Part shown: positions 1 through 64,000 of the stretch, one piece after another
Layout: the number at the start of each line of letters is the position of its first letter
Position numbering within the stretch: position 1 is the first letter of the stretch
Assembly (NCBI GenBank): GCA_022844135.1
Contig: JALHMG010000008.1
Location: 1-64,000, forward strand
DNA length: 64,000 nucleotides
From: Lysobacterales bacterium
GTDB lineage: Bacteria; Pseudomonadota; Gammaproteobacteria; Xanthomonadales; SZUA-5
Direction of reading: 5' to 3'
Position numbers and translations under genes: made by a program
The notes under the pieces: generated by a model
What the model saw: the letters and a program-made list of their open reading frames with translations, nothing else
Databases searched by the model: none
What the model was told of the DNA's origin: nothing

Positions 1-838
1 AAGGAATCGGCTTCGCAAGGAGCCTCGCGACCCGGTGAGACGCACCACCAGGGGACAACTGGCGCCGCTGGCGCCTGGTCGCGTTGCTTGCGCGCTGAAA
101 ACCCACTGACGAAGCGCGACGAAACGAACGCAATGGCGTCTGAGCGGCTGTGTTGTTTGGATTCGATGGGTGTCCGCGTTTTTCTGTCCGCGTTTTTCTG
201 TCAATACGATCAATGACTTACGGTGTTAGGTGTCGAACTTGGGAGATCACACCGGCGAACAACGCCGGCCCTGTGAGAATTTGCGAGATTTCTTTGACGC
301 CATTCAGCAAGCTTTTGCGGTATCCATCGAGATAGAGGAGTTCGCGACAGGGGGGGGCGTTGATGAACTATCGATACTCTGCGAGCAAATCTCGCTGGCG
401 AGCGGCGAATACAAAGAAATCGTTTGCTAATGGTTTGGTGAGTCGAAATCCCATCCCAGTTTGTTCACCATCGCTTTCCTCATCGGGCGATCGATGCGAA
501 GCCTGTCGACCTCCAAAGTCTTGTCCCACCCCATTGAGTCTCGGCCGGTCACGAACGGAAAGGGCATTAGCCACCGCCCACATAGTGCCCGCCGACCTTT
601 CGGCTCTACCGGCAACTCATGCTTGGCGGTTCGCGGAAGCTGCCGGAATTCACATGAGGACTTAACAGTGCGGATGCCATCGATAGCCGTTGCCGGTCAC
701 CGCAAGCCAAGAACGCTGGCTACCCTCGAATCCGGATCCCGCAGATGAAGGTCGCTCTGGCGATCCGACAAATACAGACCCGACATAGCGATTTGAGCTA
801 TCGAGCCTCAGGGACACGAGCAACACAACCGCCGCCGG
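1..838. other. Left-edge region without a convincing gene
   Basis: Several short overlapping open frames occur on both strands here, but none carries a recognisable motif or a good ribosome binding site. One frame enters from the left edge and stays open to a TGA at 211-213, so the tail of an upstream gene is possible, but its translation is unremarkable. A frame from GTG at 230 to TAA at 430 (66 codons) has a protein-like acidic, amphipathic composition, but it starts directly after a stop codon and lacks a Shine-Dalgarno sequence. The stretch may hold decayed mobile DNA bordering the defence-type genes that follow. Confidence 0.4.
171..202. repeat. Tandem 14-bp repeat
   Basis: Two perfect adjacent copies of TGTCCGCGTTTTTC lie at 171-184 and 185-198, followed by the first four bases of a third copy. 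No gene is disrupted. This looks like a simple slippage-type tandem duplication. Confidence 0.85.
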
Positions 839-922
839 GTGCCGTCTACGAGTTTGGCCCAATCGGTGGACGCTCTTTCTGATACCTTGAGCCAACAACT
901 TTTCAGAGAAATCGAAGTCAAA

Positions 923-3900
923 ATGTCAGCGACGAATAAATCAAATAGCCCGGCCAAAGCGGAGAAAGCAAAACCGGGTCCTGCAGAAGAAAAAAAAATC
1001 GATCCGATCGAACGGCAGCTCGAAAAGGATCTTCATAAATGGCCCTACGCAACCGACACAATATATCAAAACCCCGATCCCGAACTACTGAAAGGTCACA
1101 CAAACTGGCTGTTAAGTCGCGCTATCAATACTAAAAGGCTCGTACTTTTTGCGGGCTCTGGCCTGAGTGCTGCTTATGGGCAGCCGTCCTGGAAGAGCTT
1201 TGTCGGAGAAATCGTTAGCCTATCAAAGGACCGCGAGATCTCCTTTCTGAAAACTAAACCATCCAGAACCAAACGCATTGCCGTACGTCGAGCTGCGGCT
1301 ACTCGGGACCATCTAATAACGGCCGCCAATGATCGACCTGAAACATTAGTACCAACTCTCCAGATTTGCCAATATATATATGAACTGACGGGTGGAGCGG
1401 CCGACTTTAGAAAAGCTGTGGCAAAGGTTTTTGCAGAAAACCCAATGGATCGCGACCGATCACCGCAGATCCACGATCCACTCCAACAACTCTGGCGAGA
1501 ACTCGGAATAGTTAAATTCCTCACCGTAAACTACGATAACGCCATTGAAAACTTCCTGATGCGAGAGAATGTGCGTATTGATCAAGACGGTTTTCTGGAG
1601 CAAGAATCCCCCGGTAATACAGGGGCTTTTTTGACCTCAACCTATAGATCCCAAAGCTTGGATGAATCAACGCTCGGCGACCTAATAGCATTTTCAGTTT
1701 CAGAGCGTCCAGATCAGACGCAAGTTTTCCATCTCCATGGACACGTAGACCAGAAATCCACTGCGTCTCGAAGACTATCCTCTTTGATAGTCACAGAGCG
1801 AGACTATCAAGCCCGCTACGCACAAGCCCACCCCAGGCACTCCAGCCTCGACTGCGCGATGAAGATTGCACTTACGTCGAACCCAATGCTTTTGGTAGGG
1901 ATCGGGCTGAACGAAGATGATATTCTTAGACCACTTCGACAGGCTCTAGAAGACGGAGCGCCTCTTTCTGATCGCCTAATTGTTGCTCTAATGCCCCAGT
2001 GGGATGACAACGACGCAATACTGCATCCTCATAGGTACCTAAACCGTTACGGGATATACAGTGTGTATTATGGCGGATCTGACCTCTCCCGGGTTTACCA
2101 GGAACTAAAGGCGCTTGGGAAGAGCAGTAAGGTTGCAATAAAAACACTTAATTCAGCCGATTCCTTGAAAAACCTTCTTCACAACTCGATTCTGGATGAT
2201 ACTGAAAAACGGCGTATATTGGCGATCGAAAAGCCAAATTTATTGCTCAGAGAGCTGATTCCGAGGGACGAACTAAACCGTCCGTTTACGATTGACGCGA
2301 GTCTAGATAGGGCTCTTGCTCGCAACTTGCAACTTGGCGCCAGAGAATTGGAGCGCTTGCAAATGCTGGCAACTGGACTTGCGTTGCGAATTAAGCTCAA
2401 TGATGCAATATGCCAACATAGGGACTGGTTAGCAAGATGGCAAGCGCCAACGCCAGCAAGAGTTCCTGCTTTGTTCAACCACACCAGAGCAGATTTCCAA
2501 ACGGGACATGAAGAGAACATTACGGGACCGAGGCAAACTATAATTGTGAGCCGACATGCTCAGCGCCTCGCAAGCTTTCCATTTGACGACCGATACCCTC
2601 ATCGTCGATTTTATAGTAACCTGCCATCGCAAACGTTTGAACGTTTTTTCGATGACTTGGCTAAACCCAAACTTGACCGAACGCCAAACCTGATAGTTGT
2701 GAATGCGCCTCGGGGCACTGGCAAGGGACACTTCGCAACGGCGCTATTGAACCCAGATCGAATCGATCGGCTCGCGCGAGCACTTGGGCGTGATCAGTAT
2801 GATCGAGTCGCCTACTTTAGCCTTGGAACAGCATCTCAAGTTGGCAGTGTGATTGATGGGCTTAACAGCTTCCTGGCGGGTGCCTGTGGGAATGCTAACG
2901 AAGATAGGAGCGGTATTTCGAGTTCTTACGAAAGCATGTCGCGACTTGCACAGACGCGGCATCTGCTTGAAAGCGTTAAGCGAGGGCGTCACCTCCTGAT
3001 AATTGGGTCAATCCATCGACTACTTCAGGATGGTGGTTTCCCAAAAAATTCCCACCTCGGTCGCTTTTTGACATGTCTTCTAGAGAATGACAACAGATTG
3101 ATCGACATTGTAGTTACTGGCGACTTCAGGTTGGTTTCCTATGCATCGGCAATGGGGCGATCGTCCAAAAGTATAAGCGAGACTTATTTTCATGTGGGTG
3201 AAAAAGACCGCAGATCCCGAGCTGTTGCAAACAGCGCCATTTTCGAGCTTCTCCGAAAACAGAAGCACGTCTTTGTCCAACTCCAGCGCGCAAATCATTT
3301 TTGGCTACTCAGGTATTTTTTTCCACACCTTTCGGCGCTTTTTAAGGCCGACGTGAACTCATTATCGCTCGATAGTTTTAGACGCGAGGTGCGCGCAGAG
3401 ATTGAAAACTACAGAATCTCTCAACCCACTTGGATGGTTCACACAGGAAAACCGCGGTCTGATGTAGAGGGATGCAGCGAGTTCCACGATATTTTGACTG
3501 AACTATGGAAATTGTTGGAAGGGAATCGGTATAGCTTTACGCTACTGGCGGCCTGTTGTGATATCGGGGCTGGTGATTCTAAATCTGAAGGAACGCTCAT
3601 CTTTGAAGAGAAAAAGATCCACAAGCAACGCTCTTGTATTCTCAGCTTTCTTCGTAAGGTTAAACTTGAACTGAGCGGCGCTAGGCCTGCGGCTAGGCAT
3701 CAGAAGCTGGTTTCACTTGTCCTAGAAGAGTATGAGCTCCGTCACAGAGAGCGGAAGAACTCGCTGGATTTCTCGATTCAGAGGTGCATTCTATGGCACC
3801 TGGCAGCTATGGACCAGCCCGTCGAACTCGAAGTTCTGGCTGGATGCGCTGGCATTCGTGATGCTATTCGTGTTAGGGGCAAATCAGTTAAGGCGAAAGT

Positions 3901-5590
3901 GAAACCCGGCGATTCAATTGCTATTTTGAGAGCGGCGGTAGAGGATTTGGTTTACAGGTGCCTTGTGATTGAATTCTGCCCATTTAAAGATGGTGATATG
4001 GGCTGTGGTACCGACGAAACGCATGGGGCTCCCATAGCAGTATCATTCGGAACTCGATATTCGGTACACAGATCGATTCAGCAGTTCGCGCTGTCTCATC
4101 TGGGGGGTATGTATGCGGAGTTTACGGAGAGCGATCCACTTACTGTTTCTATTTATGCTACGCAACCGAATGATTTGCCCTCGTTGACTAGTGAGAGCTA
4201 TGTTCAATTGCGAGATCTCGTGAGTTGTCTGACAGGTTTTCCGGAATCTGATAGAGCAGAACTTTTTCACGAAAAGGACTGCAGAGATCGAGACCTGCCG
4301 GAACTCCAGTCACTTAAGATAAGGGCTGCGCTGGGTGTCTTGCGAAGTGTGTTTTCTTGTGCGGTTTTGCATCGGCAGGCAGTTTATTCTCGAGTCGAAA
4401 CTGCCGGGAGGAACCGGCGTGTTGGATTGATCGAGGAGCATCGTCGTCAGGTATTCTGGCTAATCAACAGGACCTTCGATCTCGCGCGGAGCCGTGATAA
4501 AGAGAGAATTGCAAAAGAACCTGGAAAAACTATATCTAGTGATCTAGTGCAAAGCGATTATTGCCCATTGTATCGTGAGGAGCTCGTATGGGTTCTCAAT
4601 GAGTGTGGGGTGTTGAGTTACACTCAGGGTAGGTTGCACGACTCTATTGGGTTGCTTGATCGGGCGATGTTTCACGCTGAAGAGCTAGAACGCGGTGAGT
4701 TTGGCGGACTCAAAGCTAGAGTCGGTTTGAATAGAGTTGCGGTTGATATAGATCGGGGGCGCTTCAAGGAAGCCTTACGCCATCTGGATCGGATTTCGGC
4801 AACTCCAGATGAGACTCCTGTATTGCACCGACTCGCGGATTGCTATCGAGGCCTCGTTTTTCATTTAAAGGGTCGGCTCGATGAAGCGTTCGAGTGCTAT
4901 CACCGTGCTCTGCACGGACTTCATTCGGTGAGAACAGCTGCAAAGGGTTCAGAGGCGCCGAAGCGATATTCGGACTTGGGCTTACTCAGCCTGGGTCGGG
5001 CGAGAGCAGCAGCCATTACAACGCGTCATCTCGCGGATCTTTACCGACTGGAGCGGCGATATGATGATTCAGATCGGACGCTTACCGAGGCGCTGCACCT
5101 TGCGCAAGAGGGGAAGTACGAGGATATTCGGCACTCGATTCTTCTTGCACGGGTTCGTCTAACTCTAGCTCGATTGGGTACGCTTCCTTCTTGGCAAGAA
5201 CATATGCGGGATGCCCAGGCTGCGATGCTTGAGGTTGAGCATTACGCGCGTGAGATGGGAATACCTAGGCTTGAGTCGGAGATTTTGGAACTTCGGGCCC
5301 AGTTTCAGCTACGCGGTGGCGATCTACAGAGTGCAAGGGATTTCGCGTGTCGTGCAATTGAAATCGCGAATCTCCATGGATTGCTGCTACGCAAAATGCA
5401 ATGCATGAACGTCTTGGCGAAGGCCTTGTACGGCCTGAAGGAGTATGATCAAGCACGCTCAATAGCAATGGCGTCTTTGCAGATGGCGGAGCAAGTGGAT
5501 TACCACTGTCTCTATGCGGACGCGCATAGCCTCGTAGTTAAGCTCGAAGCGCATCGCCAAACGTCTGGTGAGAAAGAGGTTCATAGGTAG
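923..5590 (+). CDS. SIR2-STAND-TPR protein, candidate anti-phage NADase
   Basis: About 1555 residues from ATG 923; the frame is open back to a GTG at 839, and neither start has a strong ribosome site. An N-terminal SIR2-like fold spans roughly residues 70-390: FAGSGLSAAYG near 76, TVNYDNA near 200 and HLHGHVD near 269 match the NAD-binding and catalytic motifs of SIR2 proteins. A P-loop, PRGTGKGH, lies near 595, as in STAND NTPases. The expected Walker B strand near 689 reads LLIIGSIH and has no acidic residue. From about 1215 to the end the sequence is helical repeats of TPR type. SIR2-STAND proteins are known to sense phage proteins and deplete NAD (the Avs5-like and DSR groups), so a defence role is inferred. 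The gene is more A/T-rich than the flanking chromosome, which suggests transfer. A conserved companion gene follows about 240 bases downstream on the same strand. Confidence 0.8.
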   Translation: MSATNKSNSPAKAEKAKPGPAEEKKIDPIERQLEKDLHKWPYATDTIYQNPDPELLKGHTNWLLSRAINTKRLVLFAGSGLSAAYGQPSWKSFVGEIVSLSKDREISFLKTKPSRTKRIAVRRAAATRDHLITAANDRPETLVPTLQICQYIYELTGGAADFRKAVAKVFAENPMDRDRSPQIHDPLQQLWRELGIVKFLTVNYDNAIENFLMRENVRIDQDGFLEQESPGNTGAFLTSTYRSQSLDESTLGDLIAFSVSERPDQTQVFHLHGHVDQKSTASRRLSSLIVTERDYQARYAQAHPRHSSLDCAMKIALTSNPMLLVGIGLNEDDILRPLRQALEDGAPLSDRLIVALMPQWDDNDAILHPHRYLNRYGIYSVYYGGSDLSRVYQELKALGKSSKVAIKTLNSADSLKNLLHNSILDDTEKRRILAIEKPNLLLRELIPRDELNRPFTIDASLDRALARNLQLGARELERLQMLATGLALRIKLNDAICQHRDWLARWQAPTPARVPALFNHTRADFQTGHEENITGPRQTIIVSRHAQRLASFPFDDRYPHRRFYSNLPSQTFERFFDDLAKPKLDRTPNLIVVNAPRGTGKGHFATALLNPDRIDRLARALGRDQYDRVAYFSLGTASQVGSVIDGLNSFLAGACGNANEDRSGISSSYESMSRLAQTRHLLESVKRGRHLLIIGSIHRLLQDGGFPKNSHLGRFLTCLLENDNRLIDIVVTGDFRLVSYASAMGRSSKSISETYFHVGEKDRRSRAVANSAIFELLRKQKHVFVQLQRANHFWLLRYFFPHLSALFKADVNSLSLDSFRREVRAEIENYRISQPTWMVHTGKPRSDVEGCSEFHDILTELWKLLEGNRYSFTLLAACCDIGAGDSKSEGTLIFEEKKIHKQRSCILSFLRKVKLELSGARPAARHQKLVSLVLEEYELRHRERKNSLDFSIQRCILWHLAAMDQPVELEVLAGCAGIRDAIRVRGKSVKAKVKPGDSIAILRAAVEDLVYRCLVIEFCPFKDGDMGCGTDETHGAPIAVSFGTRYSVHRSIQQFALSHLGGMYAEFTESDPLTVSIYATQPNDLPSLTSESYVQLRDLVSCLTGFPESDRAELFHEKDCRDRDLPELQSLKIRAALGVLRSVFSCAVLHRQAVYSRVETAGRNRRVGLIEEHRRQVFWLINRTFDLARSRDKERIAKEPGKTISSDLVQSDYCPLYREELVWVLNECGVLSYTQGRLHDSIGLLDRAMFHAEELERGEFGGLKARVGLNRVAVDIDRGRFKEALRHLDRISATPDETPVLHRLADCYRGLVFHLKGRLDEAFECYHRALHGLHSVRTAAKGSEAPKRYSDLGLLSLGRARAAAITTRHLADLYRLERRYDDSDRTLTEALHLAQEGKYEDIRHSILLARVRLTLARLGTLPSWQEHMRDAQAAMLEVEHYAREMGIPRLESEILELRAQFQLRGGDLQSARDFACRAIEIANLHGLLLRKMQCMNVLAKALYGLKEYDQARSIAMASLQMAEQVDYHCLYADAHSLVVKLEAHRQTSGEKEVHR

Positions 5591-5830
5591 CAGGACCTCG
5601 AGTTTGCGATAGCCGTACGTCGAGGCGTCTGCTCTGATAATTGGCGTTTCGTTGCGAGCTGACAGGAGGTATCGATGCTTGTCCGAGTGGGCCAATTGAG
5701 TCCTCGACTGGTTGGACGGCTGCATCGTTAGGTTCCGATTATCACTGGATGTCGTGCCGTTCCTCTTTAGATTCGGCTGGTCCGAAGACCTCACGGCAGG
5801 TCATAGTCCCTGAAGTCCTCGCCTACGGCG

Positions 5831-7321
5831 ATGGAGTGCACCTTGTCAGATTCTGGAACGACACCTTCTGAGCGCTACCTCCAACATTTGGGGAGGACTT
5901 CCTTTCTCTCGTTGTGGAGCCACGGAAATCCCTATACGACAGAGGGGATACGCGCCGGAAAGGGAGTTGGTAAGGAACTCTGCGATCTGTTAGTTGTATT
6001 CGGGAACGACATCGTCATATTCTCAGACAAGTACGTCAACTTCAGTCAGGTTGTTGAGCTGAGTGTGGCTTGGTCACGTTGGTACAGGAAAGCTGTGGCG
6101 AAATCGGCTCAGCAGCTAATTGGAGCTGAAGCGTGGATTCGTCGCTTTCCTTCTCAGGTCTTTGCTGATCCTTACTGTCAGTGTTCCCTGCCGGTGAGAA
6201 TTCCTACCGGTCCAGAAATGCGAGTACACCGAGTATGTGTTGCACTTGGTGCTTACGATGCTTGTCGAAGATTTTATGGTGGCGGTAGCATTGGAAGCCT
6301 CATGATTAATTCCGGCCTGAACGGAATCGATGAGCATACGAAGCCATTCACGGTTGGTAATGTCCTCCCAGAGAAGGGTTTTGTGCACGTTTTTGATGAT
6401 TTCTCGCTTACACAGATTCTCAACGAGCTTGACACGGCAAGTGATTTTATTTCATACCTCGTGGCCCGTGAGGATTTTCTGTCAGCGGAAAAACCGGTTG
6501 TGATTTCCGCTGGTGAGGAACAGCTTCTGGCGATCTATCTGACAAACACAGACGTCGATGGAAATCACGCTTTCGTCCTTTCGACAACCGGAGATCCTGA
6601 GGTAGTTTTCCTAGATGAAAGCTTCTGGGATTCAATGGTTTCTAATCCTCAGTACGGACGAAAAAAGGAGGCGGATCGCGTAAGCTACGTTTGGGATCGG
6701 TTGATCGAGCACTTCATATCATTCGGCGAACATGGAGAAAGGCGGAGCCAAGATTTTGAGTTTGCGTATCGGTTAATGGCCTCTGAGCCCCGCACCAGAC
6801 GCCGGCAGCTTGGTCACGCTTTGCAAGATCTGATGATCTCGACGCCCGTCGAACAGCGTGCAGTTCGCGTCGTCTTTTCCTCGGATGTTTCTGAAAAAGT
6901 ATTTGTCTTCTTGATTTGCCCCGTGCAGAATGGTTTGACTTACGCCGTTGATCGAAAGCGGCGGCAAGAGATGCTTTTGGCCTACTGCAATGTTGCAAAG
7001 CTACGCTTCAACGACTCAAATTATATAATAGGCATTGCTATTGATCCTCGTGATTCAGACGAAGTTTCTGCAGACCTTATAGCGCTTGATGTCTCAGGGT
7101 GGGGTGAGGTTGATTTCGAGAGAGCTCAGGCGTTGCAACGGGAGGCAAAAATATTGCTCGATGACAAAATTCGGGTCCGAATCGGGCGAACATCTGAATA
7201 TCCTGAGCACCGAAAATTACCTGTCAAGCAGGCCAAAAACAGTAATCGGGCGGAGCGCAATAAAGAGAATCGCAAACAGATGCAGCGCGCGAGTCGTCGT
7301 CGCAACCGAAAAAAGCGTTGA
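5831..7321 (+). CDS. Conserved companion protein of unknown function, nuclease-like N-terminus
   Basis: 496 residues from ATG 5831, on the same strand as the SIR2-STAND gene and 240 bases after it. No named domain is recognised with certainty. Residues 47-67 hold GKELCDLLVV followed by a second hydrophobic strand ending IFSDK. This pattern of helix glutamate, strand aspartate, then strand ending in lysine resembles the core of PD-(D/E)xK or NERD-type nucleases, although the residue two before the lysine is serine rather than D/E. The middle contains a glycine-rich GGGS turn and a GFVHVFDD strand. The last 30 residues are extremely basic (RRRNRKKR at the end), as in nucleic-acid-binding tails. 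I recall similar unnamed proteins in many bacteria, but give no family name. Base composition matches the preceding gene rather than the core chromosome. Confidence 0.65.
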   Translation: MECTLSDSGTTPSERYLQHLGRTSFLSLWSHGNPYTTEGIRAGKGVGKELCDLLVVFGNDIVIFSDKYVNFSQVVELSVAWSRWYRKAVAKSAQQLIGAEAWIRRFPSQVFADPYCQCSLPVRIPTGPEMRVHRVCVALGAYDACRRFYGGGSIGSLMINSGLNGIDEHTKPFTVGNVLPEKGFVHVFDDFSLTQILNELDTASDFISYLVAREDFLSAEKPVVISAGEEQLLAIYLTNTDVDGNHAFVLSTTGDPEVVFLDESFWDSMVSNPQYGRKKEADRVSYVWDRLIEHFISFGEHGERRSQDFEFAYRLMASEPRTRRRQLGHALQDLMISTPVEQRAVRVVFSSDVSEKVFVFLICPVQNGLTYAVDRKRRQEMLLAYCNVAKLRFNDSNYIIGIAIDPRDSDEVSADLIALDVSGWGEVDFERAQALQREAKILLDDKIRVRIGRTSEYPEHRKLPVKQAKNSNRAERNKENRKQMQRASRRRNRKKR

Positions 7322-7449
7322 GTAACGGCACTGCTTTCTTCTTGGGTGCTTCTACTAACATGGAGTCAACATTTTGACATCGCCGACATTCGTAATCGAG
7401 TCGCAAAGTCTGGTGCGCTGGGTCAATTTTTATACGCTCCGCGTCCGAG

Positions 7450-7893
7450 TTAATCAAATAGAGCGCGACATCTCTTCGTATTGCCGAATCTGCCGAAATA
7501 GGCACTCCAGCGAGTCAACAGTCGATGCAGATGAAACCATGCGCGGCAATGCTCCGCCACGATCTGTGCTTTGGCTTTCTCATCGCTATCCAAATCCGGA
7601 TGGAAGAAGTGAACCATCTTGTTTCGATGGTTTGCCATAGCGCGAAAGCCATCGTAGGCGTCCCCAACGTCCTCGCCTGCAACATTGCGAAGCCGCGATC
7701 TGGATTCATCCAGCGTGACCGAAACGAAATCACCTGCCATGAACTTCGTCAGGTTCGCTTGCTCAGGTTTCGAGACAGTTAACGGCCAGCGCTCCTTCAT
7801 CTGTCGCGCCCTTAGGTGTACTTCCACGGCCGCGGAGAAGTGGATGACTGAATACTTGGGATCCCCGTCGAACTCCTCAATGCCACGCTCCAA
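7450..7893 (-). pseudogene. HEPN-domain protein, probably decayed
   Basis: The open frame begins at a TTG (7893) and encodes 147 residues. Residues 90-95 read RNKMVH, the R-x4-H signature of HEPN ribonucleases, with asparagine right after the arginine as is common. The region before it (PKYSVIHFSAAVEV) looks like the first HEPN helix. In the same frame upstream, an ATG at 7932 encodes MSHEAVFE, then TAA (7908-7906), then CLRFLERGIEEFD. The natural N-terminus therefore appears to be cut off by one stop codon. The protein also ends abruptly after FGRFGN with an unrelated-looking tail. It faces the companion gene across a 128-base gap and lies just downstream of cphA. An inactive remnant of a defence or toxin gene is most likely; re-initiation at TTG is possible. 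Confidence 0.55.
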
Positions 7894-7952
7894 AAATCGA
7901 AGGCATTACTCGAAGACGGCTTCATGGCTCATTTCTCGAGCTATTGAGACGT

Positions 7953-10742
7953 TCAATCCGCATCCTCCACCACCACATAAACCCCACGCTCATCCTGCCG
8001 TATCTCCATAGCACTGGTCTCGGAGAACTCCTCGAACCCCTTGAGCGCGCCGATGACGGAGGCTGGCGCTGACGCGAGGTTGGGTTTTTCGGACGCGGCT
8101 TGCACGTCTGGCTTGAAGTAAATGATCTGCTTCCAACTGCGGGCGACGTTGTCGGCGAAGACGACGACGAGGTCGCCGGGGACGGCGCGTTTTAATGCGG
8201 AGACGATGGCTTCTTGTTCGTCTTCGATGATCTCGATGGCGTCGGGCGATACGCCGTTTTCGATGAGGCCTTTGCGGAGCAGGGCGGGGACTTCGTCGCC
8301 GCGGCGGCCGCGGGTGTGGTCGTCGCGTTTGCAGATGTAGGTGTTGTAATGCCCGGCGGCGGCTTTGGCGAGATCGAGTACGTCTTCGTCGCGGCGGTCG
8401 CCGGGGGCGGCCATGACGACAATGCGTTTGCCGACGACGTTGAGCTGGTCGGTCAAGTTGGCCATGGCGGTGACGCCGTGGGCGTTGTGCGCGTAGTCCA
8501 TGATGACCTTGAACGGATGTTCGTCGAACACGTTCAAGCGGCCGGGCGCCTGGAAGAAGCTGGTGGTGAAGGTGCGCAGGCCGTGTTCGATGTTTTCGCG
8601 GCTGACTTTGAGGCCGTAGGCGAGGGCAGCGGCGAACATGGCGTTTTGCACGTTGTGCAGCGCGCGGCCTTCGATGGTGGCGGGGATGAGGTGGGTCCAC
8701 ATCAAGGGCAAATGCGAGCCCTTGTCGTACAGCGCGATCATGTGGCCGTTCATGCCTTGCTCCAGCACCACGGCCATGCCGCCAGCGCGGATGTGCTGCT
8801 GTACCAGCGTGTGGCGCGGATTCATGGTGACGTAGCACACGTGTTTGGCGCGGCAGTACGCGGCCATGCGCAGCACGCGCGGGTCGTCGGCGTTGAGCAC
8901 GGCGGTGTCGTTGGCGATTTCCACCACGGTGCGTTTGACTTCGGCCAGCTCGTCGAGCGTGTCGATGCCGCGCAGGCCCAGGTGATCGCTTTGTACATTG
9001 AGTACGGCAGCGACATCGCAGTCGCGCACGGCCATGCCGCGCTTGAGCAAGCCGCCGCGTGCGGTTTCCAGCACGGCTGCGTCGACGGTGGGGTCGCGCA
9101 GCACCATGCTGGCGGCCACGGGGCCGGTCATATCGCCCTTCACGGTGAGCTTGCCGTCGATGTAAACGCCATCGGTGCTGGTCAAGCCGACGGTGTGCCC
9201 GGCCATCTTCAGGATGTGCGCGAGCATGCGGCTGGTGGTGGTTTTGCCGTTGGTGCCGGTGATGCAGGCAATCGGGATGCGCGAGGGCGCGCCTTGTGGG
9301 AACAGCATGTCCATCACCGCGCCGCCGACATCGCGCGATTTGCCTTCGGCGGGCGCAACGTGCATGCGGAAACCGGGCGCGGCGTTGATTTCGCAGATCC
9401 CGCCGCCGTGGGTCTGGTAACTCTGCGAGATGTCGTCGGTGAGGAAATCCACGCCACACACATCCAGGCCAATGGCTTTGGCGGCGCGGATCGCCATCGC
9501 GCGATTGTCCGGGTGGACGATGTCGGTGACGTCGATTGCGGTGCCGCCGGTGGACAGATTCGCAGTGGAGCGCAGGTAGAAAATCTCATCGACGGGCAGC
9601 ACGGTATCGAGCGTGTAACCCTTCTTGGCCATCAGGTCGTCGGCTTGATGGTCGATCTGAATCTTGGTGAGCACTTTCTCGTGGCCGATGCCTCGGCGCG
9701 GATCGGCGTTGACGATGTCGATCAGTTCGCGAATGGAATGCTTGCCGTCGCCGATGACATGACCGGGCACGCGTTTGGCGGCGGCGACCAGTTCGCCATT
9801 GACCACCAGCATGCGGTGGTCGAAGCCAGTGATATAGCTCTCGACGACCACGGTTTTGCTGACTTGGCTGGCCACTTCATAACCGCGCGCGACTTCTTCC
9901 GGCGTCTTGAGATTGATGCAGACGCCGCGGCCGTGATTGCCGTTGTAGGGCTTGACCACCACCGGATAGCCGATGCGCTCGGCGCAGCGCAAGGTTTCGC
10001 GCTCGCTGCTGGCGGTGGCCTGCTTCGGGACCGGCAGGCCCAAGTCCTCGAAAATCTTGTGCGCCATTTCTTTGTCGCACGAGAGTTCCACGGCGATGTG
10101 GCGCGTTTCGCTGGTGATGGTGGCCTGGATGCGGCGCTGGTACTTGCCGTGGCCGAGTTGTACCAGGCTGTGTTCGTTCAAGCGCAGCCACGGGATGTGG
10201 CGCGCTTCGGCGGCTTTCACCAAGGAGCCGGTGCTGGGCCCAAGTTCGCGTTTTTGCGTGTAGCGAATGAACCAGTCGCGCTCTTTGTCGAAGTTGAAAT
10301 CCCTGTCGGCGTACTTGGTGCGCAACGACTCCGGCAGCAGCGAGTGGATCAGGCGCAGCGCGAGGCGGCTGGCCTCCAGGCCCACATTCTGGTCCTGGAT
10401 TTCGAACACCACGTTGTACTGGCCGGGCGCTTTTGCGGCGCGGGTTTTGCCGAAGCTCACATCGTGACCGGCGATGTTCTGGATTTCGATGACCACATGT
10501 TCGAAGACGTGGCCCATCCAGGTGCCTTCTTGCATGCGCTTCAAGAACCCGCCGGCCTCGCCGTAGGAGCAGCCGTGATCGGCGAGCGAGGGTACCGCTT
10601 TGACGAGCGCATTGATGAAGTCATCGCCGAGCTTGTCGGTAGGCCACTGCTCAAGCTCTTGCAGATCCACAAGGTGCAAGATGCACGGGAAATGGGCGAA
10701 GCGGTTCGGGCCGCTGTAGACATCGGTTGAAACAATCCGCAT
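7953..10742 (-). CDS. cphA: Cyanophycin synthetase
   Basis: 929 residues from ATG 10742 (MRIVSTDVYSGPN). The frame is open a further 16 codons upstream, but this start fits the family. CphA polymerises aspartate and arginine into the nitrogen store cyanophycin using ATP. The order is an N-terminal domain, an ATP-grasp domain with VVKPYNGNHGRG near residue 266 and INAAPGFRMH later, then a Mur-ligase-like domain with P-loop ITGTNGKTTT near residue 494 and a C-terminal part containing DYAHNAHG. Length and domain order match bacterial CphA1 enzymes. No cyanophycinase or isoaspartyl dipeptidase is seen nearby. The gene lies 240 bases downstream of a secreted hydrolase gene on the same strand, so a shared transcript is possible but unproven. 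Confidence 0.93.
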   Translation of the reverse strand: MRIVSTDVYSGPNRFAHFPCILHLVDLQELEQWPTDKLGDDFINALVKAVPSLADHGCSYGEAGGFLKRMQEGTWMGHVFEHVVIEIQNIAGHDVSFGKTRAAKAPGQYNVVFEIQDQNVGLEASRLALRLIHSLLPESLRTKYADRDFNFDKERDWFIRYTQKRELGPSTGSLVKAAEARHIPWLRLNEHSLVQLGHGKYQRRIQATITSETRHIAVELSCDKEMAHKIFEDLGLPVPKQATASSERETLRCAERIGYPVVVKPYNGNHGRGVCINLKTPEEVARGYEVASQVSKTVVVESYITGFDHRMLVVNGELVAAAKRVPGHVIGDGKHSIRELIDIVNADPRRGIGHEKVLTKIQIDHQADDLMAKKGYTLDTVLPVDEIFYLRSTANLSTGGTAIDVTDIVHPDNRAMAIRAAKAIGLDVCGVDFLTDDISQSYQTHGGGICEINAAPGFRMHVAPAEGKSRDVGGAVMDMLFPQGAPSRIPIACITGTNGKTTTSRMLAHILKMAGHTVGLTSTDGVYIDGKLTVKGDMTGPVAASMVLRDPTVDAAVLETARGGLLKRGMAVRDCDVAAVLNVQSDHLGLRGIDTLDELAEVKRTVVEIANDTAVLNADDPRVLRMAAYCRAKHVCYVTMNPRHTLVQQHIRAGGMAVVLEQGMNGHMIALYDKGSHLPLMWTHLIPATIEGRALHNVQNAMFAAALAYGLKVSRENIEHGLRTFTTSFFQAPGRLNVFDEHPFKVIMDYAHNAHGVTAMANLTDQLNVVGKRIVVMAAPGDRRDEDVLDLAKAAAGHYNTYICKRDDHTRGRRGDEVPALLRKGLIENGVSPDAIEIIEDEQEAIVSALKRAVPGDLVVVFADNVARSWKQIIYFKPDVQAASEKPNLASAPASVIGALKGFEEFSETSAMEIRQDERGVYVVVEDAD

Positions 10743-10899
10743 CGCGCTCTCCCCAGAGTTGACCGTGAACCAAGGATGCCGTTTTTGCAAAGAAAGGCAA
10801 GCGGGTTAATGCGGGGGCACGGGCGCTGACGGGTGCTGGTGCTGGCAAGCGAGCAAAGAGCGCTACATCGGACGAAGGACAGGCGCCCTCAAACGGGTC

Positions 10900-10926
10900 T
10901 GCTCGCGCCGGACGGCGGCGCGAGCA
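10900..10926 (-). terminator. GC-rich hairpin between hydrolase gene and cphA
   Basis: A 10-bp perfect stem (10900-10909 with 10917-10926) and a 7-base loop lie about 57 bases past the stop of the upstream hydrolase gene. There is no clear run of T after it on the minus strand, so termination is only a possibility. Confidence 0.3.
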
Positions 10927-10982
10927 GCGGATGCGTGGGCAGTCAGCCTGAGCATTTCCGCCGAGCTGCCTGCCCGCGCCGA

Positions 10983-12998
10983 TTAGCGACGCAACGCGTA
11001 CTCGTAAGCGTAATGGCTCGCGGACTTTTGCTCCCAACCGGCGAGCGGGTGGTAAATCCGGCGCCAGATCCAGAACTGGTAGCGGTTACCGAAGAGGCGG
11101 AATCGAACGGCGCGCCCGCGTTCGATTTCGATGGGCAGATTGCCGAAGGTGGGGTGGACCAGATACACGCCATCGCTGCCGCGCTGGTACGCGTTCAGAT
11201 CGGTGATGGCGCTGCTTTCTTCCCGGTAGCTGTCGCCGGCGAAACTGACGTAGGGTCTGGGCTGTTGCGCCGGCGAACCCTGCGTGGACGGCCATGGATT
11301 GTTGGCATCGCTGCCGCCAAGATGTGAGTGATCGACGGAACCTTGCACAAACGAGAAGTGGTTGTTGTAGCGCGCGCGGGCGTCGTAGTTGGGGTCGTTG
11401 CGGTAGCTGTTGGCAATCGGCAGCACCATCGAGGATGGGCTCAAAGCCGGTGTACACATGCCGGTGAAATACGGCCAGGAGGGTTCAAATAACGATTTGG
11501 AACGATTCTGGTCGCGGTACATCAAGACGGCGCGAAGCAGCGGCACGCCCATATCGAAGGGCCGCACCGGATCGGTCATTTGCATTCCTGCCGGCGGATT
11601 GAAGGGCGCATCGAGTGGAATCGGGTTCGCGCAGCTCGAATGCATGGGGACCACGCCATCGTCGACGCCTGGCAACACCATTTTGCTGCCGATGCCGCTG
11701 AAGTGATAGTTGCCGACGTTGTGTTGTCCGCTCACCGTGAGCGTGAGCACCGGCGAGTCGTTGATTTCGTCGCTCCACTCGCGATAGGTATAGCGTGGTG
11801 TGAGGTCGACATTGACGCTGGCCAGCGCTTCGGTGGAATCCCAGCTGCAGCCGCTGTTGCCGGTCCAGGTCATGATGGTATTGCAAAGGTCGGTCACCAG
11901 GTTTGTGCTGGAGGCGATCAAGAGCGCTTGAGCAAGACTGGATCCGCCGAATGCACCGGACATGGCAATGTGTCCACGGAAGTAACCAGGCAAGTCGCGA
12001 TTGTCGTTGCCGTATTCGCCGCGCGCCAGTTTGCCCATCGCGGTGCTGAACAGCAGGCCGCCGGTCGAGTGTGAGACCACCACGCAGCCATTGGCGCAGA
12101 AGCCTTTATCGAATGCCGCAGGATAGTTCGGCGGTGTGATGACGTTGGTGCCGTTGTTCATGGCCTCGACGATCTGCGTCAACACGGCGTGTTGCGAGAC
12201 TTCGAGCCGCTGCGTCGTGGCCCAGCCCACCGTCAGGACGCGATTGCGTTTGGGAGCGTAGCTCGCGTTTTGATAACCCGCCGTGGTGTCGGCGAAGTTG
12301 TTGATGTTGTACAGATGTTCCTCGATATGGTCTTGCCAATAGGCGCGGCCGTAGTCGAAGAAATAGCCTCCTGGCGAGGCGAATGCGCCTTGATCCTGTG
12401 GCCATTCGGCGAGGGCGGCATTATTGCCCATGGCTTTTTGCACCATGTGATCGACCGAATAGCCGTGAATGTAGATGATGTCGCGCCCTTCAAACGGCTG
12501 CCCGGACATCAGGAACCGGTCGCTGTCGCAAGGCACGGGCACGCCGTCGATGGCGCAGGGCAGCGGGTTGCGCGGCGGCAGTGGTGGCAACGAGGGCGGC
12601 GGCGGAGCGCTGGCCAACAAGTCATCGAGCCGGGCATTGGTAAGTTGTTCGAACTCGGCGTCCGATGCTTGCTCCTCGGGCGAATCGGGCGCGGTCGCCT
12701 CCGGTGGTAGTGTGCCTCCCAGCGCGGGCGGGCAGGGCAGTTGCTCGTAAAAGCTGTCGTAACTGGTATCCAGATTCGGATATTGGCCCGACACCGGCCC
12801 CAACACCTGATCGATATCGATGAACTGCGGGTCTTCTGCTTGCGGCGGCAGCACGCCGACCTCACCATTGTGGACCAGCAACTGCGGACATCGCGAACTG
12901 GTGTTGGGCGCCGGATTGATCGTGGGATCGGCCAGCGCTTGCGTGGCCAACAAGCTTCCTACCGCAGCGACCAGTATTCGTACACGAAACTTGGACAT
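10983..12998 (-). CDS. Secreted alpha/beta-hydrolase-like protein
   Basis: 671 residues from ATG 12998, preceded by a GAGGAG ribosome site. The track frame is open 89 codons further upstream, but that part reads as non-coding. Residues 1-22 (MSKFRVRILVAAVGSLLATQALA) form a signal peptide ending in an AxA-type site. A proline-rich linker (PPPPSLPPLPP) follows near residue 150. Residues around 175-182 read IIYIHGYS, a typical oxyanion-hole strand of alpha/beta hydrolases. Around 307-314 VVSHSTGG is a nucleophile-elbow-like motif, Ser-His-Ser-Thr-Gly instead of the usual Gly-x-Ser-x-Gly. The substrate is unknown; lipase, esterase or PGAP1-like activity would be guesses. It is transcribed away from a Cys-rich secreted protein that starts 284 bases away. 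Confidence 0.7.
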   Translation of the reverse strand: MSKFRVRILVAAVGSLLATQALADPTINPAPNTSSRCPQLLVHNGEVGVLPPQAEDPQFIDIDQVLGPVSGQYPNLDTSYDSFYEQLPCPPALGGTLPPEATAPDSPEEQASDAEFEQLTNARLDDLLASAPPPPSLPPLPPRNPLPCAIDGVPVPCDSDRFLMSGQPFEGRDIIYIHGYSVDHMVQKAMGNNAALAEWPQDQGAFASPGGYFFDYGRAYWQDHIEEHLYNINNFADTTAGYQNASYAPKRNRVLTVGWATTQRLEVSQHAVLTQIVEAMNNGTNVITPPNYPAAFDKGFCANGCVVVSHSTGGLLFSTAMGKLARGEYGNDNRDLPGYFRGHIAMSGAFGGSSLAQALLIASSTNLVTDLCNTIMTWTGNSGCSWDSTEALASVNVDLTPRYTYREWSDEINDSPVLTLTVSGQHNVGNYHFSGIGSKMVLPGVDDGVVPMHSSCANPIPLDAPFNPPAGMQMTDPVRPFDMGVPLLRAVLMYRDQNRSKSLFEPSWPYFTGMCTPALSPSSMVLPIANSYRNDPNYDARARYNNHFSFVQGSVDHSHLGGSDANNPWPSTQGSPAQQPRPYVSFAGDSYREESSAITDLNAYQRGSDGVYLVHPTFGNLPIEIERGRAVRFRLFGNRYQFWIWRRIYHPLAGWEQKSASHYAYEYALRR

Positions 12999-13282
12999 TT
13001 TTCGCTCCTCGCTCAATTGATCGGTCAGACGCCGGATGCGCCGACTCGCCACCAGTTGGCCGCATGCCAGGTGCGAAGCGAAGTGCGAAGCCGGGCGAAA
13101 ACGCCCCTCGCGGGCGCCTCGTGCGCGTTCGACATCGATAAACTGAGGCGGGAAGAAGGCGATTTCTTCCCAGGTTGTTCCCGCATCCCGGAGCAATTTC
13201 CACAGAACGAGCACAAAAATTCGCGGCGGCTCATGGAGACTGGCAGGGCGTCGTGTGGCGTACATGTGGAGGTTGGATCAAC

Positions 13283-13786
13283 ATGCAGCGATTGATATTG
13301 GCGGTTTGCCTTTGCGCCGTGTCCACGGTGGTGGTGGCGCATGGCTCGCCTGTGCAGACCACGCAGTGGTGTACTTCAGGTCATCGCGTTAACGTCTTCG
13401 AGTTCGAATTCACGGAAGATCAGATCGTCAGCGCCAAACAGTGTTTATTGAGCGGCGCCTGTCGCGATCCGTACACCCGTGTGGTTACGCCAGTCCCGAA
13501 TGCCAATCGAGCAGAGAAGGGCGAGCCGAATTGTCCGCCAACCGCGCAGGAATGCGGGGACTTCCCAGATGACTGGCGAGCGGCGCGCTTTCTTGCTGAA
13601 CATGCGTGCGACGCATTCGAGACCGCGCCCTCACCGAACTCGACCTTGATCGACGAGGGAGAGGTGCAAGCCGTGGTGACGAACCAGCAGTCGACCTTTT
13701 ATGCCAACGACCATCACACGGCTTATCAGGCGGTCCAGCGCCTCAACGGCTATTGCAGTCGATGCATGATCTCGCCGCAAAACTGA
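13283..13786 (+). CDS. Small Cys-rich secreted protein of unknown function
   Basis: 167 residues from ATG 13283, chosen because GGAGG lies about a dozen bases upstream and because a signal peptide (MQRLILAVCLCAVSTVVVA) starts there. The mature part has eight cysteines, an even number consistent with disulfide bonds in the periplasm or outside the cell. No domain is recognised. The 3' end nearly touches the convergent TPR gene, with one base between the stops. Divergent arrangement with the secreted hydrolase gene could mean joint regulation. Confidence 0.6.
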   Translation: MQRLILAVCLCAVSTVVVAHGSPVQTTQWCTSGHRVNVFEFEFTEDQIVSAKQCLLSGACRDPYTRVVTPVPNANRAEKGEPNCPPTAQECGDFPDDWRAARFLAEHACDAFETAPSPNSTLIDEGEVQAVVTNQQSTFYANDHHTAYQAVQRLNGYCSRCMISPQN

Positions 13787-13787
13787 T

Positions 13788-15821
13788 CTACACGGCGATC
13801 TGCGCCCGATCGGCCTGGCTTTGCAAACTCTGCACCCGCTGCTCAAGTTGCTGGCGCTCTTGCAACGTCAACTCGCACTCGGCGAGTACAAAGAACGCGG
13901 TGCGAATGACCTCGCGCCAGCGCGGTACCTGCGGCAATCGTGCGATGGAGAGATAGCGCTCCATCGCGCGCACACGGAGCCGCCCATCGTCGACCGTCAC
14001 CCGCCACAGTTTGCTGCGTTCGGCCAACTCGATGCGGGTCTTCCCGGTGCTGCGTTCGAACGCGCGCAGACTCAATACCATCAGCTCGACGAGTGCTTCG
14101 CGATGTGGCGTCTGTTGCCAGAACTGCGCGCCGCTTGGGTCTTCGCTCTCGACGGGCTCTTGAGGCGCGCTGGCGCTCGCGCGGTCGAATAGCGTCAATA
14201 CGAATAGCCCGGAGCTGGGATCGAGAGGGTCGAGCCGCGCCGGCTCACCGCCGAGATCAAAATTCTGGCCGGCGTCATGCTCGTCGGCCATCCCGATGGC
14301 GGCTTGCAGTTGTGGGCTATCGATTTCGATGGATTCGCTGCGCGCCGACCAGGCGGCATTCACTCGGATCGAATGACCGCCGCGATTGAGCAAAGCGCGT
14401 GGCTGATCAACGCGCAACAGGATTTCGCTGGCGTGCGTTTGTTGTGAAGCGAGCGCCGCCAGCGCCTGCTGCGCCAGTTGCCGGCTCTGCGCGATTACCT
14501 GCTGGCTCTCCAGATTCTGCTGCATGCGCTTTCTTTGCAGCCGCCATAACAACGCGCCGCAGATCAGCATCACCAACAACGCCAGCGCAGCAACGAGGCT
14601 GAAGTTGCGATCGGCGGTGGCCAGGCGCGCCAGGTCTTTTTCGCGCTCGCGGTCCAGATCGGCCAGCTCGCGCTCTCGTTCGGCCACTTCAAAGCGCACG
14701 CGCAGATTGGCAACGTTGGATCGATAACGTTGCTCGACCACGCGCCGCTCGGCCGCGAGAACCGCTTGCCACAGTTCCGTTTGTTGGTCGGGTTCGAGCA
14801 GCGAAACCGTCTGAGCGCGTTGCTCCAGCCAAGCTACGTAGAGTGCTCCCTGGTCCTGCACCCGCTGCGCCAGTGCGTCCAGCTTTTCGAGCGCGGCTTC
14901 TGGCTGTCCCTCCATCCGCAACAGCCGCGAACGCTGCAGCTCCAGGCGTATCGATGGTGCGATCGTGGATGCCGAGTTGGTGGCCGCAAGGCGTCTTGCG
15001 GCCACCAGATCCTGGGCATCGAGCGCGAACTCGAGCTCCCGCGCGCGAACGCGATCGGCGTCCGCCCACGCTGCCAGTTTCGCAAAAAGCGCGCCAGTTT
15101 GCGCCAGCCGATCTCGCGCTTGCGCTCGTTGTCCACGCTTGTACAACGAAACCGCCAGCCGCTCTTCCGTATGTGCCGCCTGGCGCAATCGATCGTTGGC
15201 GCGGTACAGCCCCAGTGCTTCCTCAAAGTGCTCGACCGCCAGATCCCACTCACCCAGATCGCTATAGATATCGCCGATGTTGTTGAGCAACGCCGCCAAT
15301 TCGGCACCGCCCAATGGGCGATAAATCGGTAGCGCCGACTTGTATTGATCGAGTGCGCTCTCGATATCGCCCATGCGTCGCAGCAAGACACCCAGGTCCA
15401 CCGCCGCCGTGGCTTTAGCCTTGCTGTCGTTCTCGCGATGGGCCAGACGTTCGGCCATGCGCATCCAGCTCAAAGCGCCGGCAAGATCGTCGCGGCGAAA
15501 TGCCAACTGCCCCTGTTTGCGTTTGATCTTGAACTCGAATTCCCAATCGGCGGTGGTCAACGGAATGGCGGCAGCTTCATTCAGGGCTTTGGCTGCCGCA
15601 TCGTATTGGCCGCGTGCGATCTGCACATCGCCCAGATGCAGCAGCAGTTCGACCACCAGGCTCGCGTGCTCCGTGCGATCGGTCTGTTCGATCGCATCGG
15701 TGCAGGCTCGTTGAGCGAGCTCTGTATCGCCATGCCGGAGCGTGCGGCAATCCGAGATCGGATCGGCAGCGAGTGCTGTCGTCAGGGTCAGCATGCAAAA
15801 GAAGCGCGCCGCAGTTCTCAA
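13788..15821 (-). CDS. Membrane-anchored TPR protein with C-terminal cytoplasmic domain
   Basis: About 677 residues if translation starts at TTG 15821, which gives a good signal peptide (RTAARFFCMLTLTTALA then ADP). An ATG at 15794 would remove most of it, and the frame extends further to 15971. Residues about 30-330 are TPR repeats (for example GDIYSDLGEWDLAVEHFEEA). A coiled-coil stretch with many E/R residues leads to a transmembrane helix near residues 405-425, followed by a Q-rich helix. The C-terminal region carries WRVTVDDGRLRVRAMERYL and no kinase or receiver motifs. Similar TPR proteins occur in Lysobacterales, often annotated only by their repeats. It diverges from the REC-GGDEF-EAL gene, suggesting a signalling partnership. 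Confidence 0.65.
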   Translation of the reverse strand: MRTAARFFCMLTLTTALAADPISDCRTLRHGDTELAQRACTDAIEQTDRTEHASLVVELLLHLGDVQIARGQYDAAAKALNEAAAIPLTTADWEFEFKIKRKQGQLAFRRDDLAGALSWMRMAERLAHRENDSKAKATAAVDLGVLLRRMGDIESALDQYKSALPIYRPLGGAELAALLNNIGDIYSDLGEWDLAVEHFEEALGLYRANDRLRQAAHTEERLAVSLYKRGQRAQARDRLAQTGALFAKLAAWADADRVRARELEFALDAQDLVAARRLAATNSASTIAPSIRLELQRSRLLRMEGQPEAALEKLDALAQRVQDQGALYVAWLEQRAQTVSLLEPDQQTELWQAVLAAERRVVEQRYRSNVANLRVRFEVAERERELADLDREREKDLARLATADRNFSLVAALALLVMLICGALLWRLQRKRMQQNLESQQVIAQSRQLAQQALAALASQQTHASEILLRVDQPRALLNRGGHSIRVNAAWSARSESIEIDSPQLQAAIGMADEHDAGQNFDLGGEPARLDPLDPSSGLFVLTLFDRASASAPQEPVESEDPSGAQFWQQTPHREALVELMVLSLRAFERSTGKTRIELAERSKLWRVTVDDGRLRVRAMERYLSIARLPQVPRWREVIRTAFFVLAECELTLQERQQLEQRVQSLQSQADRAQIAV

Positions 15822-16036
15822 GGGCAGGGCAACTTGAAGAGATCGGCTGGATTCTATCGGGCCGGTGATCGGCCCGTGATTGAATGCGGCCGTGCATTGA
15901 ACCTGGCGATGTTGGCCTCGGCCGCCAATGCGCCCGCAGCACCGCAGGTTCGCGTCGCCGACTTTCGACAAGTGCGAGTCCGCATTGATCGCAATGAGTG
16001 GTTATGATCGCCATAAGATTCAGCACCGGAGGGGGC

Positions 16037-18205
16037 GTGTCCGATCTCGATCTGATCGACCTTCGCGACGACGAGCCGGTGGCGCTGGCCGCCGACGAGA
16101 CGCCTTGGCGGGTGCTCATCGTCGACGACGATGAGCAGGTGCATCAGGTCACGCGCTTTGCGCTTCAAGGCTCGCGCGTTCTTGGCCGGCCATTGCATTT
16201 CGACAGCGCCTTCTCGGCGGACGAGGCGCGAGCGCTGCTGGCGCAGTCGCGCTACAGCTTGATTTTGCTCGATGTAGTGATGGAAACCGAAGACGCCGGC
16301 TTGAAGCTCGTCGGCGAAATCCGCGAGCGTTTCGAGGATCCGGCGGTGCGCATCGTTTTGCGCACCGGGCAGCCTGGATATGCGCCGGAAATCGAAGTCA
16401 TTCAGAACTACGATATCAACGACTATCGCGCGAAGTCGGAGCTCACCAGCCAACGCCTGCTGACCTCTTTGACCGCGGCGCTGCGATCGTATCAGCAGAT
16501 CTGCACCATCGAATCCAATCGCGCCGGCTTGCAGCGCGTGCTCGATGCTTCTTCAGGTCTGATGACTGTGCGCGCGGTGCGTGGTTTTGCCGAGCGCGTG
16601 GTGCTGCAGATCTGCAACATTCTCGCGGTGCCTGCCGACGGATTGTTGTGCGGCGATGGCGACGACGGCTTGCACATTCTGGCGGCGATCGGGCGCGATG
16701 CGGCGTACGCGGGCCAACCGCTGGACGCGCTGAGCGATAACGACCGAGTCGCGCGCATCGCCACCGTTCGGCGCACCGAACGAAGCGAGTTTGCCGCCAG
16801 CGGCGCGTGCCTGTTCCTGCGCTCGCCGCGTCTGGGCGCGCTGGTGGTGGATGTGCCAACGAACAAGCGCACCAGTGAGCTGGACCGGCGACTGCTTGAC
16901 ATCTACGCAATCAATGTTGCCGTGGGCCTCGACAACGCGCATCTGTTCGAGGAATTAGAGCTGTACGCGTTCCACGATGCGCTGACCGGATTGTGGAATC
17001 GGACCTCGCTGGAGCGCGAATTGGCGCGGCGCTCGGCGCTCGGGTCGCCTTTTGCGCTGGTGCTTGCGGATATCGACAACTTCCAGGCGGTGAACGATGG
17101 CCTGGGCCATGAAATCGGCGATCGCACGCTCAAAGCCGCGGCAGCGCTGTTGGCCGATGCCTTCGGGCCTGCGGTGTTCCTGGCGCGACCGGCGGCCGAT
17201 AACTTCGCGCTGATCGTCGATGACGTGGCGCGATTGCCAACGTTGCTCGCGAACCTCGCGCAACGCCTGGCGCGCAATGTGTTGGTGGATGGGCACGCCG
17301 TGCCGATGACGATGACGCTGGGCGTGGCGCGTTTTCCGCAGCATGGCAATGCGGCGGCCACACTGTTTCGTAACGCCGGCATCGCGCTCAAGCAAGCCAA
17401 GCGTCGCGACCGCGGCGGCTATCGCGAGTTCGACAATCGCTTTGAGGTGGAGTTGAAGGAACGCCTCAACACCATTCGCGAATTGCGCCACGTGGTCGAG
17501 CGCGGCGAGCTGCGCTTGCACTATCAAGGCAAGCACGATCTCGGCAGCGGCCGACGCGTGGGCGTCGAAGCGTTGCTGCGTTGGCAGCGTGGACCGGGTG
17601 AATTGGTCGGCCCGGATCGATTTATCGATGCGGCCGAAGAATCCGGGCTGATTGTGCCGATCGGCGCCTGGGTGGTGGCCGAGGCGTGTCGGCAGCAACG
17701 CGAGTGGGCAGCGCGTGGGTTCGATGTGCCGATGGCGGTGAACGTCTCGCCGCGGCAGTTGAAAGACGCCGATTTCACCGCGATGGTCGATCGCGCCATT
17801 GCTGACAGCGGCATCGCGCCGGATCGGCTGGAGATCGAGATCACCGAGTCGCTGTTGCTCGGCGAAGGCGATCGCGCCAGCGAGATCATCACTTCGTTGC
17901 GCGGGCGCGGTGTGCACATCGCCATCGACGATTTCGGCATCGGTCATTCTTCGTTGAGCCGCTTGCAACAACTGCCGATCGATCGACTGAAAATCGATCG
18001 TTCGTTCGTCACCGATCTCGACGTCCGGGCGGAAAATCGCAGCATCGTCGATCTGGTGATCAAGCTTGGCCACGCGCTGGGATTGAAGGTGCTGGCGGAA
18101 GGTGTGGAGCGGGCCGAACAGGCTGAGGTGTTGCGCACGCTCGGCTGCGATGAGGTGCAAGGGTACTTGTTCGACCGGCCGCGACCGCCGAGCGATGTGG
18201 CTTAG
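16037..18205 (+). CDS. REC-DUF3369-GGDEF-EAL response regulator, probable c-di-GMP phosphodiesterase
   Basis: About 722 residues from GTG 16037, which has GGAGG four bases upstream; ATG 16004 and GTG 15998 are in-frame alternatives. Order: receiver domain (VLIVDDDEQ near 33, phospho-acceptor Asp in LILLDVV near 78), a DUF3369 sensor-like domain (about 155-310), GGDEF domain (about 315-470) and EAL domain (about 490-715). The GGDEF signature is replaced by PAADNF near residue 388, so diguanylate cyclase activity is unlikely. The EAL part keeps VEALLRW, NVSPRQL, EITES, IDDFGIGHSSL, LKIDRSF and AEGVE, so hydrolysis of cyclic di-GMP is expected. A sensor kinase gene lacking its own receiver follows 88 bases downstream, making it a plausible phosphate donor. 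Confidence 0.85.
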   Translation: MSDLDLIDLRDDEPVALAADETPWRVLIVDDDEQVHQVTRFALQGSRVLGRPLHFDSAFSADEARALLAQSRYSLILLDVVMETEDAGLKLVGEIRERFEDPAVRIVLRTGQPGYAPEIEVIQNYDINDYRAKSELTSQRLLTSLTAALRSYQQICTIESNRAGLQRVLDASSGLMTVRAVRGFAERVVLQICNILAVPADGLLCGDGDDGLHILAAIGRDAAYAGQPLDALSDNDRVARIATVRRTERSEFAASGACLFLRSPRLGALVVDVPTNKRTSELDRRLLDIYAINVAVGLDNAHLFEELELYAFHDALTGLWNRTSLERELARRSALGSPFALVLADIDNFQAVNDGLGHEIGDRTLKAAAALLADAFGPAVFLARPAADNFALIVDDVARLPTLLANLAQRLARNVLVDGHAVPMTMTLGVARFPQHGNAAATLFRNAGIALKQAKRRDRGGYREFDNRFEVELKERLNTIRELRHVVERGELRLHYQGKHDLGSGRRVGVEALLRWQRGPGELVGPDRFIDAAEESGLIVPIGAWVVAEACRQQREWAARGFDVPMAVNVSPRQLKDADFTAMVDRAIADSGIAPDRLEIEITESLLLGEGDRASEIITSLRGRGVHIAIDDFGIGHSSLSRLQQLPIDRLKIDRSFVTDLDVRAENRSIVDLVIKLGHALGLKVLAEGVERAEQAEVLRTLGCDEVQGYLFDRPRPPSDVA

Positions 18206-18293
18206 TGCGATGGGCATGCGCAGTCTTTTCGCGATGCGCATCCAGGACAACGCTATTCCCTCGACAGTGGGACTCCAGTGTCTAATTGCGGGC

Positions 18294-21200
18294 ATGACGA
18301 GCGCGGTTGTTCGCGAAATTGCGATCTCGGGTCGAACCGTCGCTGGGTTGTTTTTGGCCCTGGCGCTCAGCTGCTGGCTGAGCGTCGCTTTTGCCGAACC
18401 CGAGGTCGACCGCACCGCGCGCTTCACCAACGTCGGCGATGCGGCGTCGATACCAGATGGTGTGGTGACGGCCCTGGCGCAAGACGCGCGTGGCCTGATG
18501 TGGATCGGGACCACCCGCGGTCTGGTGCGTTTCGACGGTTATGAGTACAAGCGATTCGTAGCGCACGATGGCGAGGGGCATTTGGGCGGCAATCTGGTGC
18601 GTTCATTGCTGCTGGCCAGCGATGGTCGCTTGTGGATTGGCCTCGACTCGGCGACTGTCAGCGTGTACGACCCGGTCACCGATCGCTTCTCGAACTTCAG
18701 GCCGTCCAGCAGCAACGATTCGGCGGCCGCCTCGGCATCGGTGATGGCCCTGGTCGAAGCCGCCGATGGCACGATCTACGGCGGCACCCGCGGCATCGGT
18801 GTGATGGTCTTCGAACGCGGCGCTTCAGGGCCAACGTTGTTGCGCGACGGACGCATTGGGCAACAGGCACCGCGCAGCGATCTGATTCATGCCCTCAGTA
18901 TCGATGCGAATGGCGACCTCTGGATCGGCTCTTATGCCGGACTCAGGCGGCGTCGCGCCAATGGCGTCATCGAGGATCTCTGGTCGATGCCAGGCGTGCT
19001 CGAACAGGTCGCGGTCGATCCGATTTTCAGTTTGCTCGACAGTGGCGAGCGGTTGTGGATTGGCACTCAGGGCGGACGGCTGGCGTTTTTCGACAAAGCC
19101 TCCGCTCAGGTGGCGTTGGCGCAGGACTCGGAAGTCGCCGCGCGGCCCGGCATGCTCGACACCATCGCCGATCTGGAGCGAGTATCGGACGACGAGGTTT
19201 GGCTGGCCCGCTCCAGCGGCATCGAAGTTCGCGATCTCGCCACGGGAGCCTTGCGCCGCTGGATTGGGCACGAGCCAGAGCGCGCCAGCAGCCTCGGCGG
19301 CAGCGATATCCGAGCGGTGCTTCGAGCGCGCGACGGCCTGATCTGGGTGGGCGGCTTCGGCAGCGGCGTGCAGTGGCACGATCCGGCGTCGCGCTGGCTG
19401 GCCGTGCTCAAGGGCGAACCGGGATTCGATGGCGTTTTCGCCAATCCCAATGTGTCGGCCATCGAACAGCGCCGCAGCGGCGAGATCTGGTTGGGCACGC
19501 GCGGCAATGGCATTGCGGTGCTCGATTCGCAGTTGAATCTGCAACACGGATTCACGCCAGGAGCCGATGCCGGACTGGCTGTGGCATGGATCACGGCGCT
19601 GATCGAAGACGAGTTCGGCGCGATGTGGATTGGCAGCCGCGACGGCGTTCATCGCTATGCCGGCGAAAACTTCGAACGCTTCGGCGTAGAAGCGGGCCTC
19701 ACCTCGCTCAGCGTGCGCCGTTTGTCCGCGTCCTCCGGCGAGGTATGGATCGGCACCAGCGATGGTGCCTTCGTGGGCCGAACCGGCAATCAGACCATCG
19801 CGCTGTCGCGGATAGCGCAGAGCGACGGGAGCGCGCTGAGCGGCGAGGTCAATGCTTTCGCGCACACGCCCGATGGCCGCACCTGGATGGGCGGCAACGC
19901 GGGTTTGTACGTTGGCACGCACCAGGGCGTGGCACCGGTGCCTTTCGCAACGGGCGCCAGCACGGTATTGGGATTGCTGCTCGATGGAGGCACCTTGTGG
20001 ATCGACACGGACATCGGGCTGCACCGCCTGGATTCAGGTAACAGCGAGCCGGTGTCGATCGGTCGGCGGCTCGATGTAGACGGGGATTTTGGCGCCAATT
20101 TGCTCGCCGACAATCGGGGGCGCATCTGGACGCATCGCTATGTTTTTGAGCCCGGTTCCGATCGCGTCTATCCCACGCCACCCACACTGGCGACGGACTT
20201 TGGAACCGGCTGGTTTCGTTCCTACGACGTGCTTGCCGACGGGCGTTTTCTGTTTGGGGGCAGTCGCGGACTATTGGTCATCCGTCCCGACTGGTTCGCC
20301 CCTGAAGCCTTCGATGCGGAGGTGGTCGCGACCTCTATTCAATCCGGAGAACGGGCGTTTCCGCTCACCGCATCCAGTCTCGAACTGACATCCTCAGAGC
20401 GGAATCTGTCGGTCACGTTTGCCGCCATCGATTACCGCCGCGCCGGTACCTTGCGCTATCGGTATCGACTCGCAGGTGTGGATGCGACCTGGGTCGAGGT
20501 TCCGCCCACGCAACGCGTAGCGGTCTATCGAAACCTGGCGCCGGGTAGCTACCGGTTCGCGGTGCAGGCGGACGATGGCTTCCACGGCTTTGGGAAAAGC
20601 GCGTTGCAGTTGGATGTCGCCGTGCAACCGACCTTCTGGCAACGCGGCTGGGTGCAGTCGCTTGCGCTGCTGGCCTTCGTTGGCACCGTCGCCGTGGGCG
20701 TGCGCGTGCGTTTTGCCCTGCTTCGACAGCAGGCGCTGGAACTCGAGCGCCTCGTCGCGCAACGCACCGATCAGTTATCGCAATCCAAACTGCGCGCGGA
20801 GCAGGCCTTGCACGATCTGGAAATGGCCAAAGATCACCTGGTGCAATCCGAGAAGCTGGCCTCGCTCGGTCGTCTGGTTGCGGGTGTTGCGCACGAAATC
20901 AACACGCCACTCGGCGTGGCGGTGACGGCCGTTTCCCGGTTGGGTGAGATCAACAGCGAGGCTTGGCGCGCCCTCCAGGAAGGGCGCATGACCAAGGGCG
21001 AGTTGAAGCGTTGGCAAGAACACGCCAGCGAAGGCCAACGATTAACGCAACAGAGTCTCGATCGCGCCAGCCGCCTCGTGGGCAGCTTCAAGCGAATGGC
21101 CGTCGATCAATCCAGCGAAGAGCGAAGGCGCTTCGATCTGGCATTGTTTCTGGACGAGGTGCGCACCACGTTTCAGCCCAGTTTCCGATCAACGCCGCAT

Positions 21201-21614
21201 GTGCTCAAGATCGACGCACCAAGCGGCATCGTCCTCGACAGTTATCCCGGCGCGCTTTTCCAGATATTCACCAATCTGGTCGAAAACGCCATGCGGCATG
21301 CGTTTACGGACGATGTGCCTGGCCAACTTTCCATCGAGGGTGCTGCCAGCGGCCATGAGGTCGTGATTTATGTGAGCGACAACGGGCGCGGGATACCAGA
21401 AGGGCATCGCGCCAGGGTCTTCGAGCCCTTCTTCACGACACGGCGCGATCAAGGTGGTTCCGGACTGGGTTTGCACCTGGTCCATAACCTGACCACGGGA
21501 GTGCTGGGCGGTGTCATCGACATCCTAAGCATCTCGCAAGGTACGCGCTTCTGCCTGCGCATTCCGCGCGTCGCACCGAGCGCCAGCGTGGGCACACAGG
21601 CGTTAGGGGTTTGA
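18294..21614 (+). CDS. Two-component sensor histidine kinase with periplasmic two-propeller sensor
   Basis: 1106 residues from ATG 18294, where a signal peptide begins (MTSAVVREIAISGRTVAGLF onward, ending SVAFA). The periplasmic part has about a dozen Reg_prop repeats of the type GLMWIGTTRGLVRFD, then a Y_Y_Y domain (LAPGSYRFAVQADDG). A transmembrane helix (LALLAFVGTVAVGV) lies near residue 785, followed by a coiled coil. The dimerisation domain has the phospho-acceptor His in GVAHEINTPLG near residue 868. The ATPase domain has NLVENAMRHAF (N box), SDNGRGIP (G1), FEPFFTT (F box) and GSGLGLHLV (G2). Unlike many propeller hybrid kinases it carries no receiver or output domain, so it needs a separate response regulator; the gene upstream is the obvious candidate. 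The ligand is unknown. Confidence 0.88.
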   Translation: MTSAVVREIAISGRTVAGLFLALALSCWLSVAFAEPEVDRTARFTNVGDAASIPDGVVTALAQDARGLMWIGTTRGLVRFDGYEYKRFVAHDGEGHLGGNLVRSLLLASDGRLWIGLDSATVSVYDPVTDRFSNFRPSSSNDSAAASASVMALVEAADGTIYGGTRGIGVMVFERGASGPTLLRDGRIGQQAPRSDLIHALSIDANGDLWIGSYAGLRRRRANGVIEDLWSMPGVLEQVAVDPIFSLLDSGERLWIGTQGGRLAFFDKASAQVALAQDSEVAARPGMLDTIADLERVSDDEVWLARSSGIEVRDLATGALRRWIGHEPERASSLGGSDIRAVLRARDGLIWVGGFGSGVQWHDPASRWLAVLKGEPGFDGVFANPNVSAIEQRRSGEIWLGTRGNGIAVLDSQLNLQHGFTPGADAGLAVAWITALIEDEFGAMWIGSRDGVHRYAGENFERFGVEAGLTSLSVRRLSASSGEVWIGTSDGAFVGRTGNQTIALSRIAQSDGSALSGEVNAFAHTPDGRTWMGGNAGLYVGTHQGVAPVPFATGASTVLGLLLDGGTLWIDTDIGLHRLDSGNSEPVSIGRRLDVDGDFGANLLADNRGRIWTHRYVFEPGSDRVYPTPPTLATDFGTGWFRSYDVLADGRFLFGGSRGLLVIRPDWFAPEAFDAEVVATSIQSGERAFPLTASSLELTSSERNLSVTFAAIDYRRAGTLRYRYRLAGVDATWVEVPPTQRVAVYRNLAPGSYRFAVQADDGFHGFGKSALQLDVAVQPTFWQRGWVQSLALLAFVGTVAVGVRVRFALLRQQALELERLVAQRTDQLSQSKLRAEQALHDLEMAKDHLVQSEKLASLGRLVAGVAHEINTPLGVAVTAVSRLGEINSEAWRALQEGRMTKGELKRWQEHASEGQRLTQQSLDRASRLVGSFKRMAVDQSSEERRRFDLALFLDEVRTTFQPSFRSTPHVLKIDAPSGIVLDSYPGALFQIFTNLVENAMRHAFTDDVPGQLSIEGAASGHEVVIYVSDNGRGIPEGHRARVFEPFFTTRRDQGGSGLGLHLVHNLTTGVLGGVIDILSISQGTRFCLRIPRVAPSASVGTQALGV

Positions 21615-21668
21615 TTCTGGTCAGGTGGTGAGGTTGACAACCGGGCTCGGCGCAGCCACGCGAACCAT

Positions 21669-22499
21669 TTACCAAGTTCCAACAATCCGCATCGACAAAT
21701 CGATCGCACGGACATGCTTGGTGAGCGCGCCGATCGATACATAGTCGACGCCGAGTGTCGCAATGGATGGCAAGTCGTCGCGCGAGAGGCCGCCGGAGAG
21801 TTCAAGCTCGATGCCAGCTGCGCGCTCGGCGATGGCGATGCGAAGTTCGTCGGCTGGCAACTCGTCGAGCATGATTCGATCCGGTTTGGCTGCCTGCGCC
21901 TGGCGGAATTCATCCAGCGATTCGACTTCGATCTCGACAGTCAGGTCGGGATGAAGAGCGCGTGCGCGCTCGATGGCCGGGCCGATACCGCCACAGGCGG
22001 TGATGTGGTTTTCCTTGATCAGCACCGCATCGAAAAGACCGATTCGGTGGTTGCTCGCGCCGCCCAAGCGCACCGCGTATTTCTGTGCGAATCTCAATCC
22101 CGGTACGGTTTTGCGCGTGTCCAGAATGCGCGTTCGCGAGGCGCCGAGCGCGCGCACATAGGCGCGTGCGGTCGTCGCCGTTCCGGACAGAAGCTGCAGA
22201 AAATTGAGCGCTGTGCGCTCGCCCGTCAGGAGCGTACGCAAGGGCGCCGCGATGCGGCACAACTCAGCGCCAGCAGACACTTCATTGCCATCGGCATGAT
22301 TCCAGTCGATTCGTGCGCCGCCAAGCGCAGCAAAGGTCTCGTCGAACCAGGGGCGGCCTGCCAGCACGCACGCCTCGCGCGTGATGACGGTGGCCGTGCC
22401 GGCGACAGATTCGGGGACCAGATCGGCAGATACATCGCCGGAGCCGACATCTTCCGCCAACGCCGCCGCGACGTTGGCGCGAACCGTCTCGTCAAGCAT
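21669..22499 (-). CDS. nadC: Nicotinate-nucleotide pyrophosphorylase (carboxylating)
   Basis: 276 residues from ATG 22499. NadC (quinolinate phosphoribosyltransferase) converts quinolinate and PRPP to nicotinate mononucleotide in de novo NAD synthesis. Recognisable parts are TGERTALNFLQLLSGTAT, ILDTRKTVPGLR, VRLGGASNHRIGLFDAVLIK and the C-terminal LSGGLSRDDLP. The start codon shares one base with the stop of the DUF1631 gene (TGATG), so the two are probably translationally coupled. The gene converges with the sensor kinase gene. Confidence 0.95.
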   Translation of the reverse strand: MLDETVRANVAAALAEDVGSGDVSADLVPESVAGTATVITREACVLAGRPWFDETFAALGGARIDWNHADGNEVSAGAELCRIAAPLRTLLTGERTALNFLQLLSGTATTARAYVRALGASRTRILDTRKTVPGLRFAQKYAVRLGGASNHRIGLFDAVLIKENHITACGGIGPAIERARALHPDLTVEIEVESLDEFRQAQAAKPDRIMLDELPADELRIAIAERAAGIELELSGGLSRDDLPSIATLGVDYVSIGALTKHVRAIDLSMRIVGTW

Positions 22500-24979
22500 C
22501 ACGTGGCGGGCGCGGGCTCGGCGGACGTATCCGGGTCCGCAGCGCTCTCGGCAGGTTCTGTCGGCACCGTGTTCTTCAGCCGCTCGACAATGGCATCGAG
22601 CGCTCGATCGAATAGCGGCACATCTTCCAGCAGCATCGCTTTGCCGCTGCGCAGCTCCGCCGCCAGCGCGATCGCAGTTTTATCGGCGACCTTCAGGCCC
22701 TTGCGATTGACGAACAGGAATTTGGTGCTGATTGGGCTGATCCAGGACAGTTTGGCGCGTTCGGCGCGGCCGTCGATATGCCGGAACTCGACCCAGGTTC
22801 CCACCTTCATCGCCTTAACCTGCTGCGAATACTGATCCTGAATTTCGTCCGACGGTTCGTGCTCTGGTTCGGCAACCGGCGCACGAGAAATCTCTTCGAC
22901 GAAGTTTTCTTCCGGGGTTGCGGGCAAAACGGCGTGCGGGCGCTTGTCCTCAATCACCAGACTCGGGGTATCGCTGCCTTCCGTCGCTGGCGCTTCGGCG
23001 AGCGGTTCCTCGTAAGCCGGTGCTGCGGGATCGAGTTGACGCTCATAGAACCGATTCAGTTCGGCCAGCAATTGGCGCACATCGTTCTCGTGATAGGCGA
23101 CCATCGCCAGTCCTTGGCGCAGCGCCTTCTCCAGCTCCGGCGTCAGGGCGCGCAGGCGCGCGCGCTCGGCATCGGTTTGCTTCGGCATCGCCGCCCACAC
23201 CAGCTCGTCCGCCACCCGGAGCGACGTCTTCCAGGGGTGAGAGCCTTCTCCCTGGCGCAAGATCGTGAGCACCAGCACGTTCGCCCAGGGACGCGTCAAA
23301 ATGTGGCGAATCACTTCCGGCAGTTTTTGCGTCTCGATGCGCGACAGAATTTCGCGCGCCGCCGTTTTGCGCGCGCCTTGCAAACGCTCGCGCCCGCGCG
23401 CCGCCTCCGCCGCGCGCAACTCAGCGACTTCAGCGCGTTTCTTGGTCGACACTACAAATTCGCGGAACTCGCGCAACTGGCGTTCGAAGATGCCGACGTC
23501 GTCATCGAAATCTTTGAGCAAGGCCTCGACCACCGAGCGCACTTTGTCGAAGAAACGATTGTCTTTGTCCGCCTCTTCGCTCCAGGTCAAGCTCGCTTGC
23601 GCCAATTCATCGAGCAGCAGGCGCGCCGGATGCTCCTTCTTCGCGAACATTGCTTTGTCGAGAATTGCGCACTTCAGATAGGGGATCTGCAAGCGCGCCA
23701 GCAAGGCCTGAATCTGCACCGGCAGATTCTTGTCCTGCAGGATGAATTCGAACAGCATGCCGACAAGATCGATCGTGTCTTCGTCGGCGGCCGCAACCCG
23801 GTGTTGCTCGCCGCTGCCGAGGCGTTGCAATTGCCCCACCAGATCGTCCTTGACCTGTGCAGCTGGCACCAGTCCGGTCATGGACGCATAGGCCGGCGCG
23901 TGCGGCGACGACATCGCCATCGTCTGGCTTTGCAGAATCGTCAGCGCGTTGACCAGATCGTTGGTAGCGAACGACGGCGCCGGCGGACCCGCTTGAACTT
24001 GCGCATAGGCTTGCCCGGGAACACCCTGTACGCCAGGATTCGGGGCGATCGCGCGTCGCGAAGCCAGCAGCGAGCGCACAGTGTTGTACAACTCGATCTG
24101 CAGCTCCGCCTCGGCGGCGGCCGTGGCCGAATAGAACTGCGATTGGGCCTGAGCGTGCGCGTGTGCCGCTGCGCTCATGTTCGGCACTGTGCCGGGGTCG
24201 AACTCTTCCGGCGGCGCTTCGGCCGCTGGCAATGCGCCGGGCATCGTCGGGCCGGCGCTACCCGGCCGACGAACTGGCGATTGGTGCTTCAGCTGCGGCA
24301 GTACGCCGGCCTGAATCAGCATCTGATTCAGTTCATCGTACAAACCGTCGAGCGCGGCCATCACGTGTTTGTCGAACAGTTTCAGGATCAGCAGCTTGAC
24401 ATGCAAATCCACGTCGAGTTCGGCCAACGTGGATTGAAACGCCTTGCACAACGGCTTTGGTGCGACCGGATTGTTGCTGTCGTCGACCTTGTTGCCACCA
24501 GACATCACCGACATGCGCTGATCGAGCGCATACAGCGATCGCGCCAGTCGGTTCTCGGCTTTGCCGGCCATCGCCGACACGGCGAGGGATTCTTCCAGTT
24601 CCTTGTCTTCAAGCAACGCCAGCCCGACCTTGGGCATTGAGGAGGATTCCTCGCTCGGGCGTGGCGAGCCGCTGCCGAATTGCGCAAATTCGCGCGTCAG
24701 ATTTTCCTGAAACAGTCGCTCGACCAGTTGCCGCTTCTTGCGCACTTCACGCATGCCATCGAAGTACTTGGTCTGGACGGTATTGTTCTCGGCCTTTTCG
24801 GCCAGATCGAACAGCGCATCGTCGACGCCATCGAACAATGCGCCGACCATCAGCGCCAAGCGCTTCTGCGCCACGCCGCGGCATTGTTTGATCAGCTCAC
24901 CGACGCGGTCGAGCTGTTGCGATTGCGCCGCCTGCCGTTGTTGCAGATCGACGACTTTGTTATCGGAATTGATCGACAC
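22499..24979 (-). CDS. DUF1631 family protein
   Basis: 826 residues from ATG 24979. The sequence matches the DUF1631 family of large proteobacterial proteins of unknown function, with an N-terminal helical region (LALMVGALFDGVDDALFDL), a low-complexity Ala/Pro/Gln middle, a helical domain, and a conserved C-terminal part containing VGTWVEFRH, KLSWISPISTKFLFVNRKG and LAAELRSGKA. That C-terminal portion resembles the PilZ-like ending described for this family, which would suggest cyclic di-GMP or surface-behaviour links, but this is inference. It is the first gene of a unit with nadC. Its upstream region contains several perfect dyads, described separately. Confidence 0.85.
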   Translation of the reverse strand: MSINSDNKVVDLQQRQAAQSQQLDRVGELIKQCRGVAQKRLALMVGALFDGVDDALFDLAEKAENNTVQTKYFDGMREVRKKRQLVERLFQENLTREFAQFGSGSPRPSEESSSMPKVGLALLEDKELEESLAVSAMAGKAENRLARSLYALDQRMSVMSGGNKVDDSNNPVAPKPLCKAFQSTLAELDVDLHVKLLILKLFDKHVMAALDGLYDELNQMLIQAGVLPQLKHQSPVRRPGSAGPTMPGALPAAEAPPEEFDPGTVPNMSAAAHAHAQAQSQFYSATAAAEAELQIELYNTVRSLLASRRAIAPNPGVQGVPGQAYAQVQAGPPAPSFATNDLVNALTILQSQTMAMSSPHAPAYASMTGLVPAAQVKDDLVGQLQRLGSGEQHRVAAADEDTIDLVGMLFEFILQDKNLPVQIQALLARLQIPYLKCAILDKAMFAKKEHPARLLLDELAQASLTWSEEADKDNRFFDKVRSVVEALLKDFDDDVGIFERQLREFREFVVSTKKRAEVAELRAAEAARGRERLQGARKTAAREILSRIETQKLPEVIRHILTRPWANVLVLTILRQGEGSHPWKTSLRVADELVWAAMPKQTDAERARLRALTPELEKALRQGLAMVAYHENDVRQLLAELNRFYERQLDPAAPAYEEPLAEAPATEGSDTPSLVIEDKRPHAVLPATPEENFVEEISRAPVAEPEHEPSDEIQDQYSQQVKAMKVGTWVEFRHIDGRAERAKLSWISPISTKFLFVNRKGLKVADKTAIALAAELRSGKAMLLEDVPLFDRALDAIVERLKNTVPTEPAESAADPDTSAEPAPAT

Positions 24980-25041
24980 GATGGAACGCCCCTGTCGCTC
25001 TCGCTCGCGCGAGATTCGACTGCAAGGTTAGCGAAAGCACA

Positions 25042-25097
25042 TGACGTGGAACGTCACGTCTGGCCAAACTTTGATCAAGATCACACAATTTGTGTGA
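25042..25097 (-). promoter_or_regulatory. Cluster of dyad-symmetric sites upstream of the DUF1631 gene
   Basis: Three dyads lie 63-118 bases before the start codon. TGACGT-GGA-ACGTCA at 25042-25056 is perfect. TTGAT-CAAG-ATCAC at 25071-25084 is one base from the FNR consensus; read on the minus strand the same segment also gives TGTGA-N6-TCAAA, a near match to the CRP/Clp consensus. TCACACAATTTGTGTGA at 25081-25097 is a palindrome around a central base. The arrangement suggests control by a CRP/FNR-family regulator. No experiment supports this. Confidence 0.45.
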
Positions 25098-25144
25098 CGT
25101 ATATCGCAAAGCGGTGCCCTTTGCGACGTTAGATCGCTCTGGTT

Positions 25145-25414
25145 TCAGGGGAATTCCTGAAATTGCGTGGTGCCGATGCCGCTTTCGACGAGCAGGACCG
25201 GAATGTCGTCGTCGATTCGGTAAATCACCTTGCGATCGTCGCTGATCAGACCTTCCGTGAGCACCGCCGTTTCGGCGCTCCCGTCGACGCGCTGCACACC
25301 GCCTGCCCCAATGGCAGCGTTCAATACCGATAGCTGATCGCGGCTGAGCGGCCGCAGCGGGCGGCGCGATGCCGGGCAAACCAGAATGTCGAGCAGACGG
25401 CGATCGATGCTCAT
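25145..25414 (-). CDS. Trm112-like family protein
   Basis: 89 residues from ATG 25414 (MSIDRRLLDILVCPASRRPL); a TTG four codons upstream is an alternative. The N-terminal LLDILVCP motif and short length fit the Trm112/YcaR family, small partner or stabilising proteins. The other cysteines of zinc-binding members are missing, as in many bacterial versions. The C-terminal part has YRIDDDIPVLL, typical of the family. It is transcribed divergently from purE with a 62-base gap. Confidence 0.8.
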   Translation of the reverse strand: MSIDRRLLDILVCPASRRPLRPLSRDQLSVLNAAIGAGGVQRVDGSAETAVLTEGLISDDRKVIYRIDDDIPVLLVESGIGTTQFQEFP

Positions 25415-25476
25415 GAGAAGTCCCAAGCCAAGAATGTCGCTAACATAGCGCGCTGGCCACTGCGCTCAAAGCAACG

Positions 25477-25986
25477 ATGGAATCGAATTCGCCGCTGGTG
25501 GGTGTGGTCATGGGGTCGCGCTCGGATTGGGACACGATGAGTGGCGCCAGCGAGATGCTGACGGCACTCGGGATCGCCCATGAGGTGCGCGTGGTCTCCG
25601 CGCATCGCACGCCGGACCTGCTATTCGATTACGCACAATCGGCGGCGGCGCGCGGCTTGAAACTGATCATTGCCGGCGCCGGCGGTGCGGCGCATTTGCC
25701 GGGCATGCTGGCGGCGAAAACCTGGTTGCCGGTGCTCGGCGTGCCGGTGCAATCCAAAGCGCTGAATGGTCTCGACTCGTTATTGTCCATCGTGCAGATG
25801 CCGGCCGGAATCCCCGTCCCGACCTTCGCCATCGGCATCGCCGGCGCGCGCAATGCGGGCCTGAGCGCTGCGGCTATCCTGGGCTTGTCGGATTCGGGTA
25901 TTGCCGAGCGCCTGCAGGTGTGGCGGCAAAGCGCAACGGACAAAGTGCTCAACGATCCCGATCCGCGGTTGCCGCCATGCGCATAG
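25477..25986 (+). CDS. purE: 5-(carboxyamino)imidazole ribonucleotide mutase
   Basis: 169 residues from ATG 25477. PurE moves the carboxyl group of N5-CAIR to give CAIR in purine synthesis. The motifs [35 protein letters not shown] and [22 protein letters not shown] are typical of class I PurE. The 3' end overlaps purK by 10 bases, so the two are co-translated and act in consecutive steps. Confidence 0.96.
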
Positions 25987-27107
25987 GCATCGTTGGCGGC
26001 GGGCAATTGGCGCGCATGCTGGCGCTGGCTGGCATCCCACTGGGCATTCGTTTCTCGGTGTACGACCCGGCGCCGGACGCCTGCGCGAGTACGGTAGCCG
26101 ATCTGGTCAATGGCGATTTCGAAGATCTGGTGGCGCTGAAAGCGTTCGCAAAACAGTGCGATCTGGTGACCTTCGATTTCGAGAATGTATCGGCATCCGC
26201 TCTGGCCGAGTTGGTCGCGCGCTGCCCGGTGCGTCCGCCTCCTTTGGCGCTGAGCACGTCGCAAGATCGGCTCAAAGAGAAAGCGCTGTTCGCTGCGCTC
26301 GGCGTGCCGGTGGCGCCGCACTGCGCAATTCCCGGTGATATCCCAGCGAATTTCGATTTCCCCGCGATCCTGAAGACCACGCGTTTTGGCTATGACGGCA
26401 AGGGCCAGATCGGGGTTGCCTCGCGCGATGCGCTGGACGCAGCGCACGCGGCGCTGCGCGACGTCCCGTGCGTGCTGGAGTCGAAGGTAGCTTTCGAGCG
26501 CGAGCTGTCGATCATTGCGGTGCGCAATATGAGCGGCGACGTGCGCTGCTATCCGCTCACCGAAAACGTACACGCGAACGGCGTGCTCGCTTTAAGTCTG
26601 GCGCCAGCGCGGGTTACTGCGGCGTTGCAGAAACAAGCCGAAACTATTGCCGTGCGCGTGGCAGACGCACTCGAATACGTAGGGGTGTTTGCCATCGAGT
26701 TTTTTGATGTCGGCGGGCAACTCGTCGCCAACGAAATGGCGCCCCGCGTGCACAACAGCGGCCATTGGACGATTGAAGGCGCGGTCACCAGTCAGTTCGA
26801 AAACCACATCCGCGCGATCGCCGGCCTGCCGTTGGGCGACTGCTCGGCGCGTGGCGTTTCGTGCATGTTGAACTGGGTCGGTGCGTTACCTGACCGCGCA
26901 GCGGCGCTCACGATCCCCGGCGCGCATTGGCACGACTACGGCAAGCAGGCGCGGTCGGGGCGGAAGGTCGGGCATATGACGGTGGTCGCTGAGTGCCGAG
27001 GGCAGTTGGATGAACGCGTGCGCGAGCGGTTGAGCGAATTTGGCGAAAGCGGTGGGGTGCTGTGCGATTTACTTGATTTGGTCAACCTCAACCGGACCGG
27101 CGATTAA
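25977..27107 (+). CDS. purK: 5-(carboxyamino)imidazole ribonucleotide synthase
   Basis: 376 residues from ATG 25977 ([14 protein letters not shown]). The ATP-grasp enzyme PurK makes N5-CAIR from AIR, ATP and bicarbonate. The sequence shows the nucleotide-binding start, [13 protein letters not shown] for the ATP-grasp fold, and [17 protein letters not shown] with the metal-binding and substrate residues. Start choice follows the family and gives a 10-base overlap with purE. The gene is followed at once by a palindromic repeat element. Confidence 0.96.
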
Positions 27108-27120
27108 TCTCGGGGGAGGC

Positions 27121-27300
27121 GAGCCCCAAAGGGGCGAAATGTAATAGCCCAGGGCGCAAGCCCTGGGTTCGTGCCATGTTGAAAGTCGGAGCCCTGAAAG
27201 GGCGAAATGCGAGCTTGTTTCGCCCTTACAGGGCTCGCCAGAGAACGCCGATCACCCAGGGCTTGCGCCCTGGGCTATTACCTTGCGGCCCTTCGGGCCT
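27121..27300. repeat. Nested palindromic repeat element, MITE-like or REP-like
   Basis: A perfect 27-bp inverted pair (27142-27168 and 27254-27280) flanks an inner inverted pair (27189-27207 and 27218-27236, one mismatch). Each outer arm is itself a hairpin: CCCAGGGC, GCAA, GCCCTGGG. Further small hairpins lie at 27122-27135 (GCCCC-AAA-GGGGC) and near 27287-27298. The element sits between purK and the nuclease gene and supplies the last codons and stop of the latter. It may act as a two-way terminator or be a non-autonomous mobile unit. Confidence 0.8.
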
Positions 27301-27838
27301 GAGATCCGAATCGAGAATCGTGACTTGGACCGGATTGGCTAACACGCCGCGCCAATTCGGTGATTCGCTCGACGCTGAAGCGCCAGTCATCGGGAATCCT
27401 ATCGACAGTACCTGCCGCGAAAGCCCGCTTCGACCAAGTCTTGTTTTCGTAAAGTACGGTCGATCCACGGCCGCCAACTGCCTTGTCCAACCATCCAGCG
27501 ACTTCAGTTGGCGTGGCAAGGTACATTCGCGGCATTTCGCCAAGTTCCGTATTCGCAAATTGCACGAAGCAAAAAACGGTTTTCTTGTTGTGACGAGCAA
27601 GCCAGACGGCCGTGGCAGCATGGTAATCGGCATTGGCGAGAAATGACTGCGTCAAGCCCCAAGCTTCGTCTTTGCTTCCTTTGACCGACACCATAAGAAC
27701 CAGTTCGCCATTTACAGCAACCAAGTCGTACTCTGGCTGATTCGCTCCGTACTGTACTGAAACATCCCACCCGCATCGCGCAAACTGTGCGGCCGCGAAA
27801 GCCTCGGCCGCTGTTGCAACTTGCCAAGTTGTCTTCAT
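27278..27838 (-). CDS. PD-(D/E)xK-like endonuclease-fold protein
   Basis: 186 residues from ATG 27838. The N-terminal half has a helix with glutamate (ATAAEAFAAAQFARCGWDV), a strand with aspartate (QPEYDLVAV) and a strand ending in VSVKGS. This is the E...D...x-x-K order of the restriction-endonuclease fold seen in intron-associated PDDEXK proteins. The later part, FCFVQFANTELGEMPRMYLATPTEVA, is typical of the same unnamed family. Cutting activity is not certain, because the usual D/E two positions before the lysine is serine. The final codons (about RFGSQARRAAR) and the stop come from the adjacent palindromic element, so the original C-terminus may have been replaced. Confidence 0.65.
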   Translation of the reverse strand: MKTTWQVATAAEAFAAAQFARCGWDVSVQYGANQPEYDLVAVNGELVLMVSVKGSKDEAWGLTQSFLANADYHAATAVWLARHNKKTVFCFVQFANTELGEMPRMYLATPTEVAGWLDKAVGGRGSTVLYENKTWSKRAFAAGTVDRIPDDWRFSVERITELARRVSQSGPSHDSRFGSQARRAAR

Positions 27839-27874
27839 CTCATCCGGCCTTTCCGAATGCGCATGCGCAAGGCG

Positions 27875-28453
27875 CTAGCGCATGTTCCCTGCCACGAAGT
27901 CCCAATTCACCAGATTCCAGAACGCTTCCAGATACTTCGGCCGCAAGTTGCGGTAGTCGATGTAGTACGCGTGCTCCCACACATCGCAAGTAAGCAACGG
28001 TGTGTCTTCGCCGGTCAGCGGAGTTTGGGCGTTGCTGGTGCTCGCAAGACCCAACGTGCCGTCTTTTTTCTGCACCAGCCACGCCCAGCCGGAGCCGAAG
28101 GTGCCGATGGCAGTCTTGGTGAAATCTTCTTTGAACTTGTCGAAACTGCCGAAGGCGGCGTTGATGGCATCGGCTACCTTGCCGGTCGGAGCGCCGCCAC
28201 CGCCGGGCTTCAATCCGTTCCAATAAAAGGTGTGGTTCCACACCTGCGCGGCGTTGTTGAACACGCCGCCGCTGGATGCCTTGACGATCTCCTCCAGCGA
28301 GGCGTTCTCAAGCTCAGTGCCCTTGATCAGGTTGTTGAGGTTGGTGACGTACGTCTGGTGATGCTTGCCGTAATGAAAATCGATGGTCTCCGGCGAAATG
28401 TGCGGCAGCAGCGCGTCGCGGGCGTAGGGCAGGGCGGGCAATTCGATGGGCAT
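27875..28453 (-). CDS. sodB: Superoxide dismutase, Fe type
   Basis: 192 residues from ATG 28453 ([17 protein letters not shown]). It converts superoxide to oxygen and hydrogen peroxide in the cytoplasm. The metal ligands are visible: His in [12 protein letters not shown], His in VWNHTFYW, and Asp and His in [14 protein letters not shown]. The Ala-Gln in NNAAQVWNH favours iron over manganese by family rules. It diverges from the MurD-family gene. Confidence 0.95.
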
Positions 28454-28623
28454 GATTGGCCTCAAGCTGATGGTGGACGGCGCGATGCTAGCGTGTTGCA
28501 CGTGTGAGGCGTGTGTCTGCTGCAGGCTGCCGGGACTTTTTCGCGCACAAGCTCATCCAAAGCTCACACCGACAGCGGCTGTTTTTCCGTAACATCCTGG
28601 TCCCCGTTCAAGCGTCGCTTAGC

Positions 28624-30003
28624 ATGGCCCTGCATCTCGATTCCCTACGTCTGCGCAAAGTGGCTGTGTGGGGTTACGGCGCCGAAGGCCAGGCAGCGTT
28701 GCGCCTGCTCCGCGCTTACTTCCCAGACAAGAAGTTCGGCTTGATCCTGGACGCAGACGAGGCCGCGCGCTGGGAATTTGGCAACGATCCGATGATCGAA
28801 GTGGTCACCGATCCACCCAGTGCCGGCACCTTCGGGCAGTTCCAATACATCATCAAGTCGCCCGGCATCAGTCCGTATCCGCATCGCAAAGCGATGGAGT
28901 GGGCAGGGTTTCGCGGTACGCGCTTTATCTCCGGCACTTCTTTGTGGTTCGGGCATCACCCGCGCGACAAGACGGCGGTGATTACCGGCACCAAGGGCAA
29001 AAGCACCACCAGTGCGTTGACTGCAGCGCTGTTGCGGGCCAGCGGCGCGCGTGTCGGACTGGCAGGCAATATTGGATTGCCGCTGCTGGATGTGATTGCC
29101 GTCGATCCGCCTGCGGACTATTGGGTCATCGAGTTGTCGAGTTATCAGGCGGCCGACTTCGTTGGCCATCCGGCGATCTTCGCCGTGCTGAATTTGAGCC
29201 CGGAGCACCTCGATTGGCACGGCGACGTTGAAACCTATTACAACGATAAGCTCAGACTTGCGGCGCCGGGCGTGGCAGATCTGGTCATCGCCAACGCTGG
29301 CGATGCGACGTTGATGTCGCGCCTCGCAGGCATCGAGCACAAGACCGTTTTCAACCATCGCGGCTTCTGGCACGCTCGCGGCGCTACCGTTTGGTACGAC
29401 GACGCCTGTGTGGTCGATCTTGCGCAAACTGCGTTGCGAGGCGAACACAATGCGGGCAACGTCGCGGCAGCCCTGACCATCGTTGAGTCCTTTGGTATCG
29501 ATCCGCGACCCCTGGTGCCGGCGCTGGCCTCGTTCCAGCCATTGCCGCATCGCCTGACCACCATCGGCAGCCGCGACGGCATCGAGTACATCGACGACAG
29601 CATTGCGACCACGCCAGCGGCGACGTTGGCGGCGATTCGTGCGCTGGATCGCAGCGATCTGGTCGTTATCGTCGGTGGATTCGATCGCGGCGTCGATTGG
29701 GCAGCATTCGCTGCATCGGTGCCAAAACTGAATGGCCTGGTTGTCACCGGGCAAAATGCCGGGCGAATCTTGACAGCGCTGAGCGCTGCGAACCATAGCG
29801 TGCCAACACGGCAGGTTGCGGACATGGAAGCAGCTGTCGCTGCGGCGCAATCGATGCTGCCCACCGGCGGCGTAACGCTGTTGTCGCCCGGTGCGCCGAG
29901 TTTCGATCAGTACCCGAATTACGCCGCCAGGGGCCAGGCATTTGCGGTTGCAGCCGGGTTCGAGCCGATCGACGATCGAGTTGCCGGTATCGGCGTCTTC
30001 TAA
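28624..30003 (+). CDS. MurD-family UDP-MurNAc-L-Ala:glutamate ligase, possibly MurD2
   Basis: 459 residues from ATG 28624 (MALHLDSLRLRKVAVWGYGAEG). The Mur ligase P-loop reads ITGTKGKSTTSAL, followed by VIELSSYQAAD and NLSPEHLDWHGD, then HNAGNVAAALT, PHRLTTIGSRDGIEYIDDSIATTP and GGFDRGVDW, all MurD features. Standard MurD enzymes usually have TGTNGK or TGSNGK, and the gene lies outside any division-wall cluster. In Xanthomonas a second enzyme, MurD2, adds L-glutamate and works with the epimerase MurL; the wording IIKSPGISPYPH and TGTKGKST resemble my memory of MurD2. No murL is present in this window. The MurD family is sure; the MurD2 assignment is an inference. Confidence 0.8.
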   Translation: MALHLDSLRLRKVAVWGYGAEGQAALRLLRAYFPDKKFGLILDADEAARWEFGNDPMIEVVTDPPSAGTFGQFQYIIKSPGISPYPHRKAMEWAGFRGTRFISGTSLWFGHHPRDKTAVITGTKGKSTTSALTAALLRASGARVGLAGNIGLPLLDVIAVDPPADYWVIELSSYQAADFVGHPAIFAVLNLSPEHLDWHGDVETYYNDKLRLAAPGVADLVIANAGDATLMSRLAGIEHKTVFNHRGFWHARGATVWYDDACVVDLAQTALRGEHNAGNVAAALTIVESFGIDPRPLVPALASFQPLPHRLTTIGSRDGIEYIDDSIATTPAATLAAIRALDRSDLVVIVGGFDRGVDWAAFAASVPKLNGLVVTGQNAGRILTALSAANHSVPTRQVADMEAAVAAAQSMLPTGGVTLLSPGAPSFDQYPNYAARGQAFAVAAGFEPIDDRVAGIGVF

Positions 30004-31824
<1,821 letters not shown>

Positions 31825-31873
31825 TTGTCTGCTCCTCGTGCCCTCGCTTCCGTCATTTGTTCAAGGCGCACCC

Positions 31874-32698
31874 ATGAACTCCCTTTGTTCCTTCCCCATC
31901 GGACTCGACAGGCCGTTCTTCCTGATCAGCGGCCCGTGCGTCATCGAGTCGATGCAGTTGCAGCTCGATGTTGCCGGACAACTCAAGGAAATCACGTCCG
32001 CACTGGGCATTCCCTTTATTTTCAAATCCAGCTTCGACAAGGCCAATCGCTCTTCCGGCACGAGTTTCCGTGGACCGGGAATGGAAGAGGGCTTGAAAGT
32101 GCTCGCGGAAGTGAAGCGGCAAATCGGCGTGCCGGTGCTCACCGATGTGCACGAGTACACGCCCATGGGCGAGGTGGCGAGTGTGGTCGATGTTTTGCAG
32201 ACGCCAGCGTTCCTGTGTCGCCAGACCGATTTCATCCAGAACGTCGCGCGCGCAGGCAAGCCGGTGAACATCAAAAAAGGCCAGTTCCTCAGCCCGTGGG
32301 ACATGAAGAATGTGGTCAACAAGGCGCGCGCCGTTGGCAATGACGACATTCTCGTCTGCGAGCGTGGCGCGAGCTTTGGCTACAACAATCTCGTGTCCGA
32401 TATGCGTTCGCTCGTCGTGATGCGCGAGACGCAGGCGCCGGTGGTTTTCGATGCCACGCATTCCGTGCAGCTGCCGGGCGGGCAGGGCGATCGCTCAGGC
32501 GGCCAGCGCGAGTTTGTGCCGGCGCTGGCGCGGGCGGCAGTGGCGGTGGGCGTCGCGGGTTTGTTCATGGAGACACATCCGGAACCGGACAAGGCGTTGT
32601 CGGACGGGCCCAACGCCTGGCCATTGCCCCAAATGCGCCAGCTTCTGGAAACGCTCGTAGCGCTCGATCGTGCCGTAAAATCAGGGTCGATGCTTTAG
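31874..32698 (+). CDS. kdsA: 3-deoxy-8-phosphooctulonate synthase
   Basis: 274 residues from ATG 31874. KdsA joins phosphoenolpyruvate and arabinose 5-phosphate to make KDO 8-phosphate for lipopolysaccharide. The sequence shows [61 protein letters not shown] and [13 protein letters not shown]. It lies 49 bases after pyrG and before eno, as in Lysobacterales. Lipopolysaccharide with KDO implies a Gram-negative envelope. Confidence 0.97.
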
Positions 32699-32774
32699 GA
32701 CGACCAGTAAAGCGGCCGATCCTTCGTATTCGTATTCGAGCGGCAGCCTCGCCGCCGGGGTGCCCCGCTCTCCC

Positions 32775-32802
32775 ATTGACTATTGACTACTGACCATTGA
32801 CC
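32775..32802. repeat. Heptamer tandem repeat upstream of eno
   Basis: Four head-to-tail seven-base units (ATTGACT, ATTGACT, ACTGACC, ATTGACC) lie in the kdsA-eno gap, 47-74 bases before the eno start. Length change by slippage would alter promoter or leader spacing. Confidence 0.8.
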
Positions 32803-32831
32803 TTACACGCCAGCCGCATCGCTGGACGTAA

Positions 32832-34133
<1,302 letters not shown>

Positions 34134-34136
34134 GCC

Positions 34137-34451
34137 TTGCGCTGGTTGCTTCTCATCTTGTTGTTGTTGCTGATCGGACTACAGTATCAGCTGTGGTTTC
34201 GGGGCGGCATGAACGAAGTCTGGGCGTTGGAAAAGGCGCTCGACGAACAACGCCAGGCCAATGAGAAGCTGAAGGCGCGCAATGCCGCGCTCGCCGCGGA
34301 AGTCGAGGACTTGAAGACCGGCCGCGATGCGGTGGAAGAGCGTGCGCGTTCGGAGCTGGGTATGGTCGAGCAGGGCGAGGTGCTGATCCAGGTTGCCACG
34401 CCAGAGTCGACGCTCGCCAAAGAAAAAACCGACGATGAGGCGCCGCGGTGA
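34137..34451 (+). CDS. ftsB: Cell division protein FtsB
   Basis: 104 residues from a TTG start at 34137. FtsB is a small single-pass inner membrane protein that joins FtsL and FtsQ at the divisome. The N-terminus is a leucine-rich membrane helix (LLLILLLLLIGLQYQLWF), followed by a coiled coil (LEKALDEQRQANEKLKARN). The section VEERARSELGMVEQGEVLIQV is typical of the family. It overlaps ispD by four bases. Confidence 0.94.
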   Translation: MRWLLLILLLLLIGLQYQLWFRGGMNEVWALEKALDEQRQANEKLKARNAALAAEVEDLKTGRDAVEERARSELGMVEQGEVLIQVATPESTLAKEKTDDEAPR

Positions 34452-35122
34452 GTTGGGTGGTCGTCCCTGCGGCTGGCAGCGGCAGGCGCTTTGGCGGTGA
34501 GCTTCCCAAACAGTATGTCGAGATCGCGGGTAAGCCGGTACTGCGCTGGACTTTGGACCGACTGGCAAAAGTGCCGGGTATCGAGGGCATCGTTGTCGTG
34601 CTGGCGGCCCACGATGGGCACTGGCCCGATTGGCGCGAGATCGATGGCGTCAAGGTTCTGACGGCCATCGGTGGCGCAGAGCGTGTCGACTCGGTGCTGG
34701 CAGGATTGCGGGCTTTGCCGCCCTGGGTTGGCGACCGCGAGTCGATCCTCGTGCACGACGCCGCCAGGCCCTGCGTGAAGCCCTCCGATGTCGAACGCTT
34801 GCTGCAGGCTGCGCCAAGGGGCGGCTTGCTGGCCGTGCCGATACGAGATACGGTCAAGCAGCAAACCGGGCACGCGGTGTCGACGATTCCACGCGAGCAA
34901 TTGTGGCGAGCGCAAACGCCTCAGTGTTTTCCGCGCGCCGCATTGACTGAGGCGCTGGTCGCCGCCATCGGCGCAGGTCGTGTGCCGACCGACGAGGCCC
35001 AGGCGATGGAGTGGGCGGGACACCCGTTGCTGCTGGTCGAAGGCAGCGAGGACAATCTCAAGATCACCACCGAGCGCGATCTTGCGCTGGCGCGCTGGCT
35101 GCTGGAGACCACATGCGCATAG
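34448..35122 (+). CDS. ispD: 2-C-methyl-D-erythritol 4-phosphate cytidylyltransferase
   Basis: 224 residues from GTG 34448, with a GTGA overlap with the ftsB stop. IspD attaches CTP to methylerythritol phosphate in the MEP route to isoprenoids. The nucleotide-binding start [19 protein letters not shown] is clear, with [10 protein letters not shown] and PRAALTEAL further on. It is co-transcribed with ispF, the next but one enzyme of the route. Confidence 0.96.
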
Positions 35123-35595
35123 GCCACGGCTTCGACGTTCACGCCTTTGGAATCGGCGATCACGTGATGCTTGGTGGCGTGCGCATAGCGCATTCGCATG
35201 GACTGGTGGCGCATTCCGATGGCGATGTGGCGCTTCACGCGCTGTGCGATGCGCTGCTCGGTGCGCTGGCCTTGGGCGACATCGGAAAGCATTTCCCGCC
35301 GAGCGACGAGTCTTGGCGGGGCGCCGACTCGCGCGCCTTATTGCGCCATTGCGTGGCATTGATTGCCGAACGCGGTTGGGCGCTCGGCAATGCCGACGTA
35401 ACCATTCTCGCGGAGCGACCGAAAGTGAGTCCACATGTGCAGCTGATGCGCGAGCGAATCGCCAGCGATTGCGCAGTGCAAATAGACGCGATCAGTGTTA
35501 AAGCGACCACCACCGAGAAGCTGGGATTTACCGGCCGCGAAGAGGGCATCGCGGCGCACGCGGTGGTGTTGCTGGTCCCCAGAGCGTCGCAATGA
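35113..35595 (+). CDS. ispF: 2-C-methyl-D-erythritol 2,4-cyclodiphosphate synthase
   Basis: 160 residues from ATG 35113, overlapping ispD by 10 bases. IspF forms the cyclic diphosphate in the MEP pathway. Metal ligands are visible in GFDVHAFG and [21 protein letters not shown]. The end has [26 protein letters not shown], typical of the family. The start is fixed by the short N-terminus before the DVH motif. Confidence 0.97.
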
Positions 35596-35727
35596 TCAGA
35601 ACGCAGAGCGGTCTCGTGAGCAGCGCGCGGGTCCGCGTACCGAAGAGCGCTTTCGCGTGAATGACTGTCTGTATGCGACAAACGTAAACGGCGTGCGCGA
35701 CCGGTCAGCGCCGCAAAGGTTGCCGAC

Positions 35728-36732
35728 TTGAATCTTCCATTCGCAGGCGAGCCGCCGGCATTGTCCGGCGTGCTTAAGTCGACGCCCGAGGACTTCGTCG
35801 TTGACGAAATCCTGCCTTATGGCCCAGATGGTCGGGGCGAGCACGATTGGTTGATCGTGGAAAAGCGCGGCGTGAATACCGCATGGCTCGCGGGGCAGCT
35901 CGCCAGGTTTGCGGGCGTGCGCGAGGTTGCGGTTGGATATGCGGGTTCCAAGGATCGCCAGGGCGTCACGCGCCAGGCGTTCACCGTCCAGCTGCCTGGG
36001 CGCAAGCTCGACTGGTCGGGGCTGCATATCGATGGTGTGCGGCTGCTGGACGTGCAACGCCACTCGCGCAAGATTCAGCGCGGCAGCAATGATGGCAATC
36101 GTTTCGCCATCGTTTTGCGCGAGATCGAGGGCGATGTCGATTCCGCCCAGGAACAACTGAGCATGCTCGCTTTGCGGGGGGCGCCCAATTATTTCACCGA
36201 GCAGCGTTTTGGTATCGATGGCGCCAATCTGGCGCGCGCTCGCGCGCTGTTCGCCGGCCGCCGCCTGGATCGCAACCAGCGCTCCTTCGCGCTCAGTGCC
36301 GCGCGCAGTGCGATCTTCAACGCGGTGCTCGCGGCGCGTGTCGTCGATGGGACCTGGGACCAGATCGTACCCGGTGAATTAGCCATGCTCGACAAATCGC
36401 GAGCCTGGTTCAAGACTGACATCGACGATGTTGCGCTCGCCGATCGTTGCGCTCGCGGCGAGATCCATCCCACGGGTCCATTGTGGGGTGACAAACCTGT
36501 TCCGCTCGGCGAAAAGCTGGCACAACTGGAGGACGAATCCAGTCGCGAGCTGGATGACTTGAAGCGTGGCCTGGAAAAGGAGCGTCTCGACACGGCGCGC
36601 AGAGCCTTGCGCGTGCTCGCGTGCGATCTTAAATGGTCGTTCGACGCGGGTGCTCTTCATCTCAGCTTTGCGTTGCCGGCCGGTGCATACGCAACCGCGC
36701 TTATCCGCCAGGTCTGTCGAGCAGAGCTTTAG
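35728..36732 (+). CDS. truD: tRNA pseudouridine(13) synthase
   Basis: 334 residues from a TTG start at 35728. TruD makes pseudouridine at position 13 of tRNA. The catalytic aspartate lies in VGYAGSKDRQGVTRQ; GGAPNYFTEQRFG (first residues RGAPNYF here) and the NQRSFALSAARSAIFNAVLA stretch are also typical. In many gammaproteobacteria surE, pcm, nlpD and rpoS follow truD, but here a 333-base gap and ppsA follow instead. Confidence 0.95.
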   Translation: MNLPFAGEPPALSGVLKSTPEDFVVDEILPYGPDGRGEHDWLIVEKRGVNTAWLAGQLARFAGVREVAVGYAGSKDRQGVTRQAFTVQLPGRKLDWSGLHIDGVRLLDVQRHSRKIQRGSNDGNRFAIVLREIEGDVDSAQEQLSMLALRGAPNYFTEQRFGIDGANLARARALFAGRRLDRNQRSFALSAARSAIFNAVLAARVVDGTWDQIVPGELAMLDKSRAWFKTDIDDVALADRCARGEIHPTGPLWGDKPVPLGEKLAQLEDESSRELDDLKRGLEKERLDTARRALRVLACDLKWSFDAGALHLSFALPAGAYATALIRQVCRAEL

Positions 36733-37065
36733 TTTCGGAAATGGCAGAATCCTTAAAGCGACGGCCAAGTGTTTCGAGTGATGCTGCCGGGCAGATGGGA
36801 CGAATGGCAACGCAGGCCTGGGACCAGGTCCAAGAGCTGTGGGCACCGTCGATCCGCACGATGAGGCCCAAAGGGCAGAAGTCTGGTCGCCTGGGGCCGA
36901 CGCGCTGAGAACGGAGTCGTCCCTTCAGCCCTGGCCTTATTGCCTGCCAACCCAAGGCTCTCGCGTGGCGCCCCGTTGGAGCGCAAGGCGGAAACGGAAA
37001 ACACGAGAGCCGATCTTCAATGGTTTAGACCCAGATTAGACAGTGCACACACGGAGCAAACAGGC
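36733..37065. other. Non-coding gap between truD and ppsA
   Basis: No gene is supported. Short frames exist but lack motifs. Small dyads occur, including CCTGGGACCAGG near 36828 and a CTCTCG/CGAGAG pair around 36959 and 37006. The stretch may hold the ppsA promoter and leader. A GGAG ribosome site lies about nine bases before the chosen ppsA start. Confidence 0.5.
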
Positions 37066-39432
37066 GTGACCGAACGAGTAGCGTGGTTGGATCAATTGGG
37101 CATGGCCGATCTGCATCGGGTCGGCGGCAAAAATGCCTCGCTCGGCGAGATGATCGCCAATCTTTCTGGCGCTGGCGTCAGCGTGCCGGGCGGATTCGCC
37201 ACCACCGCTGCAGCGTTTGCCGAGTTCATCGCTGCCAACCAGCTGAGCGATCGCATTTACGCGCGATTGGCAACACTGGATATCGAAGATGTCGCCGAGT
37301 TGGCGCGGGCCGGCAAGGAAATACGAGGTTGGGTCGAAGGCGGCGTGTTCCCGGATGCGTTCGAGCGCGATGTGCGCACCGCTTATCGCCAGCTCTGCGA
37401 CCGTATCGGCCTCGACGATGTGGCTGTTGCCGTGCGTTCGTCCGCCACTGCGGAAGACCTGCCCGATGCCTCGTTCGCAGGTCAACAGGAAACCTTCTTG
37501 AACGTCAGCGGCGCTGACGCAGTCATGCAGAAGATCAAGAGCGTGTTCGCCTCGCTCTACAACGACCGGGCCATCGCCTATCGCGTCCATCATGGTTTCA
37601 AGCACGAAGACGTTTATCTGTCGGCTGGCATACAGCAAATGGTGCGATCGGACATCGGCTCTTCCGGCGTACTGTTCACGCTCGATACCGAGAGTGGCTT
37701 TCCGGATGTGGTGTTCATCACCGCAAGCTACGGTCTGGGCGAAATGGTGGTGCAGGGCGCGGTCAATCCCGACGAGTACTATGTCTACAAGCCTGGCCTG
37801 GCGCGCGGCCGGCACGCGGTGCTCAGAAAGAGCCTGGGTTCGAAAGCGCTGAAGATGATCTACAGCGATACGCCGGGCGAGCGGGTGCGCACCATCGATA
37901 CCGTACCCGAAGACCGTCGTCGCTTCGCGCTCAGCGACGAGGACTTGCACGAGCTTGCGCGACAGGCGGTGATCATCGAAAAGCATTACGGCCGGCCGAT
38001 GGACATCGAATGGGCCAAGGATGGACTGACCGGCAAGCTCTATATCGTGCAGGCGCGCCCGGAAACAGTGAAGAGCCGTGGCCACGCCAAGGTGCAGGAG
38101 AAATTCAAGCTGTTGAAGCGCGGCGAGGTTCTTGCCGAAGGGCGTGCGATCGGTCAGAGAATCGGAGCAGGCATCGCTAAAGTGGTGCGCTCCATCGACG
38201 ATATGGACCGGGTGCAGGCGGGCGATGTGCTGGTCACCGATATGACCGATCCAGATTGGGAGCCGGTGATGAAGCGCGCCAGCGCCATCGTCACCAATCG
38301 CGGCGGGCGCACTTGCCATGCAGCCATCATTGCGCGCGAGCTGGGCATACCGGCGGTCGTGGGTTGCGGCGATGCGACGCGCATGGTGCCGAGCGGGACC
38401 ATCGTCACCGTGTCGTGCGCTGAGGGCGACACCGGATTCATTTACCAGGGCCAACTTCCGTTCGACCGCGTCGAGGCCAACTTAGGCGAGATGCCGCCAG
38501 CGCCGATCAAGATCATGATGAACGTGGCGAACCCGGAGCGCGCCTTCGATTTCGCGATGCTCCCGCACGCCGGCGTGGGTCTGGCGCGTCTGGAAATGAT
38601 CATCGCGGCGCACATCGGCATACATCCCAGAGCATTGCTCGAGTACGAGAAACAGCCTGCGGACATCCGCGCCAAGATCGACGAGCGCATTGCCGGTTAC
38701 GCAAGCCCGGTCGACTTTTACGTCGATCGACTGGCCGAAGGTATTGCCACCATCACCGCCGCATTTGCGCCACACCCGGTGATCGTGCGCTTGTCGGATT
38801 TCAAGTCCAACGAATATGCCAATCTGCTCGGCGGTAAGGCGTATGAGCCGGAGGAAGAGAATCCGATGCTCGGTTTCCGCGGCGCCTCGCGCTATGTCGA
38901 CCCCAGCTTCCAGCCGTGCTTTGAGCTGGAATGCCGAGCGCTCAAAAAGGTGCGCGAAGCCATGGGCCTGACCAACGCCTGGGCGATGATTCCGTTTGTC
39001 CGCACGGTGGGCGAGGGCGAGCGCGTGATCGAAACGCTGGCGAAGTTCGGACTCAAGCGCGGCGAGAACGAACTTAAGGTGATCATGATGTGCGAGTTGC
39101 CGTCGAACGCGCTGCTCGCGGATCAATTCCTGGAACACTTCGATGGCTTTTCGATTGGTTCCAACGATCTGACGCAGCTCACGCTGGGATTGGATCGCGA
39201 TTCGGCAGTCGTAGCGGGTCTGTTCGACGAGCGCAACGATGCGGTTAAAGCGCTGCTGTCGATGGCGATCAAAACCACCAATGCCAAAGGCAAGTACATC
39301 GGCATCTGTGGACAGGGCCCGAGCGACCACCCGGATCTGGCCGAATGGCTGGTCGACCAGGGCATCGAAAGTGTGTCGTTGAATCCGGATACGGTGGTCG
39401 AAACCTGGATTCGTCTGGCGCGACGCGGCTGA
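37066..39432 (+). CDS. ppsA: Phosphoenolpyruvate synthase
   Basis: 788 residues from GTG 37066, chosen for the GGAG ribosome site and the length close to other PpsA enzymes. The frame is open to 36940 but the extra codons are not family-like. PpsA makes phosphoenolpyruvate from pyruvate and ATP for gluconeogenesis. The N-terminal nucleotide-binding part has [12 protein letters not shown] and [20 protein letters not shown]. The phosphohistidine lies in [21 protein letters not shown] near residue 418. The C-terminal substrate domain has [38 protein letters not shown] and [11 protein letters not shown]. Its position after truD is unusual. Confidence 0.97.
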
Positions 39433-39473
39433 CGATCGGGTTGCGGGGGACGAAGCTCGCGGCCACTAGACGG

Positions 39474-39499
39474 GCGCCGTCAACACGCGCCGTCAACAT
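39474..39499. repeat. Two adjacent 13-bp repeats before the serine-hydrolase-like gene
   Basis: GCGCCGTCAACAC at 39474-39486 is followed directly by GCGCCGTCAACAT at 39487-39499. A CGCTC-AAAT-GAGCG hairpin follows at about 39506-39519, just before the start codon at 39521. It could affect translation, but nothing proves this. Confidence 0.75.
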
Positions 39500-39520
39500 G
39501 CGCTTCGCTCAAATGAGCGG

Positions 39521-41227
39521 ATGCGCCCGCACCTTCACCTGCTCCTACTGCTGATCTTCTGCGCGCCCGTTGGCGCGCAGGGGATCGATTGGCCTAAGGT
39601 TGAGCTCGAGCTTGCCGAAGCCATCGAAGACGCTGTCGACACGCGTAAAGCGGCCGGTATGGCGTTGGTCGTTGTCCATCAGGGCGAGGTGCGGATGTCT
39701 GTCGCCCGTGGCTTCGCCGACCGCGGTCGAAAGACGCCGATGACGCTCGAAACACCGATGCCGATTGGCGATTTGACCCGGGTTTACGCCGCCGCCCTGA
39801 GCCTGCGTCTGGTGGAGCAAAACAAACTCGCGCTGGATGACCGTGTGCCATCGGTGCTGCCCGATCAGCGCTTCTCGCGCGACGCTGGCGCCATGACGGT
39901 GCGCCAGTTGCTCACCCATCACAGTGGGCTGGCGCCGAACTGGCTCATGGGTATGTTTCACGAAGCCGGCAACAGCGCCCGTTTGCCCGACGAGCTGCCG
40001 ATGAGTTATGCGCCCGGCACACTCATGAACTCCTCGAACCTGGGCTATGCGTTGTTGGGCCGGGTGCTGGAGGCCAAGGGCGGCGCGTCTTTCGCTGTGC
40101 TGTTGCAGCGCGAGATTGTCATGCCGCTGGCGCTGCAAAACACCGGGATTGTGATCGACGAGCGCACGGCGCGCGCGCACCGCAAAGGCAAGCCGCTCGA
40201 GCCATTAATCGCGCGCGATACTGCGGCGCTTGGCATCCTATCGAGCGCGAACGATCTCGGGCGCTTGCTGATTGCGCTGGATCCAGCATCCGGCGGCGAC
40301 TGGTTGAGCCCCGCCACGCGAGAATCGATGACCGCCGCGCAAAATGCCGAGGTCGCTCTCGACGTCGGCAACACGGTTGGCCTGGGCTGGGAGTTGGCGA
40401 GAAGTCTACGGCCGGGCGTTGGACAGGTTGCCATCCAATCCTCGGGCTATCCAAATTTCCGCGCAGAGTTGCGCTGGCTGCCGACGCATCGGCTGGGCAT
40501 CGTGGCCATCGCCAATTGGCGCGAGGCGTATGAGCCGCTCGATGAGATCGTTGCTGCGGCGACCGATGCAGTGCTCGCGAGCGAGGGTATCGAACCGCGG
40601 GAAAAGGATCGCCCGCTCCCCGAGCACGTTGACCTGCCGTCTGGCGCGGTGGCGTCGACGTTCGCGTCCACTTATGCCACGCCGCTGGGGATGATGTTGT
40701 TTGCGCCGGAGGGCACGCGATTCGACGCGCAGTTTCTGGGCTTCGATTTTCGCGTCGATCCACGCAACGATGGTTGGTGGGGTCTGCGATTCCGATTTCT
40801 CGGTGTGCTGCCGATCGATGTCGATGCCGTCAGTCGGGTTTTGATCCGGCCGGCAATCATCGACGGACGCGAAGCGCTCCTGGCCTACGCGCGCGATCGT
40901 TACTTCCTGTTCGGATCGAAGATCGACACGTGGCCTGGTGAATTCGATGACATTGTCGGCAGCTATCGGCTGGTCAACGGCGATGCCTTGACTGAGCAGC
41001 TGGAAGTCGAAACCATCGATGTCGACGTTGCGGACGGCATTCTTGCTCTGGCCTACGAGTTGCCGTTTGTGCTGACGATTCGGCCGCGCGTGGCGCTGCG
41101 CCCGCTCGGCGGCGACCGTTATGCGGTGGCCGGCTTCGGCCCTAACCTGGGCGATGAATTGCGCATCGTTCGCGGCGATCGTCCGCGCATCGAATACTCG
41201 GGCTACATAGCGGAGAGGGAGGAATGA
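39521..41227 (+). CDS. Secreted beta-lactamase-fold protein lacking catalytic residues
   Basis: 568 residues from ATG 39521. Residues 1-19 are a signal peptide (LHLLLLLIFCAPVGA). The fold is the beta-lactamase/class C serine hydrolase family: VVHQGEVRMSVARGFADR, LSLRLVEQNKLALDDRV, TVRQLLTHHSGL, YAPGTLMNSSNLGYALLG and VGLGWEL align well with it. The catalytic Ser-x-x-Lys position reads IGDLTR, giving Asp84 and Arg87. The Tyr-x-Asn motif is Ser171-Ser-Asn173, and the final His-x-Gly motif is QSSG near 306. All key catalytic side chains are therefore changed, and the protein is probably a binding or regulatory pseudoenzyme. The last 200 residues form a separate domain with beta-strand character. 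It converges with a kinase gene. Confidence 0.8.
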   Translation: MRPHLHLLLLLIFCAPVGAQGIDWPKVELELAEAIEDAVDTRKAAGMALVVVHQGEVRMSVARGFADRGRKTPMTLETPMPIGDLTRVYAAALSLRLVEQNKLALDDRVPSVLPDQRFSRDAGAMTVRQLLTHHSGLAPNWLMGMFHEAGNSARLPDELPMSYAPGTLMNSSNLGYALLGRVLEAKGGASFAVLLQREIVMPLALQNTGIVIDERTARAHRKGKPLEPLIARDTAALGILSSANDLGRLLIALDPASGGDWLSPATRESMTAAQNAEVALDVGNTVGLGWELARSLRPGVGQVAIQSSGYPNFRAELRWLPTHRLGIVAIANWREAYEPLDEIVAAATDAVLASEGIEPREKDRPLPEHVDLPSGAVASTFASTYATPLGMMLFAPEGTRFDAQFLGFDFRVDPRNDGWWGLRFRFLGVLPIDVDAVSRVLIRPAIIDGREALLAYARDRYFLFGSKIDTWPGEFDDIVGSYRLVNGDALTEQLEVETIDVDVADGILALAYELPFVLTIRPRVALRPLGGDRYAVAGFGPNLGDELRIVRGDRPRIEYSGYIAEREE

Positions 41228-41234
41228 GCGGTGG

Positions 41235-43976
41235 CTACAGGCGCGCTTCCAGACCCGCGAGCAGCTGCAGCGTCGGCGCTGTTCCGGCCAGCATCTCAGT
41301 GAGCGCAGGTTTGGCTTGGCCAATGAGCATTCTGGCCTGAGCGATGTCCCCGCGCTCCGCAGCGATCAGCGCCAGACGCAACTGCGCGTGCGCGCAGGTC
41401 GGGTGCGAACATTGGTTTTGCGTGCCATAGGCGGCGATCGCAGCAGCGTACGTCGAACGTGCGCCGTCAGAGTCTCCGAGCGCCAACAGGAGGTTGCCTT
41501 CTTGTAGCAGCATCGAATCGCGGTTCCGCGCCGTCGGTGGCGATGCGCTGCGAATGCGGTGGTATTCATCGAGCAACGCACGCGCTGCCGCCGGCCGGGA
41601 GAGCGCCGCTTGCGCTTCAGCGCACGTCAGCAACGCACTGGGCAGCAGCGCGTCGCTATCGGAAGACTGGAGGCGCGCGATCGCCAACGCTTCTTCGGCC
41701 CGCGCGAGCGCCACGGCTGGCTGCGCTTGCAGCAACGAGAGACTGGCGGAGGTCAGCAGTGCGAGGGCCGTGCGTGCGTGCTGGTTGCCAAAAGTCTCGC
41801 GCCGCAATCGTAGCGAGTCCTTGAGCAATGGTGCGGCGGCTGACAGATCCTCGCGCTCCAGGGCCAGTCGCCCGAGATTGTGCAACCGCGACTGATAAAC
41901 AGCAGAACGGTCGTCGCCTAAGGCCTGCAATACCGCGAGACCACGCCGCAGCAGAGGCTCAGCCTCCGTCAGCCTCCCGTTGACCAGATACATCGTGCCC
42001 AGATTGCCGTAGGCGCTGCTGAGCTTGGGATGCGGTTTTGGAAACAGGCGTTCCGCAACCTCAATGGCTTCCTTCAGATACGGTTCCGCGCGTTCCGGCT
42101 GGGACAGCCTATCGAGTGTGATGCCGATCCAACCGAGCAACGCCAGATGCGGAAAGCTGTAGCGCCGACCTTGCGCCTGGTTCTCTGCATAGGCCTGCTC
42201 GAAGGTGGTCAATGCGCCTTGCAGATTCGCGCGTGCGCTTTGGATCGATCCCAGCGTCACCAGCAGCGCCGCAAGCTTCGGCGCTTCGCGGCGCGCAGCC
42301 GCGTCCTTCTTGCGCTCGTCGATCGCGCGATCGATCAGTTGCTCAGCCTGGTCCAGCCGATTCATCCGTTGCGCAACCACACTCCAGGACGCATACAACT
42401 TCGACGCGATATCGCGTGCATCGCTGCCTTGCCGCCACACAGCAGCCTGTTCTTCTACCGCTTCGAAAAGCGTCTGCGCGTCCTCGAACTGGTCGCTACG
42501 TTGCGCGTTCTGTGCCCGTGCGATCGCCAGATTCGCCCAACGGCTGCGGCCTCGCTCGCCCTGGGATTCGGCCAATGCCGAGGCCTTCGCGAAGGCCTGC
42601 TCGGCGCGATCAAAACGGCCGAGATTCATCAGCGCTTCGCCGAGCGTTTTCAAGAGATCGATCTTCGCGGAGACCGCAAGGCTGTTGTCTTGTTCGAGCG
42701 CAGCCAGTTGCTGATCGAGCAATTGCGAGACCTTGAGGTCGTTGCCTTCGTTCTGCTCTGGGCTGGCGGCCGAATAAGACTGCAGAAGAAAGTCGCGAAT
42801 CGCGCCGGCCTTGTCGCGTTCTTGCATGGCAAGCGCTGTGGCGTTCTCCGCCGCGCGGCGAAGTTGAATCTCCCGCCAGAGCGTAAAAGAAACCAGCACG
42901 GCGGCGGCAGCGGCCACCCCAAGCGGCAGCGCGTTGCGCTGGATGAAGCGCCGCCATCGATACCGCCGCTGCGTGCGCAACGAAATCGGAAAACGGTCGC
43001 GCGCCCGGCGGATGTCGCTGGCGAGCGCTTCCACGCTGGGATAGCGCGAATGCGGATCGGTGGCGCTGGCGTGCGCTGCGATCTGTTCGATTTCGTCGCG
43101 GCGATCCGCCGGAAAGAGCGGCGCCAGATCGCGCAGCACGCAGCCGAGCGAGTAGATGTCCACCGCAACGCCGTCGCCACGACCGGCGATAACCTCGGGC
43201 GCGGCGTAGTTGGGCGAATACCAGTTGCGGTTTTCACCAGCGCGCTCGCGGCCGTCGCTAGTCAATCTGCTGGCGATGCCGAAGTCGAGCAGCTTGACCA
43301 CGGGTCCCGCTGAGCCCTCGGCCATCAACACATTGTCCGGCTTGATATCGCGGTGAACAATCAACTGCCCGTGAACGTGCGCCAGCGCGCCGCACAGATC
43401 GAGAAAATGTGCGCTCACGGCACGCCACGGCAATGCGCTGTCGCGACAGGCTTGTGGCAGCGGCGCGCCTACCAGCCGCTCCATCACCAAATACGGCTCG
43501 CCGCGGTGGGTGGTACCGCCGTCGAAAAGCTGGCAGATGTTGGGGTGGCGAAGACGCGCCAGCAGCTCGCGTTCGGCCTGGAACAACGCGGTCATCCCAG
43601 CGAATGGGCGATCGCTGCGCACAATCTTGATCGCGACATCCTGGATGAACTCGCCATCCGCCCGACGCGCCGCGTAGACCTCTGCCATCCCGCCGTAGCG
43701 GATGCGGCTGGTCAGTTCATATGGACCGATGCGCTCGCCGCTGCGATCTGTCGGCGCTACCAATTCCTCCGCCAGCGCGCCGATGCTCGCGCCCACACCG
43801 GTGTCGTCCGATTCGGCATAACGCAGCATGTCGCGCAGGGTCGCGAGCAACACGGCGTCGCTCCCGGCGGCGTTGGCGAGAAAGGCATCGCGCGCCGTGG
43901 GCGCTTGCGCGAGCGCTTCGTGAAACAGCGATTCCAATCGAACAAAGCGCGTCGATCCTGGGTCCGGCCTGCTCAT
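41235..43976 (-). CDS. Transmembrane Ser/Thr protein kinase with TPR region
   Basis: About 913 residues from ATG 43976; a TTG at 44039, nine bases after the sigma factor stop, is an alternative. After an N-terminal helical segment the kinase domain begins near residue 80, with a glycine loop (IRYGGMAEVYAARR), VAIKIV for the ATP-binding lysine, HRDIKPDNVL for the catalytic loop, LLDFGIASRL and SPNYAAPEVIAG. All key residues of an active Hanks-type kinase are present. A transmembrane helix (LGVAAAAAVLVSFTLW) lies near residue 350-365. The rest is TPR repeats, probably periplasmic. The gene follows an ECF sigma factor in the same direction, a pairing common in this lineage, so the kinase may control or be controlled with that sigma factor. 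Confidence 0.88.
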   Translation of the reverse strand: MSRPDPGSTRFVRLESLFHEALAQAPTARDAFLANAAGSDAVLLATLRDMLRYAESDDTGVGASIGALAEELVAPTDRSGERIGPYELTSRIRYGGMAEVYAARRADGEFIQDVAIKIVRSDRPFAGMTALFQAERELLARLRHPNICQLFDGGTTHRGEPYLVMERLVGAPLPQACRDSALPWRAVSAHFLDLCGALAHVHGQLIVHRDIKPDNVLMAEGSAGPVVKLLDFGIASRLTSDGRERAGENRNWYSPNYAAPEVIAGRGDGVAVDIYSLGCVLRDLAPLFPADRRDEIEQIAAHASATDPHSRYPSVEALASDIRRARDRFPISLRTQRRYRWRRFIQRNALPLGVAAAAAVLVSFTLWREIQLRRAAENATALAMQERDKAGAIRDFLLQSYSAASPEQNEGNDLKVSQLLDQQLAALEQDNSLAVSAKIDLLKTLGEALMNLGRFDRAEQAFAKASALAESQGERGRSRWANLAIARAQNAQRSDQFEDAQTLFEAVEEQAAVWRQGSDARDIASKLYASWSVVAQRMNRLDQAEQLIDRAIDERKKDAAARREAPKLAALLVTLGSIQSARANLQGALTTFEQAYAENQAQGRRYSFPHLALLGWIGITLDRLSQPERAEPYLKEAIEVAERLFPKPHPKLSSAYGNLGTMYLVNGRLTEAEPLLRRGLAVLQALGDDRSAVYQSRLHNLGRLALEREDLSAAAPLLKDSLRLRRETFGNQHARTALALLTSASLSLLQAQPAVALARAEEALAIARLQSSDSDALLPSALLTCAEAQAALSRPAAARALLDEYHRIRSASPPTARNRDSMLLQEGNLLLALGDSDGARSTYAAAIAAYGTQNQCSHPTCAHAQLRLALIAAERGDIAQARMLIGQAKPALTEMLAGTAPTLQLLAGLEARL

Positions 43977-44048
43977 CGAGTAGCGAGGCTCCACCTCAGG
44001 CGAGAAATAGGATGCATGGTTCGAATGCGGCTCCGCCAAGAATTCCGG

Positions 44049-44561
44049 TCAGGTCAATTGCGTAGCAATCCAGCCGCGCAAGAATCGCAACTCGCGAACG
44101 ACGGTAGCAGCAGAGATACCTAAGGCTTCTGCGGTTTCGTCTTGCGTGAATCCCCCGAAATACTGCAATTCAGCGATCTTGGCCTTGCGCGCGTCGGCCT
44201 TCGCCAGATCGCTCAGCAACAGGTCCAGTTCCAGCACGCGCAGCCCACCACAATTGGGGGGCAGGTCGGCCGTGCGCATGGTGACGCGCACCGGCGCCTC
44301 ACCGCGTTTCAAACTCAGTTTGCGGCGCGCGTGCTCGACCAGAATCCGCCGCATTTCCGTCGACGCCTGGCGCATGTAGTGCGCGCGATCGACAAAGCCC
44401 ATGTGCAACGCACTCAATCGCAGATAGGCCTCATGCACCAAGTCGGTGGGTGCCAGCGTGATCCCCGCCGGTTCGCGCCGCAGGTGACGCTGCGCAATCT
44501 CGCGCAACAGCGAATGCAGGTCCCCCGTCCAGAGCATTTCGTTTGCAGCGGACATGGTCAT
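44049..44561 (-). CDS. ECF RNA polymerase sigma factor (TIGR02999-like)
   Basis: 170 residues from ATG 44561; ATG 44555 is also possible and the frame extends to 44663. Region 2 contains REPAGITLAPTDLVHEAYLRL and a DRAHYMRQASTEMRRILVEHARR helix. Region 4 ends with a helix-turn-helix: FGGFTQDETAEALGISAATV. This matches the ECF subgroup with the LAPTDLVHEAYLRL signature, which often sits beside Ser/Thr kinases. No anti-sigma factor is seen, and the kinase gene follows directly. It diverges from the gene for a large secreted protein that starts 141 bases away and may be a target. Confidence 0.9.
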   Translation of the reverse strand: MTMSAANEMLWTGDLHSLLREIAQRHLRREPAGITLAPTDLVHEAYLRLSALHMGFVDRAHYMRQASTEMRRILVEHARRKLSLKRGEAPVRVTMRTADLPPNCGGLRVLELDLLLSDLAKADARKAKIAELQYFGGFTQDETAEALGISAATVVRELRFLRGWIATQLT

Positions 44562-44702
44562 GAGGCACCGACAACGCCGCGGATCTCGATGAGAGTTTCG
44601 ATACGCATGACGGAATCCTCTCCGATTTCGCGCCTTTTCGAAAGTGGGCAGAGCTTCAGCCAATCAGGGCTGATGGCGACTTCGGCAATTGGAGACAAAA
44701 AA

Positions 44703-47700
44703 ATGCAAATCGGCATGAACAGGTTGTCTGACGTGGGTATGCGGCACATCGACACGGGCCGCATCGATCGTCATCGCGGCAGCGCTCAAGGTTACATTCG
44801 GCGTCTGGTGCTCGGCTGGGCTGCGCTCGCACTGGTTGGTACCAGCGTACCCGGTTTCGCCGCCATCATCACAGTGAATAGTTCGGCGGATGCTGGTGGT
44901 ACCTGCCCTGGCGCTTCATGCACTTTGCGTAGCGCCATCGCTGCGGCCGCAGCAGGCGACACCATTAACTTCAGTGTGCCCACGGTCACCTTGACGAGCG
45001 CCGAGTTACTGATCGACAAAAATCTACGGATTTTCGGTGGCGCCGGTGTGACCGTTACGCGCCAGGACGGCAGCCCAGACTTCCGCATTTTCCAGGTCGC
45101 TGCAGGCGCCGAGGTGGAGTTCAGAAACCTCACCATCAGCAACGGCAGAAGCGGGAGTGGTGCCGGGGTCAACAACCATGGCTCGCTGCTGGTGTCAGAC
45201 AGCGCCATCCGGAACAACCAGTGCATCGGCAGCGGCAACGCTTCCGGGTGCGGCATGTTAAACAACAGTACTGGAGTACTGACGCTGAGCAACACCAGCG
45301 TCCACGCCAACAGCACGGTAGCCACTGCTCAGAACAGGGGTGGCGGCATCTACAATGCTGGTGGCCAGTTGGCACTCGCCAGCAGCGCGGTATATGAAAA
45401 CACGCTGGCCTCCGGTGCCTCGAACTTTGGGGCTGGCATCGGCACCAGCCCGACGGGCCTCGTGGAGATCTTCGAAAGCCGCATTGCGGATAACCAAAGC
45501 GCGGGTACTCAGGCGGTCGGCGTTGGTGTTTTTAACCAGAGTACGATGATTATCCGCCGCAGCACGGTATCCGGCAACATCGCGGAGTCCAGCGGCGCCA
45601 ACCTGGGCGCCGGTATCTTCAACGAAACCGGTGCATCGCTCACCGTCGACAACAGCACTCTCTCGCGCAACAGGAGCCCGATCAGGCCGCCCAACAGGGC
45701 GAACGGTGGTGCCGGGCTGTTCAACGACGGCGGTGGTCGGGTTGTATTGATTGCCAGCACGATCACCGCCAATGAGGCGAACTCCGACACCGGCCGCGGC
45801 GGGGGCACCCATTCGGACGGCCTGCTGATCGTGAGCAACAGCCTGATCGATGGCAACAGTTCCACAAACGGCCCATCGGACATCGGGGCCAATCTGATTT
45901 CAGCAGGCCACAATCTGCTCGGCAACAACGCCGGGGTCACGATCAGCGGCATCAGCACCGGCAATCAATTCAACGTGCAAGAGTTGGTCTCGCCATTGGG
46001 TTCATGGGGCGGGCCGCTGTCCACCCACGCGCTGTTGCCGGGCAGTCCAGCCATCAATGCGGGTGCAACGCCTTCGGAAATCCAGCAGCTCACGGTCAGC
46101 GGCACAGCCGGCACGTTCACCCTGACCTTCAATGGCCAGACCACCGCCCCGCTGGCCTTCGATGCCAGTTCCAGCGCAGTGCAGGCCGCGCTGGAAGGCT
46201 TGTCCAGCATCGGCAACGGCAATGTGGTGGTGGTCAGTGGAGCGACGCATGTTGTGATGTTCACGGGCGCCCGGGCTGGCACTAACCTTGCGGAAATCAC
46301 CAGCGCAGGTGCGGGTGGCGCCAGCGTCGCCCAGCGCACGCTGTGGAACGGCGGCTCGCTGTTCATCGACCAGCGCAGCGTTAACCGCCCGCAGCAAGGC
46401 ACGCCGGACATCGGCGCTTTCGAATCGCGCGGTTTTACGTTGGCGATCACGAGCGGCGACAACCAGATCGCCAACGTCAATGATCCTTTCCCGACGCCGC
46501 TGAGCCTCAGTGTGACCGGCACCGGCGGCGAACCGGTCAATGGCGGACGCGTGAGCTTTACACCACCGGCGAGTGGTGCCAGCGCGAGCGTCAGCCCCAA
46601 TCCAGTGACCATCAGTGGTGGTGCAGCGACGCCCACCACGGTTACAGCCAACGGCACCGTCGGCGGGCCCTACCAGCTGGCCGCCGCAGCACGCGGCGCA
46701 AACACAGTGAACTTCACTCTCAGCAACCGCGCCGCACCCGTCCTGTCGATCGGCGACGCCTCGATCACAGAGGGCAACAGCGGTACGCAGGTGCTGACGT
46801 TCACCGTCACCAAGCAGGGCGAGTCGGCCTTGCCGATCAGCTTCAACTTCGCCACCGCCAACGACACGGCTACGGTCGCCGGCAACGATTATGTCGCTGC
46901 CTCCGGCACCGGGACGATTCCGGTGACCGGCGCTATCGGCACCACCACGATCAGCGTCACCATCAACGGCGACTCGGCCATCGAAACGGACGAGCAGTTC
47001 TTCGTCAATCTCAGCGCACCGCAGCGCGCCGTGATCGGCGATGGACAGGCGGTCGGCACCATCGTCAACGACGACCAGCAGACGACCACCACCACGATCA
47101 CCACGACGCCTTCGCCCTCCGTGGTCGGCCAGGCCTATACCGCGAACATCAGTGTCAGCGGCACGCAGCTGTCGCCCACCGGGACTGTGAGCGTCAGCGA
47201 TGGCGTGAGCAGTTGCGGCCCGCTCACCCTGGTCGCCGGCACTGCACCGTTGAGCACCGCCAGCTGCACGCTGACCGGCACTGCGGCGGGCACGCGCACG
47301 CTCACGGCCAGTTATGCCCCGGCCGATTCGCGTAGCCTCGCGAGCAGCGGCACGACCAGCCACACGGTCAACCTCATCGGTACCACGGTGGCTGTCACTG
47401 GTCCCAGCCGAGTGCGTATGGGCGTCCCGGCCAATTTCGTCGCCAGCCTGACGGTCAACCCCAGCGGCCAGCCGGCGCCCACGGGTACGTTGACGCTGTC
47501 GGTCGGCTCCAGCAGTTGCACGGCGACCTTGCCGAACACCAGTTGCAACATCACGATACCGCTTACGCCCGGTCCGGCCACCGTCACCGCCAGCTATAGC
47601 GGCGACAGCGCTCATGCTTCGGCGACCAGCAGTGGGGCCGGGAATCTGCCGCTGGCGATCTTTGCCGTGGCCGATGCGACCGTCATCAACAGCAATGGCC

Positions 47701-48092
47701 GGACCACCTATCTGCCCGGCGAATTACTGGTTTACACCGTGGTTGTCAGCAATGCCGGCCCCGATCCGATCCACGCCTTGCGGATCAGTAATCCGGTGCC
47801 GGCAGGCTTGATCAACGTTAGCTGGACGTGCGCCGCAACCGGTGCCGCCGAGTGCCCAGCCGCCAGCGGCAATGGCGGAATCGACCGCAACATCCCCCAG
47901 CTGCCGCTCAACGGTACGCTTGTTTTCACCCTGGGCGGCACGGTCGACGGCAGCCCGCCGCAGATCACCAGTACCGCATCGCTGTCGTTGCCGGTCGACA
48001 ACTCTTTGGAAGACCCGAACCTCAGCAATAACAGCGTCAGCGATACCGATCAGCTCGAAGTGCTCTTCAGGAACGGATTCGAGAGTCTGTAG
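44703..48092 (+). CDS. Large secreted repeat protein with Calx-beta, Ig-like and DUF11 domains
   Basis: 1129 residues from ATG 44703, with GGAG nine bases upstream; the open frame begins much earlier but overlaps the sigma gene. A long signal peptide (LVLGWAALALVGTSVPGFA) is followed by a right-handed beta-helix beginning with GASCTLRSAIAAAAAGDTINF, a start typical of secreted polymorphic repeat proteins. Asn/Gly-rich helix turns continue to about residue 440. A module around LTFNGQTTAPLAFDASSSAV follows. A Calx-beta domain (ITEGNSGTQVLTFTVTKQG ... GTIVNDDQ) lies near 690-800, then two Ig-like domains, then a DUF11-like domain (YTVVVSNAGPDPIHALRISN). The protein ends LFRNGFESL, a tag shared with another secreted protein in the window. 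A cell-surface or exported structural role is likely. Confidence 0.8.
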   Translation: MQIGMNRLSDVGMRHIDTGRIDRHRGSAQGYIRRLVLGWAALALVGTSVPGFAAIITVNSSADAGGTCPGASCTLRSAIAAAAAGDTINFSVPTVTLTSAELLIDKNLRIFGGAGVTVTRQDGSPDFRIFQVAAGAEVEFRNLTISNGRSGSGAGVNNHGSLLVSDSAIRNNQCIGSGNASGCGMLNNSTGVLTLSNTSVHANSTVATAQNRGGGIYNAGGQLALASSAVYENTLASGASNFGAGIGTSPTGLVEIFESRIADNQSAGTQAVGVGVFNQSTMIIRRSTVSGNIAESSGANLGAGIFNETGASLTVDNSTLSRNRSPIRPPNRANGGAGLFNDGGGRVVLIASTITANEANSDTGRGGGTHSDGLLIVSNSLIDGNSSTNGPSDIGANLISAGHNLLGNNAGVTISGISTGNQFNVQELVSPLGSWGGPLSTHALLPGSPAINAGATPSEIQQLTVSGTAGTFTLTFNGQTTAPLAFDASSSAVQAALEGLSSIGNGNVVVVSGATHVVMFTGARAGTNLAEITSAGAGGASVAQRTLWNGGSLFIDQRSVNRPQQGTPDIGAFESRGFTLAITSGDNQIANVNDPFPTPLSLSVTGTGGEPVNGGRVSFTPPASGASASVSPNPVTISGGAATPTTVTANGTVGGPYQLAAAARGANTVNFTLSNRAAPVLSIGDASITEGNSGTQVLTFTVTKQGESALPISFNFATANDTATVAGNDYVAASGTGTIPVTGAIGTTTISVTINGDSAIETDEQFFVNLSAPQRAVIGDGQAVGTIVNDDQQTTTTTITTTPSPSVVGQAYTANISVSGTQLSPTGTVSVSDGVSSCGPLTLVAGTAPLSTASCTLTGTAAGTRTLTASYAPADSRSLASSGTTSHTVNLIGTTVAVTGPSRVRMGVPANFVASLTVNPSGQPAPTGTLTLSVGSSSCTATLPNTSCNITIPLTPGPATVTASYSGDSAHASATSSGAGNLPLAIFAVADATVINSNGRTTYLPGELLVYTVVVSNAGPDPIHALRISNPVPAGLINVSWTCAATGAAECPAASGNGGIDRNIPQLPLNGTLVFTLGGTVDGSPPQITSTASLSLPVDNSLEDPNLSNNSVSDTDQLEVLFRNGFESL

Positions 48093-48102
48093 CCTGAGTG
48101 CT

Positions 48103-48552
48103 TCAGTGCCGACGACTGCGGAAGAAAGCCCGCAGTCGTTCGGCGGATTGGTCGGCCAAGAGACCCGATTCCACCTCGACGCGATGGTTGTGGCGCGGAT
48201 CGAGCAGGACGTTGAAGACGCTCTGGACGGCGCCGGTCTTGGGGTCTGCTGCAGCGTAAACGAGCCGTCGCACGCGCGCGTGCACGATCGCGCCGGCGCA
48301 CATCAGGCACGGCTCCAGTGTGCAGTACAGCGTGGCATCGACGAGGCGGTGATTGCCGACGGCCTTTCCTGCCGCCCTGAGTGCGACGATCTCGGCGTGG
48401 GCGCTGGGATCGTGATCGATGATGTTGCGATTGAATCCGCTGGCGATCAGCTCATTGCCGATCACGACGAGGGCCGCCACGGGAACTTCGCCAAGACGCT
48501 CGGCCTCGATGGCGAGCGTCAGGCATTGTTGCATCCAGTCGCTGTCGGTCAT
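48103..48552 (-). CDS. tadA: tRNA-specific adenosine deaminase
   Basis: 149 residues from ATG 48552 (MTDSDWMQQCLTLAI); the frame extends to 48672 but this start fits TadA. It converts adenosine 34 to inosine in tRNA-Arg. The zinc and proton-transfer residues are visible as HAEIVAL and PCLMCAGAIVHARV. The gene converges with the large secreted protein gene, with 10 bases between the stops. Confidence 0.93.
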   Translation of the reverse strand: MTDSDWMQQCLTLAIEAERLGEVPVAALVVIGNELIASGFNRNIIDHDPSAHAEIVALRAAGKAVGNHRLVDATLYCTLEPCLMCAGAIVHARVRRLVYAAADPKTGAVQSVFNVLLDPRHNHRVEVESGLLADQSAERLRAFFRSRRH

Positions 48553-48699
48553 GGCAGTCAGAGCTTTCTCAAACGAAGACAAGAAGGCACCAAGGAAGCA
48601 AACACGATCGATTGGAGTCCACTGCGCATCTTCGCTTCTGATTTTCGTGGCTTCGCAACTTCGTGCGAACAAGCTTCTCGAAGCCGCATCGACGCACCG

Positions 48700-52416
<3,717 letters not shown>

Positions 52417-52550
52417 CGGCGCGAATAGCCGTCTTTACGGCTGAATGTGAGCAGGCGGCGAGCATAGCGAGAAACGCCTAGACATTGTGCACGGATAAGG
52501 CAGTGCGCCTCGTCACGATCGAGAAGATGCCGTCGGCACGCGCGTGGCGA

Positions 52551-55259
52551 TCAGGGGCTTGGCGCACTTCTCGCGGCGCGCAACTCCGCAAGAGTCTGGC
52601 GCGTCATTTCGCGCATCTGCGCGTGATGCTCGGAGGATAGGTCGGACTCCAGCTGGGTCAGCAACGGCTCCGCCTCCGCGTAGCGTTTCAGCCCCATCAG
52701 CGAGCGCGCGTGTCGCAGCGGTGCCAACAGGGCGTGTTGCGCTTCGGCGTCCATGGCGATGCGCGATTCTGCCAGCAACTGCGCACTCAGACGCTCGGCC
52801 TCGACCCAGCGCTCCTGGCGCTGCAGCGAGCCGGCGTACTGATAAAGCACGCGCAGTCGTTCGCCATCGCCAGCCGGGAACAGACGCTCTGTGCTGCGCA
52901 GAATGGCGGCAAATTCGACATCCGCCGTCGCGAAGTCGCCCATATTGCGCAATAGCGCCGCATATTCGGAGCGCGCCGCCAGCGTCTGTCGATGATCGCG
53001 ACCGAAGCGCGCTTCGTTGCCGCGAATGGCAGCTTCGCGCAGCGGTTTGGCGTCCGCGTGGCGTCCCTGGCTTGAGTACACGACGCTCAGGTTAATCGCG
53101 GTTTGCAGCGTTTCCGGATCGGTCTGACCGCGAATGTCCACTCGCCGCCGATAGGCGCTTGCGAGCAAGGCCTCGCCCTCGGCGGCTTGTCCTGCAAGAA
53201 ACAGCAGTCTGCCGAGATTTTCATCGATAGTAATCCGAACCTCGTGCCCACTTTCGAGCGTTTCGAGTGCGAGTTGTGCCGCTGCGTTCAGACGCTCCAG
53301 TGCCTGCTCTCCGTTGCCGATACGCTCCTCGATCATCGCCCAATTGTTTTGCGCGTTGAGGGTTTGCCAATGGCCCTTGCCCAGCAGGCGCTCGCGCTCG
53401 GAGGCGACGGATTCGATCTCCTTCAGCGCTGCGTCCGGCTTTCCGGCGTCGCGCAGCAAATTGGCGTACTCGAGCGAGACGCGAAGCGTGTCCGGATCGG
53501 TCGGCCCCAATTCGGCAATCGCATATTGTTGGCTTGCGAGCAGAGCCCGCAGCGCTTCATCAGCGCGCTCATCCGTGGCCAGAATGCGCGCACGTTCGAT
53601 GCGTGCATCGAGTTCGAGTCGCGTGCGCCAGCTGGCGATGCATTGCGCGCATTCGTTGGGCGTCTTTATGTGCGACAGAACCCAATCGAGTTCATCGAGT
53701 GCGACGTCGGTATCGCCCATCTGAATCAGCGTTTTGGCGTGCAATGCAGTGACCATCAACGCGACCGGTGTCGTCGATGTGCGCAGCTCAGCCATCATCG
53801 GTTGCAAAATCTCGAGTGCGTCGAGCACGCGTCCGCTGTCGTACTCGATTTGCGCTCGTCCCAGGCGCGCCGATGCCAGCGCCGAAGCGTCGGCGTTGGC
53901 CATTTCGTAGTCGCGTTCGGCGGCCAGAAAATACTCGCTCGCTCGCGGCAGATCGCCCATCGCGCGCCAAGTTTCCGCCAGCGCCGCGCGCATCCGAGCC
54001 CGCGCCCGCGGCGCATCCGCAAGATCACGTTCCAAGGGCGCATCGGCGCCGGCCATCACTTCTTTGACCGTTACCTCTCGACCTTGGGCGAACATCGGGT
54101 TGGCGCTCGACAACAAGCCGAGCATGAGCTGGAACATGGAATCGGCTTCGCGTCGTTGCGCCTGTTCGCGGAGCGCGAACTGCGTGCTGATGCCGACTGC
54201 GGCAATCATCGCAACGAAGACGATGACGATTGCCGCGAATAGCGCCACGTTGCGCCGCGCGAAACGGCGGATGTCGGCGAACACGCTGGCGCGCCGCGCC
54301 AGAATCGCCTCGTCGCAAAGAAAACGGCGCAAGTCTTCGCTGAGTTCCGCGGCGTTGCGATATCGCTGGTCCTTCTCCTTCGCCAGCGCTTTCTGGAAAA
54401 TCGTCTCCAGATCCCCCGAAAAGCGCCGGTCGTAACGCGACAACGGCGTCGGCGCCACGTCGCATATCTGCTGCAAGGCGTGCGCGAGATTGTGTCCCGT
54501 CACCTCATAGGGTAAGTCGCCGGTCAGCATGCGATAGCCGATCATGCCGAGCGCATACACATCGGTACGGATATCGACCGCGCCCGGCTCGCCCATCGCT
54601 TGCTCGGGGCTCATGTAGGCGATCGTGCCGACGACCATGCCAGCCGTAGTCAGGTCGCTGGTCCCACGTTCCTCGCCAACCGAAAGCCGCGCGACGCCAA
54701 AGTCCAGTACCTTGGGTTGGCCGTCGGACTGCACCAGAATATTGCCGGGCTTAAGGTCGCGATGAATAACGCCGCGGATGTGCGCATGTTCGATGGCTTC
54801 GCATACCCGCCGCAGCAGACTCAATCGCTCGCGGACGTCGAGTGCGGCACAAGCCTCCAGCAAAGGCGCACCCTCGACATACTCCATGACGATATACGGC
54901 ACGCTGCCCATCGATGGATCGGTGCGGCCGCTGGCATAAATCTGGGCGATGCCGACGTGCGTAAAGCGCCCGAGAATTTCTGCCTCTTGTTGGAAGCGGG
55001 CGAGAAGTTCCGCCTGATGCAATCCCGCGTGCAAAGTTTTGATCGCCACATGGCGCTTGGGGTGTTTTTGTTGGGCGAGAAACACCACACCCATGCCACC
55101 GGCGCCGATAACACGAACGATCTTGTAGTCGTCGATCTCGCGCCCGATCCAGGCCGACGGGCCCGCCAAGCCTGGCGATGAATTGGAGTTCGACAGGCGC
55201 GACGGGGGGTCGATCGGCTGGACCGAGGTAACGGACGACAGGGCAGAGCGTTCAATCAT
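52551..55259 (-). CDS. Transmembrane Ser/Thr protein kinase with TPR region
   Basis: 902 residues from ATG 55259. The kinase domain spans about residues 40-310: VIGAGGMGVVFLAQQ (glycine loop), VAIKTL, HRDLKPGNIL, VLDFGVARL and GTIAYMSPEQAMG are intact. A transmembrane helix (VALFAAIVIVFVAMIAAVG) lies near 338-360. The C-terminal 540 residues are TPR repeats. Compared with the kinase at 41.2-44.0 kb it has the same layout but lacks an adjacent sigma factor. It is upstream of metH on the same strand with 134 bases between, probably unrelated to it. Confidence 0.88.
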   Translation of the reverse strand: MIERSALSSVTSVQPIDPPSRLSNSNSSPGLAGPSAWIGREIDDYKIVRVIGAGGMGVVFLAQQKHPKRHVAIKTLHAGLHQAELLARFQQEAEILGRFTHVGIAQIYASGRTDPSMGSVPYIVMEYVEGAPLLEACAALDVRERLSLLRRVCEAIEHAHIRGVIHRDLKPGNILVQSDGQPKVLDFGVARLSVGEERGTSDLTTAGMVVGTIAYMSPEQAMGEPGAVDIRTDVYALGMIGYRMLTGDLPYEVTGHNLAHALQQICDVAPTPLSRYDRRFSGDLETIFQKALAKEKDQRYRNAAELSEDLRRFLCDEAILARRASVFADIRRFARRNVALFAAIVIVFVAMIAAVGISTQFALREQAQRREADSMFQLMLGLLSSANPMFAQGREVTVKEVMAGADAPLERDLADAPRARARMRAALAETWRAMGDLPRASEYFLAAERDYEMANADASALASARLGRAQIEYDSGRVLDALEILQPMMAELRTSTTPVALMVTALHAKTLIQMGDTDVALDELDWVLSHIKTPNECAQCIASWRTRLELDARIERARILATDERADEALRALLASQQYAIAELGPTDPDTLRVSLEYANLLRDAGKPDAALKEIESVASERERLLGKGHWQTLNAQNNWAMIEERIGNGEQALERLNAAAQLALETLESGHEVRITIDENLGRLLFLAGQAAEGEALLASAYRRRVDIRGQTDPETLQTAINLSVVYSSQGRHADAKPLREAAIRGNEARFGRDHRQTLAARSEYAALLRNMGDFATADVEFAAILRSTERLFPAGDGERLRVLYQYAGSLQRQERWVEAERLSAQLLAESRIAMDAEAQHALLAPLRHARSLMGLKRYAEAEPLLTQLESDLSSEHHAQMREMTRQTLAELRAARSAPSP

Positions 55260-55384
55260 GCGCCAACGCTACGCCTTGGCGTCGTTTTCGGCCAGTCGTT
55301 GAAGTTCCGGCCAGCGAGCAGATGCGCGCTGGCCAGCTTCCGCCTCAGGCCGCGGGTGATCAGCGCGGCCAAAACGAACCAACG

Positions 55385-58204
55385 CTACGGCGACTCGAAA
55401 CCGTTCGCAAACACATCGCTCACGCGCGCCGGTACAACAATGTACAGGACGCGGGAAGCCTCGCTGCGCAGATCGCCCGTCGCGTTGTCGACCAGCGGGA
55501 AGCGGACGCGGTTGGGCGATATGAACTGCGCGCCGTTGACCGTGTGCCATTGCAACGTCAGTGGATTGCCGACGCTCAGCGGTCCGTAACGGCGCAATAC
55601 CCATTGGCCGCTGGACAAATCCTCGCCATGCAGGATCAGCTGCATCGTGGCGTTAAGGCACTCGACATGCTCAAAGCGGATCGCCAACGGAAAGGGCGAA
55701 AATTGCGGGTCTGAGGGAAGCTCATCGATATCCACGAAGTGGGCGTCGACCAGCTGCTCGCAATTGCCGTCACCGAGCAACAGTTCGATATCGCTCAGCG
55801 TGCCTTGTTTGCTCTTGCCGCCCTTCGCCGCCGAGGTGCCCACTGAATCCCCGAAGCTGGCAACATCGGGCTGCAGTCGATCAAGAACATTGTCGCCATT
55901 GCCGTCGCCGACGTTCGGCGCCAGATTCTCTACTTCGTCGCTCGGGCCGTCGCTGTCATCGTCGGGCACGCGCGTTAGGCTGAAAACGCCTTCGCCCGTC
56001 CCCGCGTGCAGTGTTGGGGGTGCCGCGCTCGGTCGGGAAATGGCAACTGCAGCCGCCGAATCGATCGGCATGCCGATCGACACCGACAACCAGGAATCTC
56101 CGCCGTTTTCGCTGACGTAAACGCCGCCCGGGCTGGTATCGACGCCCGCCGCACCGGCGATGATGCGTTGCGGCGTCAGCGGATCGACGCGCAGCGAGCG
56201 TACAACTTTGCCGACGATCCCGGTGTCGCTGCGCGTCCAGTTGCCCCCGCCGTTAACGCTTTTGTAGATACGGCCAGGAATGTCTTCATCGCTGGGATCT
56301 TGCACCGCCACCAGCAGCGTACCGCTGGTACCTGGAACGGCGATCAATGCCGTCACGTCCCACGGACTGGTGGTGCCGCCACCGATACGCGGCAGACCAT
56401 CGTTGATCGGCGACCAGGTGACGCCGTTGTTGGTGCTTCTGAACAATCCGTTCGGAATCGTTGGAAGTGGATCGACGTCCGGGTCGTAGCCGACAATCCG
56501 AGTGCCGACAATGACGCGGGTCGGCGTGCTCGGGTCGAAGGAGATATGGAAAGGTCGCGGGTACTGCTGATTCGGTGTGCAAGTACCGAGCGGCAGATTA
56601 TCGGCAGGAGCCCAGGACGTTGCGCCGTTGACGCTGCGCCAAACGCGCGCAACGCTCAGGCTGGGCGTAACGCCGGCACAGCTGACTCGTCCATCGTTGA
56701 CGAAGTAAAGGTTTTGCGAAACGAATCCGGCGACCTCAGTGGGATCGACGATGAGCTGGCGAACCACACCCAGACGGCTCGGTCCGCCGGCCGGCACCGG
56801 GATCAGCGTGTCTGCGGGCGCCCAGCTCACGCCAGAATTGCCGCTGACAAAAATGCCGCCGCGGTAGCTGGTTGTCGGCAAACCGAGCGGCGCAAAGTCG
56901 GCGCCGACGGCGTACACCCGCACACTTGCCGGCGCCAGCAGGTTGGCCGGATCGTGGGTGATGCCCTGCACCGTGTCCAGCAGCAGGTTGCTGTTCGAGC
57001 GCACCCAGCTGGCGCCAAAGTTGTCGGACAGGAACAACGCCGGCGATGTGGCCTCGCTGCGATCGTTGCGAACGCCTGCGAGCAGACGCTGCGGCCGACC
57101 GGGTTGTACCGACAGGGATTCGACGTCCGTGCCGCGCAATCCAAAACTCGAAGAAGTCCAACTACTGCCGGCATTGGTGGTCACGAAGACCTCGCCGGAC
57201 ACGGAAAACGCCAGCCAACGCGCCGTGTTCGACGGATCGATGATCACCGGCCCGATCGATGCGGCATCGACACCGTTGATGTTCAGACCGGTATTGCGCG
57301 CCGAAAACCCGTTGCCGTTGGTCGCCGTGATCAACACGCCTTCGCTGGTGCCGAAAATCGCTCGGCCCGGCGTTGTCGGATCGGACGCAATGCTCTGCAG
57401 CCGCTGCGTGGCGGACGGCAGCAGCGGCGCCAGACTGGTAAACGCCAGATTGTTGATGGAACGAAAGGCGCCGAATTCGCCGGCGAGGAAGATGCTGTTG
57501 GCAACATTGCCGTTGTAAGCCAACAACTCCAGCTCGTCCTGGATGGGCCCGCCGCTGTCCCAGGGACCCGTTATCGGCGTGAAATTCACCCCAAAATCCA
57601 GAGACCTGTAGAGGCTGGCGGGGAACGTTGTGGTATTGCGCGCGCCGGCCCAAACCAGCACAGTACCGAGATTGTTTGGGTCTGCAGCCACCTTGTTGAG
57701 CGCCTGCGGCAACGTGGTGCCGCCGCCGCTGCTCCACGACAAACCGCCGTCGCTGCTGCGATACAGCCCATGATCTTTGGTGACCACGTAGAGTTTATTG
57801 CCGTCTTGCGGCACATAAGCGATGTCGACCGTGCGGAAGTTCGCATTGCTGACTGGCAGCCCCACCTCGCTGCGCTGCCAGCTACGGCCGCTATCGTCAG
57901 TCCGAAAGACGCCACGTGCGCCTGCGAGCATCAGACGTCCGGCGATGGTCGGGTGCGCAATCACCACCGCCTCGTCCTCTTCGATGGTATTCAAGCCCGC
58001 GCTGGCCAAAATCCAGCTGGCGCCGCCATCGACCGAGCGGTACACGCTTCGATGCGAAGTCGCATACAAGTTGTTGGCTTGCAACGGGCTGGCGATGGCG
58101 CTGTCGACGCGTCCGCCATAGGGCCCCTCACTGCTCCAACGTCCCGGCGCCGCCCACCCCTGTACCGCCAAAAAGGCCAACATCCACCCAAAACCACGAA
58201 TCAT
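55385..58204 (-). CDS. Large secreted propeller protein with Asp-box repeats
   Basis: 939 residues from ATG 58204, where a GGGGG ribosome site and a signal peptide (GFGWMLAFLAVQGWA) occur; the longer frame to 58393 is unlikely. Repeats such as RSVDGGASWILASAG, RTDDSGRSWQRS, RSSDGGLSWSSGG, VTTNAGSSWTSS and VSENGGDSWLSV are Asp-box/BNR motifs of sortilin- or YCF48-like beta-propellers. The C-terminal 200 residues (around DDSDGPSDEVENLAPN onward) are a separate domain. The protein ends VFANGFESP, sharing the NGFES tag with the 44.7-48.1 kb protein. The ligand is unknown. Confidence 0.8.
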   Translation of the reverse strand: MIRGFGWMLAFLAVQGWAAPGRWSSEGPYGGRVDSAIASPLQANNLYATSHRSVYRSVDGGASWILASAGLNTIEEDEAVVIAHPTIAGRLMLAGARGVFRTDDSGRSWQRSEVGLPVSNANFRTVDIAYVPQDGNKLYVVTKDHGLYRSSDGGLSWSSGGGTTLPQALNKVAADPNNLGTVLVWAGARNTTTFPASLYRSLDFGVNFTPITGPWDSGGPIQDELELLAYNGNVANSIFLAGEFGAFRSINNLAFTSLAPLLPSATQRLQSIASDPTTPGRAIFGTSEGVLITATNGNGFSARNTGLNINGVDAASIGPVIIDPSNTARWLAFSVSGEVFVTTNAGSSWTSSSFGLRGTDVESLSVQPGRPQRLLAGVRNDRSEATSPALFLSDNFGASWVRSNSNLLLDTVQGITHDPANLLAPASVRVYAVGADFAPLGLPTTSYRGGIFVSGNSGVSWAPADTLIPVPAGGPSRLGVVRQLIVDPTEVAGFVSQNLYFVNDGRVSCAGVTPSLSVARVWRSVNGATSWAPADNLPLGTCTPNQQYPRPFHISFDPSTPTRVIVGTRIVGYDPDVDPLPTIPNGLFRSTNNGVTWSPINDGLPRIGGGTTSPWDVTALIAVPGTSGTLLVAVQDPSDEDIPGRIYKSVNGGGNWTRSDTGIVGKVVRSLRVDPLTPQRIIAGAAGVDTSPGGVYVSENGGDSWLSVSIGMPIDSAAAVAISRPSAAPPTLHAGTGEGVFSLTRVPDDDSDGPSDEVENLAPNVGDGNGDNVLDRLQPDVASFGDSVGTSAAKGGKSKQGTLSDIELLLGDGNCEQLVDAHFVDIDELPSDPQFSPFPLAIRFEHVECLNATMQLILHGEDLSSGQWVLRRYGPLSVGNPLTLQWHTVNGAQFISPNRVRFPLVDNATGDLRSEASRVLYIVVPARVSDVFANGFESP

Positions 58205-58668
58205 TGCGTTTCCCCCTGAAAGCGACGCAAACTCTATCCGACTCACTGTAATGCGCAACTTAAGGCCGCGTTTGCAAACCAGTTCCGCATTTCCAGCTAC
58301 GCCATCGGCCGCCATCCTGGCGACTCGCCGTTCTGAGGACGCGCTGCGCGGCCTGCACGGCATCCAGGCGCAGCGAAATTCTGCGATCAGCATTCCGAGC
58401 TATGGCGAATCCTTGGCAGTGGTCTGGTCTCTGGTCCGTTCGCCCAGGCGTGAGAATTGTGCGCCGCCGCCAGCGCGTAGTCGACCGATGCCTGTCGCAT
58501 AGAAGCGGCTGGTGTCGCTCAGATCTGCGCCGCGCCGGAATCGAGATTCGCTATGTTGGAAGCTGGATCGTGAGAATCGAAGACGTTACCGCTCTTGCCA
58601 GAATGGCGGCCTGTGCCGACCGTTCGGCTGAGCTGCCTTGTTCTCAGGAACGGCCGTATCCGCTGCCA
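58205..58668. other. Gap before the toxin-associated cluster
   Basis: About 460 bases with no supported gene. Two overlapping plus-strand frames lack motifs and a ribosome site. It probably includes the promoter of the propeller gene on its left side and the end of a cluster of small minus-strand genes on its right. Confidence 0.5.
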
Positions 58669-59196
58669 TTATCGGTCAAGGCCATCTGTCGCCAGTGAAC
58701 TACTTTTGCGACGATTTATTTGGTTTCTTGCCGTATCCGCCAGGATCGGATCGCCGCTCGCCGATAATTCAGTCAAAGCAGAATCCGCCTCGGGTCCCGC
58801 AATGCCGCCAATAGCCCAAATGGCCTTGACGGCCAAAGCACGGCTTTCATCATGATCTAGGTACTCAGGTACCCATTGTGTCGCGGCAGCTAGGGCCTTC
58901 ACAGCCCTAGGGGTCTTGAGGCGACCCAAGGCTGTAACAACGTCCTCGTGTTTGAAATGCCAACGCTCACCGCTTAAAAACAGAAGAGTGTTCAAATGTT
59001 GATCCGAAAACCCAAATGTGTAACCCACGATTAAGGCCCACTCGACATCTTCGGAATTTTTCGATCTGATTGCATCATTGAGTAGCTCGGCGCATAGAAT
59101 ACGCCCGTCAGAACTATGAAAGCGCTCAAGAAAATCAGCGGGTTCTATCTTTTTTGTTGCTAGTGCGTAAACAAGCTGCCGCTCTTCCTTTGTCAT
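58669..59196 (-). CDS. HEAT-repeat protein, immunity-like
   Basis: 175 residues from ATG 59196. The middle and end have HEAT-like helical repeats: DVVTALGRLKTPRAVKALAAA and ALAVKAIWAIGGIAGPEADSALTELSASGDPIL. Proteins of this size and pattern are found as immunity proteins in Rhs and other polymorphic-toxin loci. It is the last of a run of small minus-strand genes downstream of an Rhs tip. No toxin partner lies next to it. A direct function is not known. Confidence 0.6.
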   Translation of the reverse strand: MTKEERQLVYALATKKIEPADFLERFHSSDGRILCAELLNDAIRSKNSEDVEWALIVGYTFGFSDQHLNTLLFLSGERWHFKHEDVVTALGRLKTPRAVKALAAATQWVPEYLDHDESRALAVKAIWAIGGIAGPEADSALTELSASGDPILADTARNQINRRKSSSLATDGLDR

Positions 59197-59350
59197 CGAG
59201 GCAACACCGAAAAGTTCAGGATTTTGTTATTAAAAATGTCTAGCGCAATGCCCCGTCCAAGTTGAATTTGGGCAACATCGCCCTCGCGCTCAAGATTCCA
59301 TCCTCCGCGGAAATCGCGGGCCGGTCGTCATATTGCGACCCAATATGCTG

Positions 59351-59674
59351 TCAATCGATTCCACGAATCTCGGCATTATCGACGTTCATGCACTTCTCGC
59401 GCCAGGCATCAAACGACTGAAAAATCCTGGTTTCTGGAAACCGTCCGTCCAGTTCCTTTTTGCCACTCCAGGTCAAGTGCACGACAGCGACGGCAGCAGA
59501 ACCTTCGATGTCAAACAAAACATCGTCGTTGTCAGACCGTTGGGCTATTGCGTTAGACCTAAGATTCCAAAGAACGTGATTCTCTGAAACTTCGCGTTCC
59601 AGCTCTTTCACAAGAATGTCTGAAAGCTGCCCAACGGAAACCCATGGAGCCAGAAATTCAATCTCCGTGTTCAT
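59351..59674 (-). CDS. Small conserved protein, candidate immunity protein
   Basis: 107 residues from ATG 59674. It has a short alpha/beta pattern with AVAVVHLTWSGKKELDGRFPETRIFQSFDAWREKCM. I recall similar proteins beside Rhs and contact-dependent toxins, so an immunity role is likely but not shown. It lies between the five-hairpin element and the HEAT gene. Confidence 0.55.
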   Translation of the reverse strand: MNTEIEFLAPWVSVGQLSDILVKELEREVSENHVLWNLRSNAIAQRSDNDDVLFDIEGSAAVAVVHLTWSGKKELDGRFPETRIFQSFDAWREKCMNVDNAEIRGID

Positions 59675-59706
59675 TTTTCTCGTGTCACCCTGTGCCTTAA
59701 ACTGTC

Positions 59707-59864
59707 TAGCAGGCTGTTGAGAAACAGCCTGCTAGCGCGAACCATGGATGGTTCGCACGTTGATCAAGCACGTAAGTGCTTGATCAATGGAGAGCGAGTC
59801 CGGACATGCGCCGGACTCGCGACTTGAGAAATGCACAGGAAGTGCGTTTCTCAACATCGTGCTA
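59707..59864. mobile_element. MITE-like element with five consecutive hairpins
   Basis: Imperfect terminal inverted repeats (TAGCAGGCTGTTGAG at 59707-59721; CTCAACATCGTGCTA at 59850-59864; 12 of 15 pair) enclose a chain of hairpins. The stems are 59707-59718 with 59723-59734, 59737-59745 with 59748-59756, 59760-59771 with 59776-59787, 59794-59803 with 59811-59820, and 59824-59836 with 59842-59854. Four of the five stems are perfect over 9-12 bases. The element overlaps the 3' end of the neighbouring gene. No transposase is encoded, so any movement must depend on a protein from elsewhere. Confidence 0.75.
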
Positions 59865-60370
59865 GACGTCAACTCGAAATCGTGCTCCCGCAACTGCCTG
59901 CCGCTTAGTTTTGCCATTTCGGAATCGGACAGCGGAATGATGTTGGGACTAAACGTTCGAATGTCGATCTCGCTATCTCCTATGAGATTCCGGAGGTGAT
60001 CGATGTTTGTGGGTGCTCTCAAATCAGTACTCAAGGACCGCGTGAACTCTTCCGGCGGCAAATACTCGTGATCTTGAACGTAATGCAATATGAGATCGGG
60101 GAAAGCAAAAAAGCAGTTCGGTTCACTTGCTAAAGCTATGAGATTTCTACTGCCAAGCGGAAGCTGATCTTCAAAGACTCGTTTCTTGCAAATAGGGCAA
60201 AGTCTAAATCCGCGAAACGAATCGAGTTCTACGTTGACAGAGCGCACAAATTTCTTCAATTGGGCAATATGATGAAACTTGCCTTTCGGATAATCCAATT
60301 CATCAATCCAACCCAACATTTTAATCGTTATGCCATTGAGAAAAAACGATTCGCCGTCTTTTATTAACAT
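59732..60370 (-). CDS. Zinc-finger-like small protein, C-terminus replaced by a mobile element
   Basis: 212 residues from ATG 60370. A CPIC motif (FRLCPICKKRVFEDQ) suggests a half zinc site, and the section LILHYVQDHEYLPPEEF resembles polymorphic-toxin immunity proteins with a HYVxxH-type stretch. From about residue 170 onward (about MLRNALPVHFSSRE) the frame lies inside the five-hairpin element, so the natural end of the protein has been replaced. It is part of the cluster downstream of the Rhs tip. It may still be made; its function is unknown. Confidence 0.55.
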   Translation of the reverse strand: MLIKDGESFFLNGITIKMLGWIDELDYPKGKFHHIAQLKKFVRSVNVELDSFRGFRLCPICKKRVFEDQLPLGSRNLIALASEPNCFFAFPDLILHYVQDHEYLPPEEFTRSLSTDLRAPTNIDHLRNLIGDSEIDIRTFSPNIIPLSDSEMAKLSGRQLREHDFELTSSTMLRNALPVHFSSRESGACPDSLSIDQALTCLINVRTIHGSR

Positions 60371-60569
60371 ATCACTCGTATCCTATTGAACATGCCGCCC
60401 AAATGAAGCACTGCGACTGAGTGCCCATCTCGCCATCAAGTTTCAAGGTACGCTGCGGAGCATCTGCGATCAGCCGATCGCTCTCGAGGATTGCGAGAAA
60501 CCGCCATCACCTGTAGCTAAGGTTCCAGAATGTACCGCCACGTCGCAACGATGACCGCTCCATTTTTCT
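60371..60569. other. Short gap in the immunity cluster
   Basis: About 200 bases with no supported gene. A frame from 60670 to 60470 overlaps the 79-residue gene out of frame and is probably a shadow. Confidence 0.5.
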
Positions 60570-60809
60570 TCACGATGCCCAAACTGCCATTTCCGGCAAC
60601 TCACCGCGCTGCCAATGCTGCCTAATCTTGTGCGCCGCGCGACTATAGAACCGCAGTTCGATTTCGCCATCAGCGATGGAAATCAACTGGGTCTCGTCCG
60701 TTTCCTTGCTTATGGTGAACGAACCAGATCTTTCGTCCGCAGTCGTGTACGAATAGGCAATGAGGCCATCTTTTTTGGCCATTTTCGAAATTTTCAAATA
60801 GAACACCAC
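60570..60809 (-). CDS. Small conserved protein, candidate immunity protein
   Basis: 79 residues from GTG 60809. The sequence GLIAYSYTTADERSGSFTISKETDET leads to KIRQHWQRGELPEMAVWAS. This pattern, with an HW near the end and a terminal WAS, is one I recall from small proteins next to Rhs toxins. A role as an orphan immunity protein is inferred from context only. Confidence 0.55.
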   Translation of the reverse strand: MVFYLKISKMAKKDGLIAYSYTTADERSGSFTISKETDETQLISIADGEIELRFYSRAAHKIRQHWQRGELPEMAVWAS

Positions 60810-60859
60810 TTTATTCTAATCCCGAAGGTTGTCGTGCTCGGTTCGCAGCATTGTATTAA

Positions 60860-61093
60860 TCACGATACGATTGGTTGAAAATCCCTTCGTATTTTGACTC
60901 GAACAGTCGAGCGACCCAGCAGTCTCGCCATCACAGACGGATTCTTGCCTTCGCTCAGACCCAACATCAACACGGCCCGTTCCTCGCTGCTCAGATGATT
61001 GTATTTTGTCCTATCGAAGCACCCTACCTGAAGTTGGGTGTTGCACTTGAAATTAGAGCCTAAGGTCAACCTAGCCATCCACGAACCCTCCAT
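60860..61093 (-). pseudogene. IS30-family transposase remnant
   Basis: The 77-codon frame contains YNHLSSEERAVLMLGLSEG followed by NPSVMARLLGRS, which matches the N-terminal helix-turn-helix of IS30-type transposases. The DDE catalytic region is absent and the frame ends after a few more codons. Its upstream 27 codons look unrelated. It shows that an insertion sequence once sat within the toxin-associated cluster. Confidence 0.7.
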
Positions 61094-61152
61094 GGCAAAG
61101 GCGGCATCGTCGGAAAGTCAGTGTTTGCTGCGTTCCCGTTCCTTGGCCCAGA

Positions 61153-61371
61153 CTAAATATCGCTTTTGTTGTCAGTTCTCATTCTCATGGAATTGTGAGC
61201 ACCGCACGTGGGGCATCTCATATGTCGCTCAATCAACGACGCGTCGGTTGGTGACGCTATGTCCAAGACCTCGAGAAAGTCATCCGACGATTCGGGGCAG
61301 ATGACCTTCACCGTTGGATCTTTGGCCAGGATCACCGCCGCCTGAACCCAAAGCATATTTTGCGACCTCAT
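61153..61371 (-). CDS. Candidate immunity protein coupled to the Rhs tip
   Basis: 72 residues from ATG 61371. The start overlaps the stop of the Rhs reading frame (ATGA), so translation is coupled. The sequence begins MRSQNMLWVQAAVILAKDP, then VKVICPE, and ends MRCPTCGAHNSMRMR, giving three cysteines in a zinc-ribbon-like arrangement. Immunity genes normally follow directly after Rhs toxins, so this is the best candidate for the cognate immunity protein. Confidence 0.65.
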   Translation of the reverse strand: MRSQNMLWVQAAVILAKDPTVKVICPESSDDFLEVLDIASPTDASLIERHMRCPTCGAHNSMRMRTDNKSDI

Positions 61372-62909
61372 AGCCCTAACCTCTTGGCGCCCCGTTCAGC
61401 AAAGTCAAATGCCGCAATTGTCTCCTCCGTCGCGAGGGACCTTGACACTCCATTTGTAGCCGTGCTGTGGCGTAGACGATAAAGCTCATGAAGCAAGGTC
61501 CGACCTAGCTCACCGTCGGAGCTGAATGCATTTCTCCCGAGTACAAAACCGTCGTCTCCGAACAAAGTCATGCCCGATGCCGGAAGGTCGGGCGCGTACA
61601 CGATCGTACGCGGTCCAACACTTATGGAAGCTTCCAAATTGGAGGCATGAGCCGCACGAAGTACACTCATCTGCGAAGAACCTAGAATCTCTGAGGCTTC
61701 CGAAAGCACCATCGCTTCGCTTGACGTAAAACCTCTAGCCAGATCATCCGTCGCCGATGCAGTCCCTGCCGCCCGACTCTCCAACCTCAATGCCACAAAT
61801 CCGGCAGAGCCCGGCGCCGCAGGGCTAAGTCCGGACGCAAGATCGGCCCCCATCCCCATCGTTTCGCTTCCGGTGAGACCAACTACTGCCTGGTTCACCA
61901 ACGACCGATGCGGAAATCCGGACGTAAACTCGAGCCATCCCGCTGCTGCTTGATCCGCACCCAATAGCGCCACTAGGAAACACGTTCCAGAACACGGATT
62001 CGGTGTACCGCCTGCAATTGCGCCGCCAGCGGCGGTAAGTCCTCCTCCCAGCATTCTCAAGACGCCCAACGCGCGTGTCCAGTTCGAAGCATCGCTTTGC
62101 TGTGAACGATTTTCTTGTGATCCCACGCGTTCAGGTGCGCGGTCATTTTGTGTGTAGCCACTCGGCGGCTGAGCAAGGTGTGCGCCGTTTGTATTCGCTT
62201 CGGGAGAGCCGGAAACGTAGGTTATTCGCAGGAAGTTGGGACCATAGCCGCCACACGAGGGAATTCTCGATCCCGTGTAGGTGACGCAGTACCCACTCGG
62301 ATCCGTCCCGCTCATCGGGTTGTTCATCAAGTACGAGTATGGATTAAGGCTCTGGCTGTTGGCTGGGAACTGGATGAACGGATCGACCGCGAGGAAACGA
62401 CCGAGTTGGTAGTCGTAGGTGCGGCCGTTCATGTGGATCAGACGGGTGTTGTCGAGGTGCTCGTGGTCGGTGAAACCGCGGTTTTGCGGGGGATCGAGAT
62501 CGAGGCGGCCACCGATGCGGTCGGTGAAATCTCCGTTGCGTGCTTTCCCGAAAGCGTCGAAGCTGCGGCGTTCGGTGATGGTGCCGGTTGCGTTGCTGAG
62601 CGCCACGGTGCTGCCCAGGCGATCGGTGTGGCGATAGGTCACCACTTTGATGCCCGTCGCGGCACTGGCGCCGGTGATGTTGACGATCATTCCGGGCAAG
62701 TGGTGGCGATGCTCAACGGCGCCCGCGCGGTAGTTCTTCTCGTATCCGCCTCGGCCGTAGAAAGTCTCCACACCATCGCTCTCGCGATGCCGGAATCGCT
62801 GTCCGTCAGGCGAATACGCGAACCGATCCATGCCGCCATTGATGCGCGTCACGCTCCACGGCAGGTTGTCGTGATCGTAAACCGCCGCAAGCGTGTTTCC
62901 ACCGACCTG
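61368..62909 (-). pseudogene. Rhs C-terminal tip fragment with toxin-like end, 5'-truncated
   Basis: Rhs-type sequence begins near 62909 (VGGNTLAAVYDHDNLPWSV) and runs about 510 codons. The Rhs core is recognisable by TYRHTDRLGSTVALSNATG, TYDYQLGRFLAVDPFIQ and LNPYSYLMNNPMSGTDPSGY, which closes the core. After it come about 300 residues of variable C-terminus ending with LGRTLLHELYRLRHS and LATEETIAAFDFAERGA, probably a toxin domain of unknown type; the HELYR stretch is not a full zinc HExxH motif. The frame extends 50 codons further upstream, but that part is an out-of-frame reading of the VOC gene. The shell-forming part is missing, so it is either a displaced tip for recombination into another Rhs gene or a dead fragment. 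Confidence 0.75.
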
Positions 62910-63310
62910 CTTACGCGAAACACATGTCCATCCGGATGGCGCACGTGCATTTCGCGGACGCCCCATTCCATGTCTGTGGGTGGCCAGGTGATATCGAGGC
63001 CGGCGGCCTGGCATGCGGCGTAAACGGCATCGACATCGTCGACCCAGATCGACATCCACACACCTTTATCGAGCGAATCGTCGCCATCGCGCCCGAAGGT
63101 GCGCGCGATGCCGCTGTTGCCGCGGCTGCCCTGGCCGTCGACGCAGAGGAAGATAGCAACCTCGCCCGAGCACACGCTGCCGAAGGCGGGCGGGTCGCCC
63201 CAGGAAAAGCCGCGCGTCCATCCCCACTGCTCAAACCAGACCATGCTGGCTTCCAGGTCTGATACGTTGAGCACCGGCGTCAGGCCATGCGCGTTGATGG
63301 CGAAGCTCAT
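62849..63310 (-). CDS. VOC-family (glyoxalase/bleomycin resistance-like) protein with altered C-terminus
   Basis: 153 residues from ATG 63310, in an ATGA overlap with the ABM gene stop. TPVLNVSDLEASMVWFEQWGW, FLCVDGQGSRG, WVDDVDAVYAACQAAGLDI and MHVRHPDGHVFRV are typical VOC strands. From about residue 134 (codon around 62910) the sequence enters the Rhs fragment in another frame, and the last 18 or so residues (SVETRLRRFT...) are foreign. The native end is thus lost by fusion with the Rhs tip. The core fold is almost complete, so function may remain. Confidence 0.75.
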   Translation of the reverse strand: MSFAINAHGLTPVLNVSDLEASMVWFEQWGWTRGFSWGDPPAFGSVCSGEVAIFLCVDGQGSRGNSGIARTFGRDGDDSLDKGVWMSIWVDDVDAVYAACQAAGLDITWPPTDMEWGVREMHVRHPDGHVFRVSRSVETRLRRFTITTTCRGA

Positions 63311-63597
63311 GGCTCGGAGACCTCGAAAGACTCGATAACGGGTGCAGCGGTTACAGCGGCACCAACGACCGCGAGAAAGGCTTGCGTGTGTGGCGCCGCC
63401 ATGTGCGCTTCGAAGTCCTCGCGACTTCGGTAACGCTCGGTGGTGGCGATGCGCGTTGGTTGATCCAGCGTTTGCAGCACCTCATATTGCAAACAACCGG
63501 GTTCTATCCGACTGCTGTGCGCCTGGACCCGCGCGGCGGCGGCGACGTGCTCGAAGGCTTCGGGGCGAATGAAGGCGTGGGCAAGCACAATGATCAT
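63307..63597 (-). CDS. Antibiotic biosynthesis monooxygenase (ABM) family protein
   Basis: 96 residues from ATG 63597. MIIVLAHAFIRPEAFEHVAAAARVQ, EPGCLQYEVLQ and YRSREDFEAHMAAPHTQAF match the ABM family of small dimeric ferredoxin-like enzymes that oxidise quinol-type compounds. Its stop overlaps the start of the VOC gene by four bases, so the two form an operon. Confidence 0.85.
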   Translation of the reverse strand: MIIVLAHAFIRPEAFEHVAAAARVQAHSSRIEPGCLQYEVLQTLDQPTRIATTERYRSREDFEAHMAAPHTQAFLAVVGAAVTAAPVIESFEVSEP

Positions 63598-63750
63598 ATG
63601 AGCCTCCGGGATGTTGATGAGTGTGATGGCGATGCTACGACGCGCGCCACAAGATCAGGTGAGCAAGTCTCGATGAGTTGCGCGACAATGCGCCATGGGC
63701 CGGCCATGTCGGATGGCGCCGAAGCGTTCTTGGATGACGGAGTTTTTGCC

Positions 63751-63987
63751 ATGATCAAACTGTTGGATCGCGAAACTGGGGCGCACATCGCCGATATCGA
63801 TGAAACCGATCTTGCCGCATTGGTGGCGGCGCTGGAGGAGGAATCCGGCGACGATCAGGACTACTACATCGACTTGGCGACTTTGCACTTCTTGGCCGAA
63901 TCTGGCGTACGAAACGATCTGGTCAAGACGATGGGCGCGGCACTCGGCGAACGCGAGGGGATGGAGGTGATATGGCAGCGCGGTTGA
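63751..63987 (+). CDS. Small acidic conserved protein of unknown function
   Basis: 78 residues from ATG 63751, preceded by GGAG nine bases upstream; the frame extends upstream to 63382 but overlaps the ABM gene. The sequence MIKLLDRETGAHIADIDETD leads to LEEESGDDQDYYIDLATLHFL, an acidic helix. No function is known. It is the first gene of a plus-strand unit at the right edge; the next start overlaps its end. Confidence 0.65.
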   Translation: MIKLLDRETGAHIADIDETDLAALVAALEEESGDDQDYYIDLATLHFLAESGVRNDLVKTMGAALGEREGMEVIWQRG

Positions 63988-64000
63988 TTTTCATGCTCGC
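63972..64000 (+). CDS. Start of a further gene cut by the window edge
   Basis: ATG at 63972 with a strong GGAGG ribosome site at 63963-63967 opens a frame MAARLIFML that continues past the window edge. The hydrophobic start could be a signal peptide or membrane helix. It overlaps the preceding stop codon by 16 bases. Confidence 0.5.

Follow-up and report, generated by a model that had tools for sequence, protein, structure and literature searches.

A SIR2-STAND-type gene beside a nuclease-like gene of a widespread unnamed family: probably two independent genes in a small defence island

At the start of a contig from a Lysobacterales bacterium, two long genes follow each other on the forward strand, and the question they raise is whether they act together, as the two-gene defence system proposed by the first-pass annotation, or simply adjoin. 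In the window, as we call the whole stretch of 64,000 nucleotides analysed here, both lie in an AT-richer patch that is followed by a DUF3644 HEPN fragment and then by the core gene cphA. The GC content is 47-53% over the two genes (47-55% over 1-8 kb) against about 57-67% in the core at 8-58 kb, which bears out the earlier remark on their A/T-rich composition. A gap of 240 bp separates them, in which no promoter- or terminator-like site was found. Because the window starts at contig base 1, the defence island is seen from one side only. As far as genome comparison tells, the two genes do not form a two-gene system but adjoin by chance in this small island.

The upstream gene combines three modules in one chain:

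923-5590, + strand: SIR2-STAND-TPR protein, predicted phage-sensing NADase of 1555 aa (open reading frame, SIR2_2, TPR models, homologues)
1115-2053, + strand: SIR2 effector region, residues ~65-377 (Pfam SIR2_2 at 199-377, PADLOC Dsr1/ThsA at 65-398, motifs)
1148-1168, 1523-1537 and 1730-1741, + strand: motifs FAGSGLS (residues 76-82), TVNYD (201-205) and HLHG (270-273) within the SIR2 region
2705-2734, + strand: Walker-A-like P-loop APRGTGKGHF, residues 595-604, of a STAND-like NTPase (motif; GxGK/RG aligned in homologues)
4700-5497, + strand: predicted C-terminal TPR sensor region, residues ~1260-1525 (TPR_12, TPR_1, TPR_10, TPR_MalT; region well conserved among homologues)

The reading frame runs from the ATG at 923 to the stop ending at 5590 with zero internal stops, and an alternative GTG start at 839 would give a protein of 1583 aa. 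Length and motifs are thus as first described, and Pfam SIR2_2 (PF13289) matches at 1.5e-15. In PADLOC the SIR2 region finds Dsr1 (2.6e-8) and ThsA (4.3e-7), and its profile weakly matches the ThsA and KomC structures. The claimed SIR2-STAND-TPR architecture stands in its SIR2 domain, its P-loop and its TPRs, the last with a best E-value of 1.9e-6, just under Pfam's cut-off; it does not stand as a Pfam STAND assignment. An AAA model (AAA_22) matches weakly (0.075), and the Pfam STAND models, nSTAND3 (PF20720) included, give zero matches at E up to 0.5, nSTAND3 likewise against two homologues. We keep the STAND label because of the P-loop, its position between effector and repeats, and the homologues. 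With SIR2, P-loop NTPase and repeats in one chain, the protein belongs to the SIR2-STAND-type sensors in the broad sense and, judged by its sequence, is a rare, divergent member of this known phage-sensor type.

Homologues are sparse, and those found are mainly alphaproteobacterial: two were met on plasmids, one of Methylobacterium and one of Azospirillum, and the remaining six carriers are genomes from a single other class. An alignment of four full or near-full homologues leaves N203, D205, H272 and G273 invariant; all four also have the glycine-rich P-loop and are well conserved towards the C-terminus. Elsewhere in the bacterium's own genome, a 174-aa ORF (contig C32, 60044-60622) matches a portion of the C-terminal TPR region at ~44% identity and is probably the remnant of a second copy.

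Whether the pair is conserved can be asked from either gene. Starting from the downstream gene, the companion, no SIR2 gene stood beside it at any of 80 genome loci and 8 plasmid loci with flanks up to 10 kb; a phmmer search of the neighbouring ORFs with the window protein and a separate SIR2 motif scan were both empty. Of 46 companion-bearing records surveyed (42 genomes and 4 plasmids), 34 had no SIR2_2 gene at all, 30 of the 42 genomes among them, and the other 12 had copies elsewhere. Starting from the SIR2-STAND-TPR gene, none of the eight other carriers, two plasmids and six genomes, had a companion anywhere, in a search that had no positive control of its own, the same family being readily found in other scans. 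Within the same order, the companion occurs in 8 of 299 genomes and the SIR2-STAND-TPR gene in one, the two together in the window's own genome only; the ORFs around the companion in the other members included zero SIR2 genes, and in one member (L144) a simple gene caller missed the companion itself. The adjacency recurs in no other genome or record surveyed from either side, and we reject the conserved two-gene system. Companion homologues almost always occur without a SIR2-STAND gene, the very pattern that the first-pass annotation had named as telling against its proposal, and SIR2-STAND-TPR homologues occur without a companion.

The next ORF does not enlarge the system either:

7450-7893, - strand: DUF3644 HEPN-family ORF, 147 aa, with RNKMVH (R-x4-H) (PADLOC DUF3644 5e-47, HEC-08 7.7e-40)

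DUF3644 is a HEPN family (PMC3710099). The HEC-08 match covers only positions 28-165 of 358, so the ORF looks truncated or frameshifted and is probably incomplete; for this and for its opposite strand we reject it as a third system gene and regard it as a neighbour. At the far end of the window a second AT-richer patch (~58600-61500, GC 47-58%) carries, both on the - strand, a DUF7919 protein (59732-60370) and a HEAT-repeat fragment (58669-59196).

The companion is the less familiar of the two genes:

5831-7321, + strand: companion, 496 aa, from a PD-(D/E)XK-like nuclease family that has no name and mostly occurs solo (open reading frame, relatives, AlphaFold2 model)
5969-6031, + strand: predicted catalytic stretch GKELCDLLVVFGNDIVIFSDK, with E49, D52, S65, D66 and K67 (73-homologue alignment; two adjacent model strands)
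7184-7318, + strand: very basic C-terminal tail, which differs among family members (the last 45 residues contain 18 K/R)

The ORF is intact, and the nuclease-like N-terminus and basic tail attributed to it are borne out by the model, the invariant residues, the fold matches and the tail composition. Tails vary across the family, being basic in the window protein, SEC-C in 4 of 10 members of a first alignment, or absent. The core matches zero profiles in Pfam, PADLOC or NCBIfam, in which the SEC-C tails of some relatives alone are recognised, and sequence searches of the PDB with the companion or with a family profile returned nothing useful. The AlphaFold2 model, built with 73 relatives, has a pLDDT of 91 (92.5 for residues 9-222 alone), and its core order of helix, strand, strand, strand, helix, strand (H12-23, E30-32, E53-57, E60-68, H77-105, E131-139) fits the PD-(D/E)XK core layout. 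All 73 homologues share E14, E49, D52, S65, K67, W81, R83, W84 and Q95, and 72 of them have D or E at position 66. D52 and K67 are thus fixed, while residue 65 is Ser with the acid at 66, in contrast to the D...(D/E)xK of PD-(D/E)XK enzymes; with Ser where these have an acid, catalysis could be altered or lost.

A whole-length fold search gave zero significant matches and nothing clear beyond the N-terminal part; as the nuclease signal was diluted in it, the search was redone with residues 9-222. It returned McrC, R.BspD6I, HincII, Can2, Cdn1, a HerA-associated DUF and the RecBCD nuclease at E-values of 0.06-1. Solved-structure neighbours of the N-terminal part include viral cap-snatching endonucleases, and the named viral matches are largely PD-(D/E)XK, Cas4-like or RecE-like. 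Most top matches are PD-(D/E)XK members, but zero fall below E 0.001, so the assignment rests on the agreement of motif, layout and match list, which together point to an atypical PD-(D/E)XK nuclease.

The companion family is broad, has no name in Pfam, PADLOC or NCBIfam, and is normally solo on plasmids, satellites, prophages and chromosomes. A single scan of genome contigs yielded 171 relatives; the 80 examined with flanks up to 10 kb include 59 whose upstream flank exceeds 5 kb. By record titles they span over a dozen phyla (Pseudomonadota, Bacteroidota, Cyanobacteriota, Acidobacteriota, Chloroflexota, Planctomycetota, Nitrospirota, Nitrospinota, Myxococcota, Bacillota, Verrucomicrobiota, Omnitrophota and several candidate phyla). 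The family is also present on 140 plasmid records, 90 of them predicted conjugative (IncN, IncHI1B and others), annotated at most as hypothetical or SEC-C among the rows listed. It was found in 0 of 50,697 phage records. A literature search on SEC-C/YecA proteins and phage, or naming the family accessions, brought up nothing relevant and no experimental record.

Most plasmid, satellite and E. coli loci that we read show the gene alone or among unrelated genes. On a Klebsiella plasmid (L008:5482-10843) a homologue sits between the primase-like and capsid genes of a satellite-like element. In a prophage of E. coli 210205630 (L130:10809-14650) another, placed between replication and late-control genes, has a gene for a restriction endonuclease on one side and one for a HEPN protein on the other; further E. 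coli copies lie on IncN-type plasmids and at the edge of a P4-like satellite. Three Xanthomonadaceae loci (L005:6228-11479, L019:5761-11479, L033:5754-11479) carry a conserved cassette in which a P-loop protein of 1.2-1.35 kaa is encoded directly upstream of the homologue. We reject a general rule of large NTPase plus companion, which would rest on these 3 related loci of ~90, the partner family being spread over other taxa.

The defence-like setting assumed at the outset is supported. In a rough comparison that counts families rather than genes, 135 companion-neighbour proteins match 329 PADLOC families, as against 57 for 93 control genes from only 13 random stretches of the same genomes, the control matches being largely due to one UvrD-type helicase. 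The models matched by the neighbours include TIR/Argonaute-associated, Gabija-like, PARIS-like, DRT and Fic ones. Phage integrase is their commonest Pfam match (8 of 135), a sign of mobility rather than of defence itself.

These settings also weigh on what the companion does. It could be a housekeeping protein of mobile elements, such as an anti-restriction, plasmid-maintenance or nucleic-acid-processing factor; its frequency on plasmids, satellites and prophages and the silence of the literature would fit, but we think this unlikely given its presence on chromosomes across so many phyla with varied neighbours, its absence from the phage records, its conserved nuclease-like core and the defence models matched around it. 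We are similarly doubtful that the domain is catalytically dead and binds nucleic acid only. Such a loss would fit the Ser that all 73 homologues have at position 65, where an acid is usual, and the lack of a significant fold match; against it, E14, E49, D52, K67 and Q95 are invariant and the acid at 66 nearly so, as expected of a kept active site.

A true two-gene system recently assembled in this lineage, with the companion serving the SIR2-STAND sensor as an accessory nuclease or as its regulator, would account for the common strand, the 240 bp gap in which neither a promoter- nor a terminator-like site was found and the similar base composition, and the xanthomonad loci, where a companion directly follows the gene of another large P-loop protein, indicate that companions can follow large NTPase genes. 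We nevertheless judge it highly improbable: the genomes and records surveyed hold no second example of the pair in either direction, and the xanthomonad partner has a wide family of its own, on 40 plasmid records against the companion's 140 and in largely different organisms.

We conclude with good confidence that the two genes, one for a SIR2-STAND sensor and one for a predicted stand-alone nuclease of an unnamed family, are carried independently of each other in a small defence island beside cphA; most likely they are two independent anti-phage genes, one depleting NAD and one cutting nucleic acid. In the large protein, the C-terminal TPRs would bind a phage product, the P-loop module would then switch or oligomerise, and the N-terminal SIR2 domain, as its family suggests, would hydrolyse NAD+. 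The companion's atypical PD-(D/E)XK core (E14, E49-x2-D52, S65-[D/E]66-K67) would cut invading nucleic acid, while its C-terminal half and variable tail, basic, SEC-C or absent, may serve recognition or regulation; its nuclease activity, its target and its anti-phage role we infer, as we do the NAD loss caused by the large protein, whereas the architecture, the lack of pairing, the spread and mobility of the family and the resemblance in fold are shown by the analysis itself.

Recognising that the claimed system is absent as a conserved unit spares a false lead. What deserves follow-up is the companion family, which is conserved across phyla, lacks a name in the libraries, lies where anti-phage genes gather and is small enough for one-gene testing. 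The companion might even found a very widespread single-gene family of anti-phage nucleases not described before, which travels on satellites, prophages and conjugative plasmids and combines a variant of the active site (E...E-x2-D...S-[D/E]-K) with a new C-terminal module, a proposal that we put forward tentatively and rate slightly below an even chance.

Among known proteins, the best fold neighbours of companion residues 9-222 are McrC, Can2, the HerA-associated DUF, R.BspD6I and other PD-(D/E)XK nucleases, from which it differs by its S-D/E-K motif and to which it is linked at the modest E-values given above. The PD-(D/E)XK defence proteins validated by DefensePredictor (PMC13092281), compared by description, are likewise nuclease-like and come from E. 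coli accessory DNA. For the large protein, the resemblance to the DSR1, ThsA and KomC SIR2 NADases is confined to the SIR2 region. STAND NTPases with SIR2, TIR or nuclease N-termini and C-terminal repeats have been reported in P4 satellite hotspots (PMC9122126), and the window protein, likened to them by description, has the same modular effector-STAND-repeat design. A close parallel is Avs5 (AVAST type 5, SIR2-STAND), a single protein with an N-terminal SIR2 domain (PF13289), an NTPase and C-terminal repeats including TPRs, in whose tested members the repeats sense a phage protein and SIR2 hydrolyses NAD+ (PMC12931631). The window protein shares the PF13289 effector and the C-terminal helical repeats; it differs in lacking an nSTAND3 match despite its P-loop, in its sparse, mainly alphaproteobacterial homologues and in effector and sensor roles that are predicted. 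As nSTAND3, the distinguishing Avs5 feature tested, fails, we class it among the SIR2-STAND-type sensors rather than as Avs5; by analogy, it would still work by an Avs5-like design, in which the repeats sense and SIR2 removes NAD+.

Follow-up and report, generated by a model that had tools for sequence, protein, structure and literature searches.

The stretch of DNA analysed here (hereafter the window) comprises 64,000 nucleotides, bases 1-64000 of contig 8 of a genome (G000) of 5.34 Mb in 75 contigs that is 99.8% complete. It encodes two putative exported proteins that end in nearly the same peptide (Table 1). The open reading frame of protein 1 spans positions 44142-48092 on the forward strand, with the likely start at about 44739, at the predicted signal peptide, and positions 48060-48092 translate as V-L-F-R-N-G-F-E-S-L-stop. 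The frame of protein 2 (55385-58393, reverse strand) has a likely start at 58204 and terminates in S-D-V-F-A-N-G-F-E-S-P-stop. The two proteins have no family in common, and a signal peptide is predicted for both. An earlier sequence-only reading had described them as unrelated, exported proteins with the ends LFRNGFESL (48060-48092) and VFANGFESP (at 55.4 kb); the ends are as described, and the assignment to different families and the prediction of export held as well. When the last 150 residues of protein 1 were modelled with AlphaFold without an alignment, the mean pLDDT was 40, and the model was set aside. Next to the gene for the tagged propeller protein lies one for a Ser/Thr protein kinase (52551-55259, reverse strand) whose C-terminal part is a long repeat region. 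The window also contains an RHS/YD-repeat-like ORF (61368-63059, reverse strand) with a variable C-terminal part, which resembles polymorphic toxins by eye only.

Table 1. Features of the two tagged proteins encoded in the window.
Feature	Position	Strand	Remarks
Tagged exported protein 1	44739..48092	+	Domains choice-of-anchor Q, Calx-beta, Big_3_5, DUF11; start inferred from signal peptide
Signal peptide of protein 1 (predicted)	44739..44864	+	In-house scorer; long n-region, ends ...VPGFAA; exact start uncertain
C-terminal tag of protein 1, VLFRNGFESL	48060..48089	+	Core FRNGFE at 48066-48083
Tagged exported protein 2	55385..58204	-	Sortilin/BNR propeller; start inferred from signal peptide
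Signal peptide of protein 2 (predicted)	58148..58204	-	In-house scorer; MIRGFGWMLAFLAVQGWAA
C-terminal tag of protein 2, VFANGFESP	55388..55414	-	Core FANGFE at 55394-55411

The pattern TTYNNNRAYGGNTTYGA (F-x-[ND]-G-F-[ED]) has 86 matches in this genome (44 forward and 42 reverse) as opposed to five (4+1) for the reversed-pattern control. After merging of copies, 85 distinct sites remain: in 51 of these the tag ends exactly at a Glu followed by the stop codon, and in 69 it lies no more than 13 codons from the stop; the others include one site at 24 codons and 15 that are at least 30 codons away or have no stop in the sequence examined. The F, G, and F of the 69 terminal sites are fixed by the search pattern itself, and flanks that were not part of the search are conserved too, with V/L/I/M at position -1 in 62 sites and D/E at -3 in 42. 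Within the tag, A or R occupies +1, a position not set by the search, in 56 of the 69 sites, N is preferred over D at +2 (58/69), and E is found at +5 in all 69 although the pattern equally allowed D. The consensus is [D/E]-x-[V/L/I]-F-[A/R]-[N/D]-G-F-E, located at or near the C-terminus. The trailing Ser, which the sequence-only reading had included in the tag (NGFES), does not belong to it: the core is F-x-[ND]-G-F-E, and the Ser in the window copies is incidental because 51 of the 69 terminal tags end at E, the other 18 continuing with A, S, N, L, Q, or D. The terminal tags are encoded by 56 different 18-mers, so that it is the peptide that is conserved, and a DNA repeat as the source of the tag can be ruled out. 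Neither a transmembrane helix nor a basic tail follows the tag, and there is no room for a helix, given that 51 of the 85 sites stop at Glu and 69 lie within 13 codons of the stop.

Approximately 10 matches are internal in exported proteins, at apparent domain borders (loci L040 and L078, which encode RHS/YD-type proteins, L104, L092, L098, L108, L113, and L125) or just after the signal peptide. In L104, the tag lies between an N-terminal domain and an FnIII-like stretch. In L065 and L091 (contigs 40 and 4), it is located at the mature N-terminus, directly after the signal peptide (DIVFVNGFEG and DLVFTDGFEP, respectively). A free C-terminus might thus not be needed, a possibility suggested by the internal tags.

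The proteins that carry the tag are highly diverse. Of the 69 terminal-tag proteins, 53 were aligned. The remainder were excluded because the 5' end was open, because no signal peptide was called, or because they were shorter than 90 or longer than 1250 aa; signal peptides are accordingly present in this set by selection. The alignment contains only four invariant columns, all of them in the tag (F, G, F, and E). Between them, the 53 proteins match 53 Pfam families, including FG-GAP, sortilin, beta-helix, S8, M14, M28, and M12 peptidases, CotH, RCC1, and esterases, and the choice-of-anchor Q model is matched by eight. Export was assessed on tagged ORFs of at least 200 aa without prior selection for signal peptides: a signal-peptide score of at least 3 was obtained for 36 of 40, compared with 145 of 363 untagged ORFs from the same loci (Fisher p 8e-10). 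The scorer, a simple one of our own, is lax at the threshold of 3, which accounts for the large share of untagged ORFs that pass. G090, which represents an independent lineage, has 18 tagged ORFs, 15 of which score at least 3.9. The tag is thus real and selected, C-terminal, and carried by exported proteins. The sequence-only reading, which would have been refuted by a lack of enrichment among exported proteins, passes this check with a strong enrichment; its proposal of a sorting or processing signal on such proteins is supported, the actual role of the tag being only inferred. Two tagged proteins (L033 and L117) have a lipoprotein-type leader, as read by eye, and a third (L159, from G012) has a Tat-like RRRGF leader. 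Judging from sequence alone, these leaders would suit a transport signal for folded periplasmic cargo more than an anchor.

Comparison of dioxygenase homologues, which come from only three genomes, shows the tag as an addition at the protein end in G012: this copy ends ...VGVAIEGSDLLFADGFE, whereas those of G180 and G003 end ...LIVGIAV and ...LIVGVSGPA, respectively. Among 30 loci with sortilin-family homologues, most did not cover the C-terminal end, and the comparison was set aside for this reason; none of the five that reached it is tagged. Very small exported proteins of approximately 90-100 aa with a GGSY/SYxLxGGF-type repeat form a family that has the terminal tag in several Lysobacterales families (L086, L110, L116:9594-9863, L333, L335, and L338). 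At another locus (L163, G149:C2:209500-229400), three tagged paralogues of 883-888 aa are encoded in tandem. The end reads FANGFD in two of them and FANGFE in the third, and the only paralogue scanned is a DUF5122 propeller.

The stop-anchored strict pattern TTYNNNRAYGGNTTYGANTRA has matches in 83 of 200 genomes of the same order, with up to 45 per genome, and its reversed control yields 0 to 2 matches in these 200 genomes. Outside the order, no genome among 249 sampled across the phylum has more than one match. A scan of named genomes produced at least 110 matching stretches; the carriers include Lysobacterales MAGs, Dokdonella, Rudaea, Tahibacter harae, Aquimonas voraii, and Marinicella species, in agreement with the similar GFE endings that the sequence-only reading had ascribed to other secreted proteins of Lysobacterales. 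Single matches in Bacteroidota, Bacilli, and others are likely due to chance. In numbers, the tag is confined to one order, Lysobacterales, and is patchy even there: among genomes at least 90% complete, family f2 includes 34 without the tag and a single one with three or more tags (G090, with 18), and family f12 includes 29 without the tag and four with 6 to 25 tags.

No unbiased profiling was carried out in the search for a partner machine; two candidates, GspD and C13, were tested genome-wide. An all-against-all comparison of the neighbourhoods of tagged genes in nine genomes revealed no transporter or protease common to all of them; the recurring genes encode ECF sigma factors, Ser/Thr kinases, and housekeeping proteins. 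Near tagged genes, kinases account for 25 ORFs in five genomes (with clusters in G000, G014, G024, G031, and G149) and ECF-like sigma factors for nine ORFs in six genomes; regulation of the tagged genes by these proteins is possible. The legumain-like C13 transpeptidase was tried as a tag reader because [N/D]-G-F resembles the sites of known Asn ligases. This candidate was rejected since its distribution does not match that of the tag: C13 is absent in the tag-rich genomes G002, G003, G005, and G008 and present in tag-negative f12 genomes, e.g., G022 and G039. In G016 and G034 (family f5), C13 is multiplied, with 12 and nine matches, respectively, most of them in frames of 1200-3600 codons.

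The secretin model for the type II secretion system (T2SS) detects GspD in 53 of 54 genomes, including matches above the model cut-off in 25 of 27 tag-negative genomes; therefore, T2SS as such does not track the tag. The matches, however, are of two kinds. The second, common T2SS (kind B) does not track the tag either. GspD of kind A (GspD-A) is a protein of approximately 620-700 aa whose gene belongs to a gspC-D-E-F set in the vicinity of rho, trxA, rhlB, ftsE, ftsX, and rpoH-like genes; these gene names come from reading the sequences, and only GspC and GspD are confirmed by models. Other GspD-A proteins share 45-51% identity with one kind-A GspD, compared to 27-32% for the other kind. A search of the 200 genomes with a GspD-A query gave 107 matches, of which 98 were counted; excluded were nine f2 matches with E values of 1e-61 to 1e-70 that cover the C-terminal half only. 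The GspK model PF03934 was discarded as a T2SS marker, being a short helix-hairpin-helix model with most matches in ORFs of approximately 100 aa. One genome, G037, contains a second cluster of T2SS genes (L397). Tagged genes are found near gspCDEF-A in G109 (L179) and G036 (L189), too few cases to weigh.

The tag co-occurs with this one T2SS lineage, T2SS-A. Among genomes at least 97% complete, all 34 with at least three strict tags possess GspD-A, and the 75 that lack GspD-A have no more than one tag each; 15 of the 49 GspD-A genomes carry fewer than three strict tags. Across all 200 genomes, 60 have both, five have tags only, 38 have GspD-A only, and 97 have neither. The five tag-bearing genomes (of 65) without a GspD-A match, G048, G052, G117, G122, and G181, are 77-96% complete. 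The association recurs within families, again counting genomes at least 90% complete: in f2, one genome has tag and GspD-A and 34 have neither; in f12, the respective numbers are four and 29; in f8, two genomes have both, one has GspD-A only, and 21 have neither. In f9, the tagless genome G019 (100% complete) has no T2SS match at all. These statistics ignore shared ancestry, and the independent evidence amounts to about four family-level contrasts (f2, f8, f9, and f12); what is shown is co-occurrence only. Of the co-occurring transporter or protease that the sequence-only reading had suggested looking for, a distinct T2SS fits the former; no protease is common to the tag neighbourhoods of the nine genomes compared.

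T2SS-A genomes with few or no strict tags were searched further for variants. A looser pattern, in which the G may be any residue, was applied to 46 genomes and exceeded its control in G037 (8 vs 1), G017 (5 vs 0), G072 (6 vs 0), G113 (9 vs 4), and G162 (5 vs 1) but not in G118 (5 vs 5); it had no matches in the T2SS-A genomes G009, G044, G051, G088, and G108. In G037, seven of the eight ends are FxDRFE or FxDRFD; G017 has FADSFE, G072 has FxDSFE along with FxDGFE, and G113 has FxDTFE and FxDSFE. FADRFE, too, is among the variants in T2SS-A genomes that lack the strict tag. In G037, G017, G072, and G113, the variant tags are mostly found on proteins with signal peptides. Across the 200 genomes, more than one match to the S/R variants occurs only in GspD-A genomes or in G117 and G122, which are tag-rich f9 genomes without a GspD-A match. 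Position 4 of the tag thus drifts by lineage, and F, D/N, F, and E/D stay. Because some T2SS-A genomes have no tag of any form that was found, T2SS-A is not sufficient for the tag, although, as inferred from co-occurrence, it appears to be necessary. In family f10, T2SS-A is found both with and without tags. Even within a genome that carries T2SS-A, a homologue can lack the tag, as does the G003 dioxygenase. A C-terminal PDZ region is recognizable by eye in all 15 GspC-A sequences that were read; Pfam supports it in the five that were scanned, above the curated cut-off in two. Loss of this region was not seen in tagless T2SS-A genomes: G009, G118, and G051 have retained the PDZ of GspC despite fewer than three strict tags.

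The best single interpretation, which may as well prove wrong as right given that it is inferred from co-occurrence without binding or secretion data, is that the tag is a short linear export signal marking periplasmic proteins for T2SS-A. Under this scenario, the tag would be an addition behind the last domain of proteins that reach the periplasm by means of their predicted signal peptides. After folding, it would remain as an exposed tail to be bound by a periplasmic part of T2SS-A, the candidates being GspC-A with its PDZ domain or GspD-A, and the protein would then pass through the GspD-A pore. Such a tag would allow cargo sorting in cells that also hold a second T2SS. In favour of this inference, T2SS moves proteins that are already periplasmic, and cells with two T2SS need sorting; furthermore, the PDZ-type region of GspC reads cargo in Vibrio and Dickeya (PMC12369372, PMC7949064). 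Against it, the tagless T2SS-A genomes keep the GspC PDZ, and an anchoring enzyme of the same distribution is not excluded. A bolder version, on which the balance still tips slightly to the negative side, is that T2SS cargo is addressed by a portable linear tag at the C-terminus, F-x-[N/D]-G-F-E, which would be without precedent, and that position 4 of this tag (G, R, S, or T) drifted by lineage in step with its reader in T2SS-A.

The main rival, which remains possible, is that the tag is a processing or anchoring signal: an unidentified enzyme of the periplasm or outer membrane would cleave or modify it, for example at [N/D]-G, and fix the protein to the surface. This enzyme could even act once T2SS-A has exported the protein, much as some T2SS cargo is handled by rhombosortase. 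C-terminal tags shared by many proteins are usually read by one processing enzyme (PMC3237569), choice-of-anchor Q, a domain that occurs with different anchors, has model matches in eight of the 53 carriers, and [N/D]-G is chemically labile. However, neither a helix nor a basic tail follows the tag, and in 51 of 85 sites the Glu is the last residue, so that nothing would hold the tail in the membrane for an intramembrane protease; the C13 legumain-like peptidase is not co-distributed with the tag; the tag neighbourhoods of the nine genomes compared share no protease; and L033 and L117 have lipoprotein-type leaders, next to which another anchor would be redundant.

The remaining alternatives carry less weight. 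That the tag is read within the periplasm, whether to bind a chaperone, to serve quality control, or to shield the protein from tail-specific proteases, is unlikely: the extreme C-terminal position in 51 of 85 sites would fit, but the tag is limited to one order and patchy there, tail-specific proteases are general, and the link to T2SS-A is not predicted. Still less plausible is that the shared ends have no function and were copied from a single 3' gene end that is mobile or duplicated. A few recent duplicates exist (the three tagged paralogues of L163; L002 and L049, which share an end), but the 69 terminal tags have 56 different 18-mers, the 53 aligned proteins, with their 53 Pfam families, lack any invariant column outside the tag, and lineages differ at position 4 but retain F, D/N, F, and E/D. 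That two C-termini are alike by chance, for which nothing speaks beyond the two window copies taken alone, is all but excluded by the 86 matches vs five in the genome and the 0 to 2 matches of the stop-anchored reversed controls in 200 genomes.

The choice of T2SS cargo is an open question: recruitment has been described as elusive, with no common linear sequence apparent (2021 paper, PMC7949064). Here, dozens of proteins per genome carry a nine-residue tail whose occurrence tracks a single T2SS lineage. Should this tail be a true secretion signal, it could be employed as an export tag and would mark dozens of unknown proteins in each genome as extracellular; should it instead be an anchor signal, it would represent a C-terminal sorting system of novel design, without a helix. 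No prior description of the tag was found in the open-access literature searched, although an earlier description is not ruled out.

In LPXTG/sortase, PEP-CTERM/exosortase, GlyGly-CTERM/rhombosortase, and MYXO-CTERM/myxosortase, unrelated exported proteins are likewise alike only at the C-terminus, and the distribution of the signal follows one machine (PMC3237569, PMC11980579). The tag resembles these signals in being common to many unrelated exported proteins per genome. However, they are tripartite, consisting of a motif, a transmembrane helix, and a basic cluster, whereas the tag is a nine-residue motif usually followed by nothing; lacking the helix and the basic tail, it is not a signal of the PEP-CTERM or GlyGly-CTERM type. 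Of the two candidates compared genome-wide, moreover, the co-distributed machine is a T2SS, in contrast to the intramembrane protease or sortase of those systems. With the C-terminal domains of Type IX secretion, the tag has in common the C-terminal location, the diverse cargo and, as proposed, an outer-membrane system. T9SS signals are whole folded domains of Bacteroidota, in contrast to this short linear tail in gammaproteobacteria. No NCBIfam C-terminal signal model, including those for T9SS, is among the 25 most frequent families of the 53 carriers, and the PorZ matches among the carriers are propeller matches.

The closest functional parallels to the proposed role are PelI and Pel3 with Out and VesB with Eps, in which periplasmic, signal-peptide-dependent cargo is recognized by GspC and GspD (PMC12369372, PMC7949064); the PDZ-dependent signal in the Ig-fold of VesB can be grafted onto a reporter (PMC12369372). 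Two properties expected of T2SS substrates are met by the tagged proteins. A Sec or Tat signal peptide is predicted for most of them (36/40 vs 145/363 for untagged ORFs, 15/18 in G090, and a Tat-like leader in G012), and tag-bearing genomes have a T2SS (GspD-A in 34/34 genomes at least 97% complete, the five exceptions being 77-96% complete). The known T2SS signals are structural and cargo-specific, with no common linear sequence reported (PMC7949064), whereas the tag is one linear tail on many folds.
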